Assembly (NCBI GenBank): GCA_016208305.1
Contig: JACQYI010000064.1
Location: 1 to 64,000, forward strand
Direction of reading: 5' to 3'
From: Oscillatoriophycideae cyanobacterium NC_groundwater_1537_Pr4_S-0.65um_50_18
GTDB lineage: Bacteria > Cyanobacteriota > Cyanobacteriia > Elainellales > Elainellaceae
DNA: 64,000 nucleotides
This document shows positions 1 through 64,000 of the stretch, piece after piece. The position numbers and the translations under genes are program-made. Position 1 is the first letter of the stretch. The number at the start of each line of letters is the position of its first letter. The notes under the pieces were generated by a model. That model saw only the letters and a list, made by a program, of their open reading frames with translations. It ran no database searches and was not told the origin of the DNA.

Positions 1-65
1 CAAAAAACACATTGGTAGAAGTAGCAAGACAAATTACTATGCAGCCTTCAAGGTTTTGAAAGCTT

Positions 66-184
66 TCCTGGTGCTTATGGCGGTGTGGAACCACGCTTAT
101 CCATCCCGAACTGAGATGTGAAACGCACCTGCGGCGAAGATCGTTGGGGGGTAGCTCCCTGCAAAAATAGCTCGGTGCCATGTA
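66..184 (+). rRNA. rrf: 5S ribosomal RNA
   Basis: The stretch matches the conserved cyanobacterial 5S rRNA pattern: a 5' end CCTGGTG, the block GGAACCAC, the highly conserved loop CATCCCGAACT, then GTGAAAC and ACCTGCGGCGA, and a 3' end AATAGCTCGGTGCCA that pairs back with the 5' strand. About 119 bases, the usual length. It lies at the very left edge, so 16S and 23S genes presumably precede it outside the window. Ends are placed by helix I pairing and could be off by 1-3 bases. Confidence 0.93.
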
Positions 185-190
185 GATATT

Positions 191-229
191 GCAACCCCCC
201 TCTCTTGAGATTCAAGAGAGGGGGGTTGC
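191..229 (+). terminator. rRNA operon terminator hairpin
   Basis: A perfect 18-bp inverted repeat (191-208 with 212-229) closed by a 3-base loop, six bases after the 5S gene. The stem contains a C6/G6 run. The following tract is only mildly T-rich. The position makes it the probable end of the rRNA transcript. Confidence 0.85.
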
Positions 230-605
230 TGTTTGCTTGACAATTCTCAGTTTGTTCTTCACGTTTAAGTTATAGAACGAGAGTATTGCGATAGATCTCG
301 AAGATGTGGCATACCTTCACTTACGCTTCTTACTTATGCGTTTACTTTGTTGCACGGCTGCAATATACCTTGCAGCTTAGGTTGTAACTGTGAAGGGTGG
401 GCAGTCTACAAAAACCTGTAATTCTCAATTATGCTTTCTATAGAATTTAGTAGGGTAGGCAATTAATGGAGCGAAAAGTTAGACTGACCTAAATACCTTT
501 ACTGAAATTCGTTACGAAAGGCACGAATAGGCTGAGGTCTCTCAACTAAGATTGAATTTTGCTTGTAGGTACTAATAAGGCTGCTGCGTCACTCCTAGAT
601 ACAAG
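230..605. other. Intergenic stretch, no gene seen
   Basis: Between the rRNA terminator and the RelE-like gene I find no convincing coding frame, tRNA or long inverted repeat. A promoter for the downstream gene is expected here but I could not single out a clear -35/-10 pair. Confidence 0.5.
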
Positions 606-1607
606 ATGATTTCGGCGCTAAGATCAGCCCTCCGTAATCCACATCCATGGACACAGCCTATGTTGAAAAACCGACTAGTCAAAGGATTAATCGTTGCTTC
701 AGGGACGCTCTTGATAACTGTTGTCCTCAACTGGCTGAATTACACGGTTTTTCTGGGGCTATTTGCAGGTTTTTTGGGCTGGTGTGCTTGGGAGCAAACT
801 GACACAGCACATCAGCTGATTCAGAAGACACAGCTTGAGAACCAGATTTTTGGAGAGATGCGGACTGAAACAGCTCTGCTTCAAAATGAGTTAAAGGAAG
901 TTAAGATTCGATCGCAGCTAGTGGCAGATAAGCTGCAATCAGAACTACAAAGTAAGACTGAGATTGAACTGAAAACCCGTGAGCTGTCAGAGCAACTTCA
1001 ATCTAGCCGGCTCTCTCACAAAGAGTACCAAACAAAGATTAGTAAGTTAGAGCGAGAGCTTTCTAAAAAGCAGGTTTTGCAGCAAGAAATTGCTAACCGA
1101 GATGAATATATTAGTTTGATGCATGACGCGATCGATGAAGAACAGAGCAAGCGTCGGCAATTTGAGGAGTTAGTAGAAAGGTACTCAAACCAAATTCAAG
1201 CTCTAGGTGCTGAAAATATTGTCCTTAAAGAAAGTCTGGGTCAGGCCAACCGTAAGCTAGGTACTACCAGAGTAGACCAGCTGCTAGAAAATGATGAACT
1301 GGAGAAAACGAGCGGTAGCTATGGGTTAAAGATTGAATATTTGGGCGATTTGGAAGATCTGCCTGATCGTGAGTACAAGAAGGTTATGGGTAAGATCTTT
1401 GCGCTGCAAGTCGATCCAAGACCTCGCGACTGCGACTACTTAAGAAAGTTTATTTCTCGACATGGCAAAATTTACCGCATCCGTTCAGGCGATTATCGAA
1501 TTTGCTATGTGATTGAAGAGTCGCCTATTAAGCAAGTTCGGGTGTTAATGGTAGATAACCGCAATGAGCGCATCTATGATGAACGTTTAGGAAGTCGGTT
1601 GAGTTAA
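606..1607 (+). CDS. Membrane-anchored coiled-coil protein with C-terminal RelE-like domain
   Basis: 333 residues. Residues about 25-62 form two hydrophobic segments separated by a very short turn, consistent with a membrane hairpin. Residues about 65-235 are rich in E, K, Q, L and R with heptad-like spacing, a long coiled coil. Residues about 239-325 resemble the RelE/ParE superfamily: YRIRSGDYRICYVI at 290-303, then a V-strand and NRNERIYD at 318-325, matching the family pattern R-x-R-x-GD-YR-x-x-Y ... R-x-x-x-Y. RelE-family proteins are normally about 90-residue mRNA interferases or gyrase poisons paired with an antitoxin. None lies beside this gene: 5' is the rRNA operon, 3' the convergent pot operon. 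An alternative start is the Met at 660. Whether the domain is a nuclease, or a reused fold acting as a binding module, cannot be told. Domain calls are by eye. Confidence 0.8.
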   Translation: MISALRSALRNPHPWTQPMLKNRLVKGLIVASGTLLITVVLNWLNYTVFLGLFAGFLGWCAWEQTDTAHQLIQKTQLENQIFGEMRTETALLQNELKEVKIRSQLVADKLQSELQSKTEIELKTRELSEQLQSSRLSHKEYQTKISKLERELSKKQVLQQEIANRDEYISLMHDAIDEEQSKRRQFEELVERYSNQIQALGAENIVLKESLGQANRKLGTTRVDQLLENDELEKTSGSYGLKIEYLGDLEDLPDREYKKVMGKIFALQVDPRPRDCDYLRKFISRHGKIYRIRSGDYRICYVIEESPIKQVRVLMVDNRNERIYDERLGSRLS

Positions 1608-1649
1608 GCCAAAATTTTGTTTGCTAGGAGAACCAAAATTCCTATGCCG

Positions 1650-2537
1650 TTAACCTAAGCGCTTCCGATCGCCCCTATAGCGCATATATTCAGAGGCTAA
1701 AGCTAGGAAGGCAGACATCAAGATCAACACCACACTAAGAGCATTGATATCCGGTCTAACGCCAGTCCGCACCCGGCTATAAATCAACATCGGCAGCGTT
1801 GTCGTTCCACTACCAGCCGTGAATCCAGAGATTAGCAAGTCATCCATACTGAGGATGAAGGCGAGTAAACAGCCTGAAAGGATTGCAGGAATGAGTTCGG
1901 GGAGTAAGACCTTGATAAAAGCCTGAAAGGGAGTTGCGCCTAAATCGAGCGCGGCTTCTTCTAAGTGAGGATCAAGATTGGTCAGGCGAGTTGAAACGAC
2001 TACTGCAATATACGACAAGCAAAAAACAACGTGAGCAATGATAACAGTGCCAATGCTGAGGGCAGGTAGGGGCAGACTGAAAGGAACCCCCATATTCAAC
2101 AGAGAGACATTGAGAGATTGTACGATCGGCTCTAAAAGTCCAAAGATTGAACTAAAGAAAACCAGAGTGGCAACGGCGATCGCAATATCTGGAATAATCA
2201 ACGGCAAATATGCTGTGCCCTGGTAAAGCCCTTTACCAGGAAACCGATACTTTGCTAGCCCTACAGCCATCATCGTCCCTAGCACCGCTGACACGGCTAC
2301 CGCAGCTAAAGCTACGGTTAGACTATCTTGTAAGGCATCAAAAATCCGCAAATCTTTGAATAGAGCTTGATACCATTTGAGGCTAAACCCTTCCCAGGTT
2401 GTGCTGAAGCGAGAGGCATTGAAGCTGTAAACTGCCAAAATCAAGATGGGTAGATACATAAACCCATACATCAGCAGGGTAAATAGAAACTGCCAGGAGA
2501 CTTTGAAGTTCGACTTCGGCGAAGGCGTCTGCATCAT
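1650..2537 (-). CDS. potC: Spermidine/putrescine ABC transporter permease PotC
   Basis: 295 residues, inner-membrane permease of a polyamine-type ABC importer. About six hydrophobic segments are visible (first at about 17-39), and the EAA loop that contacts the ATPase is at about 193-215 (EEAALDLGA). Length and order fit PotC/PotI. It is the last gene of a potA-potD-potB-potC unit on the minus strand, 87 bases after potB, a wider gap than elsewhere in the unit. The start could equally be the next Met codon (2534). Substrate specificity is inferred from family and gene order; other organic amines or related ligands are possible. Confidence 0.88.
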   Translation of the reverse strand: MMQTPSPKSNFKVSWQFLFTLLMYGFMYLPILILAVYSFNASRFSTTWEGFSLKWYQALFKDLRIFDALQDSLTVALAAVAVSAVLGTMMAVGLAKYRFPGKGLYQGTAYLPLIIPDIAIAVATLVFFSSIFGLLEPIVQSLNVSLLNMGVPFSLPLPALSIGTVIIAHVVFCLSYIAVVVSTRLTNLDPHLEEAALDLGATPFQAFIKVLLPELIPAILSGCLLAFILSMDDLLISGFTAGSGTTTLPMLIYSRVRTGVRPDINALSVVLILMSAFLALASEYMRYRGDRKRLG

Positions 2538-2624
2538 GGTTGAGGTTGTCGTCGCGCATCAGGTTAATGAATCATGTCCGGGGCTAACCCAAAGAGGGAA
2601 GCTTATATTGGACAACTGTTTAGA

Positions 2625-3542
2625 TTAGGTCACTGTGGTGTCGCGATCGCCGTATTTCAGCAATAGGGCAATGCCGATACTAACACCAGTAATCATCAAG
2701 ATGCTGAAGCTAGAACCCAACCCCCAGTTGCGGGTTGCGCCTAGAAACTGGTTGTAGATGAGTCGAGACATCGTCATGCTGGATGCTCCGCCCAATAGCT
2801 CAGGCACCACAAACTCTCCTAAGCTGGTAATGAATACCAGCAGCCCCCCTGCGGCAATACCAGACAAAGTTTGGGGAACCGTAACTTTCCAGAAAGTCTG
2901 CTGTGGTGTGGCCCCCAAATCTGATGCAGCCTCTAGTAAACGCCTATCCAACTTTTCTAACGAGGCATAGAGGATCAGCACCATATAGGGCAAAAAACTA
3001 TAGGCCATACCGATATAGACTGCCGGAGTTTGGTTGAGCCAGTCTTGATTGGGTAGGTGCAGCACATTGAGCAGACTATTAAGGACACCGCTAGGTCTAA
3101 GAATAGCTATCCAGGCGTAAGCGCGCAGCAGCGAAGATGTCCACAGCGGCAGCACAAACAACACCAGCAGCAGGTTGCGCCAGCGTAACGGTGCCATGAT
3201 TGCAATCCAATAGGCAACGGGAAACCCTAACATCATGCAGATGACAGTACTGCCTACTGCGAACAAGATAGAGCGCAAGATTACCTGGAAATAGATGGGC
3301 TGGAACGCCTCAATATAGTTGCCAATGCCATAGCCACCTGCGGCCTGCCCTACCCGAAAACCTGGAATTAGACTCAGCTCTAAAATGAGCAGCGTTGGAG
3401 CCACTAGGAGCAGCAGCAACCATACCCCAGAGGGTACCAAGAGCACGATCGGTTCCACCAACCGAGTCAATTTTCGCCATCCGGAGGGGGCAAGTGGCGA
3501 TGGCTCTGCAAGGGGTGAAGAAGAGGGTGTTGAAGAAGACAT
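2625..3542 (-). CDS. potB: Spermidine/putrescine ABC transporter permease PotB
   Basis: 305 residues. A Ser/Pro-rich N-terminus of about 25 residues precedes the first membrane segment (about 32-58); further segments follow, with the EAA motif LLEAASDLGA at 202-211. It forms the heterodimeric channel with PotC. It starts 17 bases after the potD stop, consistent with co-transcription with the binding protein and ATPase. Confidence 0.88.
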   Translation of the reverse strand: MSSSTPSSSPLAEPSPLAPSGWRKLTRLVEPIVLLVPSGVWLLLLLVAPTLLILELSLIPGFRVGQAAGGYGIGNYIEAFQPIYFQVILRSILFAVGSTVICMMLGFPVAYWIAIMAPLRWRNLLLVLFVLPLWTSSLLRAYAWIAILRPSGVLNSLLNVLHLPNQDWLNQTPAVYIGMAYSFLPYMVLILYASLEKLDRRLLEAASDLGATPQQTFWKVTVPQTLSGIAAGGLLVFITSLGEFVVPELLGGASSMTMSRLIYNQFLGATRNWGLGSSFSILMITGVSIGIALLLKYGDRDTTVT

Positions 3543-3559
3543 GGGCAGAGATATGGGGG

Positions 3560-4789
3560 CTAGGAGCTAGTTAGGCGAGTCCAGTACTGGTCATAGACTT
3601 CCGTAATTTTTTCGGGGACGGGGGCTATACCTTCGCACTTCGAGAGCGTAGCCTCTGTCGGAAAGCGGCGAACGTCCTTTTGGATCTCTTGCGGCAGCAG
3701 ATCAAAGGCTGCCTGACTAGGTGTAGCAATCCCCAATTGCTTGACCATCTCTGCGGCTATCTCAGGTTGCAGCAGATAGTTGATCCACGCATAGGCCGCT
3801 TCGGGATTAGGAGCTGATTTAGGAATGACCATCGTATCTGTCCAAACTGAGCTGCCTGTTTGGGGAACGATGTACTTGAGGTTGGGTTTCTCATCGATCA
3901 ATGCGATCGCATCTTGCGAATACGCCATCGATACCGTGATGTCACCGCTGGCCAACTGATCCTCCCAACCTGTCGTTAAGAATGAGGCGATCGCTGGCTT
4001 AATTTGCACCAGTTTATTAAAAGCTTTCTTGATTTGGTCTGGGTTGGTGGTGTTGTAGGAATAGCCGAGAGTCCGCAATGTCGCTCCTAATACCTCACGG
4101 ACATCATTGATCAGAGTGACTTTTCGAGTGAGATTTTTACGGTTATCCCAAATATAGTTCCAGCCATCAATGGACTTGCCCACTTTTTGGGGATCATAAA
4201 TCAATCCGGTGGTACCCCATATTGTTGGAATGCTGTGGGCGTTGCCCCGGTCATACACGGGATTCTGCCATTTGGGTTTAAGCGCATCCAAGCCTTCAAC
4301 TCGTGACTTGTCGAGTGAGGTTAGCATTCCCGACTTCACCATCTCAATGACTGTGTAATCTGATGGATAGATAATGCTGTAGGCACTGCCGCCACCAGCC
4401 TGCATCTTAGCCATCATGGCTTCATTAGAGTCATACAGGTCGACAACAACTTGAATTCCTGTTTTTTCTCGAAAGCCCTCGATTAGCGCATCGTCTGTGT
4501 AGCCTGCCCAAGTATAAATGTACAGCTCGCTAGCGCTACCTCCAGCGGGGCTGGGGCTTGAGGCAGGGCTGCCCGTAGCAGTAGGGCTTGAGCCAGAATT
4601 AGCGTTGGATAGGTTGCGGGCACAGTTAGCCAACGCCAGCCCTGAAGCCGCCGCTGCTGAAGTCTTTAAAAATCGCCGCCTTGCCGGAGAGAATCGTGGC
4701 AAGGGGGATCGCCCCTGTGAACGAGATGCTAGTGACTCAGATTTATCAAAATCTCCATCAGAGCCATTTTTTTGATTGCTTAGAGGCAT
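3560..4789 (-). CDS. potD: Polyamine-binding periplasmic protein PotD, Tat/lipoprotein type
   Basis: 409 residues, extracellular solute-binding protein of family 1. The N-terminus carries a twin-arginine motif RRRFLK at 37-42, a short hydrophobic core rich in Ala, and a lipobox-like LANC with Cys at 56, so it is probably exported folded by Tat and lipid-anchored. A Ser/Pro/Gly linker (about 60-85) precedes the binding domain (LYIYTWAGYTDDALIEGF and onward), typical of the PotD/PotF fold. It starts 4 bases after the potA stop, and potB follows 17 bases later. The combined Tat and lipobox signal is read from sequence; processing is inferred. Confidence 0.88.
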   Translation of the reverse strand: MPLSNQKNGSDGDFDKSESLASRSQGRSPLPRFSPARRRFLKTSAAAASGLALANCARNLSNANSGSSPTATGSPASSPSPAGGSASELYIYTWAGYTDDALIEGFREKTGIQVVVDLYDSNEAMMAKMQAGGGSAYSIIYPSDYTVIEMVKSGMLTSLDKSRVEGLDALKPKWQNPVYDRGNAHSIPTIWGTTGLIYDPQKVGKSIDGWNYIWDNRKNLTRKVTLINDVREVLGATLRTLGYSYNTTNPDQIKKAFNKLVQIKPAIASFLTTGWEDQLASGDITVSMAYSQDAIALIDEKPNLKYIVPQTGSSVWTDTMVIPKSAPNPEAAYAWINYLLQPEIAAEMVKQLGIATPSQAAFDLLPQEIQKDVRRFPTEATLSKCEGIAPVPEKITEVYDQYWTRLTSS

Positions 4790-4793
4790 TCCC

Positions 4794-5927
4794 TTACTCC
4801 TGTGGGGTTAGAGCCAAACAGTCTTCGGCAGCCCAGTAGACATAGACTGAGGTGCCCAATGCCAGTAGGCGGTCAGAACGGTTAGGCTGCAACACGGTGA
4901 TGCGATCGCCTGTAGTCAGATCGACTTGGTAGTCAACATGGGTACCTAAATACATGACATGTTTAAGCGTACCCTCATAGCAGTTTACCGGGTTAGCCGG
5001 AGCACTCAGTTCAAGGTGGACTTTCTCAGGCCGGATACTGACAAATACTTCCGGGGAATTAGAGTTATCCCAGGGCGTTTCGGGTCTTGCCTCAATCCGC
5101 AAGTGATTGTCGGTCACAACTTGCAAGGTTGCAGCATTGATCGATTCAATCCGTCCTTTGAGCAAATTGGTATCTCCAATGAAATCTGCTACAAATGCGG
5201 TTTTGGGATGCTCATAGATTTCGCTAGGCGTACCAATCTGCTCAATTTTTCCATTGCTCATGACCGCAATCCGATCGGATAGGCTGAGGGCCTCTTCTTG
5301 GTCGTGAGTCACCATCACAAACGTTAAACCTAGCTCACGATGCAGATTAGACAGCTCGACCTGCATCTCTTTCCGCAGCTTTAAATCGAGTGCCCCTAAA
5401 GGCTCATCCAGCAGCAGCACAGTGGGGTGATTGACCAACGCTCTTGCCAACGCTACCCGCTGCTGCTGTCCACCCGATAGCTGTGCTGGAAATCGACGAG
5501 CAAAGTCATCCATCTTGACCAACCTCAGGGCATCCCCAACACGGTCTCGCAACTCTGCATTGCCGCAGCTTTTGAGTCGCAGACTAAAGGCCACATTATC
5601 CCACACTGTTAAATGGCTAAATAGCGCATAGCTTTGAAACACAGTATTCACAGGGCGCTTGTAAGGAGGCACGCCCGTCATTGATTTACCCCGAATCATG
5701 ACTTCGCCACCCGATGGCTCTTCAAATCCGGCAATCATTCGCAATGTCGTCGTTTTGCCACAGCCTGATGGCCCTAAGATACTAAAAAACTCTCCTGAGT
5801 GGATGTTTAGGTCAATGCCCCGGACGGCTGTTTCTCCGTTGTAGACTTTAAAAACTTTGCGGAGTTCTACATCCAATTGCGTATCTGTGCCCAAAGCGCT
5901 TCGATCCCGTGTGGCGGTCTGTGACAT
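4794..5927 (-). CDS. potA: Spermidine/putrescine ABC transporter ATPase PotA
   Basis: ATP-binding subunit powering polyamine import. From the chosen start: Walker A GPSGCGKT at 52-59, ABC signature LSGGQQQRVALA, Walker B LLLDEP, and a C-terminal TOBE-like domain of about 120 residues. I place the start at the Met encoded at 5927 (MSQTATRD), giving 377 residues, near the usual PotA length; the open frame extends 22 codons further upstream but that part has no family resemblance. First gene of the pot unit, so its promoter should lie in 5928-6100. Confidence 0.9.
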   Translation of the reverse strand: MSQTATRDRSALGTDTQLDVELRKVFKVYNGETAVRGIDLNIHSGEFFSILGPSGCGKTTTLRMIAGFEEPSGGEVMIRGKSMTGVPPYKRPVNTVFQSYALFSHLTVWDNVAFSLRLKSCGNAELRDRVGDALRLVKMDDFARRFPAQLSGGQQQRVALARALVNHPTVLLLDEPLGALDLKLRKEMQVELSNLHRELGLTFVMVTHDQEEALSLSDRIAVMSNGKIEQIGTPSEIYEHPKTAFVADFIGDTNLLKGRIESINAATLQVVTDNHLRIEARPETPWDNSNSPEVFVSIRPEKVHLELSAPANPVNCYEGTLKHVMYLGTHVDYQVDLTTGDRITVLQPNRSDRLLALGTSVYVYWAAEDCLALTPQE

Positions 5928-6437
5928 AGTTGGCAGATTTCCTACATTTCTACAAGCAAGCCTAAAAGATTTCAGCGAAGAATAGTGAGGCAAAAGCTGC
6001 CATCAGCTTTAAATATCCCAAATAAATTTCAAATATCCCAAATAAATGTTCTAAACATACCAGTAAACTCCATATCAATTCTGTAGATTTAGCCGATCGC
6101 AAGTTTTTCAGTCTTCCAAAAACATGGAGCTTAACTTTTGAAATGCGTTTCAAGAACTAGGGATTGTAAATAAAAGGCAGAAATCTCCAAACTCGCCCTC
6201 AAATCCTCATGAGCCGAACATGAGCTGAACTGGAATGAGCTGAACTATACATACAAACCCTGGTCTAAAACAATTTGTGCTCAGATCCCAAGCTGAGATC
6301 TACTGAAGTTATTCAGTACAGGATTCACAGTGTCCTTACAGTAAGTAAGCCTACAGAAGTAGACATAGGGAGAGTAGACTGGTGAAGAAACTTTGCAAGA
6401 TTTGCAAAGCAGTTGTTCCTATCGATCGGGTTTTGCT
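5928..6437. other. Divergent intergenic region with a 20-bp tandem repeat
   Basis: About 510 bases between divergently transcribed potA and the PBP2 gene. It must hold both promoters. At 6011-6048 a unit beginning AAATATCCCAAATAAAT occurs twice in tandem (period 20). At 6207-6245 the words CATGAGC(C)GAA / GAGCTGAACT recur. No coding frame supported. Confidence 0.6.
6011..6048. repeat. Two tandem copies of a 20-bp AT-rich unit
   Basis: Copies at 6011-6030 and 6031-6048 are identical over 17 bases (AAATATCCCAAATAAAT). The repeat lies about 85 bases upstream of the potA start codon, in position to be an operator or a recent slippage product. Confidence 0.8.
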
Positions 6438-8249
6438 ATGGCTCTCACCCAAAATTCTCCTATTTCTCAGCAGTCTAATCGCACAGTTGGGCGACAGTAT
6501 CAGTCTCTAATTGTCATGCTGGTGATTAGCGTAGCGCTATTGGGTGGCATTGGCAGTCGGTTGGCTTACCTTCAGCTTGTTCAGGGCGATCGCAATCGAC
6601 AACTGGCAGAAAACAATCGCATTCGACTGATTCCGCGTCAGCCTGAGCGCGGCAAGATCCTTGATCGCAAGGGCAGAATTTTAGCGGGCAGCCGAATTTC
6701 CTACGCCGTGTTTCTCTGGCCGATCGCCAATTCCAAACAGCAGTGGACAGTGATTTTGCCACGTCTGGCAAGCTTGTTGAATATTCCACTGAAAAATGTT
6801 GAAGAACGCCTTGATCAGGCCGGCTATGGTTCGCCAGAGCTGTTACGGATTGCTCGAGGACTTAGCCCTGCTCAAGTCACGGCTTTAGCAGAGTTTAGCC
6901 AGGAACTAAACGGCGTTCAAGTAGAGGCAGAAGCAGTACGCAACTATCCGTATGGCGATTTGGCCGCACATGTCTTGGGCTATACGGGTGAGATGAACGA
7001 TGAAGAGCTAAAAGCTCGACAAGAGCAAGGCTATCGCCTCGGAGATGTGATTGGGCAGATGGGCGTAGAGTCAGCTTTTGAAAGCCAGCTTCGGGGTGAG
7101 TGGGGCGGGCAGCAGGTTGAAATTGATCGATCGCAACGGGTGATTCGAGTTTTGGGTGAAAAGCCCGCTCGAGCCGGAAACGATGTGCAGCTTACGATAG
7201 ATCTAGATGTGCAGCGAGCCGCTGAAAGGGCATTGGGTGATCGAAAAGGGGCGATCGTTGCTATTGATCCACGCAATGGAGCAGTACTGGCAATGGTTAG
7301 CCGTCCTGCTTTTGACCCGAACTTATTTTCTACTTACATTACTGATGCACAATGGCAGCGACTGCAAAGCCAGGAATTTCCCTTTGTCAACCGTGCCCTA
7401 CAGGGCTATCCTCCTGCTAGCACTTACAAGATCATTACAACCACTGCTGCCATAGAGTCAGGTAAATTTTCTCCCTATACTGTTTTGAGTACCTTTCCCT
7501 ATCTTGAGGTGGGAGGCATTCAGTTCTGGGATTGGAATCGGGCAGGATTTGGCCCTCTGGATTTTCCAGGCGCTTTGACTTGGAGCAGTGACACTTTCTT
7601 CTACCAGATTGCGATGGGCATGGGCGAACAGCCTTTAATTCAGTGGACGCGCAAATATGGTTTTGGGCAGAAAACAGGAATTGAATTGGCGAAAGAGGAG
7701 GCTTCTGGTCTGGTACCCGATGAGGCTTGGAAGCAGAAAGAGCTAAAGGAACCCTGGTACGCGGGAGATACCGTCAACATGTCGATCGGGCAGGGCTATC
7801 TCCAAGCTTCTCCCCTACAAGTTGCCATTATGTTTGCGGTTCCAGCTAATGGAGGTTATCGAGTTAAACCCCATCTGTTGCTGGATAACCAGGATGCACG
7901 CAACTGGCGCGAATCTTTAAATTTGAAGCCTGAAACGATCGCGACTGTACAGGCAGGGCTACGGGGTGTAGTGGCAGGTGGCACAGGTCAAGCTGTGAAT
8001 GTGTCAAGTATTCCCCCGGTTGCAGGTAAGAGCGGCACAGCAGAAGACCCGCCCCGCGAGTCTCATGTCTGGTTTGGGGCCTACGGGCCTTTGGAGAAGC
8101 CGGAAATTGTAGTCGTTGCCTTTGGTGAAAACTCAGGAGGTGGGGGTGGAGCTGTAGCTGCACCCATGGTACGGCAAGTGCTAGAGGCTTACTTTAACGG
8201 CACGCAGCCCAAAGGTGCTGCGCCTCCCGAAAACGTTACGAGTGACTAA
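6438..8249 (+). CDS. mrdA: Penicillin-binding protein 2 (peptidoglycan D,D-transpeptidase)
   Basis: 603 residues from the ATG at 6438; the frame is open 15 codons further upstream but family members start near here. One N-terminal membrane anchor (about 17-40) is followed by the PBP dimerisation domain (PERGKILDRKGRILA) and the transpeptidase domain. Active-site motifs: SxxK as STYK at 328-331 (nucleophile Ser328), SxD as SSD at 383-385 (the D form is usual in PBP2), and KSGT at 531-534. It cross-links peptidoglycan during elongation, usually with a RodA-type partner, which is not adjacent. It ends 24 bases before a strong hairpin, so it appears monocistronic. Confidence 0.93.
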   Translation: MALTQNSPISQQSNRTVGRQYQSLIVMLVISVALLGGIGSRLAYLQLVQGDRNRQLAENNRIRLIPRQPERGKILDRKGRILAGSRISYAVFLWPIANSKQQWTVILPRLASLLNIPLKNVEERLDQAGYGSPELLRIARGLSPAQVTALAEFSQELNGVQVEAEAVRNYPYGDLAAHVLGYTGEMNDEELKARQEQGYRLGDVIGQMGVESAFESQLRGEWGGQQVEIDRSQRVIRVLGEKPARAGNDVQLTIDLDVQRAAERALGDRKGAIVAIDPRNGAVLAMVSRPAFDPNLFSTYITDAQWQRLQSQEFPFVNRALQGYPPASTYKIITTTAAIESGKFSPYTVLSTFPYLEVGGIQFWDWNRAGFGPLDFPGALTWSSDTFFYQIAMGMGEQPLIQWTRKYGFGQKTGIELAKEEASGLVPDEAWKQKELKEPWYAGDTVNMSIGQGYLQASPLQVAIMFAVPANGGYRVKPHLLLDNQDARNWRESLNLKPETIATVQAGLRGVVAGGTGQAVNVSSIPPVAGKSGTAEDPPRESHVWFGAYGPLEKPEIVVVAFGENSGGGGGAVAAPMVRQVLEAYFNGTQPKGAAPPENVTSD

Positions 8250-8273
8250 AGGATAGCGAACTTAATAAGACCC

Positions 8274-8320
8274 AAAGGCACTTTCTGAAAAAATGAGCCG
8301 TTTTTTCAGAAAGTGCCTTT
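8274..8320 (+). terminator. Terminator after the PBP2 gene
   Basis: Perfect 20-bp inverted repeat 8274-8293 / 8301-8320 with a 7-base loop. The loop-proximal part of the stem is A6/T6. It lies between the convergent PBP2 gene and the small zinc-protein gene and could serve both strands. Confidence 0.85.
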
Positions 8321-8343
8321 CAAATTTCAAGCGATCTCTAATC

Positions 8344-8616
8344 TTAAAGAAGAGTGATTGGAGCGATCGCCTTAACGGATCGGGTTTCGGCCTGTAATGC
8401 TTTAGCCTGGGCGATCGCTTGGCAGATTATCTCAGAATAGAGTCGCTCTGGAATACCGGGCGCATGCGCTTCGATTACTTTGCCAGTGTCAGAACAAGTC
8501 ACCATAAAGTAATCACAGGTCGGGCATTGGGTCTGAATCAGTTGATGAATATGAATATACTGGCGCTCTGCTGGACTACCGCAGTTAGGGCAGCAGATTT
8601 CTTGGGTTGTCGTCAT
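8344..8616 (-). CDS. Small conserved zinc-binding protein (Cys-pair motifs)
   Basis: 90 residues, soluble. Two CxxC pairs (Cys9/Cys12 and Cys31/Cys34, with an extra Cys8 and Cys41) make a four-cysteine zinc ribbon in the first 45 residues; the rest is a helical tail with Glu/Ala/Gln. No catalytic motif is visible. It looks like one of the short zinc-ribbon proteins common in cyanobacteria; function unknown. Convergent with PBP2 across a shared hairpin. Confidence 0.75.
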   Translation of the reverse strand: MTTTQEICCPNCGSPAERQYIHIHQLIQTQCPTCDYFMVTCSDTGKVIEAHAPGIPERLYSEIICQAIAQAKALQAETRSVKAIAPITLL

Positions 8617-8823
8617 TTTGATGATTTTATAGATTTTGGTAAAGGTTCAACCTTTTCAATGGTTAAGAGCTCAAGATGCCTATAGAGGATGGCTTGTTCT
8701 CTTAACGTAACGGACTTTTGCTATGGTTCAAGTCGTCCTGAGTGCAGATATTACGATTTTGCAAGCTTTATTATTATTTTCCATACTATTATGTCGGCTC
8801 AGCCAAATCCTGACAACATTCTT

Positions 8824-8851
8824 GATCCCCTTGCGGCAAAGCAAGGGGATC
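8824..8851. terminator. Terminator-like hairpin, owner unknown
   Basis: Perfect 11-bp stem GATCCCCTTGC / GCAAGGGGATC with a 6-base loop, followed on the plus strand by ATCTGTTTTAG. No protein gene on the plus strand ends just before it, so it may end an unannotated short transcript. Confidence 0.6.
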
Positions 8852-9059
8852 ATCTGTTTTAGGGTGATCCCAACCTGGAAATCGAGACTGTATTTGTTAA
8901 TGTTTAATAACAGATCGCTCAGTTTTGCTCTCTATTTCGGGCGCTCTTCTACGCAAAAAGTGCCCTTTGAATGATTCAGTCTAGGAGACGATTGCGACCT
9001 GAGTTTACGATCGCTGCAAAGCATTAAGATCCGTAAGGAGCACGAATTTAATAAAACCC

Positions 9060-9109
9060 AATAATTTTCAGAGCAAAGAAGCCTAGCCTCTTTGCTCTGA
9101 AAAATTATT
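9060..9109 (-). terminator. Terminator-like hairpin downstream of tRNA-Pro
   Basis: Near-perfect inverted repeat (9060-9079 with 9089-9109, one extra A) around a 9-base loop. It lies about 100 bases past the 3' end of the minus-strand tRNA-Pro and probably ends that transcript. Confidence 0.65.
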
Positions 9110-9207
9110 TCAAGCTAATCAGTCCCCGATTCTTAGCGTTTCTGGGTCGTTTTGATACTGGCCTGTAAGATATGAGCCTTACAAAACCAGAGCCTTATAA
9201 AACAAAG

Positions 9208-9281
9208 TCGGGATGACAGGATTCGAACCTGCGACATCCTGCTCCCAAAGCAGGCGCGCTACCAAGCTGCGCTACATCCCG
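9208..9281 (-). tRNA. tRNA-Pro (anticodon UGG)
   Basis: Reverse complement folds as a standard cloverleaf: acceptor CGGGATG with CATCCCG, D-arm with AGCTTGGTAG, anticodon stem CCTGC/GCAGG around the loop TTTGGGA (anticodon TGG), T-arm with GGTTCGAATCC. 74 bases with discriminator A; CCA is not encoded. Confidence 0.96.
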
Positions 9282-9415
9282 ATGCAACAGTCTCCTATTC
9301 TAGAGCAATTTGGTGGAGAATGTAACTTCTGCTCTTGAGTAATCCTAACTTTGATTAGAAATTACAGGGCAATTGCGTCCTAAAACACGCTCTAGAACAT
9401 TGTTTACATCGCGCT

Positions 9416-10135
9416 ATGACTGTAGGAGCTGCTTGCTTGAACGCATTACTGATTGCTGGGACAGACACAGGAGTTGGCAAAACAGTTTTAACCTCTGCCC
9501 TAGCTGCCTATTGGCAGCGATATCGTGCAGCGCAAAGTTTGGGGATTTTGAAGCCGATTCAATGTGGTGCAGATCCACGAGAAACCGGAGGCGATCGCGC
9601 TCACTATGCGGCTCTATTCGATCTAAAGCAGACTTTAGAGGAGATTAATCCCATTTACTTTCCAACCCGTCTGGCTCCACCGATCGCCGCAGAGCGAGAA
9701 GGCTTGGCTGTCCCGCTAGAAAAAGCATGGCAGCAGTTTGAAGTTCTGAGTCAACAACGAGAGTTTGTCTTGATCGAAAGCTCAGGTGGATTGGGTTCTC
9801 CCATTAGCCATGAAACGACCGTGGCGGATCTTGCTTGGGATTGGCGCGTGCCAACCCTTCTGGTCGTGCCCGTACAACCAGGAGCGATCGCCCAAGCAGT
9901 CGCAAATGTTGCGTTGGCAAGTCAGTGCCATGTCCACCTCAAGGGGATTATCCTCAACTGTGTGCAGCCTTGTCATGCCCAGGATCTAGAAGATTGGGTG
10001 CCGCTTGATCTCATCCGCTCTTTAACGCAAAAGCCGATCTTAGGCTGCATTCCCCATCTCAAAAAAACGAACGATCTGGATAAGCTAGTTCAAATTGCCT
10101 CAAACCTTGACATAGAGAGAATTCTGCCTGTCTAA
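9416..10135 (+). CDS. bioD: Dethiobiotin synthetase BioD
   Basis: 239 residues. ATP-dependent carboxylase that closes the ureido ring converting 7,8-diaminopelargonate to dethiobiotin, the step before BioB. P-loop GTDTGVGKT at 15-23; the substrate-binding KPIQCGAD region (about 46-53) and IESSGGLGSPI (about 120-130) match the family, as does the usual length of 220-240. No other bio gene is adjacent; an M20 amidohydrolase follows 79 bases later on the same strand. Confidence 0.93.
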   Translation: MTVGAACLNALLIAGTDTGVGKTVLTSALAAYWQRYRAAQSLGILKPIQCGADPRETGGDRAHYAALFDLKQTLEEINPIYFPTRLAPPIAAEREGLAVPLEKAWQQFEVLSQQREFVLIESSGGLGSPISHETTVADLAWDWRVPTLLVVPVQPGAIAQAVANVALASQCHVHLKGIILNCVQPCHAQDLEDWVPLDLIRSLTQKPILGCIPHLKKTNDLDKLVQIASNLDIERILPV

Positions 10136-10214
10136 GCTGATGACCTAAAGAGTGCGCTACCTTAAAGAATATTTCGGCTTGACGCTACGTTTGTTAACGA
10201 AGAATTCTCAACTC

Positions 10215-11441
10215 ATGGTTTCTACCCATTTCCCGACGCTTGATCAAAATCTATCTTCTATTCGCTTGGATATTCGCACCTTGCAGCCTCAATTGGTTGA
10301 ATGGCGCAGGTTGCTGCACCAGAGGCCAGAATTAGGCTTTCGGGAAACGCTGACGGCAAAATTGATCACGCGCTTATTGACAGAGTGGGGTATTGAGCAT
10401 CAAACAGGCGTAGCGCAAACAGGAACCGTAGCGATTCTGAGGGGCATGCAGAAGGGTGCTGACCCTGTGCTGGGTATCCGAGCCGATATGGATGCATTAC
10501 CGATTCAGGAAGAGAATCTTGTGTCATATCGATCGCAGCATGACGGCATCATGCATGCTTGTGGTCATGACGGGCATGTAGCGATCGCTCTAGGTACTGC
10601 CTACTATCTGTCTCAGCACCCCGATCGATTTGCTGGAACGGTGAAAATCATCTTTCAACCTGCTGAAGAAGGGCCAGGTGGCGCAAAGCCAATGATTGAA
10701 TCAGGTGCGCTCAAAGATCCAGATGTAGATGCCATCATTGGACTGCATTTATGGAATAACCTGCCTCTGGGTACGGTAGGCGTGCGGGAGGGAGCAATGA
10801 TGGCTGCGGTTGAGCTATTTGATTGCACAATTCGGGGTAAAGGTGGGCATGGAGCCATGCCGCACCAGACGGTTGACCCCATTGTTGTCAGCGCCCAAAT
10901 TGTTAACGCCCTCCAAGCGATCGTGGCTCGTAACGTCGATCCTCTCAAGTCTGCGGTGGTGACTGTTGGATCGCTGCACGCAGGGCATGCACACAACGTT
11001 ATTCCTGCGATGGCTCAAATGCAGGGAACGGTTCGCTACTTTGATCCAGCCTTTGAGGGTTTCTTTCAGCAACGGCTTGAGCAAGTGATTGCTGGAATTT
11101 GTCAAAGCTACGGAGCAACCTATGAATTGTCCTATCGGTCGCTTTATCCTCCTGTAATTAACGATCGCACAATGGCGAACCTGGTACGGTCGATCGCTGA
11201 AGCGGTGGTAGAAACCCCAATGGGTGTTGTACCAGAATGTCAAACAATGGGTGGCGAAGACATGTCTTTCTTCCTGAAAGAAGTTCCAGGCTGCTATTTT
11301 TTCTTGGGTTCAGCCAATGATAGTAAGGATCTCGCTTATCCTCACCATCATCCTCGCTTTGATTTTGATGAAACAGCTCTGGGGCTAGGCGTAGAAATTT
11401 TCGTTCGCTGCGTGGAAAAATTTTGTACAGCCCAAAAATAG
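10215..11441 (+). CDS. M20D-family amidohydrolase (N-acyl amino acid / IAA-amino acid type)
   Basis: 408 residues from the ATG at 10215 (MVSTHFPTLDQN); an in-frame GTG at 10152 would add 21 residues that look non-conserved. Zn/Mn peptidase fold: IRADMDALPIQE, metal-binding MHACGHDGH, EPAEEGPGGA-like QPAEEGPGGAKPM, dimerisation domain with GKGGHGAMPHQTVDP, and GGEDMSFFL near the end. The family hydrolyses N-acyl amino acids, hippurate or similar amides in the cytosol; the true substrate is not evident. Likely co-oriented with bioD; ends before a hairpin at 11490. Confidence 0.9.
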   Translation: MVSTHFPTLDQNLSSIRLDIRTLQPQLVEWRRLLHQRPELGFRETLTAKLITRLLTEWGIEHQTGVAQTGTVAILRGMQKGADPVLGIRADMDALPIQEENLVSYRSQHDGIMHACGHDGHVAIALGTAYYLSQHPDRFAGTVKIIFQPAEEGPGGAKPMIESGALKDPDVDAIIGLHLWNNLPLGTVGVREGAMMAAVELFDCTIRGKGGHGAMPHQTVDPIVVSAQIVNALQAIVARNVDPLKSAVVTVGSLHAGHAHNVIPAMAQMQGTVRYFDPAFEGFFQQRLEQVIAGICQSYGATYELSYRSLYPPVINDRTMANLVRSIAEAVVETPMGVVPECQTMGGEDMSFFLKEVPGCYFFLGSANDSKDLAYPHHHPRFDFDETALGLGVEIFVRCVEKFCTAQK

Positions 11442-11489
11442 ACTTGGAGGTTTGCAAGGTCGGGCTTTGCAGTACGCTCTAAAATCTAA

Positions 11490-11535
11490 AAAGCCGATTC
11501 TCAAAGACGTAGAGGCTTTCTGAGAAATCGGCTTT
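11490..11535 (+). terminator. Terminator after the M20 amidohydrolase
   Basis: Stem 11490-11507 with 11516-11535 (AAAGCCGATT paired with AATCGGCTTT plus a second short paired block), ending in TTT. It lies 50 bases after the stop, between convergent genes. Confidence 0.75.
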
Positions 11536-11585
11536 AAGAAAAACCATAGCTTTAAAGTAGACCAAAGTTGGCTTACCCAGGCATT

Positions 11586-11894
11586 TTATCGACTAAAAGA
11601 ATGGGTAGCTGTATCTAAAAGATTTTCACTCAAAGACTCACTAAACGTAGCCCACTCGATCGACTCATAGGGTTGGCTTGAAACGTAAGTCGAGCCATAA
11701 GCTCGCTCAGCCATCTCAGACATGTATCCAACGTAATGACTCATTAAAAAATAGACCGCCATCATGGCTGCTGCCGTTGAAGACACGAGAAAACCCGCCA
11801 GCATCAGGGAAAATTCGCGGCGTTGGATTGCTTCCTGCATGAGATGCAGCGCCCATGCAATCAAACCGATGACCAAGAATATAATAATGAGCAT
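11586..11894 (-). CDS. Small two-helix membrane protein, unknown function
   Basis: 102 residues. Hydrophobic segments at about 1-19 and 30-53 flank a short basic loop (QRREF), leaving a polar, Ser/Tyr/Glu-rich C-terminal tail of about 45 residues. I recognise no family. The start has no clear ribosome site. Isolated gene, convergent with the amidohydrolase across the 11490 hairpin. Confidence 0.55.
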   Translation of the reverse strand: MLIIIFLVIGLIAWALHLMQEAIQRREFSLMLAGFLVSSTAAAMMAVYFLMSHYVGYMSEMAERAYGSTYVSSQPYESIEWATFSESLSENLLDTATHSFSR

Positions 11895-12398
11895 TCTTAA
11901 ACGAGTTTACGAAATGTAATATTTACGCATGTTAACAAATTCTCAGGCAACTGTCTCTAAAATTTACAGCTTTAGAAACCGCTTCAAAACACCTATAGAC
12001 CTTGATGGCAATACATTTACGGTGGTTTAGTGCCATCTCACCCCACTACACACAATATAACGTGCATCCAAAGCTTGCTATCAAAAGTACATAATTTATG
12101 CCGAATAGCTGAGTGGAGAAAAATAATCCGTCAAAAAAAAATGCGTGGCATTGCCGAGTTTTTCACCCAATACAATGCCGCTCTCATTTTGTATCAAATT
12201 ATTTACTAAAGCGCGAGTGAGACAACCTCAGTAGACCAAGCACGCTCTCTCAATTCTTCCAAACTGACTTCATGGCATAGCTTCACTCAGACAGCTTCAC
12301 CTAGACAGCAGTTTTGGGCGTGTACTGCACGCCCAAGGAATCTACTTTGAGAGTTGAGGATCAACTGAAATGTGCTAAACCACCCCCATTCTGGGTGG
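11895..12398. other. Intergenic region, no gene seen
   Basis: About 500 AT-rich bases between the small membrane protein and the DegT gene. A short hairpin (TTGGGCGTG at 12314-12322 with CACGCCCAA at 12328-12336) and a smaller one, CCACCC/GGGTGG at 12380-12398, are the only structures. No coding frame is supported. Confidence 0.55.
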
Positions 12399-12449
12399 AA
12401 GCACTATCTGCTCAACCCAAAACTAGAGAAGGCTGAGCAGATAGTGCTT
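12399..12449 (-). terminator. Hairpin straddling the stop codon of the aminotransferase gene
   Basis: Perfect 16-bp inverted repeat 12399-12414 / 12434-12449 with a 19-base loop. The right arm is coding (ALSAQ region of the C-terminus) and the stop codon TGA is the last three bases of the left arm. Probably the terminator or 3'-end stabiliser. Confidence 0.65.
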
Positions 12450-13611
12450 GGTCAAGCTTCAAACCTCCTATAGGACAACCTACCAAGCTTGCGATCGCAG
12501 AAACAACCTGATCTACCTGGCTTTCGTGCAACCCCGGATATATAGGCAGTGATAAGATCTCTTGGCTCAGCGTTTCGGCATGGGGAAAGTCTTCCACGGC
12601 ATAGCCTAACTGCTGGAATGCAGGCTGTAAGTGACAGGGAATTGGATAGTGAATACCCGTTTGAATGCCTAGAGTGTTTAGCTCCTCTTGCAGGGCAGTG
12701 CGATCGATTGGGCAATCCTCTAAAACTCGAATTACGTAAAGATGATAGACATGCCCTTCGCCGCTCAGGTTGACGATCGGTATGATACCATAATCTGCCA
12801 AAGGCTGAAACAAGGCATCGTATCGTTGAGCAATGCGATTGCGATCGGCATTCCAGCTTCGGAGATGAGGTAATTTTGTTTGCAAAACGGCTGCTTGAAG
12901 CGTGTCTAATCGGCTATTTGTACCTTGGTCTGTGTGGAAATACTTGCGAGTGGCTCCATAATTGCGGATCGATCGCATCGTTTGAGCCACAATTTCCTCT
13001 TGCGTTACCAGCATGCCGCCATCCCCAAATGCACCCAGATTTTTACTGGGGTAAAAGCTAAATGCGGCTGCGATGCCTACTGCGCCAGCATGATATCCCT
13101 CCCGTTCGGCTAGATGCGCTTGGGCAGCATCTTCAAAAATCAACAAATCATAGGTGCTAGCCAAGTCCAGCAGCCGATTTGGAGCAACCATTTGACCATA
13201 GAGATGCACCGGAATGATGGCTCTAGTGCGGGCTGTGATGGCTTTCTCAGCGGCTGCTAGGTCAATGAGTGCCGTTTGCAAATCGCAATCCACGAAAACG
13301 GGCGTTGCACCCGATCGCATCACCCCAATCAGTGTGGCGACAAAAGTATTGGCAGGCAAAATCACTTCATCGCCTAGCCCAATACCACAGGCTTGCAGAC
13401 CCAAAGCAATTGCATCTGTGCCCGATGCTACCCCTACGCCATAAGCGGTGCCGCAGGCTTGAGCAAAAGTTTGCTCGAAATCTAAAAGTGCTTGCCCTAA
13501 AACATAGTCGCCTTTCTGGATAACGTCCTGAATGGCTCGCTCTAGTTGATCTTGTATCGGTTGATGTTGCAGGCTGAAATCGACAAATGGAATAGTGGAT
13601 GGGAGACTCAT
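12412..13611 (-). CDS. DegT/DnrJ/EryC1/StrS-family PLP-dependent aminotransferase
   Basis: 399 residues. Fold type I aminotransferase that usually installs an amino group on a nucleotide-activated keto-sugar for glycan or lipopolysaccharide synthesis. Family marks: GDYVLGQALLDFEQTFA, GVASGTDAIALGLQA at about 60-73, PANTFVAT, and the PLP-binding lysine in FYPSKNLGAFGDGG (Lys190). The last ~20 residues are variable. No sugar-nucleotide genes are adjacent, so the substrate is open. The start is unambiguous by homology to the family N-terminus (PFVDFSLQHQPI). Confidence 0.9.
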   Translation of the reverse strand: MSLPSTIPFVDFSLQHQPIQDQLERAIQDVIQKGDYVLGQALLDFEQTFAQACGTAYGVGVASGTDAIALGLQACGIGLGDEVILPANTFVATLIGVMRSGATPVFVDCDLQTALIDLAAAEKAITARTRAIIPVHLYGQMVAPNRLLDLASTYDLLIFEDAAQAHLAEREGYHAGAVGIAAAFSFYPSKNLGAFGDGGMLVTQEEIVAQTMRSIRNYGATRKYFHTDQGTNSRLDTLQAAVLQTKLPHLRSWNADRNRIAQRYDALFQPLADYGIIPIVNLSGEGHVYHLYVIRVLEDCPIDRTALQEELNTLGIQTGIHYPIPCHLQPAFQQLGYAVEDFPHAETLSQEILSLPIYPGLHESQVDQVVSAIASLVGCPIGGLKLDQALSAQPSLVLG

Positions 13612-13725
13612 AACGGTAAGCCTTGATCAATAACTTCATCAGCGAGCGGACTAAGGCTCGGTATCACATGCATGACCCTTGCGCAGCAAAACCTTTTAAA
13701 GCAAAATCTCCAATACAACCTGTAA

Positions 13726-13770
13726 AAAGAGTGACGTTTCAAAGAGTGACGTTTCAAACACAGTGACGTT
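13726..13770. repeat. Three tandem 15-bp units (AAAGAGTGACGTTTC)
   Basis: Two identical copies at 13726-13740 and 13741-13755 and a third diverged copy at 13756-13770 share the core AGTGACGTT. It lies about 115-160 bases upstream of the DegT-type gene start, on the side where its promoter should be. Confidence 0.85.
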
Positions 13771-14070
13771 GGCGATCAGTCTTTAGTTTTTATTAAGTTG
13801 AAGATTTGGGTGAAGAGAAGACCTGTGCTCAGAGTGAATTTATCGGAAGCTATTTTTTTAGTTATGACTGATCAAATGTAATTTTTAACACCTAGGTCGA
13901 GTAAAGACTCAGTGAAGTAACTGAGCTAAAATCACCCGCTCTGCCTCCTTGCCTTGCAACTCTATCTTTTGCTGAGTGATACCCTCAATGAGGAAAATGC
14001 TGAGTCGCTTTGAAACAACTCACGTCCTTCAGGGTTTGCACGGGTTTTGCAGCCAGGGTTATCACTCGCA

Positions 14071-14107
14071 GCACTGTGCCAGTAAACTAGTGAAATTGGC
14101 ACAGTGC
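14071..14107 (+). promoter_or_regulatory. Hairpin in the glyS upstream region
   Basis: Perfect 11-bp inverted repeat GCACTGTGCCA / TGGCACAGTGC with a 15-base loop, ending about 80 bases before the glyS start. No T-run follows, so it is unlike a terminator; an operator or leader structure is possible. Confidence 0.45.
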
Positions 14108-14186
14108 CGCAAACCAGCGGCGATCGTGTTTTAGCTCGGCTTTTGCTTGCTGTTTAATCGCTTTAATCGCTCAACTCCTGGTGTGT

Positions 14187-16343
14187 ATGGTCACGTTTTT
14201 GTTGGAAGTTGGAACTGAAGAATTACCCGCAAGTTTTGTGGAAGAGGCGCTGGCACAGTGGCGATCGCGGATTCCCAATAGCTTAAGCGAGGCTTTCCTG
14301 ACGCCTAAGTCGGTCGAAGTCTACGGTACTCCTAGACGATTGGCCTTGGTGCTTGAGGGATTGCCCGCCCAGCAGCCCGATCGCGAGGAAGAAGTCAAAG
14401 GGCCTTCTGTTCAAGCAGCTTTCAAAGATGGCAAGCCCACCAAGGCGGCAGAGGGCTTTGCCCGCTCTCGGGGCGTTTCGCTAGAGGCTTTTGAGGTGCG
14501 ATCGACCGACAAAGGCGAATTTATCTTTGTACGGCAGAAAATTGTGGGTCGCTCAACGGCTGCCCTTCTGGCAGAGCTGGTACCTCAGTGGATTTTCGGT
14601 TTAGAGGGCAAGCGATTCATGCGCTGGGGCGACGGAGACTTGCGCTTTCCTCGCCCTATTCGTTGGCTGGTGGCTCTCCTCGACGACACGATTTTGCCCA
14701 TCACACTGGTCAATGGTTCTGAAAGCTGCACTAGCGATCGCCTGACGCAAGGTCATCGCGTTTTGCATCCCAGCCCTATTGCGATCGCCCATGCCTCTAC
14801 CTACCTGACAGAGTTGAGAGCGGCCTCTGTTGAAGTTGATCCTGACCTGCGGCAGGCTGCAATCATGCAACAAGCTCAGGCAGCAGCCCAATCTGTGGGT
14901 GGCCATGCCCTGATCACGCCTAGCCTCTTGCAAGAAGTGCGAGACTTGGTGGAGTCTCCCTCAGCGGTGATAGGCCGGTTTGACCCAGCGTTTTTAGAAC
15001 TGCCGCCTGAAGTTGTCGTCATGGAGATGGAAAGCCATCAGCGCTATTTTCCCATCGTCAAAACAGTCGGCTCATCTGAGCTATTGCCTTATTTCATTAC
15101 TATTTCCAACGGTGACCCTGCCAAAGCTGACATTGTGGCCGCCGGAAATGCTCGCGTCATTCGAGCGCGCCTATCTGATGGGCAGTATTTTTTTGAGGCC
15201 GATCGTAAACAGCCGTTAGAAAACTACTTGCCTCGGCTAGACACTGTGACCTTTCAGGAAGAATTGGGTTCGGTGCGGACAAAAGTCGATCGGATTGTCC
15301 AAATCAGCGATCGAATTGCCGATCAGCTTCAGATCGATGTCAGCGATCGGGCTACTATCCGGCGGGCGGCGCTGCTTTGCAAAGCAGACTTGGTTACTCA
15401 AATGGTCGGCGAATTTCCTGAGCTACAGGGCATTATGGGACAAAAGTATGCCCTGAGCAGCGGTGAATCGCCGGAAGTGGCAACTGCAATTTCTGAACAT
15501 TACCTGCCACGAGGGGCAGGCGATCAACTGCCGCAAACTTTGACAGGCCAAGTAGTGGGTCTAGCCGATCGACTTGATACGCTGGTAGGTATCTTTAGCT
15601 TGGGAATGTTGCCTACGGGATCTTCTGATCCTTTTGCCCTGCGTCGAGCCGCCAATGCAGTTCTTAACATCACTTGGTCGGCTGACCTGAAGCTTAACCT
15701 TGACCAGCTTTTGGAACAGGTCATTACTGATTTTGTAGCAGCTTATCCAAAAGCAGCAGCAACAGCTACGACCTTAAATCAACAGCTGCGCGATTTCTTT
15801 TTGCAGCGAGTTAGAACTTTACTTCAGGAAGATCAGGGAATTGACTATGATTTGGTCAATGCAGTCTTAGGAGAAAATGACCCTGAGTATGCCGATCGCG
15901 CTTTGCAAAACCCGCTAGATGTGCGCGATCGCGCTCAATTTTTGCAGAGCATCCGCCAGAACAAAGCGCTAGATGCAATTTATGAAACGGTCAATCGCGC
16001 CTCGCGTTTGGCTACTCAAGGGGATCTAGATACCCTGCAATTAGAGCCAGTGGCCATCGTTCGCCCTAGTCTTTTTCAGCAGCCCTCTGAGCAAGATTTT
16101 TATGATGCGATCGTTAAACTTGTGCCCCAAACTCAGGCGGCTCAAGCCGAACGAAATTATCAAACTCTTCTAGATGCGCTAATTGAAGTGGTGCCTGTGA
16201 TCCAAAACTTTTTTGATGGGGCACAAAGTGTAATGGTGATGGATGCTGATCCAGAAATTCGGCAGAACCGCCTAAATTTACTGGGACTGCTCAGAAATCA
16301 TGCGCGAACTCTGGCAGATTTTGGGGCGATCGTTAAGGGGTAA
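14187..16343 (+). CDS. glyS: Glycyl-tRNA synthetase beta subunit
   Basis: 718 residues from the ATG at 14187; a GTG two codons upstream is also possible. It is the beta chain of the alpha2beta2 enzyme that charges tRNA-Gly and mainly binds tRNA. The N-terminus [15 protein letters not shown], the region [19 protein letters not shown] and GVEDPFALRR-like [15 protein letters not shown] are characteristic, and the C-terminal anticodon-binding region is present. Normal full length. The alpha-subunit gene glyQ is not in the window, so the two subunits are encoded apart, as is common in cyanobacteria. Confidence 0.95.
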
Positions 16344-16392
16344 TTCCTAACTCTGTAAGTCAGAAGTGAATCTGTAAGTCAGAAGAAACGCT

Positions 16393-18273
16393 CTAACTCG
16401 AATACAGCTCCAGCAGATCAGGCAGGTGATCATATCCATCGACGCCGATCGCCGCGATAATGCTTCCCCTCTGCTGCTTTAGGAGAGAGCCAAACGCTGC
16501 TTCACCCAACTGTCCCCTCAGAACAATTAGTAAACCTGCGGCTTGCCGCCAGCTTGCTGAGCCAATCTGCTCTAGCAAATACATGCCTAAACAAGCCATC
16601 TGGATGGCTTGAGAGGAGTTTTGTAGCCGATAGTAAGCTTCAGCTAAATAGGACAAGTTCTGCCCTTGCAGATAAACATCTCCCGAAACTTGAGCTGCCT
16701 GAATGCCTTTCTCCAGATATTCGATCGCCATCTGAGGCTCTTCAATCAAGATCTGAGCCATGCCTAAACTGCTAAGGCACAAAGCCTGACTCTGGCGATC
16801 GCCCAATCTCTCCGATAGCTCTAATCCTTGCTGCAATCGGTCGATCGCCATCTCAAACCGATCCGGATCGGCCTGCTCTAGCTGCTGTGCCTGAAACACC
16901 TCGCTGTAACCCAAATTAGCCAATGCGTTTGCCTCACCTAGGCGATCGCCCTTCTGCCGACTCAAAATTACGGCTCGCTGGCTGTAGTTAATCGCCTCGG
17001 TGTAGCTAGATTGAGCCACACAGGCACGGCTGAGATGATTGAGGTTTGCAATTTCGCAGGAAGTGTCAGCGGCAGTACGGGCAATATTAAGAGCCTGTTG
17101 ATGCAGAGCAATCGCTCGTTCAATTTGTCCGAGTGCGCGCATTGAAGATCCCAACAAGGTGAGGATGCGCGCTTTTTCCTGAGTGCCTTCTTCCTGCCGT
17201 AGTGGCTCATCTAGGTAGCTAAGGGCATCCCGCAGATACTCTCCTGAAAAAGAGGCAAAAATATTGCCGTAAAGTGGAAAGTAGGGGCGTTGGGCAAATA
17301 CGCGCAAAATTTGCAGCGTCATCTGGAAGCAGCCGTTGGCAAAGCGATCGCGGCGGGGCAAAACAGCCTGATTAAAACCGTTGGCCAGCTGTGACCAAAT
17401 TACGGCAAATCCCAGGAAAGTTGAGATAGATAGCTTAGCTCCCACCTTGGCATCGTAGACTAGCTTATCAAACCAGTTCACTAGACCTAGCTGTAGATAG
17501 CGTAAGACACTAACCGCCTCTACAAAGTCGCTCAGGTTAAAATCTGGCCGTTGGTTAATCCATTCAACTGGAGATTGCCCTACTGCCAGTGATTGAAACA
17601 GCGATTTAAGAGTAACGCTGTTTACCTGCTTAGACCAAGCTATCCAAGGCCCTCGATCGCTAGGGGCACCCCCAAAGCCTAATTGACCCTGGCTCTGATC
17701 ATAGATCCAGCTCACGAGATGATTTTCTAGATGGTTCCAGGACTCCAAACCACGCATGATGCCCTGAGAAATCTGCTGAAGCTCTTGTTGAACCTCTTGC
17801 TGATCTCCTGCCGATAAGTCACCCAGCTCTTGAACCGATCGCATCTTTTGGGCAAATTGCTGGAGCTGAGACAGATTGAGAGGTTTGGGCAAATTAGGGT
17901 CAGTAACTCGCAGAAAGACGCTGAGGCGATCGTCTGCGGCAATGATCTGCCGTAATGCCGTGTCCAGAACCACAGTGGCCTGGTTTTGGGTCTGCCAGCG
18001 ATCCCATTCTCCCCGAATCGTCTGAAGCGCTCGGAGAATACGGGTGGCTTTGGCTTGCTTTAGCTCGTTGTCGCGGTTGTCTGCCTGCTGCTGAGTTTCT
18101 GCAAGGCGATCGCCCAAATGGCGCTCAAAAATTTCCCCCGTTCCAGCGTCTACGCCTTCCTGAAGCATTTGGTAGACCTGCTCTTTAGAGCGGATCTGCC
18201 CTTTGAGGGTCATCTGCACCACTTGATCAATGAGAGCAAGATAGCGATCGCGCAATGGAGGAGCGTCTGGCAT
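16393..18273 (-). CDS. Tetratricopeptide-repeat protein downstream of sigF
   Basis: 626 residues from the chosen Met (18273; MPDAPPLRDRYLALIDQ). The frame is open to another Met at 18321, but the extra 16 residues look non-conserved. The N-terminal third is helical and polar, and the middle (about 240-320) has aromatic, membrane-peripheral-looking stretches. From about residue 370 on there are TPR units (AIALHQQALNIARTAADT, AINYSQRAVILSRQKGDR, AIEYLEKGIQAAQVSGD), suggesting a protein-protein scaffold. It lies right behind sigF on the same strand, so a role tied to that sigma factor is possible but only inferred from position. Confidence 0.8.
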   Translation of the reverse strand: MPDAPPLRDRYLALIDQVVQMTLKGQIRSKEQVYQMLQEGVDAGTGEIFERHLGDRLAETQQQADNRDNELKQAKATRILRALQTIRGEWDRWQTQNQATVVLDTALRQIIAADDRLSVFLRVTDPNLPKPLNLSQLQQFAQKMRSVQELGDLSAGDQQEVQQELQQISQGIMRGLESWNHLENHLVSWIYDQSQGQLGFGGAPSDRGPWIAWSKQVNSVTLKSLFQSLAVGQSPVEWINQRPDFNLSDFVEAVSVLRYLQLGLVNWFDKLVYDAKVGAKLSISTFLGFAVIWSQLANGFNQAVLPRRDRFANGCFQMTLQILRVFAQRPYFPLYGNIFASFSGEYLRDALSYLDEPLRQEEGTQEKARILTLLGSSMRALGQIERAIALHQQALNIARTAADTSCEIANLNHLSRACVAQSSYTEAINYSQRAVILSRQKGDRLGEANALANLGYSEVFQAQQLEQADPDRFEMAIDRLQQGLELSERLGDRQSQALCLSSLGMAQILIEEPQMAIEYLEKGIQAAQVSGDVYLQGQNLSYLAEAYYRLQNSSQAIQMACLGMYLLEQIGSASWRQAAGLLIVLRGQLGEAAFGSLLKQQRGSIIAAIGVDGYDHLPDLLELYSS

Positions 18274-18338
18274 GGGGATAGAAAATCCCGAACCGCTTCG
18301 GGCGAACCTGCGGAATAACATTCTTTATAGAACGAACA

Positions 18339-19139
18339 TTAACAGGTCGCTGCGCCCATCATCAACTTTCTTAGGGATTTCAAGCCCTTCTTCACGCGCC
18401 GAGAAACTGTGACAGAGCTAATACCCAAACGCTCTGCGGTTTCTTTCTGGGTCAGATCATGGAGGAAAACAAATTCCAGCACCTCGCGCGTTCGGTTCTC
18501 TAGCTGCACTAAAGACTGCTGCAAGCGAATCTGATCTTCTTGCGCCAATTGGAAGCTGTGGTATTGCACATCAGGCACCAGATCGCCCAAGGATGCTGCG
18601 CCTTCTTCCTCATCCCGCATGGGCGCGTCTAAGCTCAATGGGGCACGATTGCGATAGGCAAGCTTAATTTCTTGCCACTCTGCTACAGAAATTTCTAAAA
18701 CTTTTGCCACTTCCGCATCGGTGGGTTGGCGATGAAGCTGAGCATGGAGGTCGCGTGTGATGAGAGCGGCCTGGTGCTGAAGCGCTTGCCAGCGACGGGG
18801 AATGCGTACCGTGGAGCCTTTATCGCGCAGATAGTGCTGAATTTCGCCCCGAATATAGGGAATGGCGAAAGAGCTGAAGGCATGCCCTTTGGTGATATCA
18901 AATCGCTCGATCGCTCGGATTAAGCCCAAGCTGCCAACTTGCAGAAGGTCATCGTAACCTTCGGTACATTGATTGACCCAGTGATGGGCCTCCTTTCTGA
19001 CCAATCCAAAATTAAGCTGCACAAGCTGGTTGCGAATCTCGGCGCAGGGTGCGTTGTGGTATTCCCGTAGGAGCTGTAAGCTTTCGCTTTTGAGTTCGGT
19101 GGCAACTGAAGTGAGTTCTTGTGGCACTGGGGTAGGCAT
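18339..19139 (-). CDS. sigF: RNA polymerase group 3 sigma factor, SigF type
   Basis: 266 residues, a sigma-70 family factor lacking region 1. Visible parts: region 2 with DLLQVGSLGLIRAIERFD and FSSFAIPYIRGEIQHYLRDKG, region 3 with RQPTDAEVAKVLEISVAEW, and region 4 with helix-turn-helix LTQKETAERLGISSVTVSRR. Length and sequence fit cyanobacterial SigF/SigB-like factors; in Synechocystis SigF governs type IV pili, motility and cell-surface genes. The start at 19139 (MPTPVPQ) has the family N-terminus. The TPR gene follows closely and is probably co-transcribed. Confidence 0.9.
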   Translation of the reverse strand: MPTPVPQELTSVATELKSESLQLLREYHNAPCAEIRNQLVQLNFGLVRKEAHHWVNQCTEGYDDLLQVGSLGLIRAIERFDITKGHAFSSFAIPYIRGEIQHYLRDKGSTVRIPRRWQALQHQAALITRDLHAQLHRQPTDAEVAKVLEISVAEWQEIKLAYRNRAPLSLDAPMRDEEEGAASLGDLVPDVQYHSFQLAQEDQIRLQQSLVQLENRTREVLEFVFLHDLTQKETAERLGISSVTVSRRVKKGLKSLRKLMMGAATC

Positions 19140-19790
19140 GACAATTTTCAGGTAGACGGAGCTTCAAGTAGACGGAGCCTAAATCGACAGATGCACACTG
19201 TCCAAGTTAGAGCATCAAACTCGCTAGCAATCTAAGGTTGCACCTGTCGCGGTTGGATGCGGTTAAGGCATGGGCTTTAGAGTGTCAGGCATGCCTAGTC
19301 TGGAATTAACATAGGGCGCTTGCTATTCTCTGAAATACACTTCATCACAGTTGAACACTGCCATAGTTAAAGTTAAAGCAATTTGATGATTAGGTCAAAA
19401 TTGAGGCCGAAATATAATTGAGATGCAGCATTTAGATGCACTCCAATAGAGGTTTGTTTAAGCCTATAGCTTGCTCAACGTCTGCTTTTAGCATTTCATG
19501 ATTAGCCAGAATTCCTAAATAAATTTGGTATCTTTTTAGGCTTGCAAATTAAAAATATTCTTTTTAGAGAAGTGCAACAACGGCATTTTTACGGAACCTC
19601 TGATAGCCCAGCAAAAAGAGGAGGGCGATCGCCCTCCTCCTGACTCAAAATTCAAAAATTACTGAGTTCAAAGCTGGTTTAGCAATAACAGACCATAGCC
19701 CAAAGGCTACTTAAGGAGCACAGACCAATAACCTACTGAAGATCTTCTTGAAGAAAACCTTGGATTCTGATAAGTTCCGATTCTGGTGAT
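19140..19790. other. Intergenic region between sigF and psbO
   Basis: About 650 bases with the psbO terminator at 19618-19639. Next to the sigF start the word GTAGACGGAGC is repeated (19153-19163 and 19168-19178). No coding frame is supported; the sigF promoter should lie here. Confidence 0.55.
19618..19639 (-). terminator. Rho-independent terminator of psbO
   Basis: A perfect 22-base palindrome GAGGAGGGCGA/TCGCCCTCCTC built around a HIP1 octamer, followed on the minus strand by TTTTTGC. It lies about 150 bases after the psbO stop. Confidence 0.85.
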
Positions 19791-20621
19791 CTAAGCCTCG
19801 TCAGCGTCAACTTTTGCATAAAACAAACCCCGAATCTTAACGTCTAGAGGGGGTTTGCCACCCATATCAGTGTCAGAAGGCTGGATACTTTCAAATGTTC
19901 CAGCGAGTTCGCCCGTCGTGCTGTCAATCTTGGCCACCTGAAGGGAAATCTTGCCTCTCCCTGTCTCAAACTGCTTCAGATTTTCCTTAAGCAGGTCTTC
20001 ATCATCTGCACGAGAAGGCAGAGCAACGGCATTGTCATACCCTGAGGTTAAACCCCGCCCCTTAGGATCGAGGAAGTTAGAAGTTCGGTAAGAAGGGACT
20101 CTAAATTCTCCAACTAGGTCAGTCGAGGTATTAATGCTATCCGTAGCATCTGCGGAGGCAACTAAGCCTTTAACGGTGAAGAGGAAAGGAACAAGTTCAC
20201 CATTGGGCATCTTGACCGTAACCGCTTGAAAGTCAAATCCGTCTTCTTCAATGAAAGTTAAACCTTTGTTGGGGTCGATCTTGAGCTTGCCACTCACCTG
20301 ATCAATGGTGGAAGTGTAGCGGGTCATCACTTTGCCTTGAATGTACTGTGCCTCCCGGCGCTTGCTGGTTGGCTCTTCTTTGACAAAAACGCTGGTTGGC
20401 TCCAGGCAAAGTCGAGACATAGTGTATGACTTGTTGCTGTCGAGGGGAATAAAGCCACGACCCACGTCATCTAGTTGAGGACAGGAGTTTGCCAGACCTG
20501 TGCCTCTGATGTCCTCATAGGTAAGCGCGGCAGTTGCGGTTGTTGAACCGCCATCACTACAAGCAGTCAGAAAACCTAAACATACTGCCAGAAAGGCAGC
20601 AATCAAAGCACGATACCTCAT
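19791..20621 (-). CDS. psbO: Photosystem II manganese-stabilising protein PsbO
   Basis: 276 residues from the third codon of the open frame (MRYRALIAAFLAVCLGF), the family start. Lumenal extrinsic 33-kDa subunit of photosystem II that stabilises the Mn4Ca cluster. The signal peptide ends in LTACS, a lipobox-like sequence often seen in cyanobacterial PsbO. The mature part begins ALTYEDIRGTGLANSCPQL and contains the conserved Cys pair (NSCPQL and SRLCLEP) that forms the disulfide, then GFDFQAVTVKMPNGE and the beta-barrel. Monocistronic, with its own terminator. Confidence 0.97.
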   Translation of the reverse strand: MRYRALIAAFLAVCLGFLTACSDGGSTTATAALTYEDIRGTGLANSCPQLDDVGRGFIPLDSNKSYTMSRLCLEPTSVFVKEEPTSKRREAQYIQGKVMTRYTSTIDQVSGKLKIDPNKGLTFIEEDGFDFQAVTVKMPNGELVPFLFTVKGLVASADATDSINTSTDLVGEFRVPSYRTSNFLDPKGRGLTSGYDNAVALPSRADDEDLLKENLKQFETGRGKISLQVAKIDSTTGELAGTFESIQPSDTDMGGKPPLDVKIRGLFYAKVDADEA

Positions 20622-21271
20622 GGTCAACCTCTAGTATCTAATATGGAACCCTAACCCGTGTGATTTACCCGTATGATTTACAAGTATTAAGCCCTGGTTA
20701 TCCAGGTTTGGCGGTTTGGAGCCAGAGCGGTGAATAAGCCACCTCGGCATTTTCGCTGATCAGGTTTTCGCTTGCTGAGTTTTGGTATGTGAACGCAAAG
20801 TCCTTTTTTACCAATGGCGGTGTATGTTCTAGACCTGATTATTTATTTTTCGCGCTTACTATTTTGAAAAGTCCACGATGTGAACCCTCCCCAAAAGCAA
20901 ACGCCAGATTTGTAACACAACCCAGCGGCTTACCTTAAGACTCCAATACTGAATTTTACAAGACCTTGCAGCCTTTATTCTGACCCTTTAAGTAAATTCC
21001 GTAAGGTGAAGATCCAAAAATGGGGCGTTAATGCCGTTTACAGTCAGGGATTGAGCCTGTAACTCTAGGATCTCAGAGTCTTAAAGGGGTTTAGCGTTTC
21101 ATTAAGTTATGTAAATTTGAATAAGACTATGACTTAACTGAGAATTATCTAAACTCCTGAGTTTGTGGGGTTTTGCATAAGGTTTTAGAAATTAGCTTTT
21201 TACTTCTAAGCTTTTACTCCTATAAGTGAATTTATCAATGGACTTAGGTTTGCAGTAGTTAAGGAGAAAAC
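20622..21271. other. Divergent intergenic region upstream of psbO
   Basis: About 650 bases between psbO and a small hypothetical gene. Near psbO it has two tandem 13-bp units (20654-20679) and a small hairpin CCTGG-TTAT-CCAGG (20693-20706). The rest is AT-rich with no supported gene. Confidence 0.55.
20654..20679. repeat. Two tandem 13-bp units in the psbO upstream region
   Basis: ACCCGTGTGATTT (20654-20666) and ACCCGTATGATTT (20667-20679) differ by one base. They lie 33-58 bases before the psbO start codon, within the probable leader or core promoter. Confidence 0.7.
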
Positions 21272-21646
21272 ATGAACGAGTCGGAGAAGATGAGGATAGA
21301 GCGATCGCACATTAGCCCTGCTCCTACTAGCCAGACCTCTGAGCGACTGGATGCTGAGCCTCTGAGTTTGGAAGCGATCGCTGACCTTGTCCATACAACT
21401 GCTCAACATTGTCAAGGCAAGAGTTCTGACCTACTGGCTATCTTGAGGCTGCTAGAGTCTCTGCATCAAGAAATTCGGGATGATTTGTTTCAAAAATCTC
21501 TGCCTGACAATCGGCAGGCTCTGTATGCGCTACTGCGAGATATCGAGACAGAGGGGGGCTGGCCTTACATTCATCGAATGAAGTTACAGTCATTTTTGTC
21601 AAACCTTATGACAGAGCTGGGAGAAGAGCTGCCTCATCTGGAGTAG
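21272..21646 (+). CDS. Small hypothetical protein
   Basis: 124 residues, soluble and helical; the first 30 residues are polar and probably disordered. The rest (SLEAIADLVHTTAQHCQGKSSD and onward, IRDDLFQKSLPDNRQ, GGWPYIHRMKLQSFLSNLM) looks like an alpha-helical domain. I recognise no family. An excellent ribosome site AAGGAG lies 6 bases before the ATG, which supports the gene. It stands 160 bases before clpP and may share its transcript. Confidence 0.7.
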   Translation: MNESEKMRIERSHISPAPTSQTSERLDAEPLSLEAIADLVHTTAQHCQGKSSDLLAILRLLESLHQEIRDDLFQKSLPDNRQALYALLRDIETEGGWPYIHRMKLQSFLSNLMTELGEELPHLE

Positions 21647-21805
21647 AGGTTTGACTGTTAGGCTTCAATATTGAGTTTTAATATTGGGCTGTTGGTATCG
21701 GTCGGTGCACCTTGAGATATAGAGTACGGATAACCGACTCTACACTGCTCTAGGGACAAGCGATCGCTAGAATGATAGACAAAGCTAAACCATAAAACAG
21801 GTTCC

Positions 21806-22417
21806 ATGATTCCTACCGTTATCGAACAGTCTGGTCGCGGCGAACGAGCGTTTGACATTTACTCTCGATTGCTCCGAGAACGAATTGTGTTTCTAGGGCA
21901 ACAGGTTGACTCTGATCTTGCCAACCTGATTGTGGCGCAAATGCTGTTTCTGGAAGCCGAAGATCCAGAGAAGGATATCTATCTCTATATCAACTCACCC
22001 GGTGGCTCGGTGATGGCAGGATTGGGCATTTTTGACACGATGAACCATATTCGCCCTGAGGTTTGCACCATTTGCGTGGGTTTGGCTGCTAGCATGGGCG
22101 CTTTCTTACTGAGTGCTGGGGCTAAGGGCAAGCGTATGAGCTTACCGCACTCTCGCATTATGATTCACCAACCTTCGGGGGGGGCACAAGGTCAAGCTAC
22201 TGATATTGAAATTCAAGCCAAAGAAATTCTTTATCATAAGCGTATGCTGAACGAGTGGCTGGCTGATCACACCGGGCAGCCTCTCGAACGGATTGAGCAA
22301 GATACCGAGCGTGATTTCTTTATGTCGGCTGCTGAAGCTAAAGAGTATGGCTTGATCGATCAGGTGATTGACAAGCGCGCTGTGGGTAGCCGTCCTGACG
22401 CAGCACTTGTTGGCTAA
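21806..22417 (+). CDS. clpP: ATP-dependent Clp protease proteolytic subunit ClpP
   Basis: 203 residues, serine peptidase of the barrel-shaped Clp complex. Catalytic triad Ser96 (GLAASMGAF), His121 (MIHQPSGG) and Asp170 are all present, so this is an active ClpP and not a ClpR. No long propeptide. Cyanobacteria carry several clpP paralogues; which one this is cannot be fixed by eye. clpX or clpR is not adjacent. A terminator follows at 22508. Confidence 0.96.
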
Positions 22418-22426
22418 TGGTTTTGG

Positions 22427-22469
22427 CAAGCGATCGCTAAAGGCTTGTGGCTCTCTTAGCGATCGCTTG
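22427..22469. repeat. HIP1-containing inverted repeat after clpP
   Basis: Perfect 14-bp inverted repeat CAAGCGATCGCTAA / TTAGCGATCGCTTG (22427-22440, 22456-22469) with a 15-base loop. Each arm carries a full HIP1 octamer. It begins 9 bases after the clpP stop. Confidence 0.7.
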
Positions 22470-22507
22470 AGTAAGATTTTGAGTTTACTGCTGTAGAGCT
22501 GAACTTT

Positions 22508-22546
22508 AATTTGGGAGGGGGTGCAGAGTACCTCTCCCAAATTTTT
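22508..22546 (+). terminator. Rho-independent terminator of clpP
   Basis: Stem AATTTGGGAG (22508-22517) with CTCCCAAATT (22534-22543), followed by a run of T. About 90 bases after the clpP stop. Confidence 0.75.
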
Positions 22547-22792
22547 AAGTGTCTGAACACAATTCAGCTGATCTTTGGAGTTTTTAGAGCTAAGGCTTTT
22601 TGAAGCATTCGCCTAATCTGCCCATAAAATTTGTTTTGGAAGGCATGTTCCGTGAATCTTCCCAAATAAATGTCAGGCTAAAATCATAATTTCCGTTGTT
22701 GTGACCGCATGGAACGTACCCACAACAATGTTTTGAGAATGTGTGAACTCTTCAGGATCGGCGCAACGCTATAGAGTAGCGATGCTACCGAA

Positions 22793-23740
22793 TTAAAACA
22801 GAGATTGGGAAGGGGAGGGTTGAGCTTCTAAGAACCGCAAGAAGTCTAAAAGTTCGATGTCGTCTAGTTCTTGGCGCGATCGCTTACCGTAGGTTCGTTT
22901 GAGATAATTGCGCCCCTGCTCCGTCGTCCAGCTCAAGCGCTTCATTTCAACGCCGATTCTGGCGATTTCATTGGAGCGATCGCCTGTTTCCCCAATATCT
23001 GTTTCAGCGGCAGGTTTTGCGGCAGGAGGAGATGTTTTGGATTCTGCCTTTCGCTTGCTCGATTTTTCGGGTTTTGGCGGCAGGCTAGGCTCTGGGCTGA
23101 CAAGTGGCAGTTCTGTCCAAGACTGAGATATTTCTGGAGTAAGGTCGAGTGCAGGGTCAGGAAACTTCGCTGTTTCCACTTCTTCTACAGAATTCTCTAC
23201 AGGATTTTCTATAGAGTTTGAATGGATTAGCGACGGCAACTCAAGATTAAAGTCTGGAGCAGAACTAACTAAGGGAGGGCTTAAGTCGGAATCTGAGAAA
23301 AGGCTTGGAGGCGCAGGTCTTTCAAACTCAGGCGCGATCGCTGCTTCTACCAAACTTTCTTCCTGGTTGGAGGTCAAAGAAGATTCTTGAGATGGAAACT
23401 CTAAAGGTAAATTATTGGGGGCAGGTGGAAGCGGCATGAGCTGAGAATAGCTCTGATCTGCAACAAATGAATCATGAGGGGTGTAAAGGGCTGGAGTGCT
23501 TGCGCTACCGGAAATCCCAAACGCCTGTAAAGCTCTGACTTTTGCCCGATCTTCTGCTTTCTCGATATCGGTTTCGGTTGCCATGCCACTGGCAAAGGAG
23601 TTGCCGCCTAGCTGCACTAAGGCACGCACGACATAGCTGTCCTGATGGACGGTTACAAGTTCGGTAATGACCGCGCCCATAGGGTAACGGGTCTTAAACT
23701 CGGTCAGTAGCGTAGAGAGAGATGAAGAATTAGCTAACAA
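22793..23740 (-). CDS. Two-domain hypothetical protein with disordered linker
   Basis: 315 residues from a TTG start (23740); a stop lies just upstream in frame and the next in-frame ATG would cut into the conserved-looking N-terminal domain. Residues 1-75 form a compact domain (LLTEFKTRYPMGAVITELV ... AEDRAKVRALQAFGI), alpha/beta in appearance. Residues about 80-245 are Pro/Ser/Glu-rich and disordered. Residues about 250-307 are a helical module (IARIGVEMKRLSWTTEQGRNY, then KRSRQELDDIELLDFLRFL). The N-terminal part is faintly reminiscent of single-strand-annealing (Rad52/Erf-like) proteins, but I cannot confirm that. Confidence 0.7.
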   Translation of the reverse strand: MLANSSSLSTLLTEFKTRYPMGAVITELVTVHQDSYVVRALVQLGGNSFASGMATETDIEKAEDRAKVRALQAFGISGSASTPALYTPHDSFVADQSYSQLMPLPPAPNNLPLEFPSQESSLTSNQEESLVEAAIAPEFERPAPPSLFSDSDLSPPLVSSAPDFNLELPSLIHSNSIENPVENSVEEVETAKFPDPALDLTPEISQSWTELPLVSPEPSLPPKPEKSSKRKAESKTSPPAAKPAAETDIGETGDRSNEIARIGVEMKRLSWTTEQGRNYLKRTYGKRSRQELDDIELLDFLRFLEAQPSPSQSLF

Positions 23741-24031
23741 GGCAGGTCACTGGGGCTAGGTTGAAAAATAATGACGGGTTCAAAACTGTAAAGGCAGATT
23801 TAAGCCATTTGAGCGTTTTGGGGAATGATAAAACCAGGAAATTTTCACCCCTTCTGCGATCGCTTCTGAGAAAGTATAGAAGACCCTTATCAATTTTTGG
23901 CAGTCGATCTCGACAATTTAGGCGTTAAGCTGAAGGGTATAAGGGTGACATCTTTCTAGTCTGTCAATCCCCAGGCTGCTGTCAAAGCTAAGCAGCATTC
24001 CTCATTTGCTCATGATTTTCATACCTGATTA

Positions 24032-24820
24032 ATGCTAGACCAACTCTTGAGCTTTTCTCCGAACATTGGTGTTGATACCTTGCTGCTGTTGCCCGTTCTA
24101 GTCGCTCTTGAAGTGGTATTGTCAGCCGACAATGCCATTGCCTTAGCGGCGATCGCTCAGGGGCTAGAGGGGCAGCAGATGCAGAGTCGCGCTCTTAATT
24201 TTGGTCTAGTTATCGCCTTTTTCCTTCGGGTTGTGTTGATTTTGACGGCAACCTGGGTTGTAAAATACTGGCAGTTTGAGCTGCTAGGCGCAGCTTATTT
24301 GCTCTGGTTAGTGTTCCAGTACTTTACATCTAGCGATAGTGATGAGTCGGGGCAGCATCCACACCACGGCCCCAGGTTTGCTGGGCTGTGGCAAGCCATT
24401 CCCATGATTGCTGTTACAGATTTGGCGTTCTCTTTAGACAGCGTGACTACTGCGATCGCTGTTTCTAAAGATACCTGGCTCGTCTTGACGGGCGGGCTAA
24501 TTGGCGTTCTGACGTTGCGCTTCATGGCAGGATTGTTTATCCGTTGGTTAGATGACTTTGTTCATCTGGAAGATGCAGGCTACACAACTGTGGCACTGGT
24601 TGGCTTGCGTTTGCTGTTACGAGTGATTACGCCCGACTTTGTGCCCCCAGAGTGGCTCATGGTGGCATTGATCGGACTGCTGTTTACTTGGGGTTTTTCC
24701 AAACGGGCAGAACCTGCTGAACTGCCTTTGTCCGAAACGCCTAGCCTAGATGCAGAGAGGCTAACGATTGAGTCTGAATTGCAACCTCAGCCTGAACCTC
24801 AAGAAATATCGGTAGAATAG
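24032..24820 (+). CDS. TerC-family integral membrane protein
   Basis: 262 residues, about seven hydrophobic segments. Two family motifs are present: LSADNAIALA with Asp33, and VTDLAFSLDSVTTAIAV with Asp130 and Asp136. TerC/YkoY proteins are implicated in metal-ion (notably manganese) export or metal loading of exported proteins. A His-rich cytosolic or lumenal loop sits at about 108-115 (GQHPHHGPR). The last 35 residues are acidic and polar. Isolated plus-strand gene with its own terminator; no riboswitch recognised upstream. Confidence 0.9.
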   Translation: MLDQLLSFSPNIGVDTLLLLPVLVALEVVLSADNAIALAAIAQGLEGQQMQSRALNFGLVIAFFLRVVLILTATWVVKYWQFELLGAAYLLWLVFQYFTSSDSDESGQHPHHGPRFAGLWQAIPMIAVTDLAFSLDSVTTAIAVSKDTWLVLTGGLIGVLTLRFMAGLFIRWLDDFVHLEDAGYTTVALVGLRLLLRVITPDFVPPEWLMVALIGLLFTWGFSKRAEPAELPLSETPSLDAERLTIESELQPQPEPQEISVE

Positions 24821-24850
24821 CCAGTCACGAAACCAAAGCTACGCTCCAAT

Positions 24851-24896
24851 TTAAAAATCCCCTGTTGCGTTCTAAAAAGCAGCAGGGGATTTTTAA
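24851..24896 (+). terminator. Terminator of the TerC-family gene
   Basis: Stem TTAAAAATCCCCTG (24851-24864) with CAGGGGATTTTTAA (24883-24896); the loop-side bases pair further with one mismatch. The right arm ends in T5. Confidence 0.85.
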
Positions 24897-25028
24897 GACT
24901 GATATAGCCGTAACCATTAAGCTTAAGACATTGGTAAGCGCGTCCTCGACAATGTCCCCACACACATTACACAGGCGATTGCCTATGAATGCGGCTCAAG
25001 AGCTTGAAAAGATGTACAAGCCTAGAAT

Positions 25029-25478
25029 CTATTCATAAATCCAGGGGGTGATAGTGGGCTGCCAACTCACTAGCTCGTCTTCCTTGAACCAAAGGCTAAT
25101 CTCTTGCTGAGCGGTTTCTGGCGCGTCTGAGCCGTGAATAATATTCCGACCAATGCTAACGCCATAGTCGCCACGAATGGTGCCTAAGTCAGACGTTAGA
25201 GGGTTGGTTGCTCCAATGAGTTTACGAGCAGATGCAATGACGCCATCCCCTTCCCAAACCATAGCTACAACAGGCGCTGAAGTAATGAATTCGACTAGAC
25301 CTGCGAAAAAAGGTCTTTCCCGGTGAACGCCATAGTGCTGCTCTGCCAACTCACGGCTAACTTTCATCAGCTTTAAGCCCACTAGAGTAAAGCCCTTGGT
25401 TTCAAAGCGGCTAATGATATCGCCGACTAGACCCCGCTGTACGCCGTCGGGTTTGATGGCTAAAAATGTCCGTTCCAA
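25029..25478 (-). CDS. ndk: Nucleoside diphosphate kinase
   Basis: 149 residues, the standard length. Transfers the gamma phosphate between nucleoside tri- and diphosphates via phospho-histidine. Key marks: [18 protein letters not shown] at the N-terminus, the nucleotide site, and the catalytic NIIHGSDA with His115. Isolated minus-strand gene. Confidence 0.97.
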
Positions 25479-25593
25479 AGGTGACTCCTGGTTTGACTAA
25501 CACATTTGACAATCCCAGATTAACTCAGAAGGTCTCTTGGAACGGCACTTGTTAGAAACCGATTAGGGCAGTGCAATTTACAGCCCTATAGGT

Positions 25594-25633
25594 AAAGTTG
25601 ATTTTGAAGGTGAAGTTCCCCAAAATCAACTTT
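25594..25633 (-). terminator. Hairpin after the 25646 gene
   Basis: Perfect 12-bp inverted repeat AAAGTTGATTTT / AAAATCAACTTT (25594-25605, 25622-25633), 13 bases past the stop of the minus-strand gene. No long T-run follows. Confidence 0.6.
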
Positions 25634-25645
25634 TAAGCCCAGAGG

Positions 25646-26068
25646 CTAATCTTTTTTCATGTCACGAGCCATGTTACGAAACATATCTAGGCTGCTGTCT
25701 GCACGACGGCGCTCGGTTTTGGGCTTCTCAGATAGAGTAGAGAGTTTCTCTTCAGCGATCGCCTGCGCCTTTAAATCAGCCTTCTTCAGCGAAGAAACGC
25801 TTTGAACATAGGCATTGTCTTTCCCTAGCTTGGCCTTTGGGAAGGTTCTACGGGTAGATGTGCTCGATCGCATGTACTCAACGTTGCCCAGCGTGATGGC
25901 ATCATCGGCGTTTAAAAAGTAGGCTCCGTTTTGCTGAGGTGATTCAGATTGAACCTCTTGGGGCTGAGACTTTGAGCGGAATAGACCTCCGATCGCGCTA
26001 AAGATGCTTCCTAGAACTCTGAACAGACCGCCGATAACTCCTGTCAAACCTTTGAAAATTCCGCTCAC
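25646..26068 (-). CDS. Hypothetical protein with N-terminal glycine-rich amphipathic segment
   Basis: 140 residues if started at the GTG at 26068, which has a good GGAG ribosome site 8 bases upstream; the open frame extends 33 codons further to an ATG at 26167 but that part looks non-conserved. The new N-terminus SGIFKGLTGVIGGLFRVLGS is a run of Gly/Leu/Phe/Ile with regularly spaced Lys/Arg, consistent with a membrane-surface or membrane-inserting helix. The rest is polar and charged with a Lys/Arg/Asp-rich tail (MFRNMARDMKKD). No family recognised. Confidence 0.65.
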   Translation of the reverse strand: MSGIFKGLTGVIGGLFRVLGSIFSAIGGLFRSKSQPQEVQSESPQQNGAYFLNADDAITLGNVEYMRSSTSTRRTFPKAKLGKDNAYVQSVSSLKKADLKAQAIAEEKLSTLSEKPKTERRRADSSLDMFRNMARDMKKD

Positions 26069-26669
26069 TAAAGATATCTCCTGAATCTGCGTTTGATTTG
26101 TTCTTCTTATCCTATTATGCAAAGTTTCATTAAGTTTATAAACTTGTGCAGGACTATCTTCTAGCAAACGCTAGATTGAGGCTTGGACTCTCTGCCTTGC
26201 CTTGACAGCTGCCTAAGGTATTTTTTTACCCACGCATCTGTCGGTACTGCTAATTTACAGGAGTAATTTTTTGTAACACGGGCACCAAGTTTTTCGGGCA
26301 AAAAATGCCCTCTAATAAGCCGTCGCTATATTTACTGGAGCTTGAGTTTTTGAAAACTCTACGGATTAATCTTCACTGAAGCCTGTCTTAAATAATGCTA
26401 AGGATGTACCTTTCCTCTTGCTTCAGTAAGTTAAAACTAATTCAGGGTCAGCATTTGCACTGAGATACTCCTGTCCTTTATGAAGATCAATTCTTTAAAA
26501 TCCACCCGTGAAACTTTTGACTTAGATTCAGGGTCAAATTAATTATGCGCATCAATTTGACATGAATTAATTTGGGTGCGGTTTGCTTTTTCGAGATACT
26601 CAGGATATTAGAGAGCAGCCCTCGTTGGGTTCATTTTTGTTCAATGTTGTTAAAGCAAGGTAATTTAAC
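26069..26669. other. Divergent intergenic region
   Basis: About 600 AT-rich bases. The only structures seen are a short GGGCAAAAAATGCCC inverted repeat (26298-26312) and a repeated TTCAGGGTCA (26441-26450 and 26528-26537). No coding frame is supported. Confidence 0.5.
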
Positions 26670-26897
26670 GTGAAGACTGTTTACACTTTGGTGTCTCCTA
26701 CACTCCAGGAAACACTCAATCGAGTTGCCGTTAGGCTAAGCGATCGCAAAGAGGAAGTTGTAGAGCTACTCAGCGACGAACAGCCTTCTAAAAGCCGTTT
26801 AGTTGAACTCTCCTACGTGCAATGTACTTGGTGGGAAGGTTGCTACTACTGTCAGGACGAAAACCACCAGTGGCATCAGGTGAAATGTTTCACATAG
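26670..26897 (+). CDS. Small hypothetical protein
   Basis: 75 residues from a GTG start with AAGG 9 bases upstream. The N-terminal half is helical (LQETLNRVAVRLSDRKEEV). The C-terminal half is rich in aromatic residues and Cys/His (VQCTWWEGCYYCQDENHQWH) and could bind a metal through Cys, Cys, Cys and His. I recognise no family. Confidence 0.6.
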   Translation: MKTVYTLVSPTLQETLNRVAVRLSDRKEEVVELLSDEQPSKSRLVELSYVQCTWWEGCYYCQDENHQWHQVKCFT

Positions 26898-27009
26898 GTC
26901 ATCGTCGTTCAACAAAAGCCTTTCAATGAAGCTTTCTCTGGCTAACAAGGCCTAAAAGTGGAGGATTGTGGTGCGCTCTAGGGATTACAGTCCTCTGAAA
27001 GGCGAGTGT

Positions 27010-28083
27010 TTAAAGAACTAAAATACGTTGCAGCCATGCCTCAACTCGATCGCCTAAAGCAGCCATAGAATAGGTGGTTTCGGCGTGCTGGCGGCAGGTA
27101 TAGCGATCGATTTGCTCTAGTTTTTTCATAGCCTCGACCAGTCCCATAACGCTGTCAGGCTCTACAAGCCAGCCTGTTTTGCCGTCTTCCACAATCTCGG
27201 CTGGGCCACCCCGCCGATAGGCAATCACCGGAACGCCGCAGGCTAGAGCTTCGATGGCTACATTGCCAAAAGCCTCTATCCATTTGGGGGTCATCAGCAA
27301 GCCACGACTGCGACCGATCGCCTGTTGCAGCTCGGTCGTAGACAAAAAGCCTTCGTAGCTAATGTTTGCTTCTGGGTAGGTTTGACGGATCGTTTGCCAA
27401 TAGGCTTCATCGGGCATAGCTCCCCAAATCTTTAGGGCAACCCCGGCAGTTTGAGCAGCGGCGATCGCATCTTCAATTCCTTTCTCAGGTGCGATCCGAC
27501 CCACCCAAGCCCAGTAATCTTCTGGCTGTGGCTGAAACTGGTAAAGCGATAAGTCTAGGCCGTTACCTAAGATGACACAGCGATCGCCAAAGGCAAAGGT
27601 ATCTGCCTGAGCGCGGCTATGCACGCCGATCGTTGCAGGATAGCTGTCAATGACTTGAGCGATCGCTGCATCCATAGCATCTGTGAGCGAACCCATGCTA
27701 ACGAGATGGGCAATAGGGCGATCGAAAAAGGGAGTTAGGTAAAACGGCAGCCAGTCATAGGCAAAATTGAGCAACAGGTCATATTTGCCTTGCATTTGCC
27801 TTGCAGCGTCCCACATATTGGCCAGGACGGCATCGACAGGCAAGGTAATGGGCGCATCCCGACCCTGAGTTTGTGCCGTTTCTTGCAGCCTTCCGGGAAT
27901 TTGTGTGATGGGTAAACCTGCTAAGACTGAGCCAGCGGGAGCCACAATGTTGATTTGATGGCCTCGACGCTGCATGGCTTGAGCAATGTTAAGCAGCGTC
28001 AGCTCAACGCCGCCGCCGAGACCTGAGCCAAGGGCACCTACCGAAGTGGAGAGAAAAAGCAACCGTAGAGAAGAGGAAACCAT
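27010..28083 (-). CDS. GT4-family glycosyltransferase
   Basis: 357 residues from the ATG at 28083, which begins 2 bases after the cysS stop; an upstream ATG (28101) would overlap cysS. GT-B fold: N-terminal GGGVELTLLNIAQAMQRRGHQ donor-domain loop, C-terminal domain with WVGRIAPEKGIEDAI, MTPKWIEAFGNVAIEALACGVPVIAYRRGGPAE, the last carrying the E-x7-E nucleotide-sugar motif. Cytosolic or membrane-peripheral; sugar and acceptor unknown. Coupled to cysS by position, without an obvious functional link. Confidence 0.88.
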   Translation of the reverse strand: MVSSSLRLLFLSTSVGALGSGLGGGVELTLLNIAQAMQRRGHQINIVAPAGSVLAGLPITQIPGRLQETAQTQGRDAPITLPVDAVLANMWDAARQMQGKYDLLLNFAYDWLPFYLTPFFDRPIAHLVSMGSLTDAMDAAIAQVIDSYPATIGVHSRAQADTFAFGDRCVILGNGLDLSLYQFQPQPEDYWAWVGRIAPEKGIEDAIAAAQTAGVALKIWGAMPDEAYWQTIRQTYPEANISYEGFLSTTELQQAIGRSRGLLMTPKWIEAFGNVAIEALACGVPVIAYRRGGPAEIVEDGKTGWLVEPDSVMGLVEAMKKLEQIDRYTCRQHAETTYSMAALGDRVEAWLQRILVL

Positions 28084-28085
28084 AG

Positions 28086-29558
28086 TTAGCCTGGATGCCA
28101 CTCCGTTACGCCACCCGGTTTATCGACTAAGACGATGCCCTGAGCTTTGAGCTGATCTCGAATGCGATCGCTCTCCGCAAAATTTTTCGCCTGCTTAGCT
28201 ATCTGACGTTGCTCAATCAGCGCCGTAATTTCACTATCGGTGAGCTTGAGGCTTTCTGGCTCCACAGGCTTTGCTGCTAAGCCCAGAATTTCTGCCAAAA
28301 CGACGAGGGTTTGCCATTGCTGGCGCAGCGTTTGGGCATCAGCTTCTGTCTTGCCTTCGTGCGTTAGGATATTGCCCTCTTTCCGCAACTCTTTGGCTAG
28401 CTCAAATAGAACAGCCACCCCGCCCGATGTGTTGAGATCATCATCCATTGAGGTCTGGAAGCGCTGAACTGGGTCGCTCTCTAGATTGATCCGCATGGCT
28501 GCCGGATCGCCAAAGAAAGGATCTGCGGTATCTGTCCAACCGAGCTTTTCACCAAACTTATAACCAAACAGCAACCCTTCTTTCAGCGTTTCCCAGCTAT
28601 TTTGGACAGCGGCGATCGCCTCGTCGGTAAAGTCGATTGGCTTGCGGTAGTGGGCTTGTAGAATAAACAGCCGCAGCGCCATAGGGTCTAGCCCAGAGTC
28701 GAGCAGCTTGCGAATCGTGGTGAAATTGCCCAAAGATTTAGACATTTTTTCGCCGCCGACATTAACCATGCCGTTGTGCAGCCAGTAGCGCGACAAGGGC
28801 CGACCTGTGGCAGGTTCTGATTGGGCAATCTCATTTTCATGGTGGGGAAAGATCAGATCGCTGCCGCCTGCGTGGATGTCGATTGTGTCACCGAGGCGAT
28901 CGCGTACCATGGCTGAGCATTCAATGTGCCAGCCCGGACGACCTGCCCCCCAAGGCGATTCCCAGGATGGCTCTCCGGGCTTTGCCGCTTTCCAGAGGGC
29001 AAAGTCAAACGGATCTTTTTTCTTAGTCGCTTCTGGATCGGCATCCGTGCGTCCTCCAGCTCCGGCTTGCATGTCTTCTAGCTTGCGTCCGGAGAGTTTG
29101 CCATACTCTGGGAAAGCCCGAACAGAGTAGTACACATCCCCCGAAGCAGGATAGGCATAGCCCTTTTGCTCCAAATCATGAATCAGCCGCTTGATGCCGT
29201 CGAGGGTATGGGTGGCACGCGGATATTCGTTGGCTTCCATGACGTTGAGGCGCGCCATGTCTTCAAAGTAAGCCTGGATGAAGCGTTCGGCCACTTCTTG
29301 CATCGTCGAGCCTTCTGCCTTGGCGCGATTCAAGATTTTGTCGTCAATATCGGTAAAATTCTGCACATAGCGCACGTCATAGCCCCGCCAGCTTAAGTAG
29401 CGTCGCGCAATGTCCCAAATAATGCAGGCTCTGGCGTGACCCAGATGGCAATAGTCGTATACCGTCACACCACAATAGTACATCTTGACTTTCCCTGGCT
29501 CTAGGGATTCAAAGACTTCTTTGCGGCGGGTCAGCGTGTTGTAAAGTTTGAGCGGCAT
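28086..29558 (-). CDS. cysS: Cysteinyl-tRNA synthetase
   Basis: 490 residues, class I synthetase of normal length. Zinc-binding and active-site marks: MYYCGVTVYDYCHLGHAR with the HIGH-type HLGH, GWHIECSAM, HHENEIAQSE, and KMSKSLGN. The C-terminal DALR-type helical domain and a final anticodon-binding segment are present. Followed closely by the glycosyltransferase gene. Confidence 0.97.
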   Translation of the reverse strand: MPLKLYNTLTRRKEVFESLEPGKVKMYYCGVTVYDYCHLGHARACIIWDIARRYLSWRGYDVRYVQNFTDIDDKILNRAKAEGSTMQEVAERFIQAYFEDMARLNVMEANEYPRATHTLDGIKRLIHDLEQKGYAYPASGDVYYSVRAFPEYGKLSGRKLEDMQAGAGGRTDADPEATKKKDPFDFALWKAAKPGEPSWESPWGAGRPGWHIECSAMVRDRLGDTIDIHAGGSDLIFPHHENEIAQSEPATGRPLSRYWLHNGMVNVGGEKMSKSLGNFTTIRKLLDSGLDPMALRLFILQAHYRKPIDFTDEAIAAVQNSWETLKEGLLFGYKFGEKLGWTDTADPFFGDPAAMRINLESDPVQRFQTSMDDDLNTSGGVAVLFELAKELRKEGNILTHEGKTEADAQTLRQQWQTLVVLAEILGLAAKPVEPESLKLTDSEITALIEQRQIAKQAKNFAESDRIRDQLKAQGIVLVDKPGGVTEWHPG

Positions 29559-29655
29559 GGTGAGTTCAGAGATTCTAGAGAGATATGCAAAGCAGCGACA
29601 TTACAACAAAACATCACAACAAATCAGTACGAAATTTAGGGCGTTGCTCTTCTCT

Positions 29656-29714
29656 GGGATAATTTTTTGCTGGAAACGGTGGCGGAGCGGACGTTTCCAG
29701 CAAAAAATTATCCC
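29656..29714. repeat. Long perfect hairpin between divergent genes
   Basis: 22-bp inverted repeat with no mismatch: 29656-29677 (GGGATAATTTTTTGCTGGAAAC) is written here only by its ends GGGATAAT and GGAAAC, and its partner is 29693-29714. The loop is 15 bases. Neither flanking gene ends here, so it is not an ordinary terminator of a known gene. Confidence 0.8.
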
Positions 29715-29863
29715 TTAATTAAGCTATGCCAAGCTAGTACAACATCGGTCAAAGTGTAGTCTTGCTGCACGATCGCTCCTCAATCTCAACGCTCTCAATT
29801 TCACAATAAATACAAAACTCGCCACAACTTGTAGCCACAACTTACGGGTAGACAAGCAATAAT

Positions 29864-29889
29864 AATGATAAGCGAGAGTCGTTCTCATT
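29864..29889 (+). promoter_or_regulatory. Candidate Zur/Fur-type operator
   Basis: Interrupted palindrome AATGATAA-N10-TTCTCATT (7 of 8 arm positions pair), about 115 bases before the COG0523 GTPase. The arms resemble Fur-family half sites (ATGATAAT-like). COG0523 genes are frequently controlled by the zinc regulator Zur, which is the reason for the suggestion. The spacing is wider than in a canonical box. Confidence 0.4.
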
Positions 29890-30005
29890 CCTGAGTTCTC
29901 AGGTCTGAAACAGGTCTAAAACAGGAGCCGTCCCCTAAGGCTATCTAAGCTAAGGCTGTCTGAACCCATCGCTTCCACTATCCTGAACTTTTTTAACGAC
30001 TGGCT

Positions 30006-31247
30006 ATGACCTCAGTAGTGACCTCCACCCGCGCATCTTCTCAAATGGATGATGCCAAACACGGCCTCCCCGTTACCATCATTACCGGATTTTTGGGCAG
30101 CGGCAAGACGACCCTGCTTAACCATATTCTCACCAATCAGGAAGGGATCAAAACCGCTGTCTTGGTGAATGAATTTGGTGAAATCGGCATTGATAACGAG
30201 CTGTTGATCACCCTAGACAACAGTGATGACAACATGGTGGAGCTGAGCAATGGCTGCATCTGCTGTACCATCAACAACGATCTGGTAGAGGCAGTCTATA
30301 AGGTGCTGGAGCGCGGCGATCAGATTGATTACCTCGTCGTTGAAACTACAGGGCTTGCCGATCCTTTACCGATCGCCCTCACCTTTTTGGGCACCGAACT
30401 GCGCGACCTCACCCGCCTAGATTCCATTATTACTCTGGTGGATGCTGAAAACTACAGCTTAGATCTGTTCAACAGCGAAGCTGCCCACAATCAGATTCTC
30501 TACGGCGACATCATTCTGCTAAACAAGGCTGATTTGGTAGATGAAGCCGATCTAGATTCGCTGGAAGTCAAAATTCGAGATGTGAAAGAGGGCGCTAGAA
30601 TTCTCCGCACAAAGCAGTCGAACGTGCCGCTACCGCTGATTCTCAGCGTCGGCTTGTTTGAGTCAGACAAGTACTTTGAGACGAAAGAAGGTCATGGCGA
30701 TCACGAGCATCACGATCACGAGCATCATGATCACGAGCACCACGACCACGGTGATCATGCCCATGATGATCACAAGAGCGATGAACCTCACGAGCATTTC
30801 GGTCATGCCCACCCTGACCAACAGGCTCACGACCATGACGCGCATGACACCCACGACCATGCGGGTTGCGACCACGATCACGGACATTGCGAACATGATC
30901 ACGGCCACCAGCATTCCGATCACTTAGCGATCGATGGCTTCACCTCTATCTCATTCCAGAGCGATCGCCCTTTTGCCATCAAGAAGTTTCAGCATTTTCT
31001 GGATACGCAGCTTCCCGCTTCAGTTTTTCGCGCCAAAGGCATTCTTTGGTTTGATGAAAGCCCTAAGCGTCACATCTTTCACCTTAGCGGCAAGCGGTTT
31101 TCGCTAGATGACACCGAGTGGAAGGGCGCACCCAAAAATCAGCTTGTGCTAATCGGGCAAAACCTAGAGTCTGAAAAACTGCGGCAGCAGATCCAGGACT
31201 GCTTGTGTCTCCCCTCCAAGAATCGCGGCAAGGGCTTTGGCAAATGA
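30006..31247 (+). CDS. COG0523 (CobW/ZagA-type) metallochaperone GTPase with His-rich domain
   Basis: 413 residues. G3E-family GTPase: Walker A GFLGSGKT at 28-35, the metal-binding CICC at 84-87, the Walker B/ETTG region (VVETTGLADP), and NKAD for guanine recognition. Residues about 229-308 hold one of the densest His/Asp runs possible (repeated EHHDH), then a CobW C-terminal domain (about 315-400). Such proteins deliver zinc to client enzymes under zinc shortage; cobalt or other metals are alternatives. A possible Zur-type operator lies upstream. The stop overlaps the start of the next gene by 11 bases. Confidence 0.9.
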   Translation: MTSVVTSTRASSQMDDAKHGLPVTIITGFLGSGKTTLLNHILTNQEGIKTAVLVNEFGEIGIDNELLITLDNSDDNMVELSNGCICCTINNDLVEAVYKVLERGDQIDYLVVETTGLADPLPIALTFLGTELRDLTRLDSIITLVDAENYSLDLFNSEAAHNQILYGDIILLNKADLVDEADLDSLEVKIRDVKEGARILRTKQSNVPLPLILSVGLFESDKYFETKEGHGDHEHHDHEHHDHEHHDHGDHAHDDHKSDEPHEHFGHAHPDQQAHDHDAHDTHDHAGCDHDHGHCEHDHGHQHSDHLAIDGFTSISFQSDRPFAIKKFQHFLDTQLPASVFRAKGILWFDESPKRHIFHLSGKRFSLDDTEWKGAPKNQLVLIGQNLESEKLRQQIQDCLCLPSKNRGKGFGK

Positions 31248-31695
31248 GCCGGACTGCCTCGCTTGCCAAACGCTAACGGGAGCGATCGCTGTTCCTGGCG
31301 GAGTCATTTGGTCAACCGATCACTGGGTTGCCGATCATTGCCTGGGTGCGTTGGGTTTGGGGGCGATCGTCCTCAAAACTCGGCGGCATTGTGAAAACCT
31401 ATGGGATTTGACTTCAGCAGAATCGGCGGAATTGGGTCATGTGCTGAAAACGCTATCGGGCGCTATGGTACAGGCTCTAGGAGCCGATCGCGTTTATGTC
31501 AGCCTTTGGGTCGATCAGTGTCCTTACCATGTCCATTTTGTCCTTCAGCCTCGCTACCCTGATCCTGCGGAAGCGGGGCTGAAGGGCTGGAAATTGCAGG
31601 TTGCCCGACTGTCTCAGGGAAGCCCCGATTCTGAACAGATGGCGATCGCCGCCGAGAAAGTGCGAAACTCCCTGCAAGCCCAAGGCTACTGCTGA
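31237..31695 (+). CDS. HIT-like protein with altered histidine triad
   Basis: 152 residues from a TTG start that overlaps the GTPase gene by 11 bases; no in-frame ATG is near. An N-terminal CLAC pair could bind zinc, as in some HIT and GalT proteins. The C-terminal motif reads CPYHVHFVLQPR: relative to the family H-x-H-x-H-x-x, the first two histidines are kept but the third is Val. HIT enzymes hydrolyse or transfer nucleotidyl groups; retention of the middle (nucleophilic) His means activity is possible. Coupling to the GTPase suggests a link with metal delivery, by inference. Confidence 0.75.
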   Translation: MANEPDCLACQTLTGAIAVPGGVIWSTDHWVADHCLGALGLGAIVLKTRRHCENLWDLTSAESAELGHVLKTLSGAMVQALGADRVYVSLWVDQCPYHVHFVLQPRYPDPAEAGLKGWKLQVARLSQGSPDSEQMAIAAEKVRNSLQAQGYC

Positions 31696-32864
31696 GATAG
31701 CCGCTTTACTTCTGCTCCGGCCAAAAGCTGATGCGCTTCAGTTAGCAATGCCGGAATGCGATCGCTATGAGGACTCTGCGCCAGACAAGCGCTTAGATCT
31801 AGCGTGCTAACCTGATCGGCCTTCGCTCCAGGAAACCAGTCGCCCGCATTGGTTAGCAGGTTATATCGCATCTTGCCATAGCCCACCATGTCGTAGGCGA
31901 TGGCTAGATTGCGCAGCCACAAAATGACCGGAATATTGATTCCACCCGGAGTCTCATGATGTTGCGGTAGACCCACATGCCAAGTGCGAAACCAGTCTTC
32001 GCCCAGCTTGTCGATTGCCGCCTGCTCTAGCCGCTCAATAATAGGCGGCAGAATTTCGTCAGCGCGATCGAGCAATGCTAGGGTTTTCAGATGCTCCTCC
32101 AGATCCTGAGGTCGGGCTGCGCCAATGCTCAGGGTATGAACTTCGGGGTGACTGAGGCAAAACAGGTCGTTAAACACTATCGGACTCAGGGGATAGCAAA
32201 GGTCTACCAACGTTTGAGGTGGGTCGTAGAGATTTCCGCCTTTGTTAGATGGACTAATGATAAATACTCCCATATCGTGACGTTTAGCCGCCTCGATTGC
32301 CGCCCAGTTTCCCTGGTTAATGTAGTACCAATGTAGGTTGACGTAATCAAACTGATCGGTGGCGATCGCCTGCAAAATCAGATCTGTGGGCGCGTGGGTC
32401 GAGAATCCAATGTGTCGAATCCGCCCCTGCCGTTGAAATTTACGGGCAACATCCAAACAGCCGCCTGGCCGCATACATTGCTCAAGCGCTTCGGCACTGT
32501 TGATGCCATGCAGTCCCAATAGATCAACATAGTCCAGCTTAAGATTGGCAAAAGATTGCTCTAGGTTGTGCTGAAACTCTTGGGCGTCGGCGGCTCCTAC
32601 CTTAGTTTGCACAATTAGCTTGTCGCGGGGCAGAGTTGGCAAGATTTCACCGAGTTGAAGTTCTGAGGTACCATAACCTCTTGCAGTTTCGATATGATTA
32701 ATGCCAACCTCTAGTGCTTGCTGAATTGTGGCCTCTAGATTAGCCTGACTGCTGGCTGGGATCTCCAGCATCGGCATATCTTGCCATCTGTACTGATAGC
32801 GCATTCCTCCACAGGAGAACACTGGAATGGATAGCTCTGTACGCCCAAATCTTCGATATTGCAT
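31686..32864 (-). CDS. Aldo/keto reductase
   Basis: 392 residues, COG1453-like. TIM-barrel oxidoreductase using NAD(P)H. The usual tetrad D-Y-K-H appears as Glu59, Tyr64 (ETARGYGTSE), Lys88 (VQTKVG) and His119 (LGLHG), so the Asp is replaced by Glu. Many COG1453 proteins end with a 4Fe-4S ferredoxin-like Cys cluster; no such cysteines exist in this C-terminus, which is helical instead. It converges on the HIT-like gene with a 10-base overlap of the coding ends. Substrate unknown. Confidence 0.85.
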   Translation of the reverse strand: MQYRRFGRTELSIPVFSCGGMRYQYRWQDMPMLEIPASSQANLEATIQQALEVGINHIETARGYGTSELQLGEILPTLPRDKLIVQTKVGAADAQEFQHNLEQSFANLKLDYVDLLGLHGINSAEALEQCMRPGGCLDVARKFQRQGRIRHIGFSTHAPTDLILQAIATDQFDYVNLHWYYINQGNWAAIEAAKRHDMGVFIISPSNKGGNLYDPPQTLVDLCYPLSPIVFNDLFCLSHPEVHTLSIGAARPQDLEEHLKTLALLDRADEILPPIIERLEQAAIDKLGEDWFRTWHVGLPQHHETPGGINIPVILWLRNLAIAYDMVGYGKMRYNLLTNAGDWFPGAKADQVSTLDLSACLAQSPHSDRIPALLTEAHQLLAGAEVKRLSQQ

Positions 32865-33243
32865 AGTCTCTTGGATTGTTGACTTAAGGAAGATATGTGT
32901 TGCTACGGTTGACTCAACCCACTACAAAAATAGCAATAATGATAGATAGCTAGAGTTGATAGATTACTGCTTTACGGGAGGTGGACTTGCATCTGCCGTG
33001 AGCGATCGTTCTTGTCCGGTCTGATGGCGATCGATTCTCGATCGATAAGCTAGATATCACTTTTATGGATAGCGCTTATCTCTTTTTCTTGCTAGAAAAA
33101 GCTGATAAGGTTGCTTCATCCGTCTTTAGACGGAAGAGACAATAGATAAGCAAAGCTAATCTCAAGTAGGGCTGGCCTTAAGTTGATTTCTCAATTCAAA
33201 TCGGCTCCTTTTACATAGTTTTACAAAGTTCCCTCGAAATCTT
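32865..33243. other. Divergent intergenic region with small hairpins
   Basis: About 380 bases. An imperfect hairpin CTTATC...GATAAG (33076-33109) and the palindrome TCCGTCTTTAGACGGA (33119-33134) stand about 110-170 bases before the DUF2325-type gene. No coding frame is supported. Confidence 0.55.
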
Positions 33244-34287
33244 ATGGATATTTCAGACCTTGATGATTTGGAAAGTTCAGTTCAGGATTTACTTTCACTG
33301 GCGAAAATAGAGCTTGAAGAAAAACGACTACAGCAGCAGCGTGATGAACAGATTCACCAGGAAATAGGCAAAATTAAGCAGCGATTAGAGCCTTTACTCG
33401 CCCAAGTTGAACAAATGCTGTCTCAGCTCGTTTCAGAAGATTTTGTGGACAGCATGACTCGACAAAAGCTAGAAGAAAAAGCGGCTGACCTCAAACAAAA
33501 ACTGGATGATGCGCCGCTGCTAGCGACTCAAACGATCGATCGCCAAATGCTGCTCAACGAAGAACGGCTGCTGGATGAACGACTCACTGAACAAACCAAT
33601 CGCTGGCGACAGGCGCTAAAAGCCGACTTGCTAGAAATGATTTCGGAACAAGAAGACTTCTTTAGCGCCACCGATGCCTCGATTGCCGTTCGAGCCTATG
33701 TGCATGATCTCAAAGCGATCGGCGCTTTAGAGGAAGTGGTAGATGCTTTAATTACCCAAATCAATGATCATAGTGAGGAAGGCCCTGTCGCCCGTCTACG
33801 GGGCAGCCATGAGCAAACCCTGGCATTTATTTACAACAAGGCACTAGAGAATCGATCGCGGGTAGAGCGTGCGCCCGATGTTCAGCCTCGCGTGCGCCAC
33901 CGCACCTCTGAAAAGCGTCCTAATCCCTATGGTGTGCTTGCAGGAAAAGTCGTAATTTTTGGCGGACACGATCGCTTGGAAACCGTGATTCGAAACCGCC
34001 TTCGCGATTCGGATGTCAACTTAATTTGGTGTACTGCCCAGGCGGGGCCGCAAATTGCCGGACAGTCTGAGAGCCACATTGTCACGGCTGACCTGATTTT
34101 GATCATCACAGGCTACACAAGCCATAAGCTGACGGACAAAGCTGTGCAAGCGGCGCAAAGAGCAGGCAAAAATGTAGAAATGATCAACACAACAGGTGTG
34201 GTTAGAGTTTTGGAGGCGATCGAGTATGGGCTGAAATCTCAGCAATTGGCTCGCCGTCTCAAAAGCCATTACTCAAAACCTGCATGA
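33244..34287 (+). CDS. Coiled-coil protein with C-terminal DUF2325-like domain
   Basis: 347 residues, soluble. Residues about 1-180 are strongly helical and charged with two coiled-coil blocks (about 20-65 and 70-120). Residues about 225-335 match the DUF2325 pattern: VVIFGGHDRLETVIRNRL, then ADLILIITGYTSHKLTDKAV and a final segment NVEMINTTGVVRVLEAI. DUF2325 looks like a Rossmann-type binding domain of unknown role, often in proteins with helical N-termini. No clear ribosome site at the ATG. Convergent with rpiA across a strong hairpin. Confidence 0.75.
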   Translation: MDISDLDDLESSVQDLLSLAKIELEEKRLQQQRDEQIHQEIGKIKQRLEPLLAQVEQMLSQLVSEDFVDSMTRQKLEEKAADLKQKLDDAPLLATQTIDRQMLLNEERLLDERLTEQTNRWRQALKADLLEMISEQEDFFSATDASIAVRAYVHDLKAIGALEEVVDALITQINDHSEEGPVARLRGSHEQTLAFIYNKALENRSRVERAPDVQPRVRHRTSEKRPNPYGVLAGKVVIFGGHDRLETVIRNRLRDSDVNLIWCTAQAGPQIAGQSESHIVTADLILIITGYTSHKLTDKAVQAAQRAGKNVEMINTTGVVRVLEAIEYGLKSQQLARRLKSHYSKPA

Positions 34288-34340
34288 GGCTCAAGCTGCA
34301 TAAGGCATAAAAACTTTCGGTATTGCTCAACCCGGCGATG

Positions 34341-34388
34341 AGATTTATTTTGGGAGACGCACAGAGCGGTAGCTCCCAAAATAAATCT
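34341..34388. terminator. Bidirectional terminator between the DUF2325-type gene and rpiA
   Basis: Perfect 16-bp stem AGATTTATTTTGGGAG (34341-34356) / CTCCCAAAATAAATCT (34373-34388) with a 16-base loop, centred between two convergent stop codons. AT-rich outer stem gives U-rich tails on both strands. Confidence 0.88.
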
Positions 34389-34414
34389 TATTGCTGAAAT
34401 CAGTAGCGCTGTTT

Positions 34415-35125
34415 TTAGAACTCGCGAACGCTGGGTTTGCCCTCAATAATTTCGCCGATCAAGATCAGATCCGCTACACCCACAAACAGCCCGTTTTCCA
34501 AAACGCCAGGAATATTGTTGAGGGTTTTCTCTAGCTCAGCCGGATTCTCGATCGCTGCAAAAGTGACATCTAAGACCATGTTGCCTTGGTCGGTAATCAC
34601 GGGACCATCTTTTTTAATTCCCATGCGCAGTTCTGACTTGCCCCCCAGCTTGGCGATCGCATGGGTTACAGGAGTTACAGCCATAGGCAGCACTTCGACG
34701 GGCAGCGCAAACGTTGAGCCAAGGCGATCGACCATTTTGCTGCTGTCTACGACCACAATAAATTCTTTGGCCAGAGAGTCCACAATTTTTTCGCGCGTAT
34801 GGGCTGCTCCGCCCCCTTTGATCAAATTCTTTTGAGGATCAACTTCATCGGCTCCATCGATAGCGATATCGATAGTATCAACATCATCTAGCGTCACCAG
34901 AGGTATGCCATACTTTTTCGCTAGCACTGAAGCCTGAAAGGATGTCGGCACTCCCTTAATATTTTGGAGTTCGCCTGACTTGAGGCGATCGCCCAAGAAT
35001 TGGATGGCAAAGGCGGTGGTCGATCCGGTTCCCAGCCCAACGATCGAACCCGACTGCACCCGCGCTGCCGCTGCTCGACCTACCTCTTGCTTCATTACCT
35101 TAACCGGATCAAGTTCTTCCGTCAT
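34415..35125 (-). CDS. rpiA: Ribose-5-phosphate isomerase A
   Basis: 236 residues, normal length. Interconverts ribose-5-phosphate and ribulose-5-phosphate, needed for the Calvin cycle and the pentose phosphate pathway. Family marks: [13 protein letters not shown] near 30-42, DGADEVDP (about 91-98) and [12 protein letters not shown] (about 102-113) carrying the catalytic Asp, Glu and Lys. Monocistronic. Confidence 0.96.
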
Positions 35126-35277
35126 TGCGCAAGCTCCTCAAAACTGACTGAAATATACAGGTTCCATATTCCCACAATCCTGTAAGGGTATTGAGGGAGA
35201 GCCGGGTAGGGTTGGTAGGTTTCCATTCTCCGCACCTTATGATCTGTAGCCGTCATTATCGGGCTTAGACCATTTTT

Positions 35278-35302
35278 GAGGGCGCGCAGAGCGCGCCCTC
35301 AC
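35278..35302. terminator. GC-rich hairpin downstream of desB
   Basis: Perfect 11-bp stem TGAGGGCGCGC / GCGCGCCCTCA with a 3-base loop, about 50 bases past the desB stop. A T5 run precedes it on the plus strand, but no T-run follows it on the minus strand, so termination would be inefficient or rely on other factors. Confidence 0.6.
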
Positions 35303-35353
35303 TGCTGTGAATGTAGCTATGTCAGCTATCTGTTCCCTCTAGCCCGATCGCTT

Positions 35354-36421
35354 CTAACTCAATCGCTTTGCAGATTGGTAGTAAACCTTACCACCTTGGT
35401 TGGGCACAAACTGGCAAGCCCAGTAAGAGCGCGTGAAGCCTTTCCAGATGGACACCTCAGATTTGCGATAGTAATCACCCAGAATCGGCTTGATTGCCTC
35501 TGTTGCCGTCTTCAGATGGTAGTGCGGCATATTTAGAAAAATATGGTGTGCCACATGGGTGCCAATATCGTGGTGAATGGAGTTAAGAAATCCATAGTCT
35601 CGATCGATTGTAGAGAGCGCTCCTTTAAGGAAATACCAGTCATCACCGCGATACCACGGTATATCCGCCTCGGTATGGTGTAGAAATGTGACCAAATCCA
35701 GCCACATGACGAACACGATATAGGGAGCTAGGTAATACTTCACCAGAAAGACCCAGCCAAACTGGAAAGTCAGATAGCCTAAAAACCCGACCATCAACAC
35801 GAGTAGCGCAGAGCTAGTCAACACATCCCATTTTTCGGAGGGGCGAAACAGCGGGCTTTTGGGATCAAAGTGAGAGCCGCCTTGCCGACCGGGCGATCGC
35901 CGAAATAGGTAAATTGGGTAGGCCAGCAGCGGCAGATAAAAGCGAAATAGCTTTTCATACCAGGGCATCTGCTCGTATTTGGCTTCTGAGACAGGATACC
36001 AGCTTTCATCTGTGTCTAGATTACCCGTGTTGGCATGATGGGTTCTATGGCTGATGCGCCAACCGTGGAACGGTACCAAAATGGGTGTATGAGCTAAATG
36101 TCCGACTAAGTTATTAAGCCATTTGAGCTTGGAAAAAGATCCATGACCGCAATCATGCCCCACGACAAACAGCGCCCAAAACATCGTTCCCTGCGCCACC
36201 CAAAAGAGGGGGAAAAAGAGCCAGGAATTGAGTGCATGGGCGATCGCATACAGCCCTGCGATGATGCCTATATCCAGAAAAAAATAGGCGAGAGATTTTC
36301 CAACCGAGGGTTCAAAACAGTAGGCTGGAATTGCTGCCTTCAGCTCTTGGAGCGTAAAGGGTAGCTCCGTTGTACGGGTAACTTGGGCAGTCGCTGAACT
36401 GGTATGAGTATTGGATTGCAC
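35354..36421 (-). CDS. desB: Acyl-lipid omega-3 (delta-15) desaturase DesB
   Basis: 355 residues. Membrane di-iron desaturase that adds the omega-3 double bond to fatty acids on membrane lipids using ferredoxin. Three histidine boxes: GHDCGH at 88-93, HRTHH at 125-129 and HVAHH at 289-293. Two long hydrophobic stretches surround them. The segments ELPFTLQELKAAIPAYCFEPS and SYWACQFVPNQGGKVYYQS match DesB and not DesA. In Synechocystis desB is induced by cold. Divergent from the META-domain gene; a hairpin lies in its upstream region. Confidence 0.92.
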   Translation of the reverse strand: MQSNTHTSSATAQVTRTTELPFTLQELKAAIPAYCFEPSVGKSLAYFFLDIGIIAGLYAIAHALNSWLFFPLFWVAQGTMFWALFVVGHDCGHGSFSKLKWLNNLVGHLAHTPILVPFHGWRISHRTHHANTGNLDTDESWYPVSEAKYEQMPWYEKLFRFYLPLLAYPIYLFRRSPGRQGGSHFDPKSPLFRPSEKWDVLTSSALLVLMVGFLGYLTFQFGWVFLVKYYLAPYIVFVMWLDLVTFLHHTEADIPWYRGDDWYFLKGALSTIDRDYGFLNSIHHDIGTHVAHHIFLNMPHYHLKTATEAIKPILGDYYRKSEVSIWKGFTRSYWACQFVPNQGGKVYYQSAKRLS

Positions 36422-36913
36422 GAAATTTTCAATCTACCTTGATATGAGTACCTCAGCTCCTCCCTTCATAGGCCACAATCAGCCCCTCAAGGCTGGAGGG
36501 TATTGCTCAATCGCAGGGGCGTATTTGGTTGAGAAAGGATGCCTTTGCATACTCTACCCACCAAATACGCCCCCAAAATCACCCAGGCCAGCTAGAGTGT
36601 CCACGCAGCAGTAACTTGCCAACCCTGCCCTCTGCAACACCTTAGAAGATGCTGCGATCGCCGATTGACCTGCATGGAAAAATCTGATGTTCCTGCTGAA
36701 GGTGCAGAACGCAAATCACAAACGGCTCTTATTCTACTCTTTTATGAGTGAAATGTTACGAAAAGTTTCGATAAAGCCTGAAACTCCCTATATCATTTTT
36801 TGAAACGTGCCTTCTAGCTCATGAGCCAATCGCTAAGGTAAAAGAGTAAATGGCTTGGGGCTTATTAATTCTGCGATCGCTAGAAGCTACCAGCCCATGT
36901 GTGAGGTTATCCA
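36422..36913. other. Divergent region between desB and the META-domain gene
   Basis: About 490 bases. Contains a 14-bp inverted repeat (36516-36529 / 36560-36573) about 95-150 bases upstream of desB. No coding frame is supported. Confidence 0.55.
36516..36573 (-). promoter_or_regulatory. Inverted repeat in the desB upstream region
   Basis: Perfect 14-bp arms GGGGCGTATTTGGT / ACCAAATACGCCCC with a 30-base loop that itself has ATGC...GCAT pairing. If transcribed with desB it would be a leader structure; otherwise it may be an upstream protein-binding site or a stray transcript end. Confidence 0.5.
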
Positions 36914-37432
36914 GTGAATCAAAAATTTTTTGCTTTGGCGATGGGCGCGAGCGTTATGGTTGCCAATCTGGGTTATTTTACGGCCTCTCAAGCTCCAGCT
37001 TTCCCGGCTCTATCTATAGCTCAAATGACTGACACCCCTATCACTCAGCCTTTGAGCGATCGCCTCGTCAATACAGAGTGGTTGCTCGAAGACTTGGCAG
37101 GTGCAGGCGTGATTGATAACTTGCAAACGACGCTTCGTTTTGATGAAACTCATCGCATCTCTGGGTATGGCGGGTGCAATCGCTATAGAGCCACAGCCCA
37201 GTTGACAGCTCAGGCGGAGCAAGAAATAGAAATGGGCTTCACTGTGGATGCCGTTGCATCTACACGAATGCTGTGCACCCCTGCCGCCATGAATCAAGAA
37301 GCTCGCTATTTTCAAGCATTAGAAAAAGCTGAGCGAATTCGCCTAGAAGGCTCCTTCCTGCTGGTTTACAGCGAAGGCAGCGAGGCTCCCTTGCGGTTTA
37401 CTCAACTCACCACGGCAGTAGAAAGTCCATAG
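36914..37432 (+). CDS. META-domain exported protein (HslJ-like)
   Basis: 172 residues from a GTG start. An N-terminal signal peptide (about 1-27, hydrophobic core FFALAMGASVMVANLGY) leads to a single META domain (about 50-165): NTEWLLEDLAG, ISGYGGCNRY, ASTRMLC and the final LRFTQL. The two Cys (in GCNRY and MLC) could pair. META domains occur in envelope proteins including HslJ, associated with novobiocin tolerance in E. coli; the molecular role is unknown. Its 3' end lies 15 bases from the antisense tRNA-Thr. Confidence 0.85.
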   Translation: MNQKFFALAMGASVMVANLGYFTASQAPAFPALSIAQMTDTPITQPLSDRLVNTEWLLEDLAGAGVIDNLQTTLRFDETHRISGYGGCNRYRATAQLTAQAEQEIEMGFTVDAVASTRMLCTPAAMNQEARYFQALEKAERIRLEGSFLLVYSEGSEAPLRFTQLTTAVESP

Positions 37433-37447
37433 CCTAAAAATCTAAGA

Positions 37448-37520
37448 AGCTGGTGACAAGACTCGAACTTGCGACCGGCGGTTTACAAAACCGCTGCTCT
37501 ACCAACTGAGCTACACCAGC
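37448..37520 (-). tRNA. tRNA-Thr (anticodon UGU)
   Basis: Reverse complement folds as a cloverleaf: acceptor GCTGGTG/CACCAGC, D-arm AGCTCAGTTGGTAGAGC, anticodon stem GCGGT/ACCGC around the loop TTTGTAA (anticodon TGT), T-arm with AGTTCGAGTCT. 73 bases with discriminator T; CCA not encoded. Confidence 0.96.
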
Positions 37521-37852
37521 AATCCGGTTCTCAATATAGCAAACTTTTGGCAATTTCTTCTCAATTTCACCAGCAATTCTCATTTTGAAAAAAAGCCCGC
37601 CTGCTGCGGGCTTTTTTGGGTGAGTGTGCACCCGCAGGGAGTGTGCGCCCTTATATGAAACCCATAATGCGAACTACTGCAATTTCACCCCCGGTCGATC
37701 GCAAATTTTCCTTTATGCTTCCGAAGCCATAGTCCTAACCGTGACCACTGTGAATACAGCCCTCAAAACGAAAATCGCCCATTATTCAAGAGGCACCCGT
37801 GAGGCTCAAACCTGATGGGTGCCTAACTCAAACTGCTTTTCTCGCCGCAACC
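37521..37852. other. Intergenic region with the M23 gene terminator
   Basis: About 330 bases containing a strong hairpin at 37589-37617 and a weaker one at 37791-37824 (AGGCACCC/GGGTGCCT). No coding frame is supported. Confidence 0.55.
37589..37617 (-). terminator. Strong terminator, probably of the M23 peptidase gene
   Basis: Stem AAAAAAGCCCGC (37589-37600) with GCGGGCTTTTTT (37606-37617) and a 5-base loop. The GC core with A/T tails on both sides would work on either strand. Confidence 0.85.
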
Positions 37853-39868
37853 TTAAGGAACTTGTGCCACCGATTCTGCCATAGCGGCTCCTAGCGGATC
37901 AACGGCTGTCCAGCCTTCTGTAGAAGGCAGCAGCGTTTCAAAGTGGAGGTGTGGCCCTGTGGAGCTTCCAGTGCTGCCAACCAACCCTAACACGCTGCCC
38001 TGTTCTACCCAGTCGCCTGGTTTGACAGCGATCGCTGACAGATGCGCGTAGAGGTTTTGTTGTCGCATAGAACTCGCTTCTACAATTACGGCTAGCCCAT
38101 AGCCCCCCATGTCTTCAGCGGCGACAACGCGCCCCGACAAAGCGGACAGAACGGGCGTGCCGAAAGGCGCACCTAGATCAATACCGCTGTGGAAGCGTTG
38201 ATCGCCCCTAATGGGGTGAATTCGCCAGCCAAAGCCGGAGGTTAGCGGTACTGGAATAGGAAGAGGAAAGATCATGCCGCTGCTGACCATGCGGCTAGAG
38301 GCATCGACTGTTACCCTATCGCTTTCCAGTCCACCACAGTTAGCAGCGATCGTTCTCCAGTAGCCTGAAGTCTGGCTAGCATCTGGGCTAATGGCTGGGT
38401 TTACGGTCTGTTTAACGGATTTGTTAAGATGTGGATTAGCGCCAATTTTGGATGCCCCTCTAGAGAGTTTAATTAACTGCGGTAGAGAGGATTGCCTAGT
38501 TTCGAGGCGGGGCAGATTGGCCTCAAAATTGGGTAAACTGGCGGATTGCCTCGTCTGAACGCTTGGAGCCTGGATGCTTGGAGTCTGGATGCTTTGAGTC
38601 TGAACGCTGCGAACCTGAACCTTCAGAGCACTCTGCTCAGGCTGCATGCCAGGAGCGATCGCCTTAACCGTTTTGTCACGCGCCGTCTCTGAGGACAGCT
38701 TATTCCTTGGAGGCTTGCCTGCCTCAGGCACATTTGAGGATGCGATCGGCGCAATTCGGCTGACCTTGACTGTGCGTAAAATTTGCAAGGGTGCGACCTG
38801 TTGTGCAGCAGGCTTGACCGTTTGAGCCTTCTTCTCTACCGATAGCTGCGCTGCCACCCGGTGACCGATGGGCAAGAAAGGTGAGGTGCGCCTGGGCTGG
38901 ACAGACTTGCTGGCTTTGCCAGAATCCGACAAACCAACGCTGGCAGAGTTGAGACAGCGATCGCTCAAGTAGGGCTGGAGCAATTCTGGGGTTGAAGGCA
39001 CAGTCAAGTACCCTCCTGCGGGTGCGCCGTAGGTGGGCAGGGTGCCTGCTACTTCTGGCGTTGCTAGGGCAACATTGGGATCTGTTGGGCTGGTATTTGG
39101 GAGACGGGCTGGCTTTGCTGCTGTCGTCTTTGAGTTCGGTGCGGTTGCTGATGCGATCGCGCCAGGTTGGGCAAGCAGCGCTAGTTGATCAATTTCTGCG
39201 AGGGTTGCGGCTTGGATATCGGGCGAAAGGGCTGGGTTCCGAATAACTTGCCGAGCATCTTCAAATTCGCCCAGTTGGGCATAGTAAAGCGCCAGTGCTA
39301 CCAAGTTTTGTTGCAGTTGGGCCTCTTTGGAAAGGCGATCGCGATTGACCAATGTCGCCAATCGCTCAGAAACAGCCTGTCTGGCAGCGGCCAGTCGCTC
39401 AGTTTTTTCTGATGCTGCTGAATTTTGTCTGGTAGTGTTGACGTTTGCTGCCGGAGAGTTACCGGGTTGTTGAGGAGGAGCTGTTGCCTCTTCAGCTTGG
39501 ATATCGGGTGCAGCAGCTTCAACGGCTTGATTCTCAAGTTCGCTAACCTCAGGAGCGCCCGACTCAGGGTTATTGACTTCAAGATCTGGCGCAGAAACCG
39601 GCACAGGATCGGGCGCAGAAACAACCTCAGGACTATCGGCAGAGTCTGCGGCTGGCGAAGCGATCGTTTCTGGTGTGACTACTTCAACCACCACCTCCGC
39701 AGGAGCTACGTCTGCTGGTGACGCATCGGCTGGGGCTTCAGCCGAGGGAGTAGAAGAAACTTGAGGGTTAGATGCGCCAAAGATAGGCAGCATTTGAGCT
39801 TCAAGCACGGCTGAAGTCATGAGGATGGTCATTAAAGACTGACCAATAGATTTTGGGAAATGCTTCAT
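37853..39868 (-). CDS. Exported M23 (LytM-type) peptidase with long low-complexity region
   Basis: 671 residues. An N-terminal signal-like segment (about 5-32) is followed by an Ala/Pro/Glu-rich stretch (about 35-150), a helical region of TPR-like appearance (about 155-235, ALALYYAQLGEFEDARQVI), then a long Ser/Gln/Pro-rich linker. The linker has short repeats (VQTQSIQTPSIQAPSVQT at about 425-442). The C-terminus is a LytM/M23 domain (about 530-660): GFGWRIHP, zinc ligands His560 and Asp564 in HSGID, and HLH at 640-642. Likely cleaves peptidoglycan cross-bridges during growth or septation. The zinc motif appears complete, so it should be active. Confidence 0.88.
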   Translation of the reverse strand: MKHFPKSIGQSLMTILMTSAVLEAQMLPIFGASNPQVSSTPSAEAPADASPADVAPAEVVVEVVTPETIASPAADSADSPEVVSAPDPVPVSAPDLEVNNPESGAPEVSELENQAVEAAAPDIQAEEATAPPQQPGNSPAANVNTTRQNSAASEKTERLAAARQAVSERLATLVNRDRLSKEAQLQQNLVALALYYAQLGEFEDARQVIRNPALSPDIQAATLAEIDQLALLAQPGAIASATAPNSKTTAAKPARLPNTSPTDPNVALATPEVAGTLPTYGAPAGGYLTVPSTPELLQPYLSDRCLNSASVGLSDSGKASKSVQPRRTSPFLPIGHRVAAQLSVEKKAQTVKPAAQQVAPLQILRTVKVSRIAPIASSNVPEAGKPPRNKLSSETARDKTVKAIAPGMQPEQSALKVQVRSVQTQSIQTPSIQAPSVQTRQSASLPNFEANLPRLETRQSSLPQLIKLSRGASKIGANPHLNKSVKQTVNPAISPDASQTSGYWRTIAANCGGLESDRVTVDASSRMVSSGMIFPLPIPVPLTSGFGWRIHPIRGDQRFHSGIDLGAPFGTPVLSALSGRVVAAEDMGGYGLAVIVEASSMRQQNLYAHLSAIAVKPGDWVEQGSVLGLVGSTGSSTGPHLHFETLLPSTEGWTAVDPLGAAMAESVAQVP

Positions 39869-40393
39869 CGGAACCTAAAGAACGACACAGCTTCAATCTG
39901 GCTAAACCTGTGAGACACAAGAATCTCCTTAAGTCTTATCGCTTAGAGCTTTAGGGGGCAGTGGTGAGCTACGGCACCCAGTTGCTCAAAACTCTACGAT
40001 CGGTAAAAATATCGCTCAGATTTTGGCATGAGGATTACACTCATGACCAGTGTTTTTACGGTGCTTTACTTACTCTTAATTTGCTATTCCAAACAAAGGG
40101 TGGGGCTATCCGGATAGGCTACGGCAAACCTGACTATTTTGGGTATGGCTTAATCGGAAGATAAAGTTTGGAGCATCCTTTCTTGAAGCTAGCGGCGATT
40201 CGTTTTAAGACGGTTTTTGTAGAGGTGCGGAGCACGCCCACAAAACTGTCCCTGTCCGAACTCCTGTGGCTATAGATTAGGACTGCAAATAGCATTCCCA
40301 TCAAGGCTCTGTAAAGATGAAAGTAATGGTTAATTTCAGCAAATCGTAAGCTTTCATCAGCAGGATGGCTGTCCTTGGATTTCATGCCTCAGG
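39869..40393. other. Intergenic region upstream of the M23 gene
   Basis: About 525 bases. An imperfect hairpin (40215-40228 with 40232-40245) may end the kinase operon. The remaining roughly 340 bases would be promoter and leader of the M23 gene. I compared the leader by memory with the c-di-AMP (ydaO) riboswitch found before cell-wall hydrolase genes and could not confirm its conserved core. Confidence 0.5.
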
Positions 40394-41458
40394 CTAAATC
40401 TCTACGATGAAAATAGCGCCTGTAGGCTGATTTTCTTCGACAAAGATTTTCCCATTGTGTGCGTCGATCGCCATTTTGCAAAAAGCAAGCCCCAGACCCA
40501 TTTGGGGAACTCCATTCATTAAGTCTCCCACAGCATACTTTTCAAAAATGGTCTGGCGCAGCTCTGCTTTGATCCCCACCCCTTGATCAGCGATCTCTAT
40601 CCGCGCGCCTGCTGGCGAAGGGAAACTGATCCGCACTGTGACCTGGCTTTGATAGACCGAAAACTTAATTGCATTAGACAGCAAGTTGTCGAAGACACGG
40701 CGAAACAGGGTGGCATCGACATAGACAGGGTGACGCTGGGTAGGCAAATGGCCACAAAGCTCAATTTGTTTGGTGGCAGCGATCGCTCGAAAATCGGCCA
40801 GACACTGCTGAGCCAGATCACAAAGATCGACAGACGATCGCTCTAGCACCATTTTGCCTGCTTCGAGTTTTGCCATGAGCAAAAGGCTATCAATCATGGA
40901 CTGAAGTTGCTGCCCTGCCTGAAGAATTTGCTCAACTTTGTGATGCTGCATACCCTGTAGTTCAGTGCGCTTGAGGATGGCACAAGACAAAATGATGCTG
41001 GTTAGCGGATTTCGCAAATCGTGGATCACCATGTCAGACATGTCTTGCCGAAGCTGAAGCGCGGTTTGTAAGGCATCATGCTGTTTTTTGATTCTGAGCA
41101 TCGATCGCACCCTTGCTCGCAGTTCTAAGGGGTTGACGGGTTTATCCACAAAATCATCTGCGCCTGTCTCTAAACAGCGCGCTAAAACAACTTTGGAACT
41201 GAGTGCCGTTACCATGATCACTGGAATATGCTGAGCTGAGCTACTTTTAATCCAGCGACAAACTTCGATCCCATCCATGTCGGGCATCATCACATCCAGC
41301 AAAACTAAGTCGAGCGGCACTGTCTCTATTCGTTTTATTGCGGCTGCACCGCTGGAGGCATAGTGCAGCTCGTAGTTTTCACCGAACAAGATGCCTTCAA
41401 TCACATCAAAGCCGCTCGGCTCGTCATCCACAATCAAAATAGAGTTTTTATTATCCAC
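40394..41458 (-). CDS. Receiver-histidine kinase hybrid (REC-HisKA-HATPase)
   Basis: 354 residues, cytosolic, no membrane segment. An N-terminal receiver domain (1-120) has the acidic pair Asp11/Asp12, phospho-acceptor Asp55 (LLDVMMPDMDG) and Lys106. It is followed by HisKA with His146 (MVIHDLRNPLTS) and a HATPase_c domain (about 240-354) with NLLSNAIKFS, DQGVGI and MGLGLAF. This order lets an upstream kinase control the second kinase. It begins 20 bases after the stop of the seven-PAS hybrid kinase gene, so the two likely form one phosphorelay unit. Confidence 0.9.
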   Translation of the reverse strand: MDNKNSILIVDDEPSGFDVIEGILFGENYELHYASSGAAAIKRIETVPLDLVLLDVMMPDMDGIEVCRWIKSSSAQHIPVIMVTALSSKVVLARCLETGADDFVDKPVNPLELRARVRSMLRIKKQHDALQTALQLRQDMSDMVIHDLRNPLTSIILSCAILKRTELQGMQHHKVEQILQAGQQLQSMIDSLLLMAKLEAGKMVLERSSVDLCDLAQQCLADFRAIAATKQIELCGHLPTQRHPVYVDATLFRRVFDNLLSNAIKFSVYQSQVTVRISFPSPAGARIEIADQGVGIKAELRQTIFEKYAVGDLMNGVPQMGLGLAFCKMAIDAHNGKIFVEENQPTGAIFIVEI

Positions 41459-41478
41459 AAGTTGCGATTGCCTATGCT

Positions 41479-44400
41479 TTACTCAATGGGCTTTTGCTGC
41501 GTTTTCAGTGGCTCAATCTGCTGCTGAATGAGGTCAGCTAACTGTTTTAGCCGGACTGGCTTGATCAGATAATCATTTGCACTGACTAGAAGGCTCTTTT
41601 GCTGCTCTTCTGATGGGGCGCCATCGGTCAAGGCAATGATGGGTATTTGGGCCAGGCGCGCTCGAATTTGGCGAATGGCTTCTAGCCCATCTAGTTCTAC
41701 AGCCTGAATCTCTCTCTCCTGGATATCTCTCTCCTGGATATCTCTTTCCGGGCTGTTGCTTTCCTGAACTTTTGGCATCTGGACATTGACTAGAACCAGA
41801 TGAGGGTGCTGAGCGATCGCCCTTTGCACCATATCGGCTCCCTCCTGAGCGAGGATGATTTCAAACCCTCGCGTCTGCAAATAGTCGGTTAGGGTGGCAA
41901 CGCTATCTAGATCATTGTCGGCAAGGAGAAGGCGCGGCTGAGCCAGAGGGGAGGGCTCTAACTTTGGCAAACTCTCTAAGACCGATCCATCCTGCAAGAG
42001 TTCCCGATTATTTGGCGTTTTCCAAGGCAGCGTCACTTTAAAACAGCTTCCTTGTCCCGTTTCGCTAGAGACCGTGACCTGCCCGCCATGCATTTCGACA
42101 ATTTGTTTGACCAAAACTAGACCTAGCCCTGTGCCTTCGTAATGTCGAGACAGACTGCTATCAAGCTGCACAAAAGTTTGGAATAGCTTGCCCATGTCTT
42201 CTGGGGCGATCCCAATGCCAGTATCAATAATGCTAAAGCTGAGGCTGCTCTGGGAGGGGTTTTCTTGCACAGCCAAGACGACGCTGCCGCCCTCAGGGGT
42301 AAATTTAATGGCATTGCTTAGCAAATTTAATAAAGCTTGTCGCATGCGGCGCTCATCGACTTGCAAGGTTCCTAAATTGTCGGACAGGGTGCAAGTGAGA
42401 GAAATATTTTTTTGATTAGCCTGTTGGCGAATCAGCGTCAGGCTCGCCTCACAAAGGCTGTGAATAGAGGTTTCGGCAATGTGCAGGTCTAGCATACCTG
42501 CCTCAATCTTGGCGAGATCTAAAACATCGTTGATTAGCTCTAGCAAATGCTTGCCGCTACTTTGAATAATGCTGAGAAACTGGCGCTGTTTGTCTGTAAG
42601 GGTGCCAAACGCTCCCTCTTGCATGACCTCTGACAGACCTAAGATAGAGTTGAGCGGAGTGCGTAGCTCATGACTCATGTTTGCTAAAAATTCGTCTTTG
42701 AGGCGAGTGGCGCGCGCTAGTTCGACGTTGGTTATGGCAAGCCGCTCATTGGTTTGGCGAAGTTGGGCTTCAGCCGCTTTGCGATCGCTAATATCCATCC
42801 AGGAGCCAATCCGCTCTAGAGGGTAGCCGCCCTCATCCTGTACCAGCTTGGTTTGGTCATAGAGCCAACGATAGCTGCCGTTCTTATGGCGAAACCGATA
42901 CTCGCAGGTAGCTTGACCCTGCCGAAGCATTTCCTGTTCGGCAGTGATGAATAAAGGCACATCGTCTGGATGAATACCGTTAATCCAGAAATCAGTATCT
43001 AGGCATTCCCACAGCTCATAGCCCAGAATCTGCATGACATTGGTGCTGATAAAAGTGAGGGTTAAATCGCCATCTAGAGCGCCGCTGGGGGTTGCCGTAT
43101 AGATAATGCCTGGACTGGAAGACAGCAGATGGTGGAGTCGCTCTTGGGCAATAAAGAGCTGCTCTTGCACAATCAGTAGCTTGTGTTCGGCCTGTTGGCG
43201 ATCGGTAATATTTTCGATCATGCCCATGATAAACAGTGGGCGATTGCTAGCACTGCGGATTAGCGTGCAGGTGAGATTGCCCCAGAGCAACTCGCCATTC
43301 TTGCGAATGTAGCGCTTCTGCCGCTGAAACTGGCTAACTTCTCCTGCCAAAAGCTGATTAATTTGCAGGAGGTCGGCTGCAAAATCATCGGGGTGGGTAA
43401 TATTTTCGATGGTCAAATCGCTCATTTCATCATCGTCATAGCCAAACAAGGCGCGGTGAGCAGCATTGCGCTGGATATGCCGATGGGTAACGACATCAGC
43501 CAAACCGATCGCAATGGGCGCACTTTCAAAAATGGCTCTAAGCTGGGCTTCGCTTTCGCGCAAGAGGGCTTCAGTTTGCTTCAAATCCGTGATATCGCTG
43601 GCTACAACTAACACAGACTGGACAGCGCCTTCGTCATCCAGTTCAGGAATACACCGAGCCGAAGCCACTTTTCTGCCTCGTGGTAGATCAAGCTCATAGT
43701 CCAGAGTTTGCTCTGCTGCTGTGGCAAAGGTGCGCTGAATCACCTCTGTCCATTTAGTCGTGAGGGGGGCTGGAAAGCCTGCCTCGCTAGGCGTTTTGCC
43801 AATTAATTCTGCGGCTGAGATGCCTGTTTCCTTTTCAAGCTTGGGGTTGACGTAGCAGTAGCGATTCTGGCGATCGAAGCGAATGATCAGATCGGGAGAG
43901 TTTTCGACGAGCGTGCGAAATTCTTGCTCGCGCTGGCGTAGGGCTTCATCAATTTCCTTTTTGGAGGTGATGTCCCGAAATGCCATAACACCGCCGACTA
44001 TTTGCCCGCTTGGGTCGTGAAAGGGGCGAATGGTAATGTCTAGCCAAATGCCCTGCGGTCTTTGGGAGTTGCAGATAAAAATTTCTACGTTGTCTGCTGC
44101 CTCTCCACGAATGGCCCGCATCAAGGGCAGATTATCTACGGGACAGAGCGTTAGGCGATCGTCTAGATAGACGCCATAATGCTCTGCCCATTTGTCATAG
44201 GAAACTACTTCAGCTCCTATGCCTAAAATTCGGTGAGCTGCTGGATTAAAGACCAGGAACTGCCCTTCTAAATCGGTCACGACTAGACCATCCCCGATAT
44301 TGTCTAGGATGGCTTGTAGCAAGTGAGTCTGTTTTTGCAGATCTTTTTGAAACTGAACAAGTTCTTGAGTGCGCTGAGCCACTCTAGCTTCTAGCTCTTG

Positions 44401-46152
44401 ATTAATTTGGCGGAGCGCCGTAGCCGATCGCTTACGTTCTAGTTCAGCCGCTGCTCGGATGGCAAAGATGCGTAGCAGCGCCTCGGCGCGTGCCAGATCC
44501 GCAATCGGTTGAGTGTGCATAATGCAGAGAACGCCAATGGCTGCGCCCTTTTGATCATGCATGGCCACACCCACATAGCTTTCTGCCTGTAGCTGTTCCA
44601 GTACGGCGATGTTGGGATAGATTTCTCGAATCTGGCTAGGGCAAACATAGACTCCATGTTCTAGAGCTTGAGCGCAAGGGGGAATTTCAGCGAAGTCATA
44701 GCTGCTTTTAGGCTGGAATGATTCGATCGACCAGCAGGCAAGGGGGCTGAAGGTCTGAGAACTGCTTAGCTCTGAGACTCCTACATAACAAACTCTGAGC
44801 GCCTCGACCAAACTCTGCACCAGCACCGGAAAGAAATCTTCCCCGATAGCGGAGGCCGTTCCTTGCAAGATAGTTTCTAGCGCCGCCTCTGTGCGTTTGC
44901 GATCGCTAATATTTACCCCAATGCCCAAAACCCCATACTCATTGCGCTCAGGTAGCCAAATCGGCTGTTTTTGCCACTGGAGCCAGGTAAACCCGTCATG
45001 TTCTGGCTCAACGGCTTCTTCGGCAATAAATAGACCTTGCTGATTGTGAATCACCCAGTGGTTTTGCTCAGCGAACAAATTGACTCTTTCTGTAGGGAGA
45101 TTAAAGTCTTCTAGCTTTTTGGCCAAGATTTCTTCAACGGTCACGTTATGGAAGCTGGCGATCGCCTGATTGGCCAGCACATAACGTTCTTCTTTGTCTT
45201 TGATAAAGATTAGGTTGGGGTCGGTGTCAATGACAGCTCGCAGAAACTCTTGCTGCTGCTGGAGTTTGGCCTCGCTTTCGGCAAGGGCTAGCTCTGCCTG
45301 CTTGCGATCGGTAATGTCGATGATTAGCCCCATTACTTGAACTAACTCGTCTGCTTCATTGCGTACTCCATACCCTTTGCCGCTGAGCCAGTGCAGGCTG
45401 CCGTCGGGGTGCACCACGCGATATTCAATGTCAATCTCAGATGCGTTTTTTAGAGAATGGGCGATCGCTTGCTCAATGCCCTCTAGGTCATCTGGATGAA
45501 TGCAGTTGCGCCATGACTCGTAGCTGGCTTGATAGTGTTTAGGAACGATGCCCAACAATCGCTGAGCATTGTCATCCCACACGACATTGTTGGTGGCAAT
45601 ATCCCACATCCAACTGCCCACATTGGTATACTCCAGCGTGGTCTTGAGTCGCGCCTCTGGCTGCAAAGGTACCCTAGACAAAGATTCCTCAAGCTGCTCA
45701 GACTGGCGATCGTCAAGGGCTGAGCCTGTCCTAGGCTGAATCATCAACATGGCGCTATCGGCAGTTCCTGTTGCACTTGCCCCACCCTCTGCCCGAATCA
45801 CTTTAAGACATAAAGGACGATCGCCAAGGCAGACCTCGTAGCAACTCTCAGCCTGTTCCGCAGGAGAAGACAAAATAGCGCCAATGGAGAGTGGCGTTGA
45901 TCCCGGAATCGTCAGCGCCAAGACCTCTTCAAGTAAGGGGTGAGGTAGCGCCCGATGCGCGCAATGGGTCAGGCGATCGAATGCGGCATTGCACCATTCA
46001 ATACGCCCCTGAGGGTTGACCCAAGCGATCGCATCTTCCACATGCGCCAGCGCCAGTTTCATCTGGTTGAATGTGGTCTGGTTGAGAGTGATCTGACTGA
46101 GAGGGGTCTGAAGCGGTTGAATCAGCTCAGAGGGTTCAGCATGATTATGCAT
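41479..46152 (-). CDS. Seven-PAS/GAF hybrid sensor histidine kinase with degenerate receiver
   Basis: 1,557 residues, no obvious membrane segment. Order by eye: degenerate PAS (about 30-130), PAS/PAC (about 165-285), PAS (about 300-420), GAF (about 425-570), a short coiled coil, then PAS at about 605-735, 745-865, 870-1000 and 1010-1135, most ending in a DITDRK-type PAC motif. HisKA follows with His1161 (MSHELRTPLNS), then HATPase_c (NLLSNAIKFTPEG, DTGIGIAPED, GTGLGL). The final receiver (about 1413-1540) has Asn1456 in place of the phospho-accepting Asp and an insertion containing ERDIQERDIQEREIQ. The receiver Lys in IKP is kept. Many PAS/GAF modules suggest several sensed signals (light, redox, ligands); none can be named. 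Confidence 0.9.
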   Translation of the reverse strand: MHNHAEPSELIQPLQTPLSQITLNQTTFNQMKLALAHVEDAIAWVNPQGRIEWCNAAFDRLTHCAHRALPHPLLEEVLALTIPGSTPLSIGAILSSPAEQAESCYEVCLGDRPLCLKVIRAEGGASATGTADSAMLMIQPRTGSALDDRQSEQLEESLSRVPLQPEARLKTTLEYTNVGSWMWDIATNNVVWDDNAQRLLGIVPKHYQASYESWRNCIHPDDLEGIEQAIAHSLKNASEIDIEYRVVHPDGSLHWLSGKGYGVRNEADELVQVMGLIIDITDRKQAELALAESEAKLQQQQEFLRAVIDTDPNLIFIKDKEERYVLANQAIASFHNVTVEEILAKKLEDFNLPTERVNLFAEQNHWVIHNQQGLFIAEEAVEPEHDGFTWLQWQKQPIWLPERNEYGVLGIGVNISDRKRTEAALETILQGTASAIGEDFFPVLVQSLVEALRVCYVGVSELSSSQTFSPLACWSIESFQPKSSYDFAEIPPCAQALEHGVYVCPSQIREIYPNIAVLEQLQAESYVGVAMHDQKGAAIGVLCIMHTQPIADLARAEALLRIFAIRAAAELERKRSATALRQINQELEARVAQRTQELVQFQKDLQKQTHLLQAILDNIGDGLVVTDLEGQFLVFNPAAHRILGIGAEVVSYDKWAEHYGVYLDDRLTLCPVDNLPLMRAIRGEAADNVEIFICNSQRPQGIWLDITIRPFHDPSGQIVGGVMAFRDITSKKEIDEALRQREQEFRTLVENSPDLIIRFDRQNRYCYVNPKLEKETGISAAELIGKTPSEAGFPAPLTTKWTEVIQRTFATAAEQTLDYELDLPRGRKVASARCIPELDDEGAVQSVLVVASDITDLKQTEALLRESEAQLRAIFESAPIAIGLADVVTHRHIQRNAAHRALFGYDDDEMSDLTIENITHPDDFAADLLQINQLLAGEVSQFQRQKRYIRKNGELLWGNLTCTLIRSASNRPLFIMGMIENITDRQQAEHKLLIVQEQLFIAQERLHHLLSSSPGIIYTATPSGALDGDLTLTFISTNVMQILGYELWECLDTDFWINGIHPDDVPLFITAEQEMLRQGQATCEYRFRHKNGSYRWLYDQTKLVQDEGGYPLERIGSWMDISDRKAAEAQLRQTNERLAITNVELARATRLKDEFLANMSHELRTPLNSILGLSEVMQEGAFGTLTDKQRQFLSIIQSSGKHLLELINDVLDLAKIEAGMLDLHIAETSIHSLCEASLTLIRQQANQKNISLTCTLSDNLGTLQVDERRMRQALLNLLSNAIKFTPEGGSVVLAVQENPSQSSLSFSIIDTGIGIAPEDMGKLFQTFVQLDSSLSRHYEGTGLGLVLVKQIVEMHGGQVTVSSETGQGSCFKVTLPWKTPNNRELLQDGSVLESLPKLEPSPLAQPRLLLADNDLDSVATLTDYLQTRGFEIILAQEGADMVQRAIAQHPHLVLVNVQMPKVQESNSPERDIQERDIQEREIQAVELDGLEAIRQIRARLAQIPIIALTDGAPSEEQQKSLLVSANDYLIKPVRLKQLADLIQQQIEPLKTQQKPIE

Positions 46153-46339
46153 AATTGCAGGGTCAGCCTATTTAAGGTCAGCCATTGTAATCGATTATTC
46201 TTAAGGATTTAAAGAAATTACGGCAGTTAAGTTCAATATAGGGAATATGGGGTAAGAAAGTGGAGGTAGGGAAGGGTAGATGTAGCATAAGTTCTCTACT
46301 CCTTTATTTCTGTATTCATTCATTGACTGATCCATCCCT

Positions 46340-46939
46340 ATGCCTTCTGTTTCTCTGGTTGATCTCATTGCAGCGGCTCAATTGGGCGATCGCCTCATCA
46401 GCTTCCCAACGGATACGTTGCCTGCTTTGGCAGCACGGCCTCAACAGGCCAGTCTGATCTTTACGGCAAAACAGCGTAGCCTAACAAAGCCGCTGATCTT
46501 GATGGCAGCAGAGGCGGCAGACCTATGGCCGTACGTGCGGGGCAGTGAGGCGGAGATGGCAATTTGGCAGCAGGTTGCCGATCGCTACTGGCCTGGAGCG
46601 CTAACGTTAGTGTTGCCCGCTAGCGATCGCTTGCCACCGGGTATCAACCCCACCGATCCGACCACTGTTGGCCTAAGGGTGCCCCACTGTGCGATCGCTT
46701 GCCACATTTTGTCTCAGACTCAGCCGCTTGCGACCACGAGCGTTAATCGATCGGGAGAGCCACCTTTGCAAACTATGACAGAAATCAATGCTCAGTTTCC
46801 TGAAGTCTTGACTCCTTCTCCTAAAGACCTGTCATTATTCAGTGTGCCCTCTTGCGAAGGACAGCCCTCGACAGTGGTGAAGTGGGTCGGCAAGGGCTGG
46901 GAGATCTTGAGGCAGGGTCGCATCCAGTTTGAAGCTTGA
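46340..46939 (+). CDS. Sua5/YciO/YrdC-family protein (threonylcarbamoyl-AMP synthase-like)
   Basis: 199 residues. TsaC/Sua5 proteins make threonylcarbamoyl-AMP for the t6A37 modification of ANN-decoding tRNAs. Marks: SFPTDTLPALAAR at about 21-33, KQRSLTKPLILMAA, RYWPGALTLVL, TVGLRVPHC and ATTSVNRSGEPP. Cyanobacteria often have more than one YrdC-like gene, so this may be the t6A enzyme or a paralogue. Single-domain length. Confidence 0.85.
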   Translation: MPSVSLVDLIAAAQLGDRLISFPTDTLPALAARPQQASLIFTAKQRSLTKPLILMAAEAADLWPYVRGSEAEMAIWQQVADRYWPGALTLVLPASDRLPPGINPTDPTTVGLRVPHCAIACHILSQTQPLATTSVNRSGEPPLQTMTEINAQFPEVLTPSPKDLSLFSVPSCEGQPSTVVKWVGKGWEILRQGRIQFEA

Positions 46940-47170
46940 GGCTGTTTGCTGATGGGCAGTACGAGGTGAAGTGTCTTTTCCCAATCCCTGTTGCCAATAA
47001 ATCCAATAGAAAAGGTGTGACTCATGAGTAGGGTGAACGTTGCCCACCCTACTCATGAGCTGCTTAGATCAGCTTCAAGCTCAGATTCAGTTCCAGACGG
47101 TGAAAGCCTAGACCGTGAAAGCTTTACTGAAGCCTCGATGCTAGGTCAAGACACTACTTAGGCTAAGACA

Positions 47171-47284
47171 CTACAGATTAAATTGATTTCCACGTTTGTA
47201 CTGAAAGTAGGCAGCGACAAACAAACCCGCTAGGGTGATAGGAACTAAACCCAAGACAATTCCCACAAGTAATGGCTCAACCAC
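47171..47284 (-). CDS. petG: Cytochrome b6f complex subunit 5, PetG
   Basis: 37 residues from a GTG start (47284) with GGAG 8 bases upstream. One membrane helix: begins [20 protein letters not shown] and ends [14 protein letters not shown], matching the PetG pattern (VEPLL-GIVLGL ... LAGLF-AAY-QYKR). PetG is a small hydrophobic subunit of the cytochrome b6f complex in the thylakoid membrane, needed for its assembly or stability. It is too short for common ORF cut-offs and is easily missed. Divergent from cytM, 327 bases between the start codons. Confidence 0.95.
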
Positions 47285-47611
47285 AGTGCTATCTCCTTAT
47301 CTGTTATTAGAATCTTATCAAACTTACAGACAGTACCCGTTGCTTAACGGTTTTTATTCTTTTATCATAATTCTTGATTGCTTTCAGATCGGGATCTAAT
47401 CTGACGAAGAATTTTGCTAAATCCCTCAAAATGGCTGATTAGCAAGGGTTTAAGAGATCACAAGCTTGAGAAGCGCTAAGAGCGATCGAGCAAACACGGT
47501 TTCCATCTAGGCTGAAAGCTTAAAATAAGCTTAGCTTCAACGTGAAGTAAGTTAAATTCTTGAATCATATTGTTAGTTCTATGCTCTCTTCCTACTTTGA
47601 CTAAAGCGCTT
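47285..47611. other. petG-cytM divergent intergenic region
   Basis: Roughly 300 AT-rich bases that must hold promoters of both cytochrome-related genes. TTATTAGAAT/ATTCTTGATT-like words occur but no defined operator could be picked. Confidence 0.45.
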
Positions 47612-47983
47612 TTGAACAATCAGATTACAGAACCTGGTCTTTTGCAAAAAGCTGTCCTAACGATATTGGCAGTCATTTTGGCGATCGCAGTAACGGCTTT
47701 GGTAGTTTATCAGGTTCGGCGTGCAGACCCCTACACTCAAAGCGTCTTGTCACTGACGGGCGACTCCTCACAAGGGCAAATCATTTTTCAGCTGAATTGC
47801 GCTGGCTGTCATGGGCTGGGGGCTGATGGCTTGGTTGGGCCAAGCTTACATCATGTCTCTGCTCGCAAATCTCGTTCTCGAATTATTCATCAGGTGATTA
47901 GCGGTGAAACGCCTCCGATGCCGCAATTTCAGCCCGATAGTCAAGAAATGGCGGATTTGCTGGAATACCTAGAGGGCTTATAG
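47612..47983 (+). CDS. cytM: Cytochrome cM (CytM), membrane-anchored c-type cytochrome
   Basis: About 123 residues if begun at the TTG at 47612 (NNQITEPGLLQKAVLTI), which agrees with the DNQIT-type N-terminus I know for CytM; an upstream TTG at 47570 would add 14 residues. Neither start has a strong ribosome site. One uncleaved membrane anchor (residues about 12-35) precedes a class I cytochrome c domain: VLSLTGDSSQGQIIFQLNC, heme motif CAGCH, and PPMPQF holding the axial Met. CytM is induced under cold or stress in Synechocystis and influences respiration and photosynthesis under heterotrophy. Confidence 0.88.
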   Translation: MNNQITEPGLLQKAVLTILAVILAIAVTALVVYQVRRADPYTQSVLSLTGDSSQGQIIFQLNCAGCHGLGADGLVGPSLHHVSARKSRSRIIHQVISGETPPMPQFQPDSQEMADLLEYLEGL

Positions 47984-48190
47984 AATCTCTGCTGAGTTGG
48001 GGAACTTGAACCCTTTTCTGAATGTCTACTGAGATATAGTCCGAAACTGAATGATTCTTCTGCGGCTTCTGGCCTGTGGCAAACTGGGCAATCTGAGCAG
48101 CCCGGTCGAGAAATCAACAGTTTTGTGCGGGGGGTGCAGGTTCTAGTTGTGCATCCTCGACAGTTGCATTTCTTAAAAGAGGATTTTTCC

Positions 48191-49450
48191 ATGACTCACG
48201 TTCGCTCCTGGCAGTCAGGTGCTGCTTTGTTGACTGCGCTGATGTTTACAGCCGGTGCAGCAGCTCCACTGGTGATTCAAGCTCCAGCTCAGGCTCAAAC
48301 CGTTACTTTTTCTGATGTTTCTTCTGATTATTGGGCTAAAGGATTTATCCAAGAGCTTGCCAATCGTGGCATCCTCAGCGGTTTTCCGGATGGCAGCTTC
48401 CGCCCTAACCAGCCTGTGACCCGGTCACAGTTTGCGGCTATGGTGCGGCAGGCGTTCCGCAAATCTCCGATTCGTCCGGCTGTGTCCTTTACGGATGTGC
48501 CCGAAACCTATTGGGCGATCGGTGCAGTTCGAGAGGCTTACACAACGGGCTTTATGTCGGGTTTCCCAGAAGGTAACTTTTTGCCAGATGCCAACATCTC
48601 GCGATCGCAGGTCTTGGTTTCTTTGGCAAATGGCATGGGTTATGCCGCCAATGGCTCGGTTGACGGCACGCTGCAAGTGTATAGCGATGGTAGCGCCATT
48701 CAAACTTGGGCACGCCCCAGCATTGCGGCTGCGACCGAAAAGAAGATTGTGGTGAACTACCCCAACGTGCAGACCCTTAATCCTAACCGCGATGCCACCA
48801 GAGCAGAAGTTGCTGCGGTGATCTACCAGGCTTTGGTTAACGCCGGACAAGTCAGCGCCATTTCTTCTCCCTATGTCGTTAGCCAAAGCACGGTGGGCAA
48901 TCCCTCGAATGGTGGCTCACAGGCTGCGGTGCAGATTCCAGCCGGAACCACCCTGCCCATGCGCTATGAAGCCGCAGAAAAAATTCTGATTTCTCTTGAA
49001 GAACCCGATCCGGTGCCTGTGACGCTGACGACTGCACGCGATGTCGTGTCGTCGAATGGCAGAGTCTTGATTCCTGCTAATAGCCGCGTTTCTGGCGAAC
49101 TGCGGGTTGTGGATGGTGGCGCACAGTTCTATGCTCAAGAGATTGTGTTGCCCGATCGTACACGGGTGGCTCTCAGCGCTACTTCTCAAATTGTTCGCAC
49201 GACTGAGCAGGTGCGCAAGAGCGCCAATCTGCTAGAAGTGTTGGCGGGCAGTGTGTTAGGCGCGGGCGCTGCTGCTGGAGTGTCGGCAGTGACGGGCGAT
49301 CGCACCATCACTGCTGAAGAAGTTCTGGGGGGCGCAGGTGCTGGAGCACTGGGCGGTTTGTATCTGGGTCGCAACGAAATTACGCTGATTTCTATTAGCC
49401 CTGACACCGATCTAGATGTGACGCTAGATGCGCCGCTGGTGATTCGCTAG
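48191..49450 (+). CDS. SLH-domain surface protein with TrbI-like C-terminal domain
   Basis: 419 residues from the ATG at 48191 with AGAGGA upstream; the frame is open 22 codons further. A signal peptide (about 1-35, ending APAQAQ) is followed by three S-layer homology repeats (about 38-95, 100-160 and 165-220; each with FSDV/FTDV and GFPDGSFRPN or equivalents) that anchor to the envelope. From about 250 the C-terminus (IPAGTTLPMRYEAAEKILI, RVLIPANSRVSGELR, Gly/Ala-rich GAGAAAGVSAVTG) resembles the VirB10/TrbI-type beta-rich domain. Terminator at 49650. Confidence 0.85.
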   Translation: MTHVRSWQSGAALLTALMFTAGAAAPLVIQAPAQAQTVTFSDVSSDYWAKGFIQELANRGILSGFPDGSFRPNQPVTRSQFAAMVRQAFRKSPIRPAVSFTDVPETYWAIGAVREAYTTGFMSGFPEGNFLPDANISRSQVLVSLANGMGYAANGSVDGTLQVYSDGSAIQTWARPSIAAATEKKIVVNYPNVQTLNPNRDATRAEVAAVIYQALVNAGQVSAISSPYVVSQSTVGNPSNGGSQAAVQIPAGTTLPMRYEAAEKILISLEEPDPVPVTLTTARDVVSSNGRVLIPANSRVSGELRVVDGGAQFYAQEIVLPDRTRVALSATSQIVRTTEQVRKSANLLEVLAGSVLGAGAAAGVSAVTGDRTITAEEVLGGAGAGALGGLYLGRNEITLISISPDTDLDVTLDAPLVIR

Positions 49451-49814
49451 GGTCTAGCGTTTGATCTAGTGATTCATCTAGCCCTACTGATTTTCTAGCC
49501 CTGTTTAAGAGGTTCTCGATCTCCTTAAAAATGGCTTCAACTTAGGTTTTCATGGGGACGATACCCCAAATGAACTGGAGTGTGGGATGAGGGGACGCGA
49601 TCGCTGCGACTGAGATCGAGATAGAGGGAGCTGCGAAAGCGACATAAGGTTGAGCCGATCGTAAAGATTGGCTCAATTTTTTATCTTTAAACTTAACCTA
49701 AAATTTCCCCTGAATCAGAGTCAATAGAATCTATGAGCGGTAGTCCTCTAAGGATTACTTTCACTGGGCAATAGCTCATCTTGATTTCACTCAATTCTGC
49801 GAAGAGGAGCATCC
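49451..49814. other. Intergenic region with terminator
   Basis: About 360 bases between two plus-strand genes; holds the terminator at 49650-49682 and then promoter space for the gamma-carbonic-anhydrase-like gene. Confidence 0.55.
49650..49682 (+). terminator. Rho-independent terminator of the SLH gene
   Basis: Stem TTGAGCCGATC (49650-49660) with GATTGGCTCAA (49666-49676), one G-T pair, 5-base loop, followed by six T. About 200 bases past the stop. Confidence 0.85.
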
Positions 49815-50975
49815 ATGCTGAGGTTGAGGATCAAAGAAAGATTTAGGGTTTCGCTACTGCTGGGACTCATGGTGGGTCTACTGGCTTGGGGAACTGGCGC
49901 GATTGCCTCTGAAGGCAGCAGCCTGACAAATGTCTCTAGCCCCATTTTGGTGGCAGTGAACTCCAGTTTCGTTAGCCCTTTAGTGGAGCTATTTGGCAAT
50001 GTGGCGATCGGATCAAGAAGCTTTATCGCCAGCAATACGAGCGTTCGCGCTGATCCAGAAACGCGAATTTGCATTGGCAGCGAAACCAATCTTCAAGACA
50101 ATGTTTTTTTCTTGGCTTTAGATAATACTCCGGCTCCCGCATCTCCTTGTGCTTCTACCTCTAGTAGCACAGGTGAAAAGGTTAGCATTGCTCACCAGGC
50201 CGTGATTAAAAATTCTCGAATTGGAAATTTTACCTTTGTCGGATTCAATGCCCACTTGAGTAATGTAGTGCTAGAAGATGGGGCGTTTGTTTTGCATGGT
50301 GCTAGGCTGGAAAATGTCACGATCGGCAAAGATAAACTAGTGCCTATTGGGGCTGTCATCACTACGCAAGCCGCTGCCGACGCGCTTCCCTTGAAGACAG
50401 AAGCCAATGCCGATTTTCAAAATGAAGTTTTGGAAGTCAACGAAGAATTTGCAGATGACTACAGCGCCCTCTATAACAGCGACGGTTATCACGCGGTAAC
50501 AGGAATCACCCCTGCACCCGCGACTTCCTGGAATGCGACGCCCGTTAGCCCTCAGCTTGGCGAAAACATTGAGCTAGATGAGTTTGTGCGTATTGTGGGT
50601 GATGTGCGGCTAGGACGCAATAGCAGCGTTGGCCAGCGAACCTCCATACGTGCCGATGAGGGTTCTCCCATTGTTATTGGTGAGAAGGCTCATATAGAAG
50701 ATCGGGTGACGTTTCATGCGCTAAAAGGCACTAATATCCGCATCGGTAACGGCCTGAACACTTCTGATAACGTTGTGTTTCACGGGCCTTTGCAGGTGGG
50801 AGATGGTTTGACGATCGAAGATAATGCCATTCTTTTTCGCTCTACGGTGGGCAACAATGTCTCGATTGGTACAGGGGCGATCGTGGTCGGCGTTAATTTG
50901 CGCGATGGTGCCCAAGTTCCTGCCGATGCCCGAATTACGACTCAAGAGGAGGCGGATCAACTTCAGACAATTTGA
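49815..50975 (+). CDS. Exported tandem gamma-carbonic-anhydrase-like protein
   Basis: 386 residues with GAGGAG before the ATG. A signal peptide (about 1-31) leads to two left-handed beta-helix domains, about 55-180 and 250-370, each starting with the R-A-D motif (RADPETRICIG and RADEGSPIVIG). Compared with Methanosarcina Cam (zinc ligands His81, His117, His122), the N-half keeps only the His117 equivalent (His127 in VSIAHQAVIK) and has Leu100 and Lys132 at the others; the C-half keeps His81 and His122 equivalents (His301 in VTFHALK, His323 in VVFHGPL) but has Asp318 for His117. Periplasmic or lumenal by its signal. Alternatives: a structural hexapeptide protein without activity. A Pcp-like gene follows 24 bases later. 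Confidence 0.85.
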   Translation: MLRLRIKERFRVSLLLGLMVGLLAWGTGAIASEGSSLTNVSSPILVAVNSSFVSPLVELFGNVAIGSRSFIASNTSVRADPETRICIGSETNLQDNVFFLALDNTPAPASPCASTSSSTGEKVSIAHQAVIKNSRIGNFTFVGFNAHLSNVVLEDGAFVLHGARLENVTIGKDKLVPIGAVITTQAAADALPLKTEANADFQNEVLEVNEEFADDYSALYNSDGYHAVTGITPAPATSWNATPVSPQLGENIELDEFVRIVGDVRLGRNSSVGQRTSIRADEGSPIVIGEKAHIEDRVTFHALKGTNIRIGNGLNTSDNVVFHGPLQVGDGLTIEDNAILFRSTVGNNVSIGTGAIVVGVNLRDGAQVPADARITTQEEADQLQTI

Positions 50976-50999
50976 GGCGATAACCAGAAACCCGATCGC

Positions 51000-51485
51000 A
51001 TGACACAGATCTTGCTAACTTCGTTTGTGACCTGGGCTGTTGGGCAAACCTCTAATGCTGCCGATGACCTGTTGCTAGAGATTCTGCAAAACAATCCGCC
51101 GCCTTCGCTGGCCTTCTTGCGAGGATTGCCCGTTAACCTGCCTGTGGCTAAAGATCTGACGATCGCTAAAATTCAGCAGCTTCAGCCTCAGGCAGTCGTT
51201 CTCTGCGGCATGGCTGAATCTCGCGACAGGCTTAGCGTCGAATCTAACGGGGTGCGTGGCGATCGCCAGATTTATACCGCTTTTGATTTGCCGACCCTGA
51301 CCGCAGATTTACCCATGACCGATATCAGCGCTAATGCAGGCCGTTTTGTTTGCAATAGCCTGTACTATGCCATCCTGAGCGCGGCCTATCCCTGTGTTTT
51401 TGTGCATGTGCCTGTGCTGACGATGGGAAACCGTAGGGCGATCGTCAGCGATTTTCGGCAGATTCTAGATAGGCTGATCCGGTAA
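51000..51485 (+). CDS. Pyroglutamyl-peptidase I (C15)-like protein
   Basis: 161 residues, shorter than the usual ~215 of Pcp. The catalytic Glu-Cys-His arrangement is present: Glu81 (RLSVES), Cys118 (AGRFVCNSLYY) and His136 (VFVHVP). The first residues TQILLTSF and the segment VVLCGMAESR fit the family fold. It would remove N-terminal pyroglutamate from peptides if active, but missing segments may alter specificity. No signal peptide, so cytosolic. It lies 24 bases after the carbonic-anhydrase-like gene and is probably co-transcribed. Confidence 0.8.
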   Translation: MTQILLTSFVTWAVGQTSNAADDLLLEILQNNPPPSLAFLRGLPVNLPVAKDLTIAKIQQLQPQAVVLCGMAESRDRLSVESNGVRGDRQIYTAFDLPTLTADLPMTDISANAGRFVCNSLYYAILSAAYPCVFVHVPVLTMGNRRAIVSDFRQILDRLIR

Positions 51486-51505
51486 AAAAGGGCACAGATT
51501 CCTCT

Positions 51506-51532
51506 GTGAGAGGGGTGCGAAGCGCCCCTCAC
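51506..51532. terminator. Hairpin between convergent genes
   Basis: Imperfect stem GTGAGAGGGGTGCG / CGCCCCTCAC with a short loop, 20 bases after the Pcp-like stop and 20 before the channel gene stop. Likely shared terminator. Confidence 0.55.
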
Positions 51533-51550
51533 AAAATTAAAGCTTTGTTG

Positions 51551-52390
51551 CTACTCTTGCGCCTGCTGCTCTTGCGCCTGCTGTGACGGAAGTTCACAAG
51601 CATCTCCGACTTTGACGATCGGTTTGCCGCAGAGCTTGCAGAAGCGGGCATCGGTATCATGGGCAGTGAATCCGCAGTTGGCGCAGAGGGTGGCAACGAT
51701 ACTGCGCTTGGATGTGCCGACGAGCTGCTTAATTAAATCACCTACCTGCCAGGGAATCAGCCCAATTCCGGTCAAAATCATCATGACGGCTAGCAGCCTT
51801 CCTGGCTGGGAAATAGGCGTAATATCTCCATAGCCCACGGTCGTCATGGTGGCTACGGCAAAATAAACGGCATCTAAAAAGGTCGCGAAGGCATTGGGAT
51901 TAACGGAATGCTCGACCTGATAGATTAGCCCTGAATAAATAAAAATAATGCTGAACAGCGTAAACAAAATGCGCACTAAGATAGCGCTGTCTTCGCGGCT
52001 GACATAGCCAAAAATGGTCTTGCCTTCGACATAGCGCAGCAGCCGCAAGATCCGAAACCAGCGAAAAATCCGAATGAAGCGAATATCGATCGCTGTAAAC
52101 AAAAAAGGCAGGATGGCGACCAAATCAATTAAGGCATAGAGGCTAAAAAAATAGCGCAGCCGATGTTCTGCACTCCACAGCCGCAAAAGATATTCTGCGG
52201 TGAAAATGGCTAGGATGATCTGGTCAAGCAGATCTAGCGAAACGCGAACAGCGCTAGGAAGCCTGTAGGTAGCTGCGACAAAAATGGCAGAAGAGAGCAG
52301 CACCAGACCTGCGATCGTGAGATTTGTGGCTTTGCCAAAGGTCGTCTCGATATCTTCTAGGTAAAACCTGACTTTTGCTTGCAATTCCAT
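51551..52390 (-). CDS. Voltage-gated-type potassium channel with C-terminal zinc ribbon
   Basis: 279 residues. Six membrane segments of the S1-S6 type. S4 carries Arg at regular spacing (IRFIRIFRWFRILRLLRY at 103-120), and the pore loop has the K+ selectivity filter TVGYGD at 184-189. After S6 comes a short cytosolic tail with CANC (236-239) and CKLC (251-254), a four-Cys zinc ribbon, then QQAQEQQAQE at the very end, encoded by a short direct DNA repeat. Role: K+ conductance controlling membrane potential or osmotic response; the zinc ribbon may be a sensory or assembly module. Confidence 0.9.
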   Translation of the reverse strand: MELQAKVRFYLEDIETTFGKATNLTIAGLVLLSSAIFVAATYRLPSAVRVSLDLLDQIILAIFTAEYLLRLWSAEHRLRYFFSLYALIDLVAILPFLFTAIDIRFIRIFRWFRILRLLRYVEGKTIFGYVSREDSAILVRILFTLFSIIFIYSGLIYQVEHSVNPNAFATFLDAVYFAVATMTTVGYGDITPISQPGRLLAVMMILTGIGLIPWQVGDLIKQLVGTSKRSIVATLCANCGFTAHDTDARFCKLCGKPIVKVGDACELPSQQAQEQQAQE

Positions 52391-52577
52391 TTTGACCCGT
52401 CGAAATGCTGTAAAAAGCGCAATATCTCAGCCGTTAGAGATGACTTGACGCGACACTAGAACGCTACCACGACACGATTTGCGAATTCACCGAACGGTGA
52501 AGGCAGAACGGTTAAGATAGCGGGTGAGAATCATGCCTTATTTCATTGGCTTCACTCTAATTTTTGACTTGAACCCT

Positions 52578-53042
52578 ATGTCGCAGCATTCTTCGATCGC
52601 CCGAATAGCTCTGATGCAGCCCTGCTTGCTGGCCTGTGCCCTGTCAATTGCTCTGCTGCCCGTCAAAGCTCAACCGATTGCTCCAGTTTCGCTGGCTCAG
52701 CCTGCGCTGTCGATCGCCCAGGCACCTGCAGTGCCTCAGACGCGACCTATAGCGGCAGTAGCTGAAGAATTTGCAAACTTGATGGTGCAGGGAGACTTTG
52801 TGCAGGCTTGGCAATACATCCATCCTTCTCTGCGCACGAGCTGGTCGCCTGTAGACATGCAGGAAAGTTGGCATGATCTGCAAGATCGCACAGGAGCTTT
52901 TAAGCAGTTCACGACTTTTCGCGAGGATGGCGAAACTGTGGTGCTGGCAGATACCCAGTTTGAAAAAGTCAGCGATAACCTCGTGATCATTTTTGATGAC
53001 ACGCGCCAATGGATTGTGGGTGTGGACTTTCCTCAGGAGTGA
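52578..53042 (+). CDS. Exported DUF3887-like protein
   Basis: 154 residues from the ATG at 52578 (MSQHSSIARIALM); the frame is open 18 codons upstream. A signal peptide (about 1-35) is followed by a Pro/Ala-rich spacer and a domain of about 90 residues (AVAEEFANLMVQGDFVQAW ... HDLQDRTGAFKQF ... NLVIIFDDTRQWIVGVDF) of the cystatin-like DUF3887 type. This fold is usually a binding or accessory domain; function unknown. Single gene. Confidence 0.75.
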   Translation: MSQHSSIARIALMQPCLLACALSIALLPVKAQPIAPVSLAQPALSIAQAPAVPQTRPIAAVAEEFANLMVQGDFVQAWQYIHPSLRTSWSPVDMQESWHDLQDRTGAFKQFTTFREDGETVVLADTQFEKVSDNLVIIFDDTRQWIVGVDFPQE

Positions 53043-53066
53043 TCAAGCTTCAGGTGCGATCAGGCT

Positions 53067-53495
53067 TCAGGCGCGATCGCCAATTTGGGCAAACTCCACT
53101 TCGCCAAAAATGGCAGAAGCATGGGCGTAATATTTGAACTCCATTAAGTTGTCAAACGGGTCTGCCAAAAAGAAGGTGCGATGTTCGAGAGGCAGACCCG
53201 TAAACCGATACTTGGGTTGCTGATAGAAAGACAGTCCCTGCCGCTGCGATCGCTCTAACAGCGTTTCCCAATCTGACTCAGCCGTGAAAATCAGCCCGAA
53301 ATGTCGGGGATAAATTCCTTTCTGGGGAGCGCTTGGCTCAGCCAGATGGGCCACTAACTGATGACCATATAGGTTCAAAATTACTGAATTGGGGCTTTCT
53401 CGCCCGATTTCGCAGCCCAGCCCTCCGGCATAAAAGGCTTTGGCTTGGGCTATGTCTGAGACTGGAAAGGCCAGATGGAAAAGAACTGGATGCAT
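53067..53495 (-). CDS. VOC-family (glyoxalase/bleomycin-resistance fold) protein
   Basis: 142 residues with a single vicinal-oxygen-chelate module pair: FHLAFPVSDIAQAKAFYAG at the start (His7 as metal ligand candidate), HFGLIF in the middle and MEFKYYAHAS near the end with the usual Glu. Such proteins are metal-dependent lyases, dioxygenases or binding proteins; substrate unknown. It lies 29 bases downstream of rsmD on the same strand and may be part of the hisH-rsmD unit. Confidence 0.85.
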   Translation of the reverse strand: MHPVLFHLAFPVSDIAQAKAFYAGGLGCEIGRESPNSVILNLYGHQLVAHLAEPSAPQKGIYPRHFGLIFTAESDWETLLERSQRQGLSFYQQPKYRFTGLPLEHRTFFLADPFDNLMEFKYYAHASAIFGEVEFAQIGDRA

Positions 53496-53523
53496 TTTAA
53501 ATTTCCGTTTATTTCTGCTTAAT

Positions 53524-54093
53524 TTAGGGCGGCGAGCTGTCCAAATTCTGGAGGCTGTAAAAGGTTAGGGCAGTGCTGCCGTATACTTTTTGGCGGACGA
53601 TCGCCAAATGGCCTATGCGTTCTGGTAAAGCGCGATCGGGGCTATGTTCGGCAGCCAGCTCACCAGACTCTGCCAAAAGGCTGTGATGGTCGATCGCCTC
53701 TAGCACGGGCAAATACAGGTTGCCTGCATAAGGCGGATCGAAGTAGATGCGATCGAACTTTTGCGATCGCTGCGCTAAAGAAGGCAGTTTAGCAGTAACA
53801 TTGCCTCGGATCACCTGAAATTTTTGCCCTGAGCCTGCTACCTGCTGCCAGTTTTGCTGTATGATGTCACAGGCTCGGCCAGACTCCTCAATACCCACGA
53901 CATCGATTGCCCCCCGGCAGAGAGCCTCGGCTGCCATTGCTCCTGTGCCCGCACACAAATCTAGCCAACGACACCCCTCAATGTTGCCTTGCCAAATGTT
54001 GAACAATGCCTGCCGCACCCGTGAAGGAGTGGGGCGAGTGGCGAGTCCTGGTAAGGTTTTTAGCGGGCGATTGCCGTAGATTCGGAGAGACAT
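53524..54093 (-). CDS. rsmD: 16S rRNA (guanine966-N2)-methyltransferase RsmD
   Basis: 189 residues. SAM-dependent methyltransferase of the small ribosomal subunit. Marks: GLATRPTPSRVRQALFNI at about 16-33, SAM-binding LDLCAGTGAMAAEAL at 44-58 and catalytic FDPPY at 118-122. The gene overlaps the end of hisH by 34 bases, so translation is probably coupled. Confidence 0.93.
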   Translation of the reverse strand: MSLRIYGNRPLKTLPGLATRPTPSRVRQALFNIWQGNIEGCRWLDLCAGTGAMAAEALCRGAIDVVGIEESGRACDIIQQNWQQVAGSGQKFQVIRGNVTAKLPSLAQRSQKFDRIYFDPPYAGNLYLPVLEAIDHHSLLAESGELAAEHSPDRALPERIGHLAIVRQKVYGSTALTFYSLQNLDSSPP

Positions 54094-54719
54094 GAGCGAT
54101 CGCGCACCAGCGCCACAAAGTTTGACAAGATTTGCAGCCCGCTGACCGATGACTTTTCGGGGTGAAACTGCACCGCCATGAGATTATCTTGGGCGATCGC
54201 GGCTGTCACGGTTTGACTGCCATGAGTAATCGTGGCTGCTGTTGCCGCAGCATTGCTGGGATCAGCATAGTAAGAATGGACAAAATAGAGCCACGGATCA
54301 TGGGGCAAGTTTTTCCAGAGCGGCAAGCGAGATTGTGTCATCTGGAGCTGGTTCCAGCCCATGTGAGGAATGGTGAGTCCTGGCTCAGGACGGAAGTGGC
54401 GCACCATTCCCGGAATGATGCCCAGCCCTGGCTCTACTCCTTCTTCACTGCCGTCTAACAAGATGTGCAAACCTAGGCAAATGCCCAGAAATGGTTTGCC
54501 GCTGGCAATAATGTCTTTGATCGGCTGGATGAGGTCACGCGATCGCAAATGCTGAATAGCTGGATCAAAGGCTCCCACTCCGGGTAAGACAACGGCATCG
54601 GCTTGCTCTAGATCTTTAACCGAATCGGTGACATGGGTCTTGGCTCCCGCATTTTCTAGCCCTTTGCAGGCTGAGTGGAGGTTTCCCATGTCGTAGTCAA
54701 TCACGGCAATCGTGGTCAT
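54060..54719 (-). CDS. hisH: Imidazole glycerol phosphate synthase glutaminase subunit HisH
   Basis: 219 residues. Class I glutamine amidotransferase that feeds ammonia to HisF in histidine synthesis. Triad: Cys81 (GICLGLH), His186 and Glu188 (QFHPEKS). The N-terminus IAVIDYDMGNLHSACKGLE is diagnostic. Other his genes are not adjacent, as is usual in cyanobacteria. The last 34 bases overlap rsmD. Confidence 0.95.
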   Translation of the reverse strand: MTTIAVIDYDMGNLHSACKGLENAGAKTHVTDSVKDLEQADAVVLPGVGAFDPAIQHLRSRDLIQPIKDIIASGKPFLGICLGLHILLDGSEEGVEPGLGIIPGMVRHFRPEPGLTIPHMGWNQLQMTQSRLPLWKNLPHDPWLYFVHSYYADPSNAAATAATITHGSQTVTAAIAQDNLMAVQFHPEKSSVSGLQILSNFVALVRDRSCLSESTAIAR

Positions 54720-55005
54720 GCGCGAGTCTCCTGGCTTTTGAGCGATCGAAGGCGGCTCTAGTGGGCTTCAATTCTAGTTTCAATAATAGCGCTTTGGGCT
54801 TGCATAACTGTACCTGGGGCAACTGTGAGAAATAGCCTTGTTCCTGCCCAAGATCCCCACCCTAACCGCCTTGACTGTAGCCGCGATCGGATGGGGATTG
54901 GCAAAAGTGACATGCTCTCATCAGGGGTACGCCTTGAAAGGTCAGCCTTGTGGAGATTGAGCCATGAACATTCCTGACCGCATAGGCTTAGCGGTAGACG
55001 TCTGG

Positions 55006-58000
55006 CTAAACCGGGGGTTCGGCAGGCGCTGCGGGTTCAGCAGGAGGAGCAGAGGGCAACACGGGAGATGTCGCCTCTGGGGCTGGAACCTCAGGAGTGG
55101 GCACAATGGAGGGCTGAGGTGCGGGTGGAGAGGCTATCTCTGACCACAGCGAGTAGCCCAATAGCCCCGCTACTAAACCACTCACGCCTATCAACACTGC
55201 CGAGAAAATCCAGGATGTGCCGCTGCTTTCGGGGCTAACCAAGGCAGGAGGCAAATATCCTTCTCCCTGACCATTTCCCGCAGTGTAGGCTGCCACATCT
55301 CGACCTCCATTGCCGTACTCCGGCTGGCTATATCCCTGATTGACATAAGCTTCAGATGACATATCCCGATCGAATTCTTCGAGTTGGGCTTCGAGCTGCT
55401 CTTGTGAGAGTTCTGAAGAATTCGTCGAGCTTTCCCAAACGGGTTCTATGCTGGGTTCTATGCTGGATTCTGTGAAAATGGGTAAGTCTATTTCTCGACG
55501 GGTTTCGACTTCATCATTCAAGGGGTCAATCCACTCTTCTTCTAAAGCCTGTTCATCAACCGTTGAGGCGACATTAGCTTCTTCCGCAAAATAGTCTTCT
55601 GGTTCGACTGACAAAGAAAGATTGGCAATGTCTTGGTTGAGATCCTGATCTAGCTCCTCATCCAAGGTGCTGAAATCCCTGTCTTCCAAGCTTTGTGTAG
55701 CCGTAAATTCTTCATCCCAATTAGGAAAGTCTGTTGCAGTCTCTTCTGTTTCTGCATCTACGGCGGCATTGACTGCTGCATCTATCGATAGGTCATCCGA
55801 ATCGACCAAAAGGTCATCTACCAAAAAGTCGATCGCTTCTTCGTCGGGCTGGTCAAGCAAGTCAGGGGGGAGATTGAGGAAATCACTATCAAGTTCTAGA
55901 TCGTTCTCTAAATCGCTAGAGGCATGGTTGAGATTATTGCCTGAAAAACCTTGTAGGGATGAACCTGTACGGCGATCGTCCAAGAAATCTAAGGGCAGAT
56001 CGAGATCATTATCGTCTGTATTAAAATCATTTGCGTCAGAAAGCTCAGGAACAGGTTGGGAGGCTGTCTCAGCTGTAGTTGTCAGATCCTCATCGTTTGC
56101 ATCTAAAAATTCAATGCCCAAATCATCCGGTGAAGTCTCATGCATGAGACTCGCTAACGGCTCATCGGGTGTGTTGTCCGAAAAATCAGAAAAGTCGAGC
56201 AGATCAGGGGAAGCATCGGCTTCAGCAGATTCCAGAGAGTCGATCGCCAATGAATTCTCAACAGCGTTATCCAATGGGCTATCGTCAAGGTCACTGAGGA
56301 ATTCTGTCGGTAAGTCAGCAATGGCGTTGTCAATGAGTGTGTCGTCACTCAAAACCTCATCACTAAATAGATCCTCTTGCATCTGCCCTGAGTCCTCTAA
56401 GAAAGGATCAGGTTCTTCCCCTAGATCTTCTAGAGACAGAGTTGCCAGAAGATCGGCTTCATCTAAGATTGATTCTTCAGAATCGTGCTCCAGCGGCTCT
56501 TGAAAGAGTGATTCAGAAGGGTCACTCAATGGATCATCTGACGCATCCAAAGAGAACTCTTCTGATGCAATCGGTAGGTCTGCGGCGATTGGATCTTCAG
56601 AAAATAGATTGCCAGAGGGCAAGTCTAGCAAGATGGCATTGTCATCGCTTAGATCGGCTGGATTATCTTGAAGCGGCTCGTCAAAGAGCAATAGATCATC
56701 CACCTCAGAGGTTGATTCTTGCAGGGAATCACCCAAGGCTGCGAGCGATAGGTCAGTATCTAGCTCTGATTCCAGTTCTAGCTCTGACTGCTCTAAAAAT
56801 AAGTCAGGCTCGTCAGACAATAGATCGATCGGTTCTTCGGGCAAAAGCTGCTCAGCAAATAGATCTTCTGACGGGTCTGAAGCTTCTGTGCGATCGAACA
56901 ATGGCTCCTCTTCTAACTCAAAAGAATGCTCGTCAGTTTCTGCCCAAAGGTTATCAAGCTGCTCTTCTAATAAGGGCAAAGGCAGATCCTGCTGAGGTTC
57001 TAAAGTTGGCTCGGTCACAGGCTCCGTCGTTTGGGCGATCGGGTCTACTGTAGGGTCTCCAAAGACATACTCGATCGGGTCTTCAGTCAAGCCTTGCAGA
57101 TCTTCTGTAAACAAAGGATCGGAGAGAGGTTGCAGCTCATCTTCAGCTCCTGCTGGAGACGAAAACTCCTCTAATCCTGTGGGAGTTTCATTCAATTCAG
57201 CGAAGAAATCAGGCTCAGCCAGTGGGTCAGCCAGTGGGTCAGTTGATGATTCTGCTTCTGCCAGCCAGCTATCTGCCGATTCTGAGGTGCTTTCGGTGAA
57301 TGATAGATCAGAGTCTAGTAAGTCAGGCTGAGGTTCTAAAGAGGCTTCAGAAGTTTCATTCAATTCAGCGAAGAAATCAGGCACAGCTAGGGGGTCAGCC
57401 AGTGGGTCAGTCGATAGTTCTGCTTCTGCTAGCCAGCTATCTGCCGATTCTGAGGTGCTTTCGGTGAATGAGAGATCAGAGTCCAGTAAGTCAGGCTGGA
57501 GATCTGCTGATTCTTCGGAGAACAAATCTGCGATCGCTGTATCGGCTGGTGTTTCTTCAGTCGGCCAATCTAGAGAAAAATCAGAAGACTCTTCAGTCAA
57601 TAAATCCTGCAATGAATCTGCTGGTTCAGAGGCGTCGTCGGCCAATAAATCCTGGAATGAATCCTCTAGTGCTGGCGTTTCGCTAAATTCACTCACGTCA
57701 GGGATAGTGACGTCAGGGATGGCGACATCGGGGATGGACACATCAGGGATGGACACATCCGGAATGGTGATATCAGTCTCGAAGTTGGATGAGGAGTCTG
57801 CAAACAAATCTAGAGCAGAATCTACGTCCGAATCTGCCGTTTCAGATGAATCACTCAAAGCCAGATCAAATGAGCCGTCAGGTTCATCTAGAAACAGATC
57901 GGTGGTGAGTTCAGTCTCAGGTTCGGCATCCAGATCGATCGCGGCTGCATCTAAAAAGAAATCTGTTTCAGAATCCCTGTCAGATTCAGCGATCGAGACA

Positions 58001-59076
58001 GGAGCATCGTCTGAAAATAGATCTTGAGTCGGCAGCTCCAACGAGTCCTCTGAAGAGGGTTCCTCACCAAATAGATCGTCCATGCTGGTGAAGTCGGGCG
58101 ATAAGTCTGCGTCGATCAAGTCAGCCGTCGGTGTTGCAGCGGCATCTGATTCTTCTGCTGCAAACAAGTCTGCTATTTCAGTAGAGGAATTTCTTTCGGG
58201 AAGCTCATCGGGGACGCTGGAGACTTCTGGGGCTTCTTCTGCAAATAAATCCTGAAACTCGGCCTCAGAGATTGGCTCTTCAGCATCCAAAGACAGGTCA
58301 AAATCTTGCGATGGTTCGGCAGATTGCTCTGCCCAAAGGCTTGCAAGCTGCGCTTCTAGCTGCTGCTGCTCAGGATCAGTGCTGAGAGGCTGTGGCACAT
58401 CGGTCGGTTCTTCAAAGTCTAGCCCTGCAAAATCTAATGTGTCGGGTAAGGATTCTGGCAGCGCCGTATCTTCAGCAAATTCGTTAAACAAAAGCGGCGA
58501 TTCCTCTGGGGCGATCGCCAAGGCGTCTTCGAGTGACGGCTCTCCCAGCAGCGCATCCTCTAACAGCAAGTCCTCTGACTCTGTGCGGTAGGGTGCAGGC
58601 TCTTCTAGAGGAGACTCTTCTAAACTAGAGAGATCAATCCCCAAATCGGTATCTGCTGCCAGTAGATCAGCACTCAGATCGGTCTGCCCATCTGGATCTG
58701 CGATTAGATCAGGCTCTACTGTTCGATCTGCTGGGTCTGGATCGACTGCAACCGCCAGTTCGGTGTCTAGATCGGGCATTGCGATCGCTAAATCTAGCTC
58801 TTGCATCCAGGCAGGCAGCATTGCCCCGCTTTGCTGACCCACAATGCGAACAAATCGAATCGATTCAACGCCCAAGTTGGCAATTCCTTTCTGGACAAAT
58901 GCCGTCAGGGCTTCGCGACTGGGAACTCGCTCAGCTTCCAGAACAACCTCTAATAGGTCTTCCTGACGCTCGACGGTAGCCGTCATACCCCTGGGCTGAA
59001 GCGATTGATTCATCAAGAGGGCGATCGCCTCTGGATCTCCCTGCTTGGCTAGTTCTAAAATATGTGGCTGTGTCAT
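55006..59076 (-). CDS. Giant acidic disordered protein with C-terminal membrane anchor
   Basis: 1,356 residues from the Met at 59076 (MTQPHILELAKQGDPEAIA); an upstream Met (59151) would add 25 residues. An N-terminal folded domain of about 95 residues (PHILELAKQGDPEAIALLM to FVRIVGQQSGAMLPAWMQEL) is followed by some 1,150 residues of Asp/Glu/Ser/Leu-rich low complexity, with short LF/LL-acidic repeats. Five IPDV-x units occur in a row (57697-57767), and one 56-residue block is duplicated. One membrane segment near the C-terminus (IFSAVLIGVSGLVAGLLGYS) precedes a Pro/Ala-rich tail. No enzyme motif; probably a scaffold or surface polymer. Very negative net charge. Nearby genes give no functional clue. 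Confidence 0.85.
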   Translation of the reverse strand: MTQPHILELAKQGDPEAIALLMNQSLQPRGMTATVERQEDLLEVVLEAERVPSREALTAFVQKGIANLGVESIRFVRIVGQQSGAMLPAWMQELDLAIAMPDLDTELAVAVDPDPADRTVEPDLIADPDGQTDLSADLLAADTDLGIDLSSLEESPLEEPAPYRTESEDLLLEDALLGEPSLEDALAIAPEESPLLFNEFAEDTALPESLPDTLDFAGLDFEEPTDVPQPLSTDPEQQQLEAQLASLWAEQSAEPSQDFDLSLDAEEPISEAEFQDLFAEEAPEVSSVPDELPERNSSTEIADLFAAEESDAAATPTADLIDADLSPDFTSMDDLFGEEPSSEDSLELPTQDLFSDDAPVSIAESDRDSETDFFLDAAAIDLDAEPETELTTDLFLDEPDGSFDLALSDSSETADSDVDSALDLFADSSSNFETDITIPDVSIPDVSIPDVAIPDVTIPDVSEFSETPALEDSFQDLLADDASEPADSLQDLLTEESSDFSLDWPTEETPADTAIADLFSEESADLQPDLLDSDLSFTESTSESADSWLAEAELSTDPLADPLAVPDFFAELNETSEASLEPQPDLLDSDLSFTESTSESADSWLAEAESSTDPLADPLAEPDFFAELNETPTGLEEFSSPAGAEDELQPLSDPLFTEDLQGLTEDPIEYVFGDPTVDPIAQTTEPVTEPTLEPQQDLPLPLLEEQLDNLWAETDEHSFELEEEPLFDRTEASDPSEDLFAEQLLPEEPIDLLSDEPDLFLEQSELELESELDTDLSLAALGDSLQESTSEVDDLLLFDEPLQDNPADLSDDNAILLDLPSGNLFSEDPIAADLPIASEEFSLDASDDPLSDPSESLFQEPLEHDSEESILDEADLLATLSLEDLGEEPDPFLEDSGQMQEDLFSDEVLSDDTLIDNAIADLPTEFLSDLDDSPLDNAVENSLAIDSLESAEADASPDLLDFSDFSDNTPDEPLASLMHETSPDDLGIEFLDANDEDLTTTAETASQPVPELSDANDFNTDDNDLDLPLDFLDDRRTGSSLQGFSGNNLNHASSDLENDLELDSDFLNLPPDLLDQPDEEAIDFLVDDLLVDSDDLSIDAAVNAAVDAETEETATDFPNWDEEFTATQSLEDRDFSTLDEELDQDLNQDIANLSLSVEPEDYFAEEANVASTVDEQALEEEWIDPLNDEVETRREIDLPIFTESSIEPSIEPVWESSTNSSELSQEQLEAQLEEFDRDMSSEAYVNQGYSQPEYGNGGRDVAAYTAGNGQGEGYLPPALVSPESSGTSWIFSAVLIGVSGLVAGLLGYSLWSEIASPPAPQPSIVPTPEVPAPEATSPVLPSAPPAEPAAPAEPPV
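57186..57498. repeat. 168-bp tandem duplication inside the acidic protein gene
   Basis: Segments 57186-57330 and 57354-57498 are nearly identical at an offset of 168 bases, encoding the block PDLLDSDLSFTESTSESADS onward twice (56-residue period). Only scattered base differences separate them, so the duplication looks recent. Confidence 0.9.
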
Positions 59077-59469
59077 AACTCTATTTAGCTCATCAACTGT
59101 TTTGCTTAATTTTTGCTTTACAATCTTGGCATTGGCTTGTTTTGCTCCCATTTAGCGCTGGTTTATTTCAGCTTACTGATATAGATCTGATATTTATCAT
59201 TGATATCTAGATTGATGTCTAGAGATTAATATTCATTAGATCTCCAGTTCACTGGCAGCCTTTGGTCTAAGCCTAATCATCAGCCCGATACAGATTAGTC
59301 TGATATAGGTGTACCTAAATATAGGTCAGCTCGATACAGGTCAGCCCGATGCAAGTTAGCTCGATATAGGTTAGCTCGATATAGGCCAGCCTGATACACA
59401 TAGTTTGCCCAATAGGTCTCCCAATAGTTTGTCTAGCAGTTTGTTCAGCCTCTTATTTCCTGCACACTT
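59077..59469. other. Divergent region with a 15-bp tandem array
   Basis: About 390 bases between the acidic protein gene and the GH57 gene. It contains the 8-unit array at 59281-59401 and, before it, words of the form GAT(A/G)TCTAGA repeated near 59202-59225. No coding frame supported. Confidence 0.6.
59281..59401. repeat. Eight tandem 15-bp units upstream of the GH57 gene
   Basis: Units follow the pattern (C/T)AGC(C/T)(C/T)GAT(A/G)(C/T)A(G/A)GT: 59281, 59296, 59311 (diverged, 16 bases), 59327, 59342, 59357, 59372 and 59387. There are no spacers, so this is a direct tandem array. It ends 68 bases before the GH57 start codon. Confidence 0.9.
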
Positions 59470-61059
59470 ATGAGTATTGGTTATCTTGCCCTCGTTCTCC
59501 ATGCCCATCTGCCCTTCGTCAGACATCCAGAAAGCGACTATGTCTTAGAAGAGGAGTGGCTATTCGAGGCAATTATAGAAACATACATCCCCTTGCTTCA
59601 TGTCTTTGAGGGACTCAAGCAAGACGGTGTAGATTTCAAGATAACCATGAGCATGACCCCTCCTCTGGTGTCGATGCTGCGCGACCCATTGCTTCAAGAT
59701 CGGTTTGATCACCACTTGGCTCAGCTCCAAGAGTTAACCGAGAGAGAAATAGGTCATAACGCTCAAAATGGGCACCTCCGATATTTGGCAGAATTTTATG
59801 CCACTGAGTCTAACAAGGTCAGGCAAACTTGGGAGCGCTATCAGCGAGATTTGGTAGGAGCCTTCAAGCAGTTTCAGGACAGCAACAACCTGGAAATCAT
59901 TACCTGCGGTGCGACTCACGGCTACTTTCCCTTAATGAAAATGTATCCACAGGCAGTCTGGGCGCAAATCCAGGTGGCCTGTGAGCATTATGAAGAGAAC
60001 TTTGGTCGTCCGCCTGTGGGCATGTGGCTCCCCGAATGTGCCTACTATGACGGCGTAGAGCGCCTGATTGCAGATGCAGGCATTCGCTACTTTCTCACCG
60101 ATGGTCATGGGGTGCTGTATGCACGTCCTCGCCCCCGCTTTGGGACTTACTCTCCCATCTTTACAGAAACTGGAGTGGCAGTCTTTGGACGCGATCATGA
60201 GTCTTCGCAGCAGGTATGGTCATCGGAAGTTGGCTATCCAGGTGCGCCTGAATACCGTGAGTTTTACCGCGATTTGGGCTGGGATGCGGAATACGAATAC
60301 ATCAAGCCCTATGTCATGCCCAACGGACAGCGCAAGAATACGGGCATCAAATACCACAAAATTACAGGTAAAGGGCTGAGCCTCAGCGAAAAAAATCTTT
60401 ACGATCCTTACTGGGCTAAAGAGAAAGCTGCTGACCATGCTGAAGACTTTATGCGCAATCGGGTGCAGCAGGTTGAGCATCTACATGGCATTATGCAGCG
60501 TCCGCCGATCATTGTTTCTCCTTATGATGCAGAGCTGTTTGGTCACTGGTGGTATGAAGGGCCGTGGTTTATTGACTATCTGTTCCGTAAAACCTGGTTT
60601 GACCAAAGCACCTATGAAATGACGCATTTGGCAGATTACCTGCAAAAGCATCCCACGCAACAGGTCTGCCGTCCGGCGCAGTCGAGCTGGGGCTTTCGAG
60701 GCTTTCATGAATATTGGCTCAACGAAACCAACTCTTGGATCTACCCGCATTTGCACAAGGCGGCAGAGCGGATGATTGAGCTGTCTAAGCGAGAGCCTGT
60801 AGATGAGCTAGAGTGGCGATCGCTCAATCAGGCTGCCCGCGAGCTGCTGCTGGCGCAGTCTTCTGACTGGGCGTTCATCATGCGAACGGGCACAATGGTG
60901 CCTTATGCCGTCCGCCGGACAAAATCTCACCTACAGCGGTTTAACAAGCTTTGGGAAGACATCTTGCAGGAAAAAATTGATTCGGGCTGGCTAGAAAAAG
61001 TCGAAGCGATCGATAATGTGTTTCCTTCCCTTAACTATCGGGTTTACCGACCCTTGTAG
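59470..61059 (+). CDS. GH57-family 1,4-alpha-glucan branching enzyme
   Basis: 529 residues, the size of GH57 branching enzymes. The beta/alpha7 catalytic domain starts ALVLHAHLPFVRHPE; nucleophile Glu189 lies in MWLPECAY and the acid Asp353 in VSPYDAELFGHWWYEGP. The helical C-terminal domain with RPAQSSWGFRGFHEYWLNETNSW is DUF1957-like. It would form alpha-1,6 branches in glycogen, alongside the usual GH13 GlgB, which is not in the window. Other GH57 activities (amylopullulanase, 4-alpha-glucanotransferase) are less likely given the sequence. Confidence 0.9.
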   Translation: MSIGYLALVLHAHLPFVRHPESDYVLEEEWLFEAIIETYIPLLHVFEGLKQDGVDFKITMSMTPPLVSMLRDPLLQDRFDHHLAQLQELTEREIGHNAQNGHLRYLAEFYATESNKVRQTWERYQRDLVGAFKQFQDSNNLEIITCGATHGYFPLMKMYPQAVWAQIQVACEHYEENFGRPPVGMWLPECAYYDGVERLIADAGIRYFLTDGHGVLYARPRPRFGTYSPIFTETGVAVFGRDHESSQQVWSSEVGYPGAPEYREFYRDLGWDAEYEYIKPYVMPNGQRKNTGIKYHKITGKGLSLSEKNLYDPYWAKEKAADHAEDFMRNRVQQVEHLHGIMQRPPIIVSPYDAELFGHWWYEGPWFIDYLFRKTWFDQSTYEMTHLADYLQKHPTQQVCRPAQSSWGFRGFHEYWLNETNSWIYPHLHKAAERMIELSKREPVDELEWRSLNQAARELLLAQSSDWAFIMRTGTMVPYAVRRTKSHLQRFNKLWEDILQEKIDSGWLEKVEAIDNVFPSLNYRVYRPL

Positions 61060-61133
61060 CCCTTGGCATCAAAGTAACGGAACAGCCAGAATGAAAGCAA
61101 GTCGCTTGGGCAATTTACGCTAGAGGATTAGCC

Positions 61134-61409
61134 ATGCATCTTTTGCCAATCGTTTTAGTCGCTGTTCCAGTCGCTTGGGGAATTGCAGCCTCCTGTCGCG
61201 ATCTGCTGAAAGTTCGCAGTACTGGCTGGAACTTGCAACCCGGTCAGCCATCAGAAAGCTTGCCTAGTGCCGCAGCGGAGCCGCTGGGATACATTGAGCC
61301 AGGTGCAGATCTTAAATCTGCGGTTCATGCGGTTAGCGAGAGCGTTCATACAGCAGAGGTTGGGATTGGCTCAGCGATCGAACAGATAGGGCACTTCCTC
61401 CACCACTAG
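61134..61409 (+). CDS. Small hypothetical protein
   Basis: 91 residues with GAGGA 7 bases before the ATG. A hydrophobic N-terminus (LLPIVLVAVPVAWGIAAS) could be an anchor or signal; the rest is polar with His at the end (GHFLHH). No family recognised. Located 74 bases after the GH57 gene on the same strand, so probably co-transcribed. Confidence 0.6.
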   Translation: MHLLPIVLVAVPVAWGIAASCRDLLKVRSTGWNLQPGQPSESLPSAAAEPLGYIEPGADLKSAVHAVSESVHTAEVGIGSAIEQIGHFLHH

Positions 61410-61446
61410 CGTCAGGCAGATCGATAGGTTAAGTGTGGCGGTCGGT

Positions 61447-61477
61447 GTGGCGGCTAATCGGGACGATTAGCCGCCAC
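61447..61477. terminator. Bidirectional terminator hairpin
   Basis: Perfect 14-bp stem GTGGCGGCTAATCG (61447-61460) / CGATTAGCCGCCAC (61464-61477) with a 3-base loop, between the convergent small hypothetical and dienelactone hydrolase-like genes. It lacks a T-run. Confidence 0.75.
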
Positions 61478-61482
61478 GTTGC

Positions 61483-62310
61483 TCAAGCCAAATGCCGCTG
61501 AAAAAACGCTAGGGTGATCGCCCAGGCTTCATCTGAGGCCGCAGCATTGTAATTTTCTCGGCGATCGCTAAAGAACCCGTGAGCGGCACCGGGAAACACA
61601 TTAATGGCATAGCGCTTTTTATGGGTAGACAACGCCAGCGCAATCCGCTCATGCTCATCAGGGGCAATGGACTGATCTTCTGCGCCATAAAGCAGCATGA
61701 TGGGTGATGCGATCGCAGGCGTCAGGTCGATCAGCGACTTTCGTCCGAGGGGGTCAGGGTTAGCTGCGATGCCGCCTCCATAAAAGGAAACGCCTGCCTT
61801 GATCTTGTCAGTATGGGTGGCACTCGCCAGATAGACAAATCGCCCCCCCATGCAAAAGCCGATCGCGCCTACTGCACCTGGTTTGACTTCTGTGCGACCT
61901 GCCAAAAATGTTAGTCCTTCACCAAACTCCGTCATCACCTTGTCGTCGGTTAGGGTTTTGAGTTTAGCCACTGCACCTTGAACGTTGGTGTATTCAAACA
62001 CCTCGCCATAGTAAAAGTCAGGAGCGAGGGCAGCATAACCTGCCTGAGCTAGGCGATCGCAAACGCTTTTGACGTACTCATTCAGGCCAAAAGCCTCCAT
62101 GATGACGATGACAGCCGGATAGGTTTCTGTCCCACTCGGACGAACATAGTAGCCTTTGAGGTTGCCTGCTAGCGTTACCGTTTCACCGGGCGCTGTGGGC
62201 AAGGCGGGCACTGTGGGCAAAGCGGCGATCGCTTTCTGGTCGTCTGCTCGGGTGAACAGGGTCGCTGCGGCGATGCCCGATGAAGCCATCAACAGATCAC
62301 GTCTTTTCAT
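61483..62310 (-). CDS. Tat-exported dienelactone hydrolase-family protein
   Basis: 275 residues. A twin-arginine-like N-terminus MKRRDLLMASSGIAAATLF suggests export. The alpha/beta hydrolase triad of the dienelactone hydrolase family is present: Cys153 (GFCMGG), Asp212 (GAEDQSI) and His244 (GAAHGFF). Members cleave cyclic diene lactones or other esters; the environmental or cell-wall substrate here is unknown. Single gene, converging on the 61447 hairpin. Confidence 0.88.
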   Translation of the reverse strand: MKRRDLLMASSGIAAATLFTRADDQKAIAALPTVPALPTAPGETVTLAGNLKGYYVRPSGTETYPAVIVIMEAFGLNEYVKSVCDRLAQAGYAALAPDFYYGEVFEYTNVQGAVAKLKTLTDDKVMTEFGEGLTFLAGRTEVKPGAVGAIGFCMGGRFVYLASATHTDKIKAGVSFYGGGIAANPDPLGRKSLIDLTPAIASPIMLLYGAEDQSIAPDEHERIALALSTHKKRYAINVFPGAAHGFFSDRRENYNAAASDEAWAITLAFFQRHLA

Positions 62311-62410
62311 AAAAATTGAGCGGAATAGCGGTAGACGTTGATTCTACCGCTAAGGCTCCTCTATTGTCGGCTCTTAGAGACTCTAACGAACCCAGAGACA
62401 GCGCTCCAGC

Positions 62411-62569
62411 CTACTTGTCTTCTTTGGCCTTAGGTTTTCCATCTTTGTCAATGACGACGACAATCACGCGATCGCCGCTATCTTTGGGCGGTTCAGACGG
62501 CTTTCCGTCTTTTTTATTCAGCAAGGGAGAGCAAAACATGGCGGCAAGACCCAGGAAAAGTAGTTCCAT
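62411..62569 (-). CDS. Small conserved-looking exported or membrane peptide
   Basis: 52 residues from the ATG at 62569 with AGGA about 12 bases upstream. The N-terminus MELLFLGLAAMFCSP is hydrophobic and has a Cys at position 13 in a lipobox-like setting, followed by a Lys/Asp/Pro-rich part ending KDGKPKAKEDK. It is shorter than usual ORF limits. I have a general impression of similar small proteins in cyanobacteria, not a specific identity. It starts the stretch before the dienelactone hydrolase gene on the same strand, 100 bases apart. Confidence 0.6.
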   Translation of the reverse strand: MELLFLGLAAMFCSPLLNKKDGKPSEPPKDSGDRVIVVVIDKDGKPKAKEDK

Positions 62570-63236
62570 AATCAGTGATCATCCTGTAAAAAAATGCAGC
62601 TTGAACTGAGATGCCTTGCACAAACGTGGGCTAGACGTTTGAACGCAAACAACTAGAGACAATTGATGAAAGTAAGAAATTATGAGCGTTGGGAAATAAT
62701 CAGTGCAGGACTGGGACTGAACACGCTAGGGAACACATCCGACCTGAGTAGGCTTAAGCCTCGATACTGATAAAGACCTGCTGATAGAAACCACCCCTTT
62801 GATATCCTCGAAAGATATCACCATAAAGATAGCATGAATTGATATCGGAGAGCGAATATTTATTTCAGCTACGATAATCCGCTGGCTTCTTGCCCTATGT
62901 CTCTGGGCTAGCAGGCGATCGTCTGAGCTATTGGAGCACCTTGACTCAAGGCCATGAAAACCTGAAGCGATCGCTCCAAATCCGTAAATTCAGATACTTG
63001 AGCCTTCCTACCCCTGTTCTAAACTGGTGCCTCTAGGGGATACTTGCTTGCAACTTAGAGTTGATAGGGGCGCAGTTTCCCTCAACCTTGAGGGTGAACC
63101 ACTCAGCTTGAGCCGTTTAGCGCAACTCAGCAAACTGCTACAATCCAGCTAATCTAGACGATATTTTGGGATAGGTTACACTCGTTCCAAAGTCTGTTGT
63201 TTTTTCTGCTAATCACTTCATGTCTGTTGACCCTTC
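62570..63236. other. Divergent intergenic region
   Basis: About 670 bases without a supported gene. The hexamer GATATC occurs three times within 62800-62845, two of the copies flanking TCGAAA; a binding site is possible. The promoter of the ABC ATPase gene should lie here. Confidence 0.5.
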
Positions 63237-64000
63237 ATGACTGACACTATTCTTGATGTCCGCAACCTCCAGGTAGAGTTCCAGAGCGGCGATCGCTGCA
63301 TCAAAGCCGTGGATGGCATTTCGTTTCAGGTGCAGCGTGGGCAAACCTTGGGAATTGTAGGCGAATCAGGATCGGGCAAATCGGTGACTTCGCTAGCGGT
63401 GATGGGGCTGGTGCCCAATCCTCCGGGCAAAGTGACTGCGGGCGAAATCTGGTTTCGGGGTATTGGCGAGGGCAATGAGGCGGTAGATCTGCGATCGCTC
63501 TCTTCTCCGCAAATGCAGAAATACCGAGGTGGAAAGGTTTCCATGATTTTTCAGGAGCCTTTGAGTTCGCTAAATCCGGTCTATACCTGCGGCTTTCAGA
63601 TGACTGAGGCTTTAAGGCAGCACCATCCTGACATCTCTCCTGCCGAGGCACGACGACGGGCAATTAACCTGCTGCAAGAGGTAAAGCTGCTGCCTAGCGA
63701 TCAGGTGCTAGAGCAAAATGCGCTAGAGATGTGGAGTAAAGAATCTGCGACGCCACCCTCGGAAAAGCAAATTATGCAGTGGGTGAATCAGCAGAAGCAC
63801 GCGATTTTGGAGCGTTATCCCCATGAGCTGTCGGGTGGTCAGATTCAGCGGGTGATGATTGCGATGGCCATTTCTTGCAATCCGTCTTTGCTAATTGCCG
63901 ATGAGCCAACGACGGCGCTAGATGTGACTGTGCAAGCTACGATTTTGGACTTGTTGCGGGAACTGCGCGATCGCCGGGGCATGTCGATCATTTTTATCAC
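63237..64000 (+). CDS. Peptide-type ABC transporter ATP-binding protein (partial at window end)
   Basis: The frame starts with ATG at 63237 and runs through the window end (254 full codons seen). Walker A GESGSGKS is at about 42-49, the Q-loop is in [12 protein letters not shown], the ABC signature is [12 protein letters not shown] and Walker B is [12 protein letters not shown]. This is the DppD/OppD/NikD type. Between the [10 protein letters not shown] helix and the signature lies an extra stretch of roughly 45 residues that standard OppD lacks. Cyanobacterial relatives are often fusions of two ATPase halves; whether that holds here is beyond the window. Confidence 0.85.

What the first reader, a model, noticed from the sequence alone, without database searches (positions are those of the whole stretch)
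49815..50975. Duplicated gamma-carbonic-anhydrase-like protein with zinc ligands divided between the halves
Seen: the first beta-helix half retains only the His117-equivalent (His127) while the second retains the His81 and His122 equivalents (His301, His323) and has Asp318 for His117. Known: in Methanosarcina Cam the zinc is bound by His81 and His122 of one subunit and His117 of the next. Inferred: the duplication may have split the interface site so that one N-half and one C-half rebuild a single zinc site, making an exported (periplasmic or lumenal) carbonic anhydrase. A difficulty is that a two-domain chain does not close a three-sided trimer simply; stacked homotypic trimers would leave both sites incomplete.
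Basis: partly seen in the sequence, partly recalled or inferred. Interest (0 to 1): 0.7.

Follow-up and report, generated by a model that had tools for sequence, protein, structure and literature searches.

The report
Tandem carbonic anhydrase, active site divided
A probably exported cyanobacterial protein made of two carbonic-anhydrase-like halves has lost half of the zinc site from each half, but in a strictly complementary way that is kept in at least 60 relatives, so it most likely builds one working enzyme site only where a first half meets a second half.

Summary
ORF 49815-50975 (+, 386 aa, signal-peptide-like start) carries two gamma-carbonic-anhydrase beta-helices. By alignment to Methanosarcina Cam, H127 is His117; H301 and H323 are His81 and His122; D318 replaces His117. 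The division goes beyond the ligands. Published structures place His117 and Gln75 on one side of the subunit interface (Asn73 and Asn202 inferred with them) and Glu62/His81/His122 on the other. The first half keeps the first set; the second keeps Arg59/Asp61/Glu62/His81/His122. Single-domain relatives keep all three ligands. Halves cluster by position, so the tandem form probably arose once; one copy sits on a Deinococcus deserti plasmid. Best explanation: an exported gamma-CA with one N-to-C interface site per domain trimer, working like plant complex I's heterotrimer. Not shown: assembly, zinc, activity, export. AlphaFold models were unusable. How two domains fill a three-sided trimer stays open.

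The parts
49815..50975 (+). tandem gamma-carbonic-anhydrase gene (386 aa)
49815..49910 (+). signal-peptide-like N-terminus (residues 1-32: basic start, hydrophobic stretch, AIA-S)
   Evidence: sequence, by eye; similar N-termini in most orthologues; no signal-peptide predictor run
49962..50390 (+). N-half beta-helix (residues 50-192), keeping the His117 side of the site
50088..50099 (+). N92, Q94, D95 = Cam Asn73, Gln75, Asp76; conserved in the N-half
50193..50195 (+). H127 = Cam His117
50391..50471 (+). segment matching the C-terminal helix of Cam (residues 193-219), with N209 = Asn202
50499..50972 (+). C-half beta-helix (residues 229-386), keeping the His81/His122/Glu62 side; ends without the C-terminal helix
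50649..50660 (+). R279, D281, E282 = Cam Arg59, Asp61, Glu62
50715..50717 (+). H301 = Cam His81
50766..50768 (+). D318, at the Cam His117 position (D/N in group A, mostly P in group B)
50781..50783 (+). H323 = Cam His122
50070..50072 (+). C86, conserved in group A; possible disulfide with C112
50148..50150 (+). C112, invariant in group A

Best explanation
It is an exported gamma-class carbonic anhydrase whose active site is built only where an N-half and a C-half meet side by side across the usual gamma-CA interface. Shown: two gamma-CA-like domains in one chain; strict and conserved division of ligands and second-shell residues; a tree that fits one origin of the tandem form. From published structures of relatives: His117 and Gln75 lie on one side of the interface and His81/His122/Glu62 on the other; Asn73 and Asn202 are placed with Gln75 by position. 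Inferred: the N-half supplies H127 with N92/Q94/N209, the C-half supplies H301/H323 with E282; zinc binds there and hydrates CO2 (or dehydrates bicarbonate) in the periplasm or thylakoid lumen. A trimer of domains holding both kinds has exactly one such N-to-C site. The likeliest closures are mixed trimers shared between chains (for example three chains making two trimers) or a partner filling the third place; this step is open.
For: H127, H301, H323 invariant and the complementary ligands never present in 61 distinct proteins. Groups A and B are only 28-31% identical in the helices, yet all four donor-side and all five acceptor-side residues fall among the 17 of 161 and 15 of 131 invariant columns (rough hypergeometric 9e-5 and 1e-5). 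Side assignment from Arabidopsis complex I: H130 (=117) with Q101 (=75) and Y207 on one subunit, H107/H135 and the E62 position on the other (PMC9873573). That heterotrimer holds one metal site, a direct precedent. The N-half helix containing N209 matches Cam's C-terminal helix; the C-half ends before such a helix. Halves group by position in a tree. In group A the N-half's unused face is less conserved than its used face (0.91 vs 0.43 bits; interaction p about 0.002-0.004). Signal-peptide-like starts and cysteine pairs.
Against: No assembly, metal or activity data. A two-domain chain does not close a three-sided trimer simply. The face-conservation test was post hoc, and group B shows no such signal (p 0.8). 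The proton-shuttle Glu84 is Lys in group A. AlphaFold models: one weak, the other apparently a wrong helical fold. Scores are below the curated cut-offs of both the Cam and CcmM models.
Confidence: 0.62

Rival explanations
1. A non-catalytic exported scaffold or binding protein: both halves have degenerated, as in CcmN or the CAL subunits of plant complex I.
For: Neither half has a full ligand set; Glu84 lost in group A; no carbon-concentrating genes next door.
Against: Degeneration does not predict strict complementary retention of ligands and second shell in 61 proteins across about 30% identity.
Confidence: 0.22
2. Stacked homotypic trimers (N3 and C3), with the C3 trimer binding a metal through H301, H323 and D318 of the neighbour (two His, one Asp).
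For: D318 is Asp in 14 of 15 group A proteins and Asn in one; threefold closure is simple.
Against: In group B the position is Pro in 44 of 46 while H301/H323 stay; leaves the conserved H127/N92/Q94/N209 of the N-half unexplained.
Confidence: 0.1
3. An acyltransferase or sugar-modifying enzyme of the hexapeptide-repeat class.
For: Pfam hits are generic hexapeptide families.
Against: Specific best matches are gamma-CAs; conserved residues are the gamma-CA site; probably exported, away from acyl-CoA (general knowledge).
Confidence: 0.04

Closest known systems
Cam, gamma-CA of Methanosarcina thermophila (1THJ, 1QRG)
   Same: Beta-helix family; C-half residues Arg59, Asp61, Glu62, His81, His122; N-half residues Asn73, Gln75, His117, Asn202
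   Different: Cam is one domain, a homotrimer with three identical sites; here two domains with the site residues divided
CcmM N-terminal domain (3KWC)
   Same: Best family match of the N-half; single-domain relatives keep all ligands
   Different: Carboxysomal, single gamma-CA domain followed by RbcS-like modules
Plant mitochondrial complex I gamma-CA heterotrimer (CA1, CA2, CAL2)
   Same: Would work alike: unlike subunits, incomplete sites, one metal site at one interface (PMC9873573, PMC7447434)
   Different: Three separate genes, part of a mitochondrial membrane complex, CamH-type; here one chain, probably exported
EcaA, EcaB, CahB1 (exported cyanobacterial CAs)
   Same: Proposed place of action outside the cytosol (PMC10096703)
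   Different: Alpha and beta classes, unrelated folds; that review lists no exported gamma-CA

Membership tests
gamma-class carbonic anhydrase (Cam/CcmM branch) | Left-handed beta-helix with gamma-CA sequence similarity | tested here: met
   Both halves match Cam/CcmM by sequence; the fold itself was not confirmed by the models
gamma-class carbonic anhydrase (Cam/CcmM branch) | Three histidine ligands, two from one subunit and one from the next | tested here: inconclusive
   Absent within either half; present only if an N-half and a C-half are combined
gamma-class carbonic anhydrase (Cam/CcmM branch) | Trimer | not testable with these tools
   No multimer prediction available
gamma-class carbonic anhydrase (Cam/CcmM branch) | CO2 hydration and bound metal | not testable with these tools
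   Needs experiment
Cam equivalog (NF040597) | Curated score of 380 bits | tested here: not met
   166 bits
Cam equivalog (NF040597) | Glu84, the proton-shuttle residue | tested here: not met
   Lys in all 15 group A proteins; Glu in 35 of 46 group B proteins
CcmM (NF053794) | Curated score of 550 bits and RbcS-like modules | tested here: not met
   182 bits, no RbcS-like part

The most novel reading that the evidence does not exclude
A family of exported tandem gamma-carbonic anhydrases in which a single chain provides both unlike sides of the interface site, with an assembly unlike the classical homotrimer (mixed trimers with a non-integral number of sites per chain, or a working two-domain pair without a closed trimer).
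Probability: 0.4. Interest if true: 0.75.

Novelty: new variant of a known kind. Interest (0 to 1): 0.62.

Why it matters
If right, it would be, as far as the papers searched show, the first exported gamma-CA of cyanobacteria, a phylum whose known exported CAs are of the alpha and beta classes. It is also a clean natural example of a tandem protein whose active site is divided across a subunit interface inside one polypeptide, making the heterotrimer logic of plant complex I testable with one bacterial gene. The window's own genome has no alpha-CA match, so this may be one of its extracytoplasmic CAs.

Tried and rejected
AlphaFold2 with 21 rows: mean pLDDT 58, pTM 0.45; Foldseek best matches include CcmM/Cam but weakly. 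With 67 rows: pLDDT 78, pTM 0.81, but the PDB second look lists pentapeptide-repeat proteins and pectate lyases rather than gamma-CAs, so the model is taken as a wrong solution and not used. Coordinates are not released, so H127 to H301/H323 distances could not be measured. The genome-contig scan gave one relative, Drouetiella hepatica. No conserved operon partner in group A. No single-domain exported gamma-CA was seen in the window's genome to fill the third place, though the search was not exhaustive. Searches for a paper describing a tandem or exported cyanobacterial gamma-CA found none in the held library, which is not the whole literature.

Full report
Observation. The ORF at 49815-50975 (+) encodes 386 residues. 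Two regions match gamma-CA families separately. The C-half aligned to Methanosarcina Cam gives H301 = His81, D318 = His117, H323 = His122, and keeps the Arg-Ala-Asp-Glu-Gly stretch with Glu62 (E282). In the N-half, SIAHQAVIKNS gives H127 = His117 and K132 in place of His122; NLQD gives N92, Q94, D95 = Asn73, Gln75, Asp76, and hence L100 in place of His81. The segment after the N-half helix (EVLEVNEEFADDY) matches Cam's C-terminal helix with N209 = Asn202. The C-half ends without such a helix.

Relatives. Group A (60-76% identical) was found in several cyanobacterial families, sparsely: 14 of 388 sampled genomes of the class. One group A protein, 60% identical and annotated carbonate dehydratase (WP_012694801.1), lies on plasmid 3 of Deinococcus deserti, which suggests horizontal transfer. 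Group B, about 30% identical, occurs in 53 of 192 sampled genomes of one family, some with a second, diverged copy. The named relative of the window's own genus is Drouetiella hepatica.

Conservation. In 61 distinct tandem proteins (15 A, 46 B), the N-half always has His at the 117 position and Asn at 202, and has Asn73 and Gln75 wherever that part is present. It never has Glu62, His81 or His122. The C-half always has Arg59, Asp61, Glu62, His81 and His122 and never Asn73, Gln75 or His117 (one group A row, L007, lacks the first part of its N-half). Six group B loci that the filter missed (L074, L083, L094-L097) are in the earlier table, with the same pattern. Single-domain CcmM and Cam-like relatives keep all three histidines, Asn73 and Gln75. 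With groups A and B at 28-31% identity, the four donor-side and five acceptor-side residues are all among the invariant columns. The p values given there are rough, because columns and sequences are not independent.

Geometry. The published Arabidopsis structure places zinc between H130 of CA1 (= His117) and H107/H135 of CA2 (= His81/His122), and names V89 and K110 of CA2 as the positions of Cam Glu62 and Glu84. At the CA2/CAL2 interface, CA2 brings H130, Q101 (= Gln75) and Y207 together (PMC9873573). So His117 and Gln75 share one side, and His81, His122 and Glu62 the other. Asn73, two residues from Gln75, and Asn202, taken to lie in the same region as Y207, are put on the His117 side by inference. 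Cam mutants tie Asn73, Gln75, Asn202, Glu62 and Glu84 to catalysis (PMC4519908). The division in the tandem proteins follows this interface: the N-half keeps the His117 side and the C-half the His81/His122 side.

Further tests. A tree of the separate halves groups A_N with B_N (support 93) and A_C with B_C (100), so the tandem form is best read as having one origin, with the division kept since (a quick tree with long inner branches). In group A the N-half's acceptor face varies twice as much as its donor face, as expected if only one face is in the active interface. The pooled test gives p about 0.002-0.004, but it was devised after seeing the numbers, and group B shows nothing. Signal-peptide-like N-termini are seen in both groups, and each group has its own conserved cysteine pair (C86/C112 in A; C36/C46 in B), consistent with an oxidising compartment.

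Mechanism. Most likely a gamma-CA whose only competent interface is N-half to C-half. Any trimer of domains that contains both kinds holds exactly one such directed interface, whatever its composition (NNC or NCC). The plant complex I heterotrimer, with one metal site out of three, shows that such an arrangement exists. Because Cam's C-terminal helix is retained between the halves, a side-by-side parallel packing of N and C seems easier than end-to-end stacking; this is inference from the general anatomy of Cam. Three chains could make two mixed trimers with two sites; a partner could fill the third place; or the pair could stand alone.

What could not be settled. No multimer prediction, coordinates, metal or activity data were available. 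Both monomer models are unreliable: one has low confidence, and the other, despite pTM 0.81, resembles pentapeptide-repeat proteins and pectate lyases. The absence of a description in the literature rests on a limited open-access library.

Context. Neighbours in the window are unrelated: an SLH-domain protein upstream and a short pyroglutamyl-peptidase-like ORF downstream, and no neighbour is shared across group A as a whole. The genome has no alpha-CA match, four beta-CA matches, CcmM and a CamH-like protein.

Noticed in passing
L118 7947-9089 (NC_012528.1, Deinococcus deserti plasmid 3): A 60% identical full-length tandem gamma-CA outside cyanobacteria, on a plasmid, annotated carbonate dehydratase; suggests transfer between phyla.
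   Followed up: partly
L067 6276-6500 and 8088-8627, and the same genes in most of the other group B loci L068-L072: Group B genes are flanked by a conserved 75-aa upstream and a roughly 180-aa downstream protein, both with signal-like N-termini and no Pfam match in the copies tested.
   Followed up: partly
L012 1489-2660 (G040): The group A gene is split by a frameshift in the linker, leaving N-half and C-half in separate overlapping frames; draft error, pseudogene or real split not decided.
   Followed up: partly
L028 1501-1701 (G096): A short stretch 67% identical to the C-terminal part only: apparently a gene remnant.
   Followed up: no
G730 C51 31199-32040: A second, broken copy of the group B gene beside an intact diverged copy.
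   Followed up: no
window 51000-51485 +: Short pyroglutamyl-peptidase-like ORF starting 24 bases after the tandem gene's stop; weak family match; no such gene appeared beside the tandem gene in relatives.
   Followed up: partly
window 55006-59151 -: 1381-aa highly acidic repetitive protein with a hydrophobic, membrane-like segment near its C-terminus.
   Followed up: no
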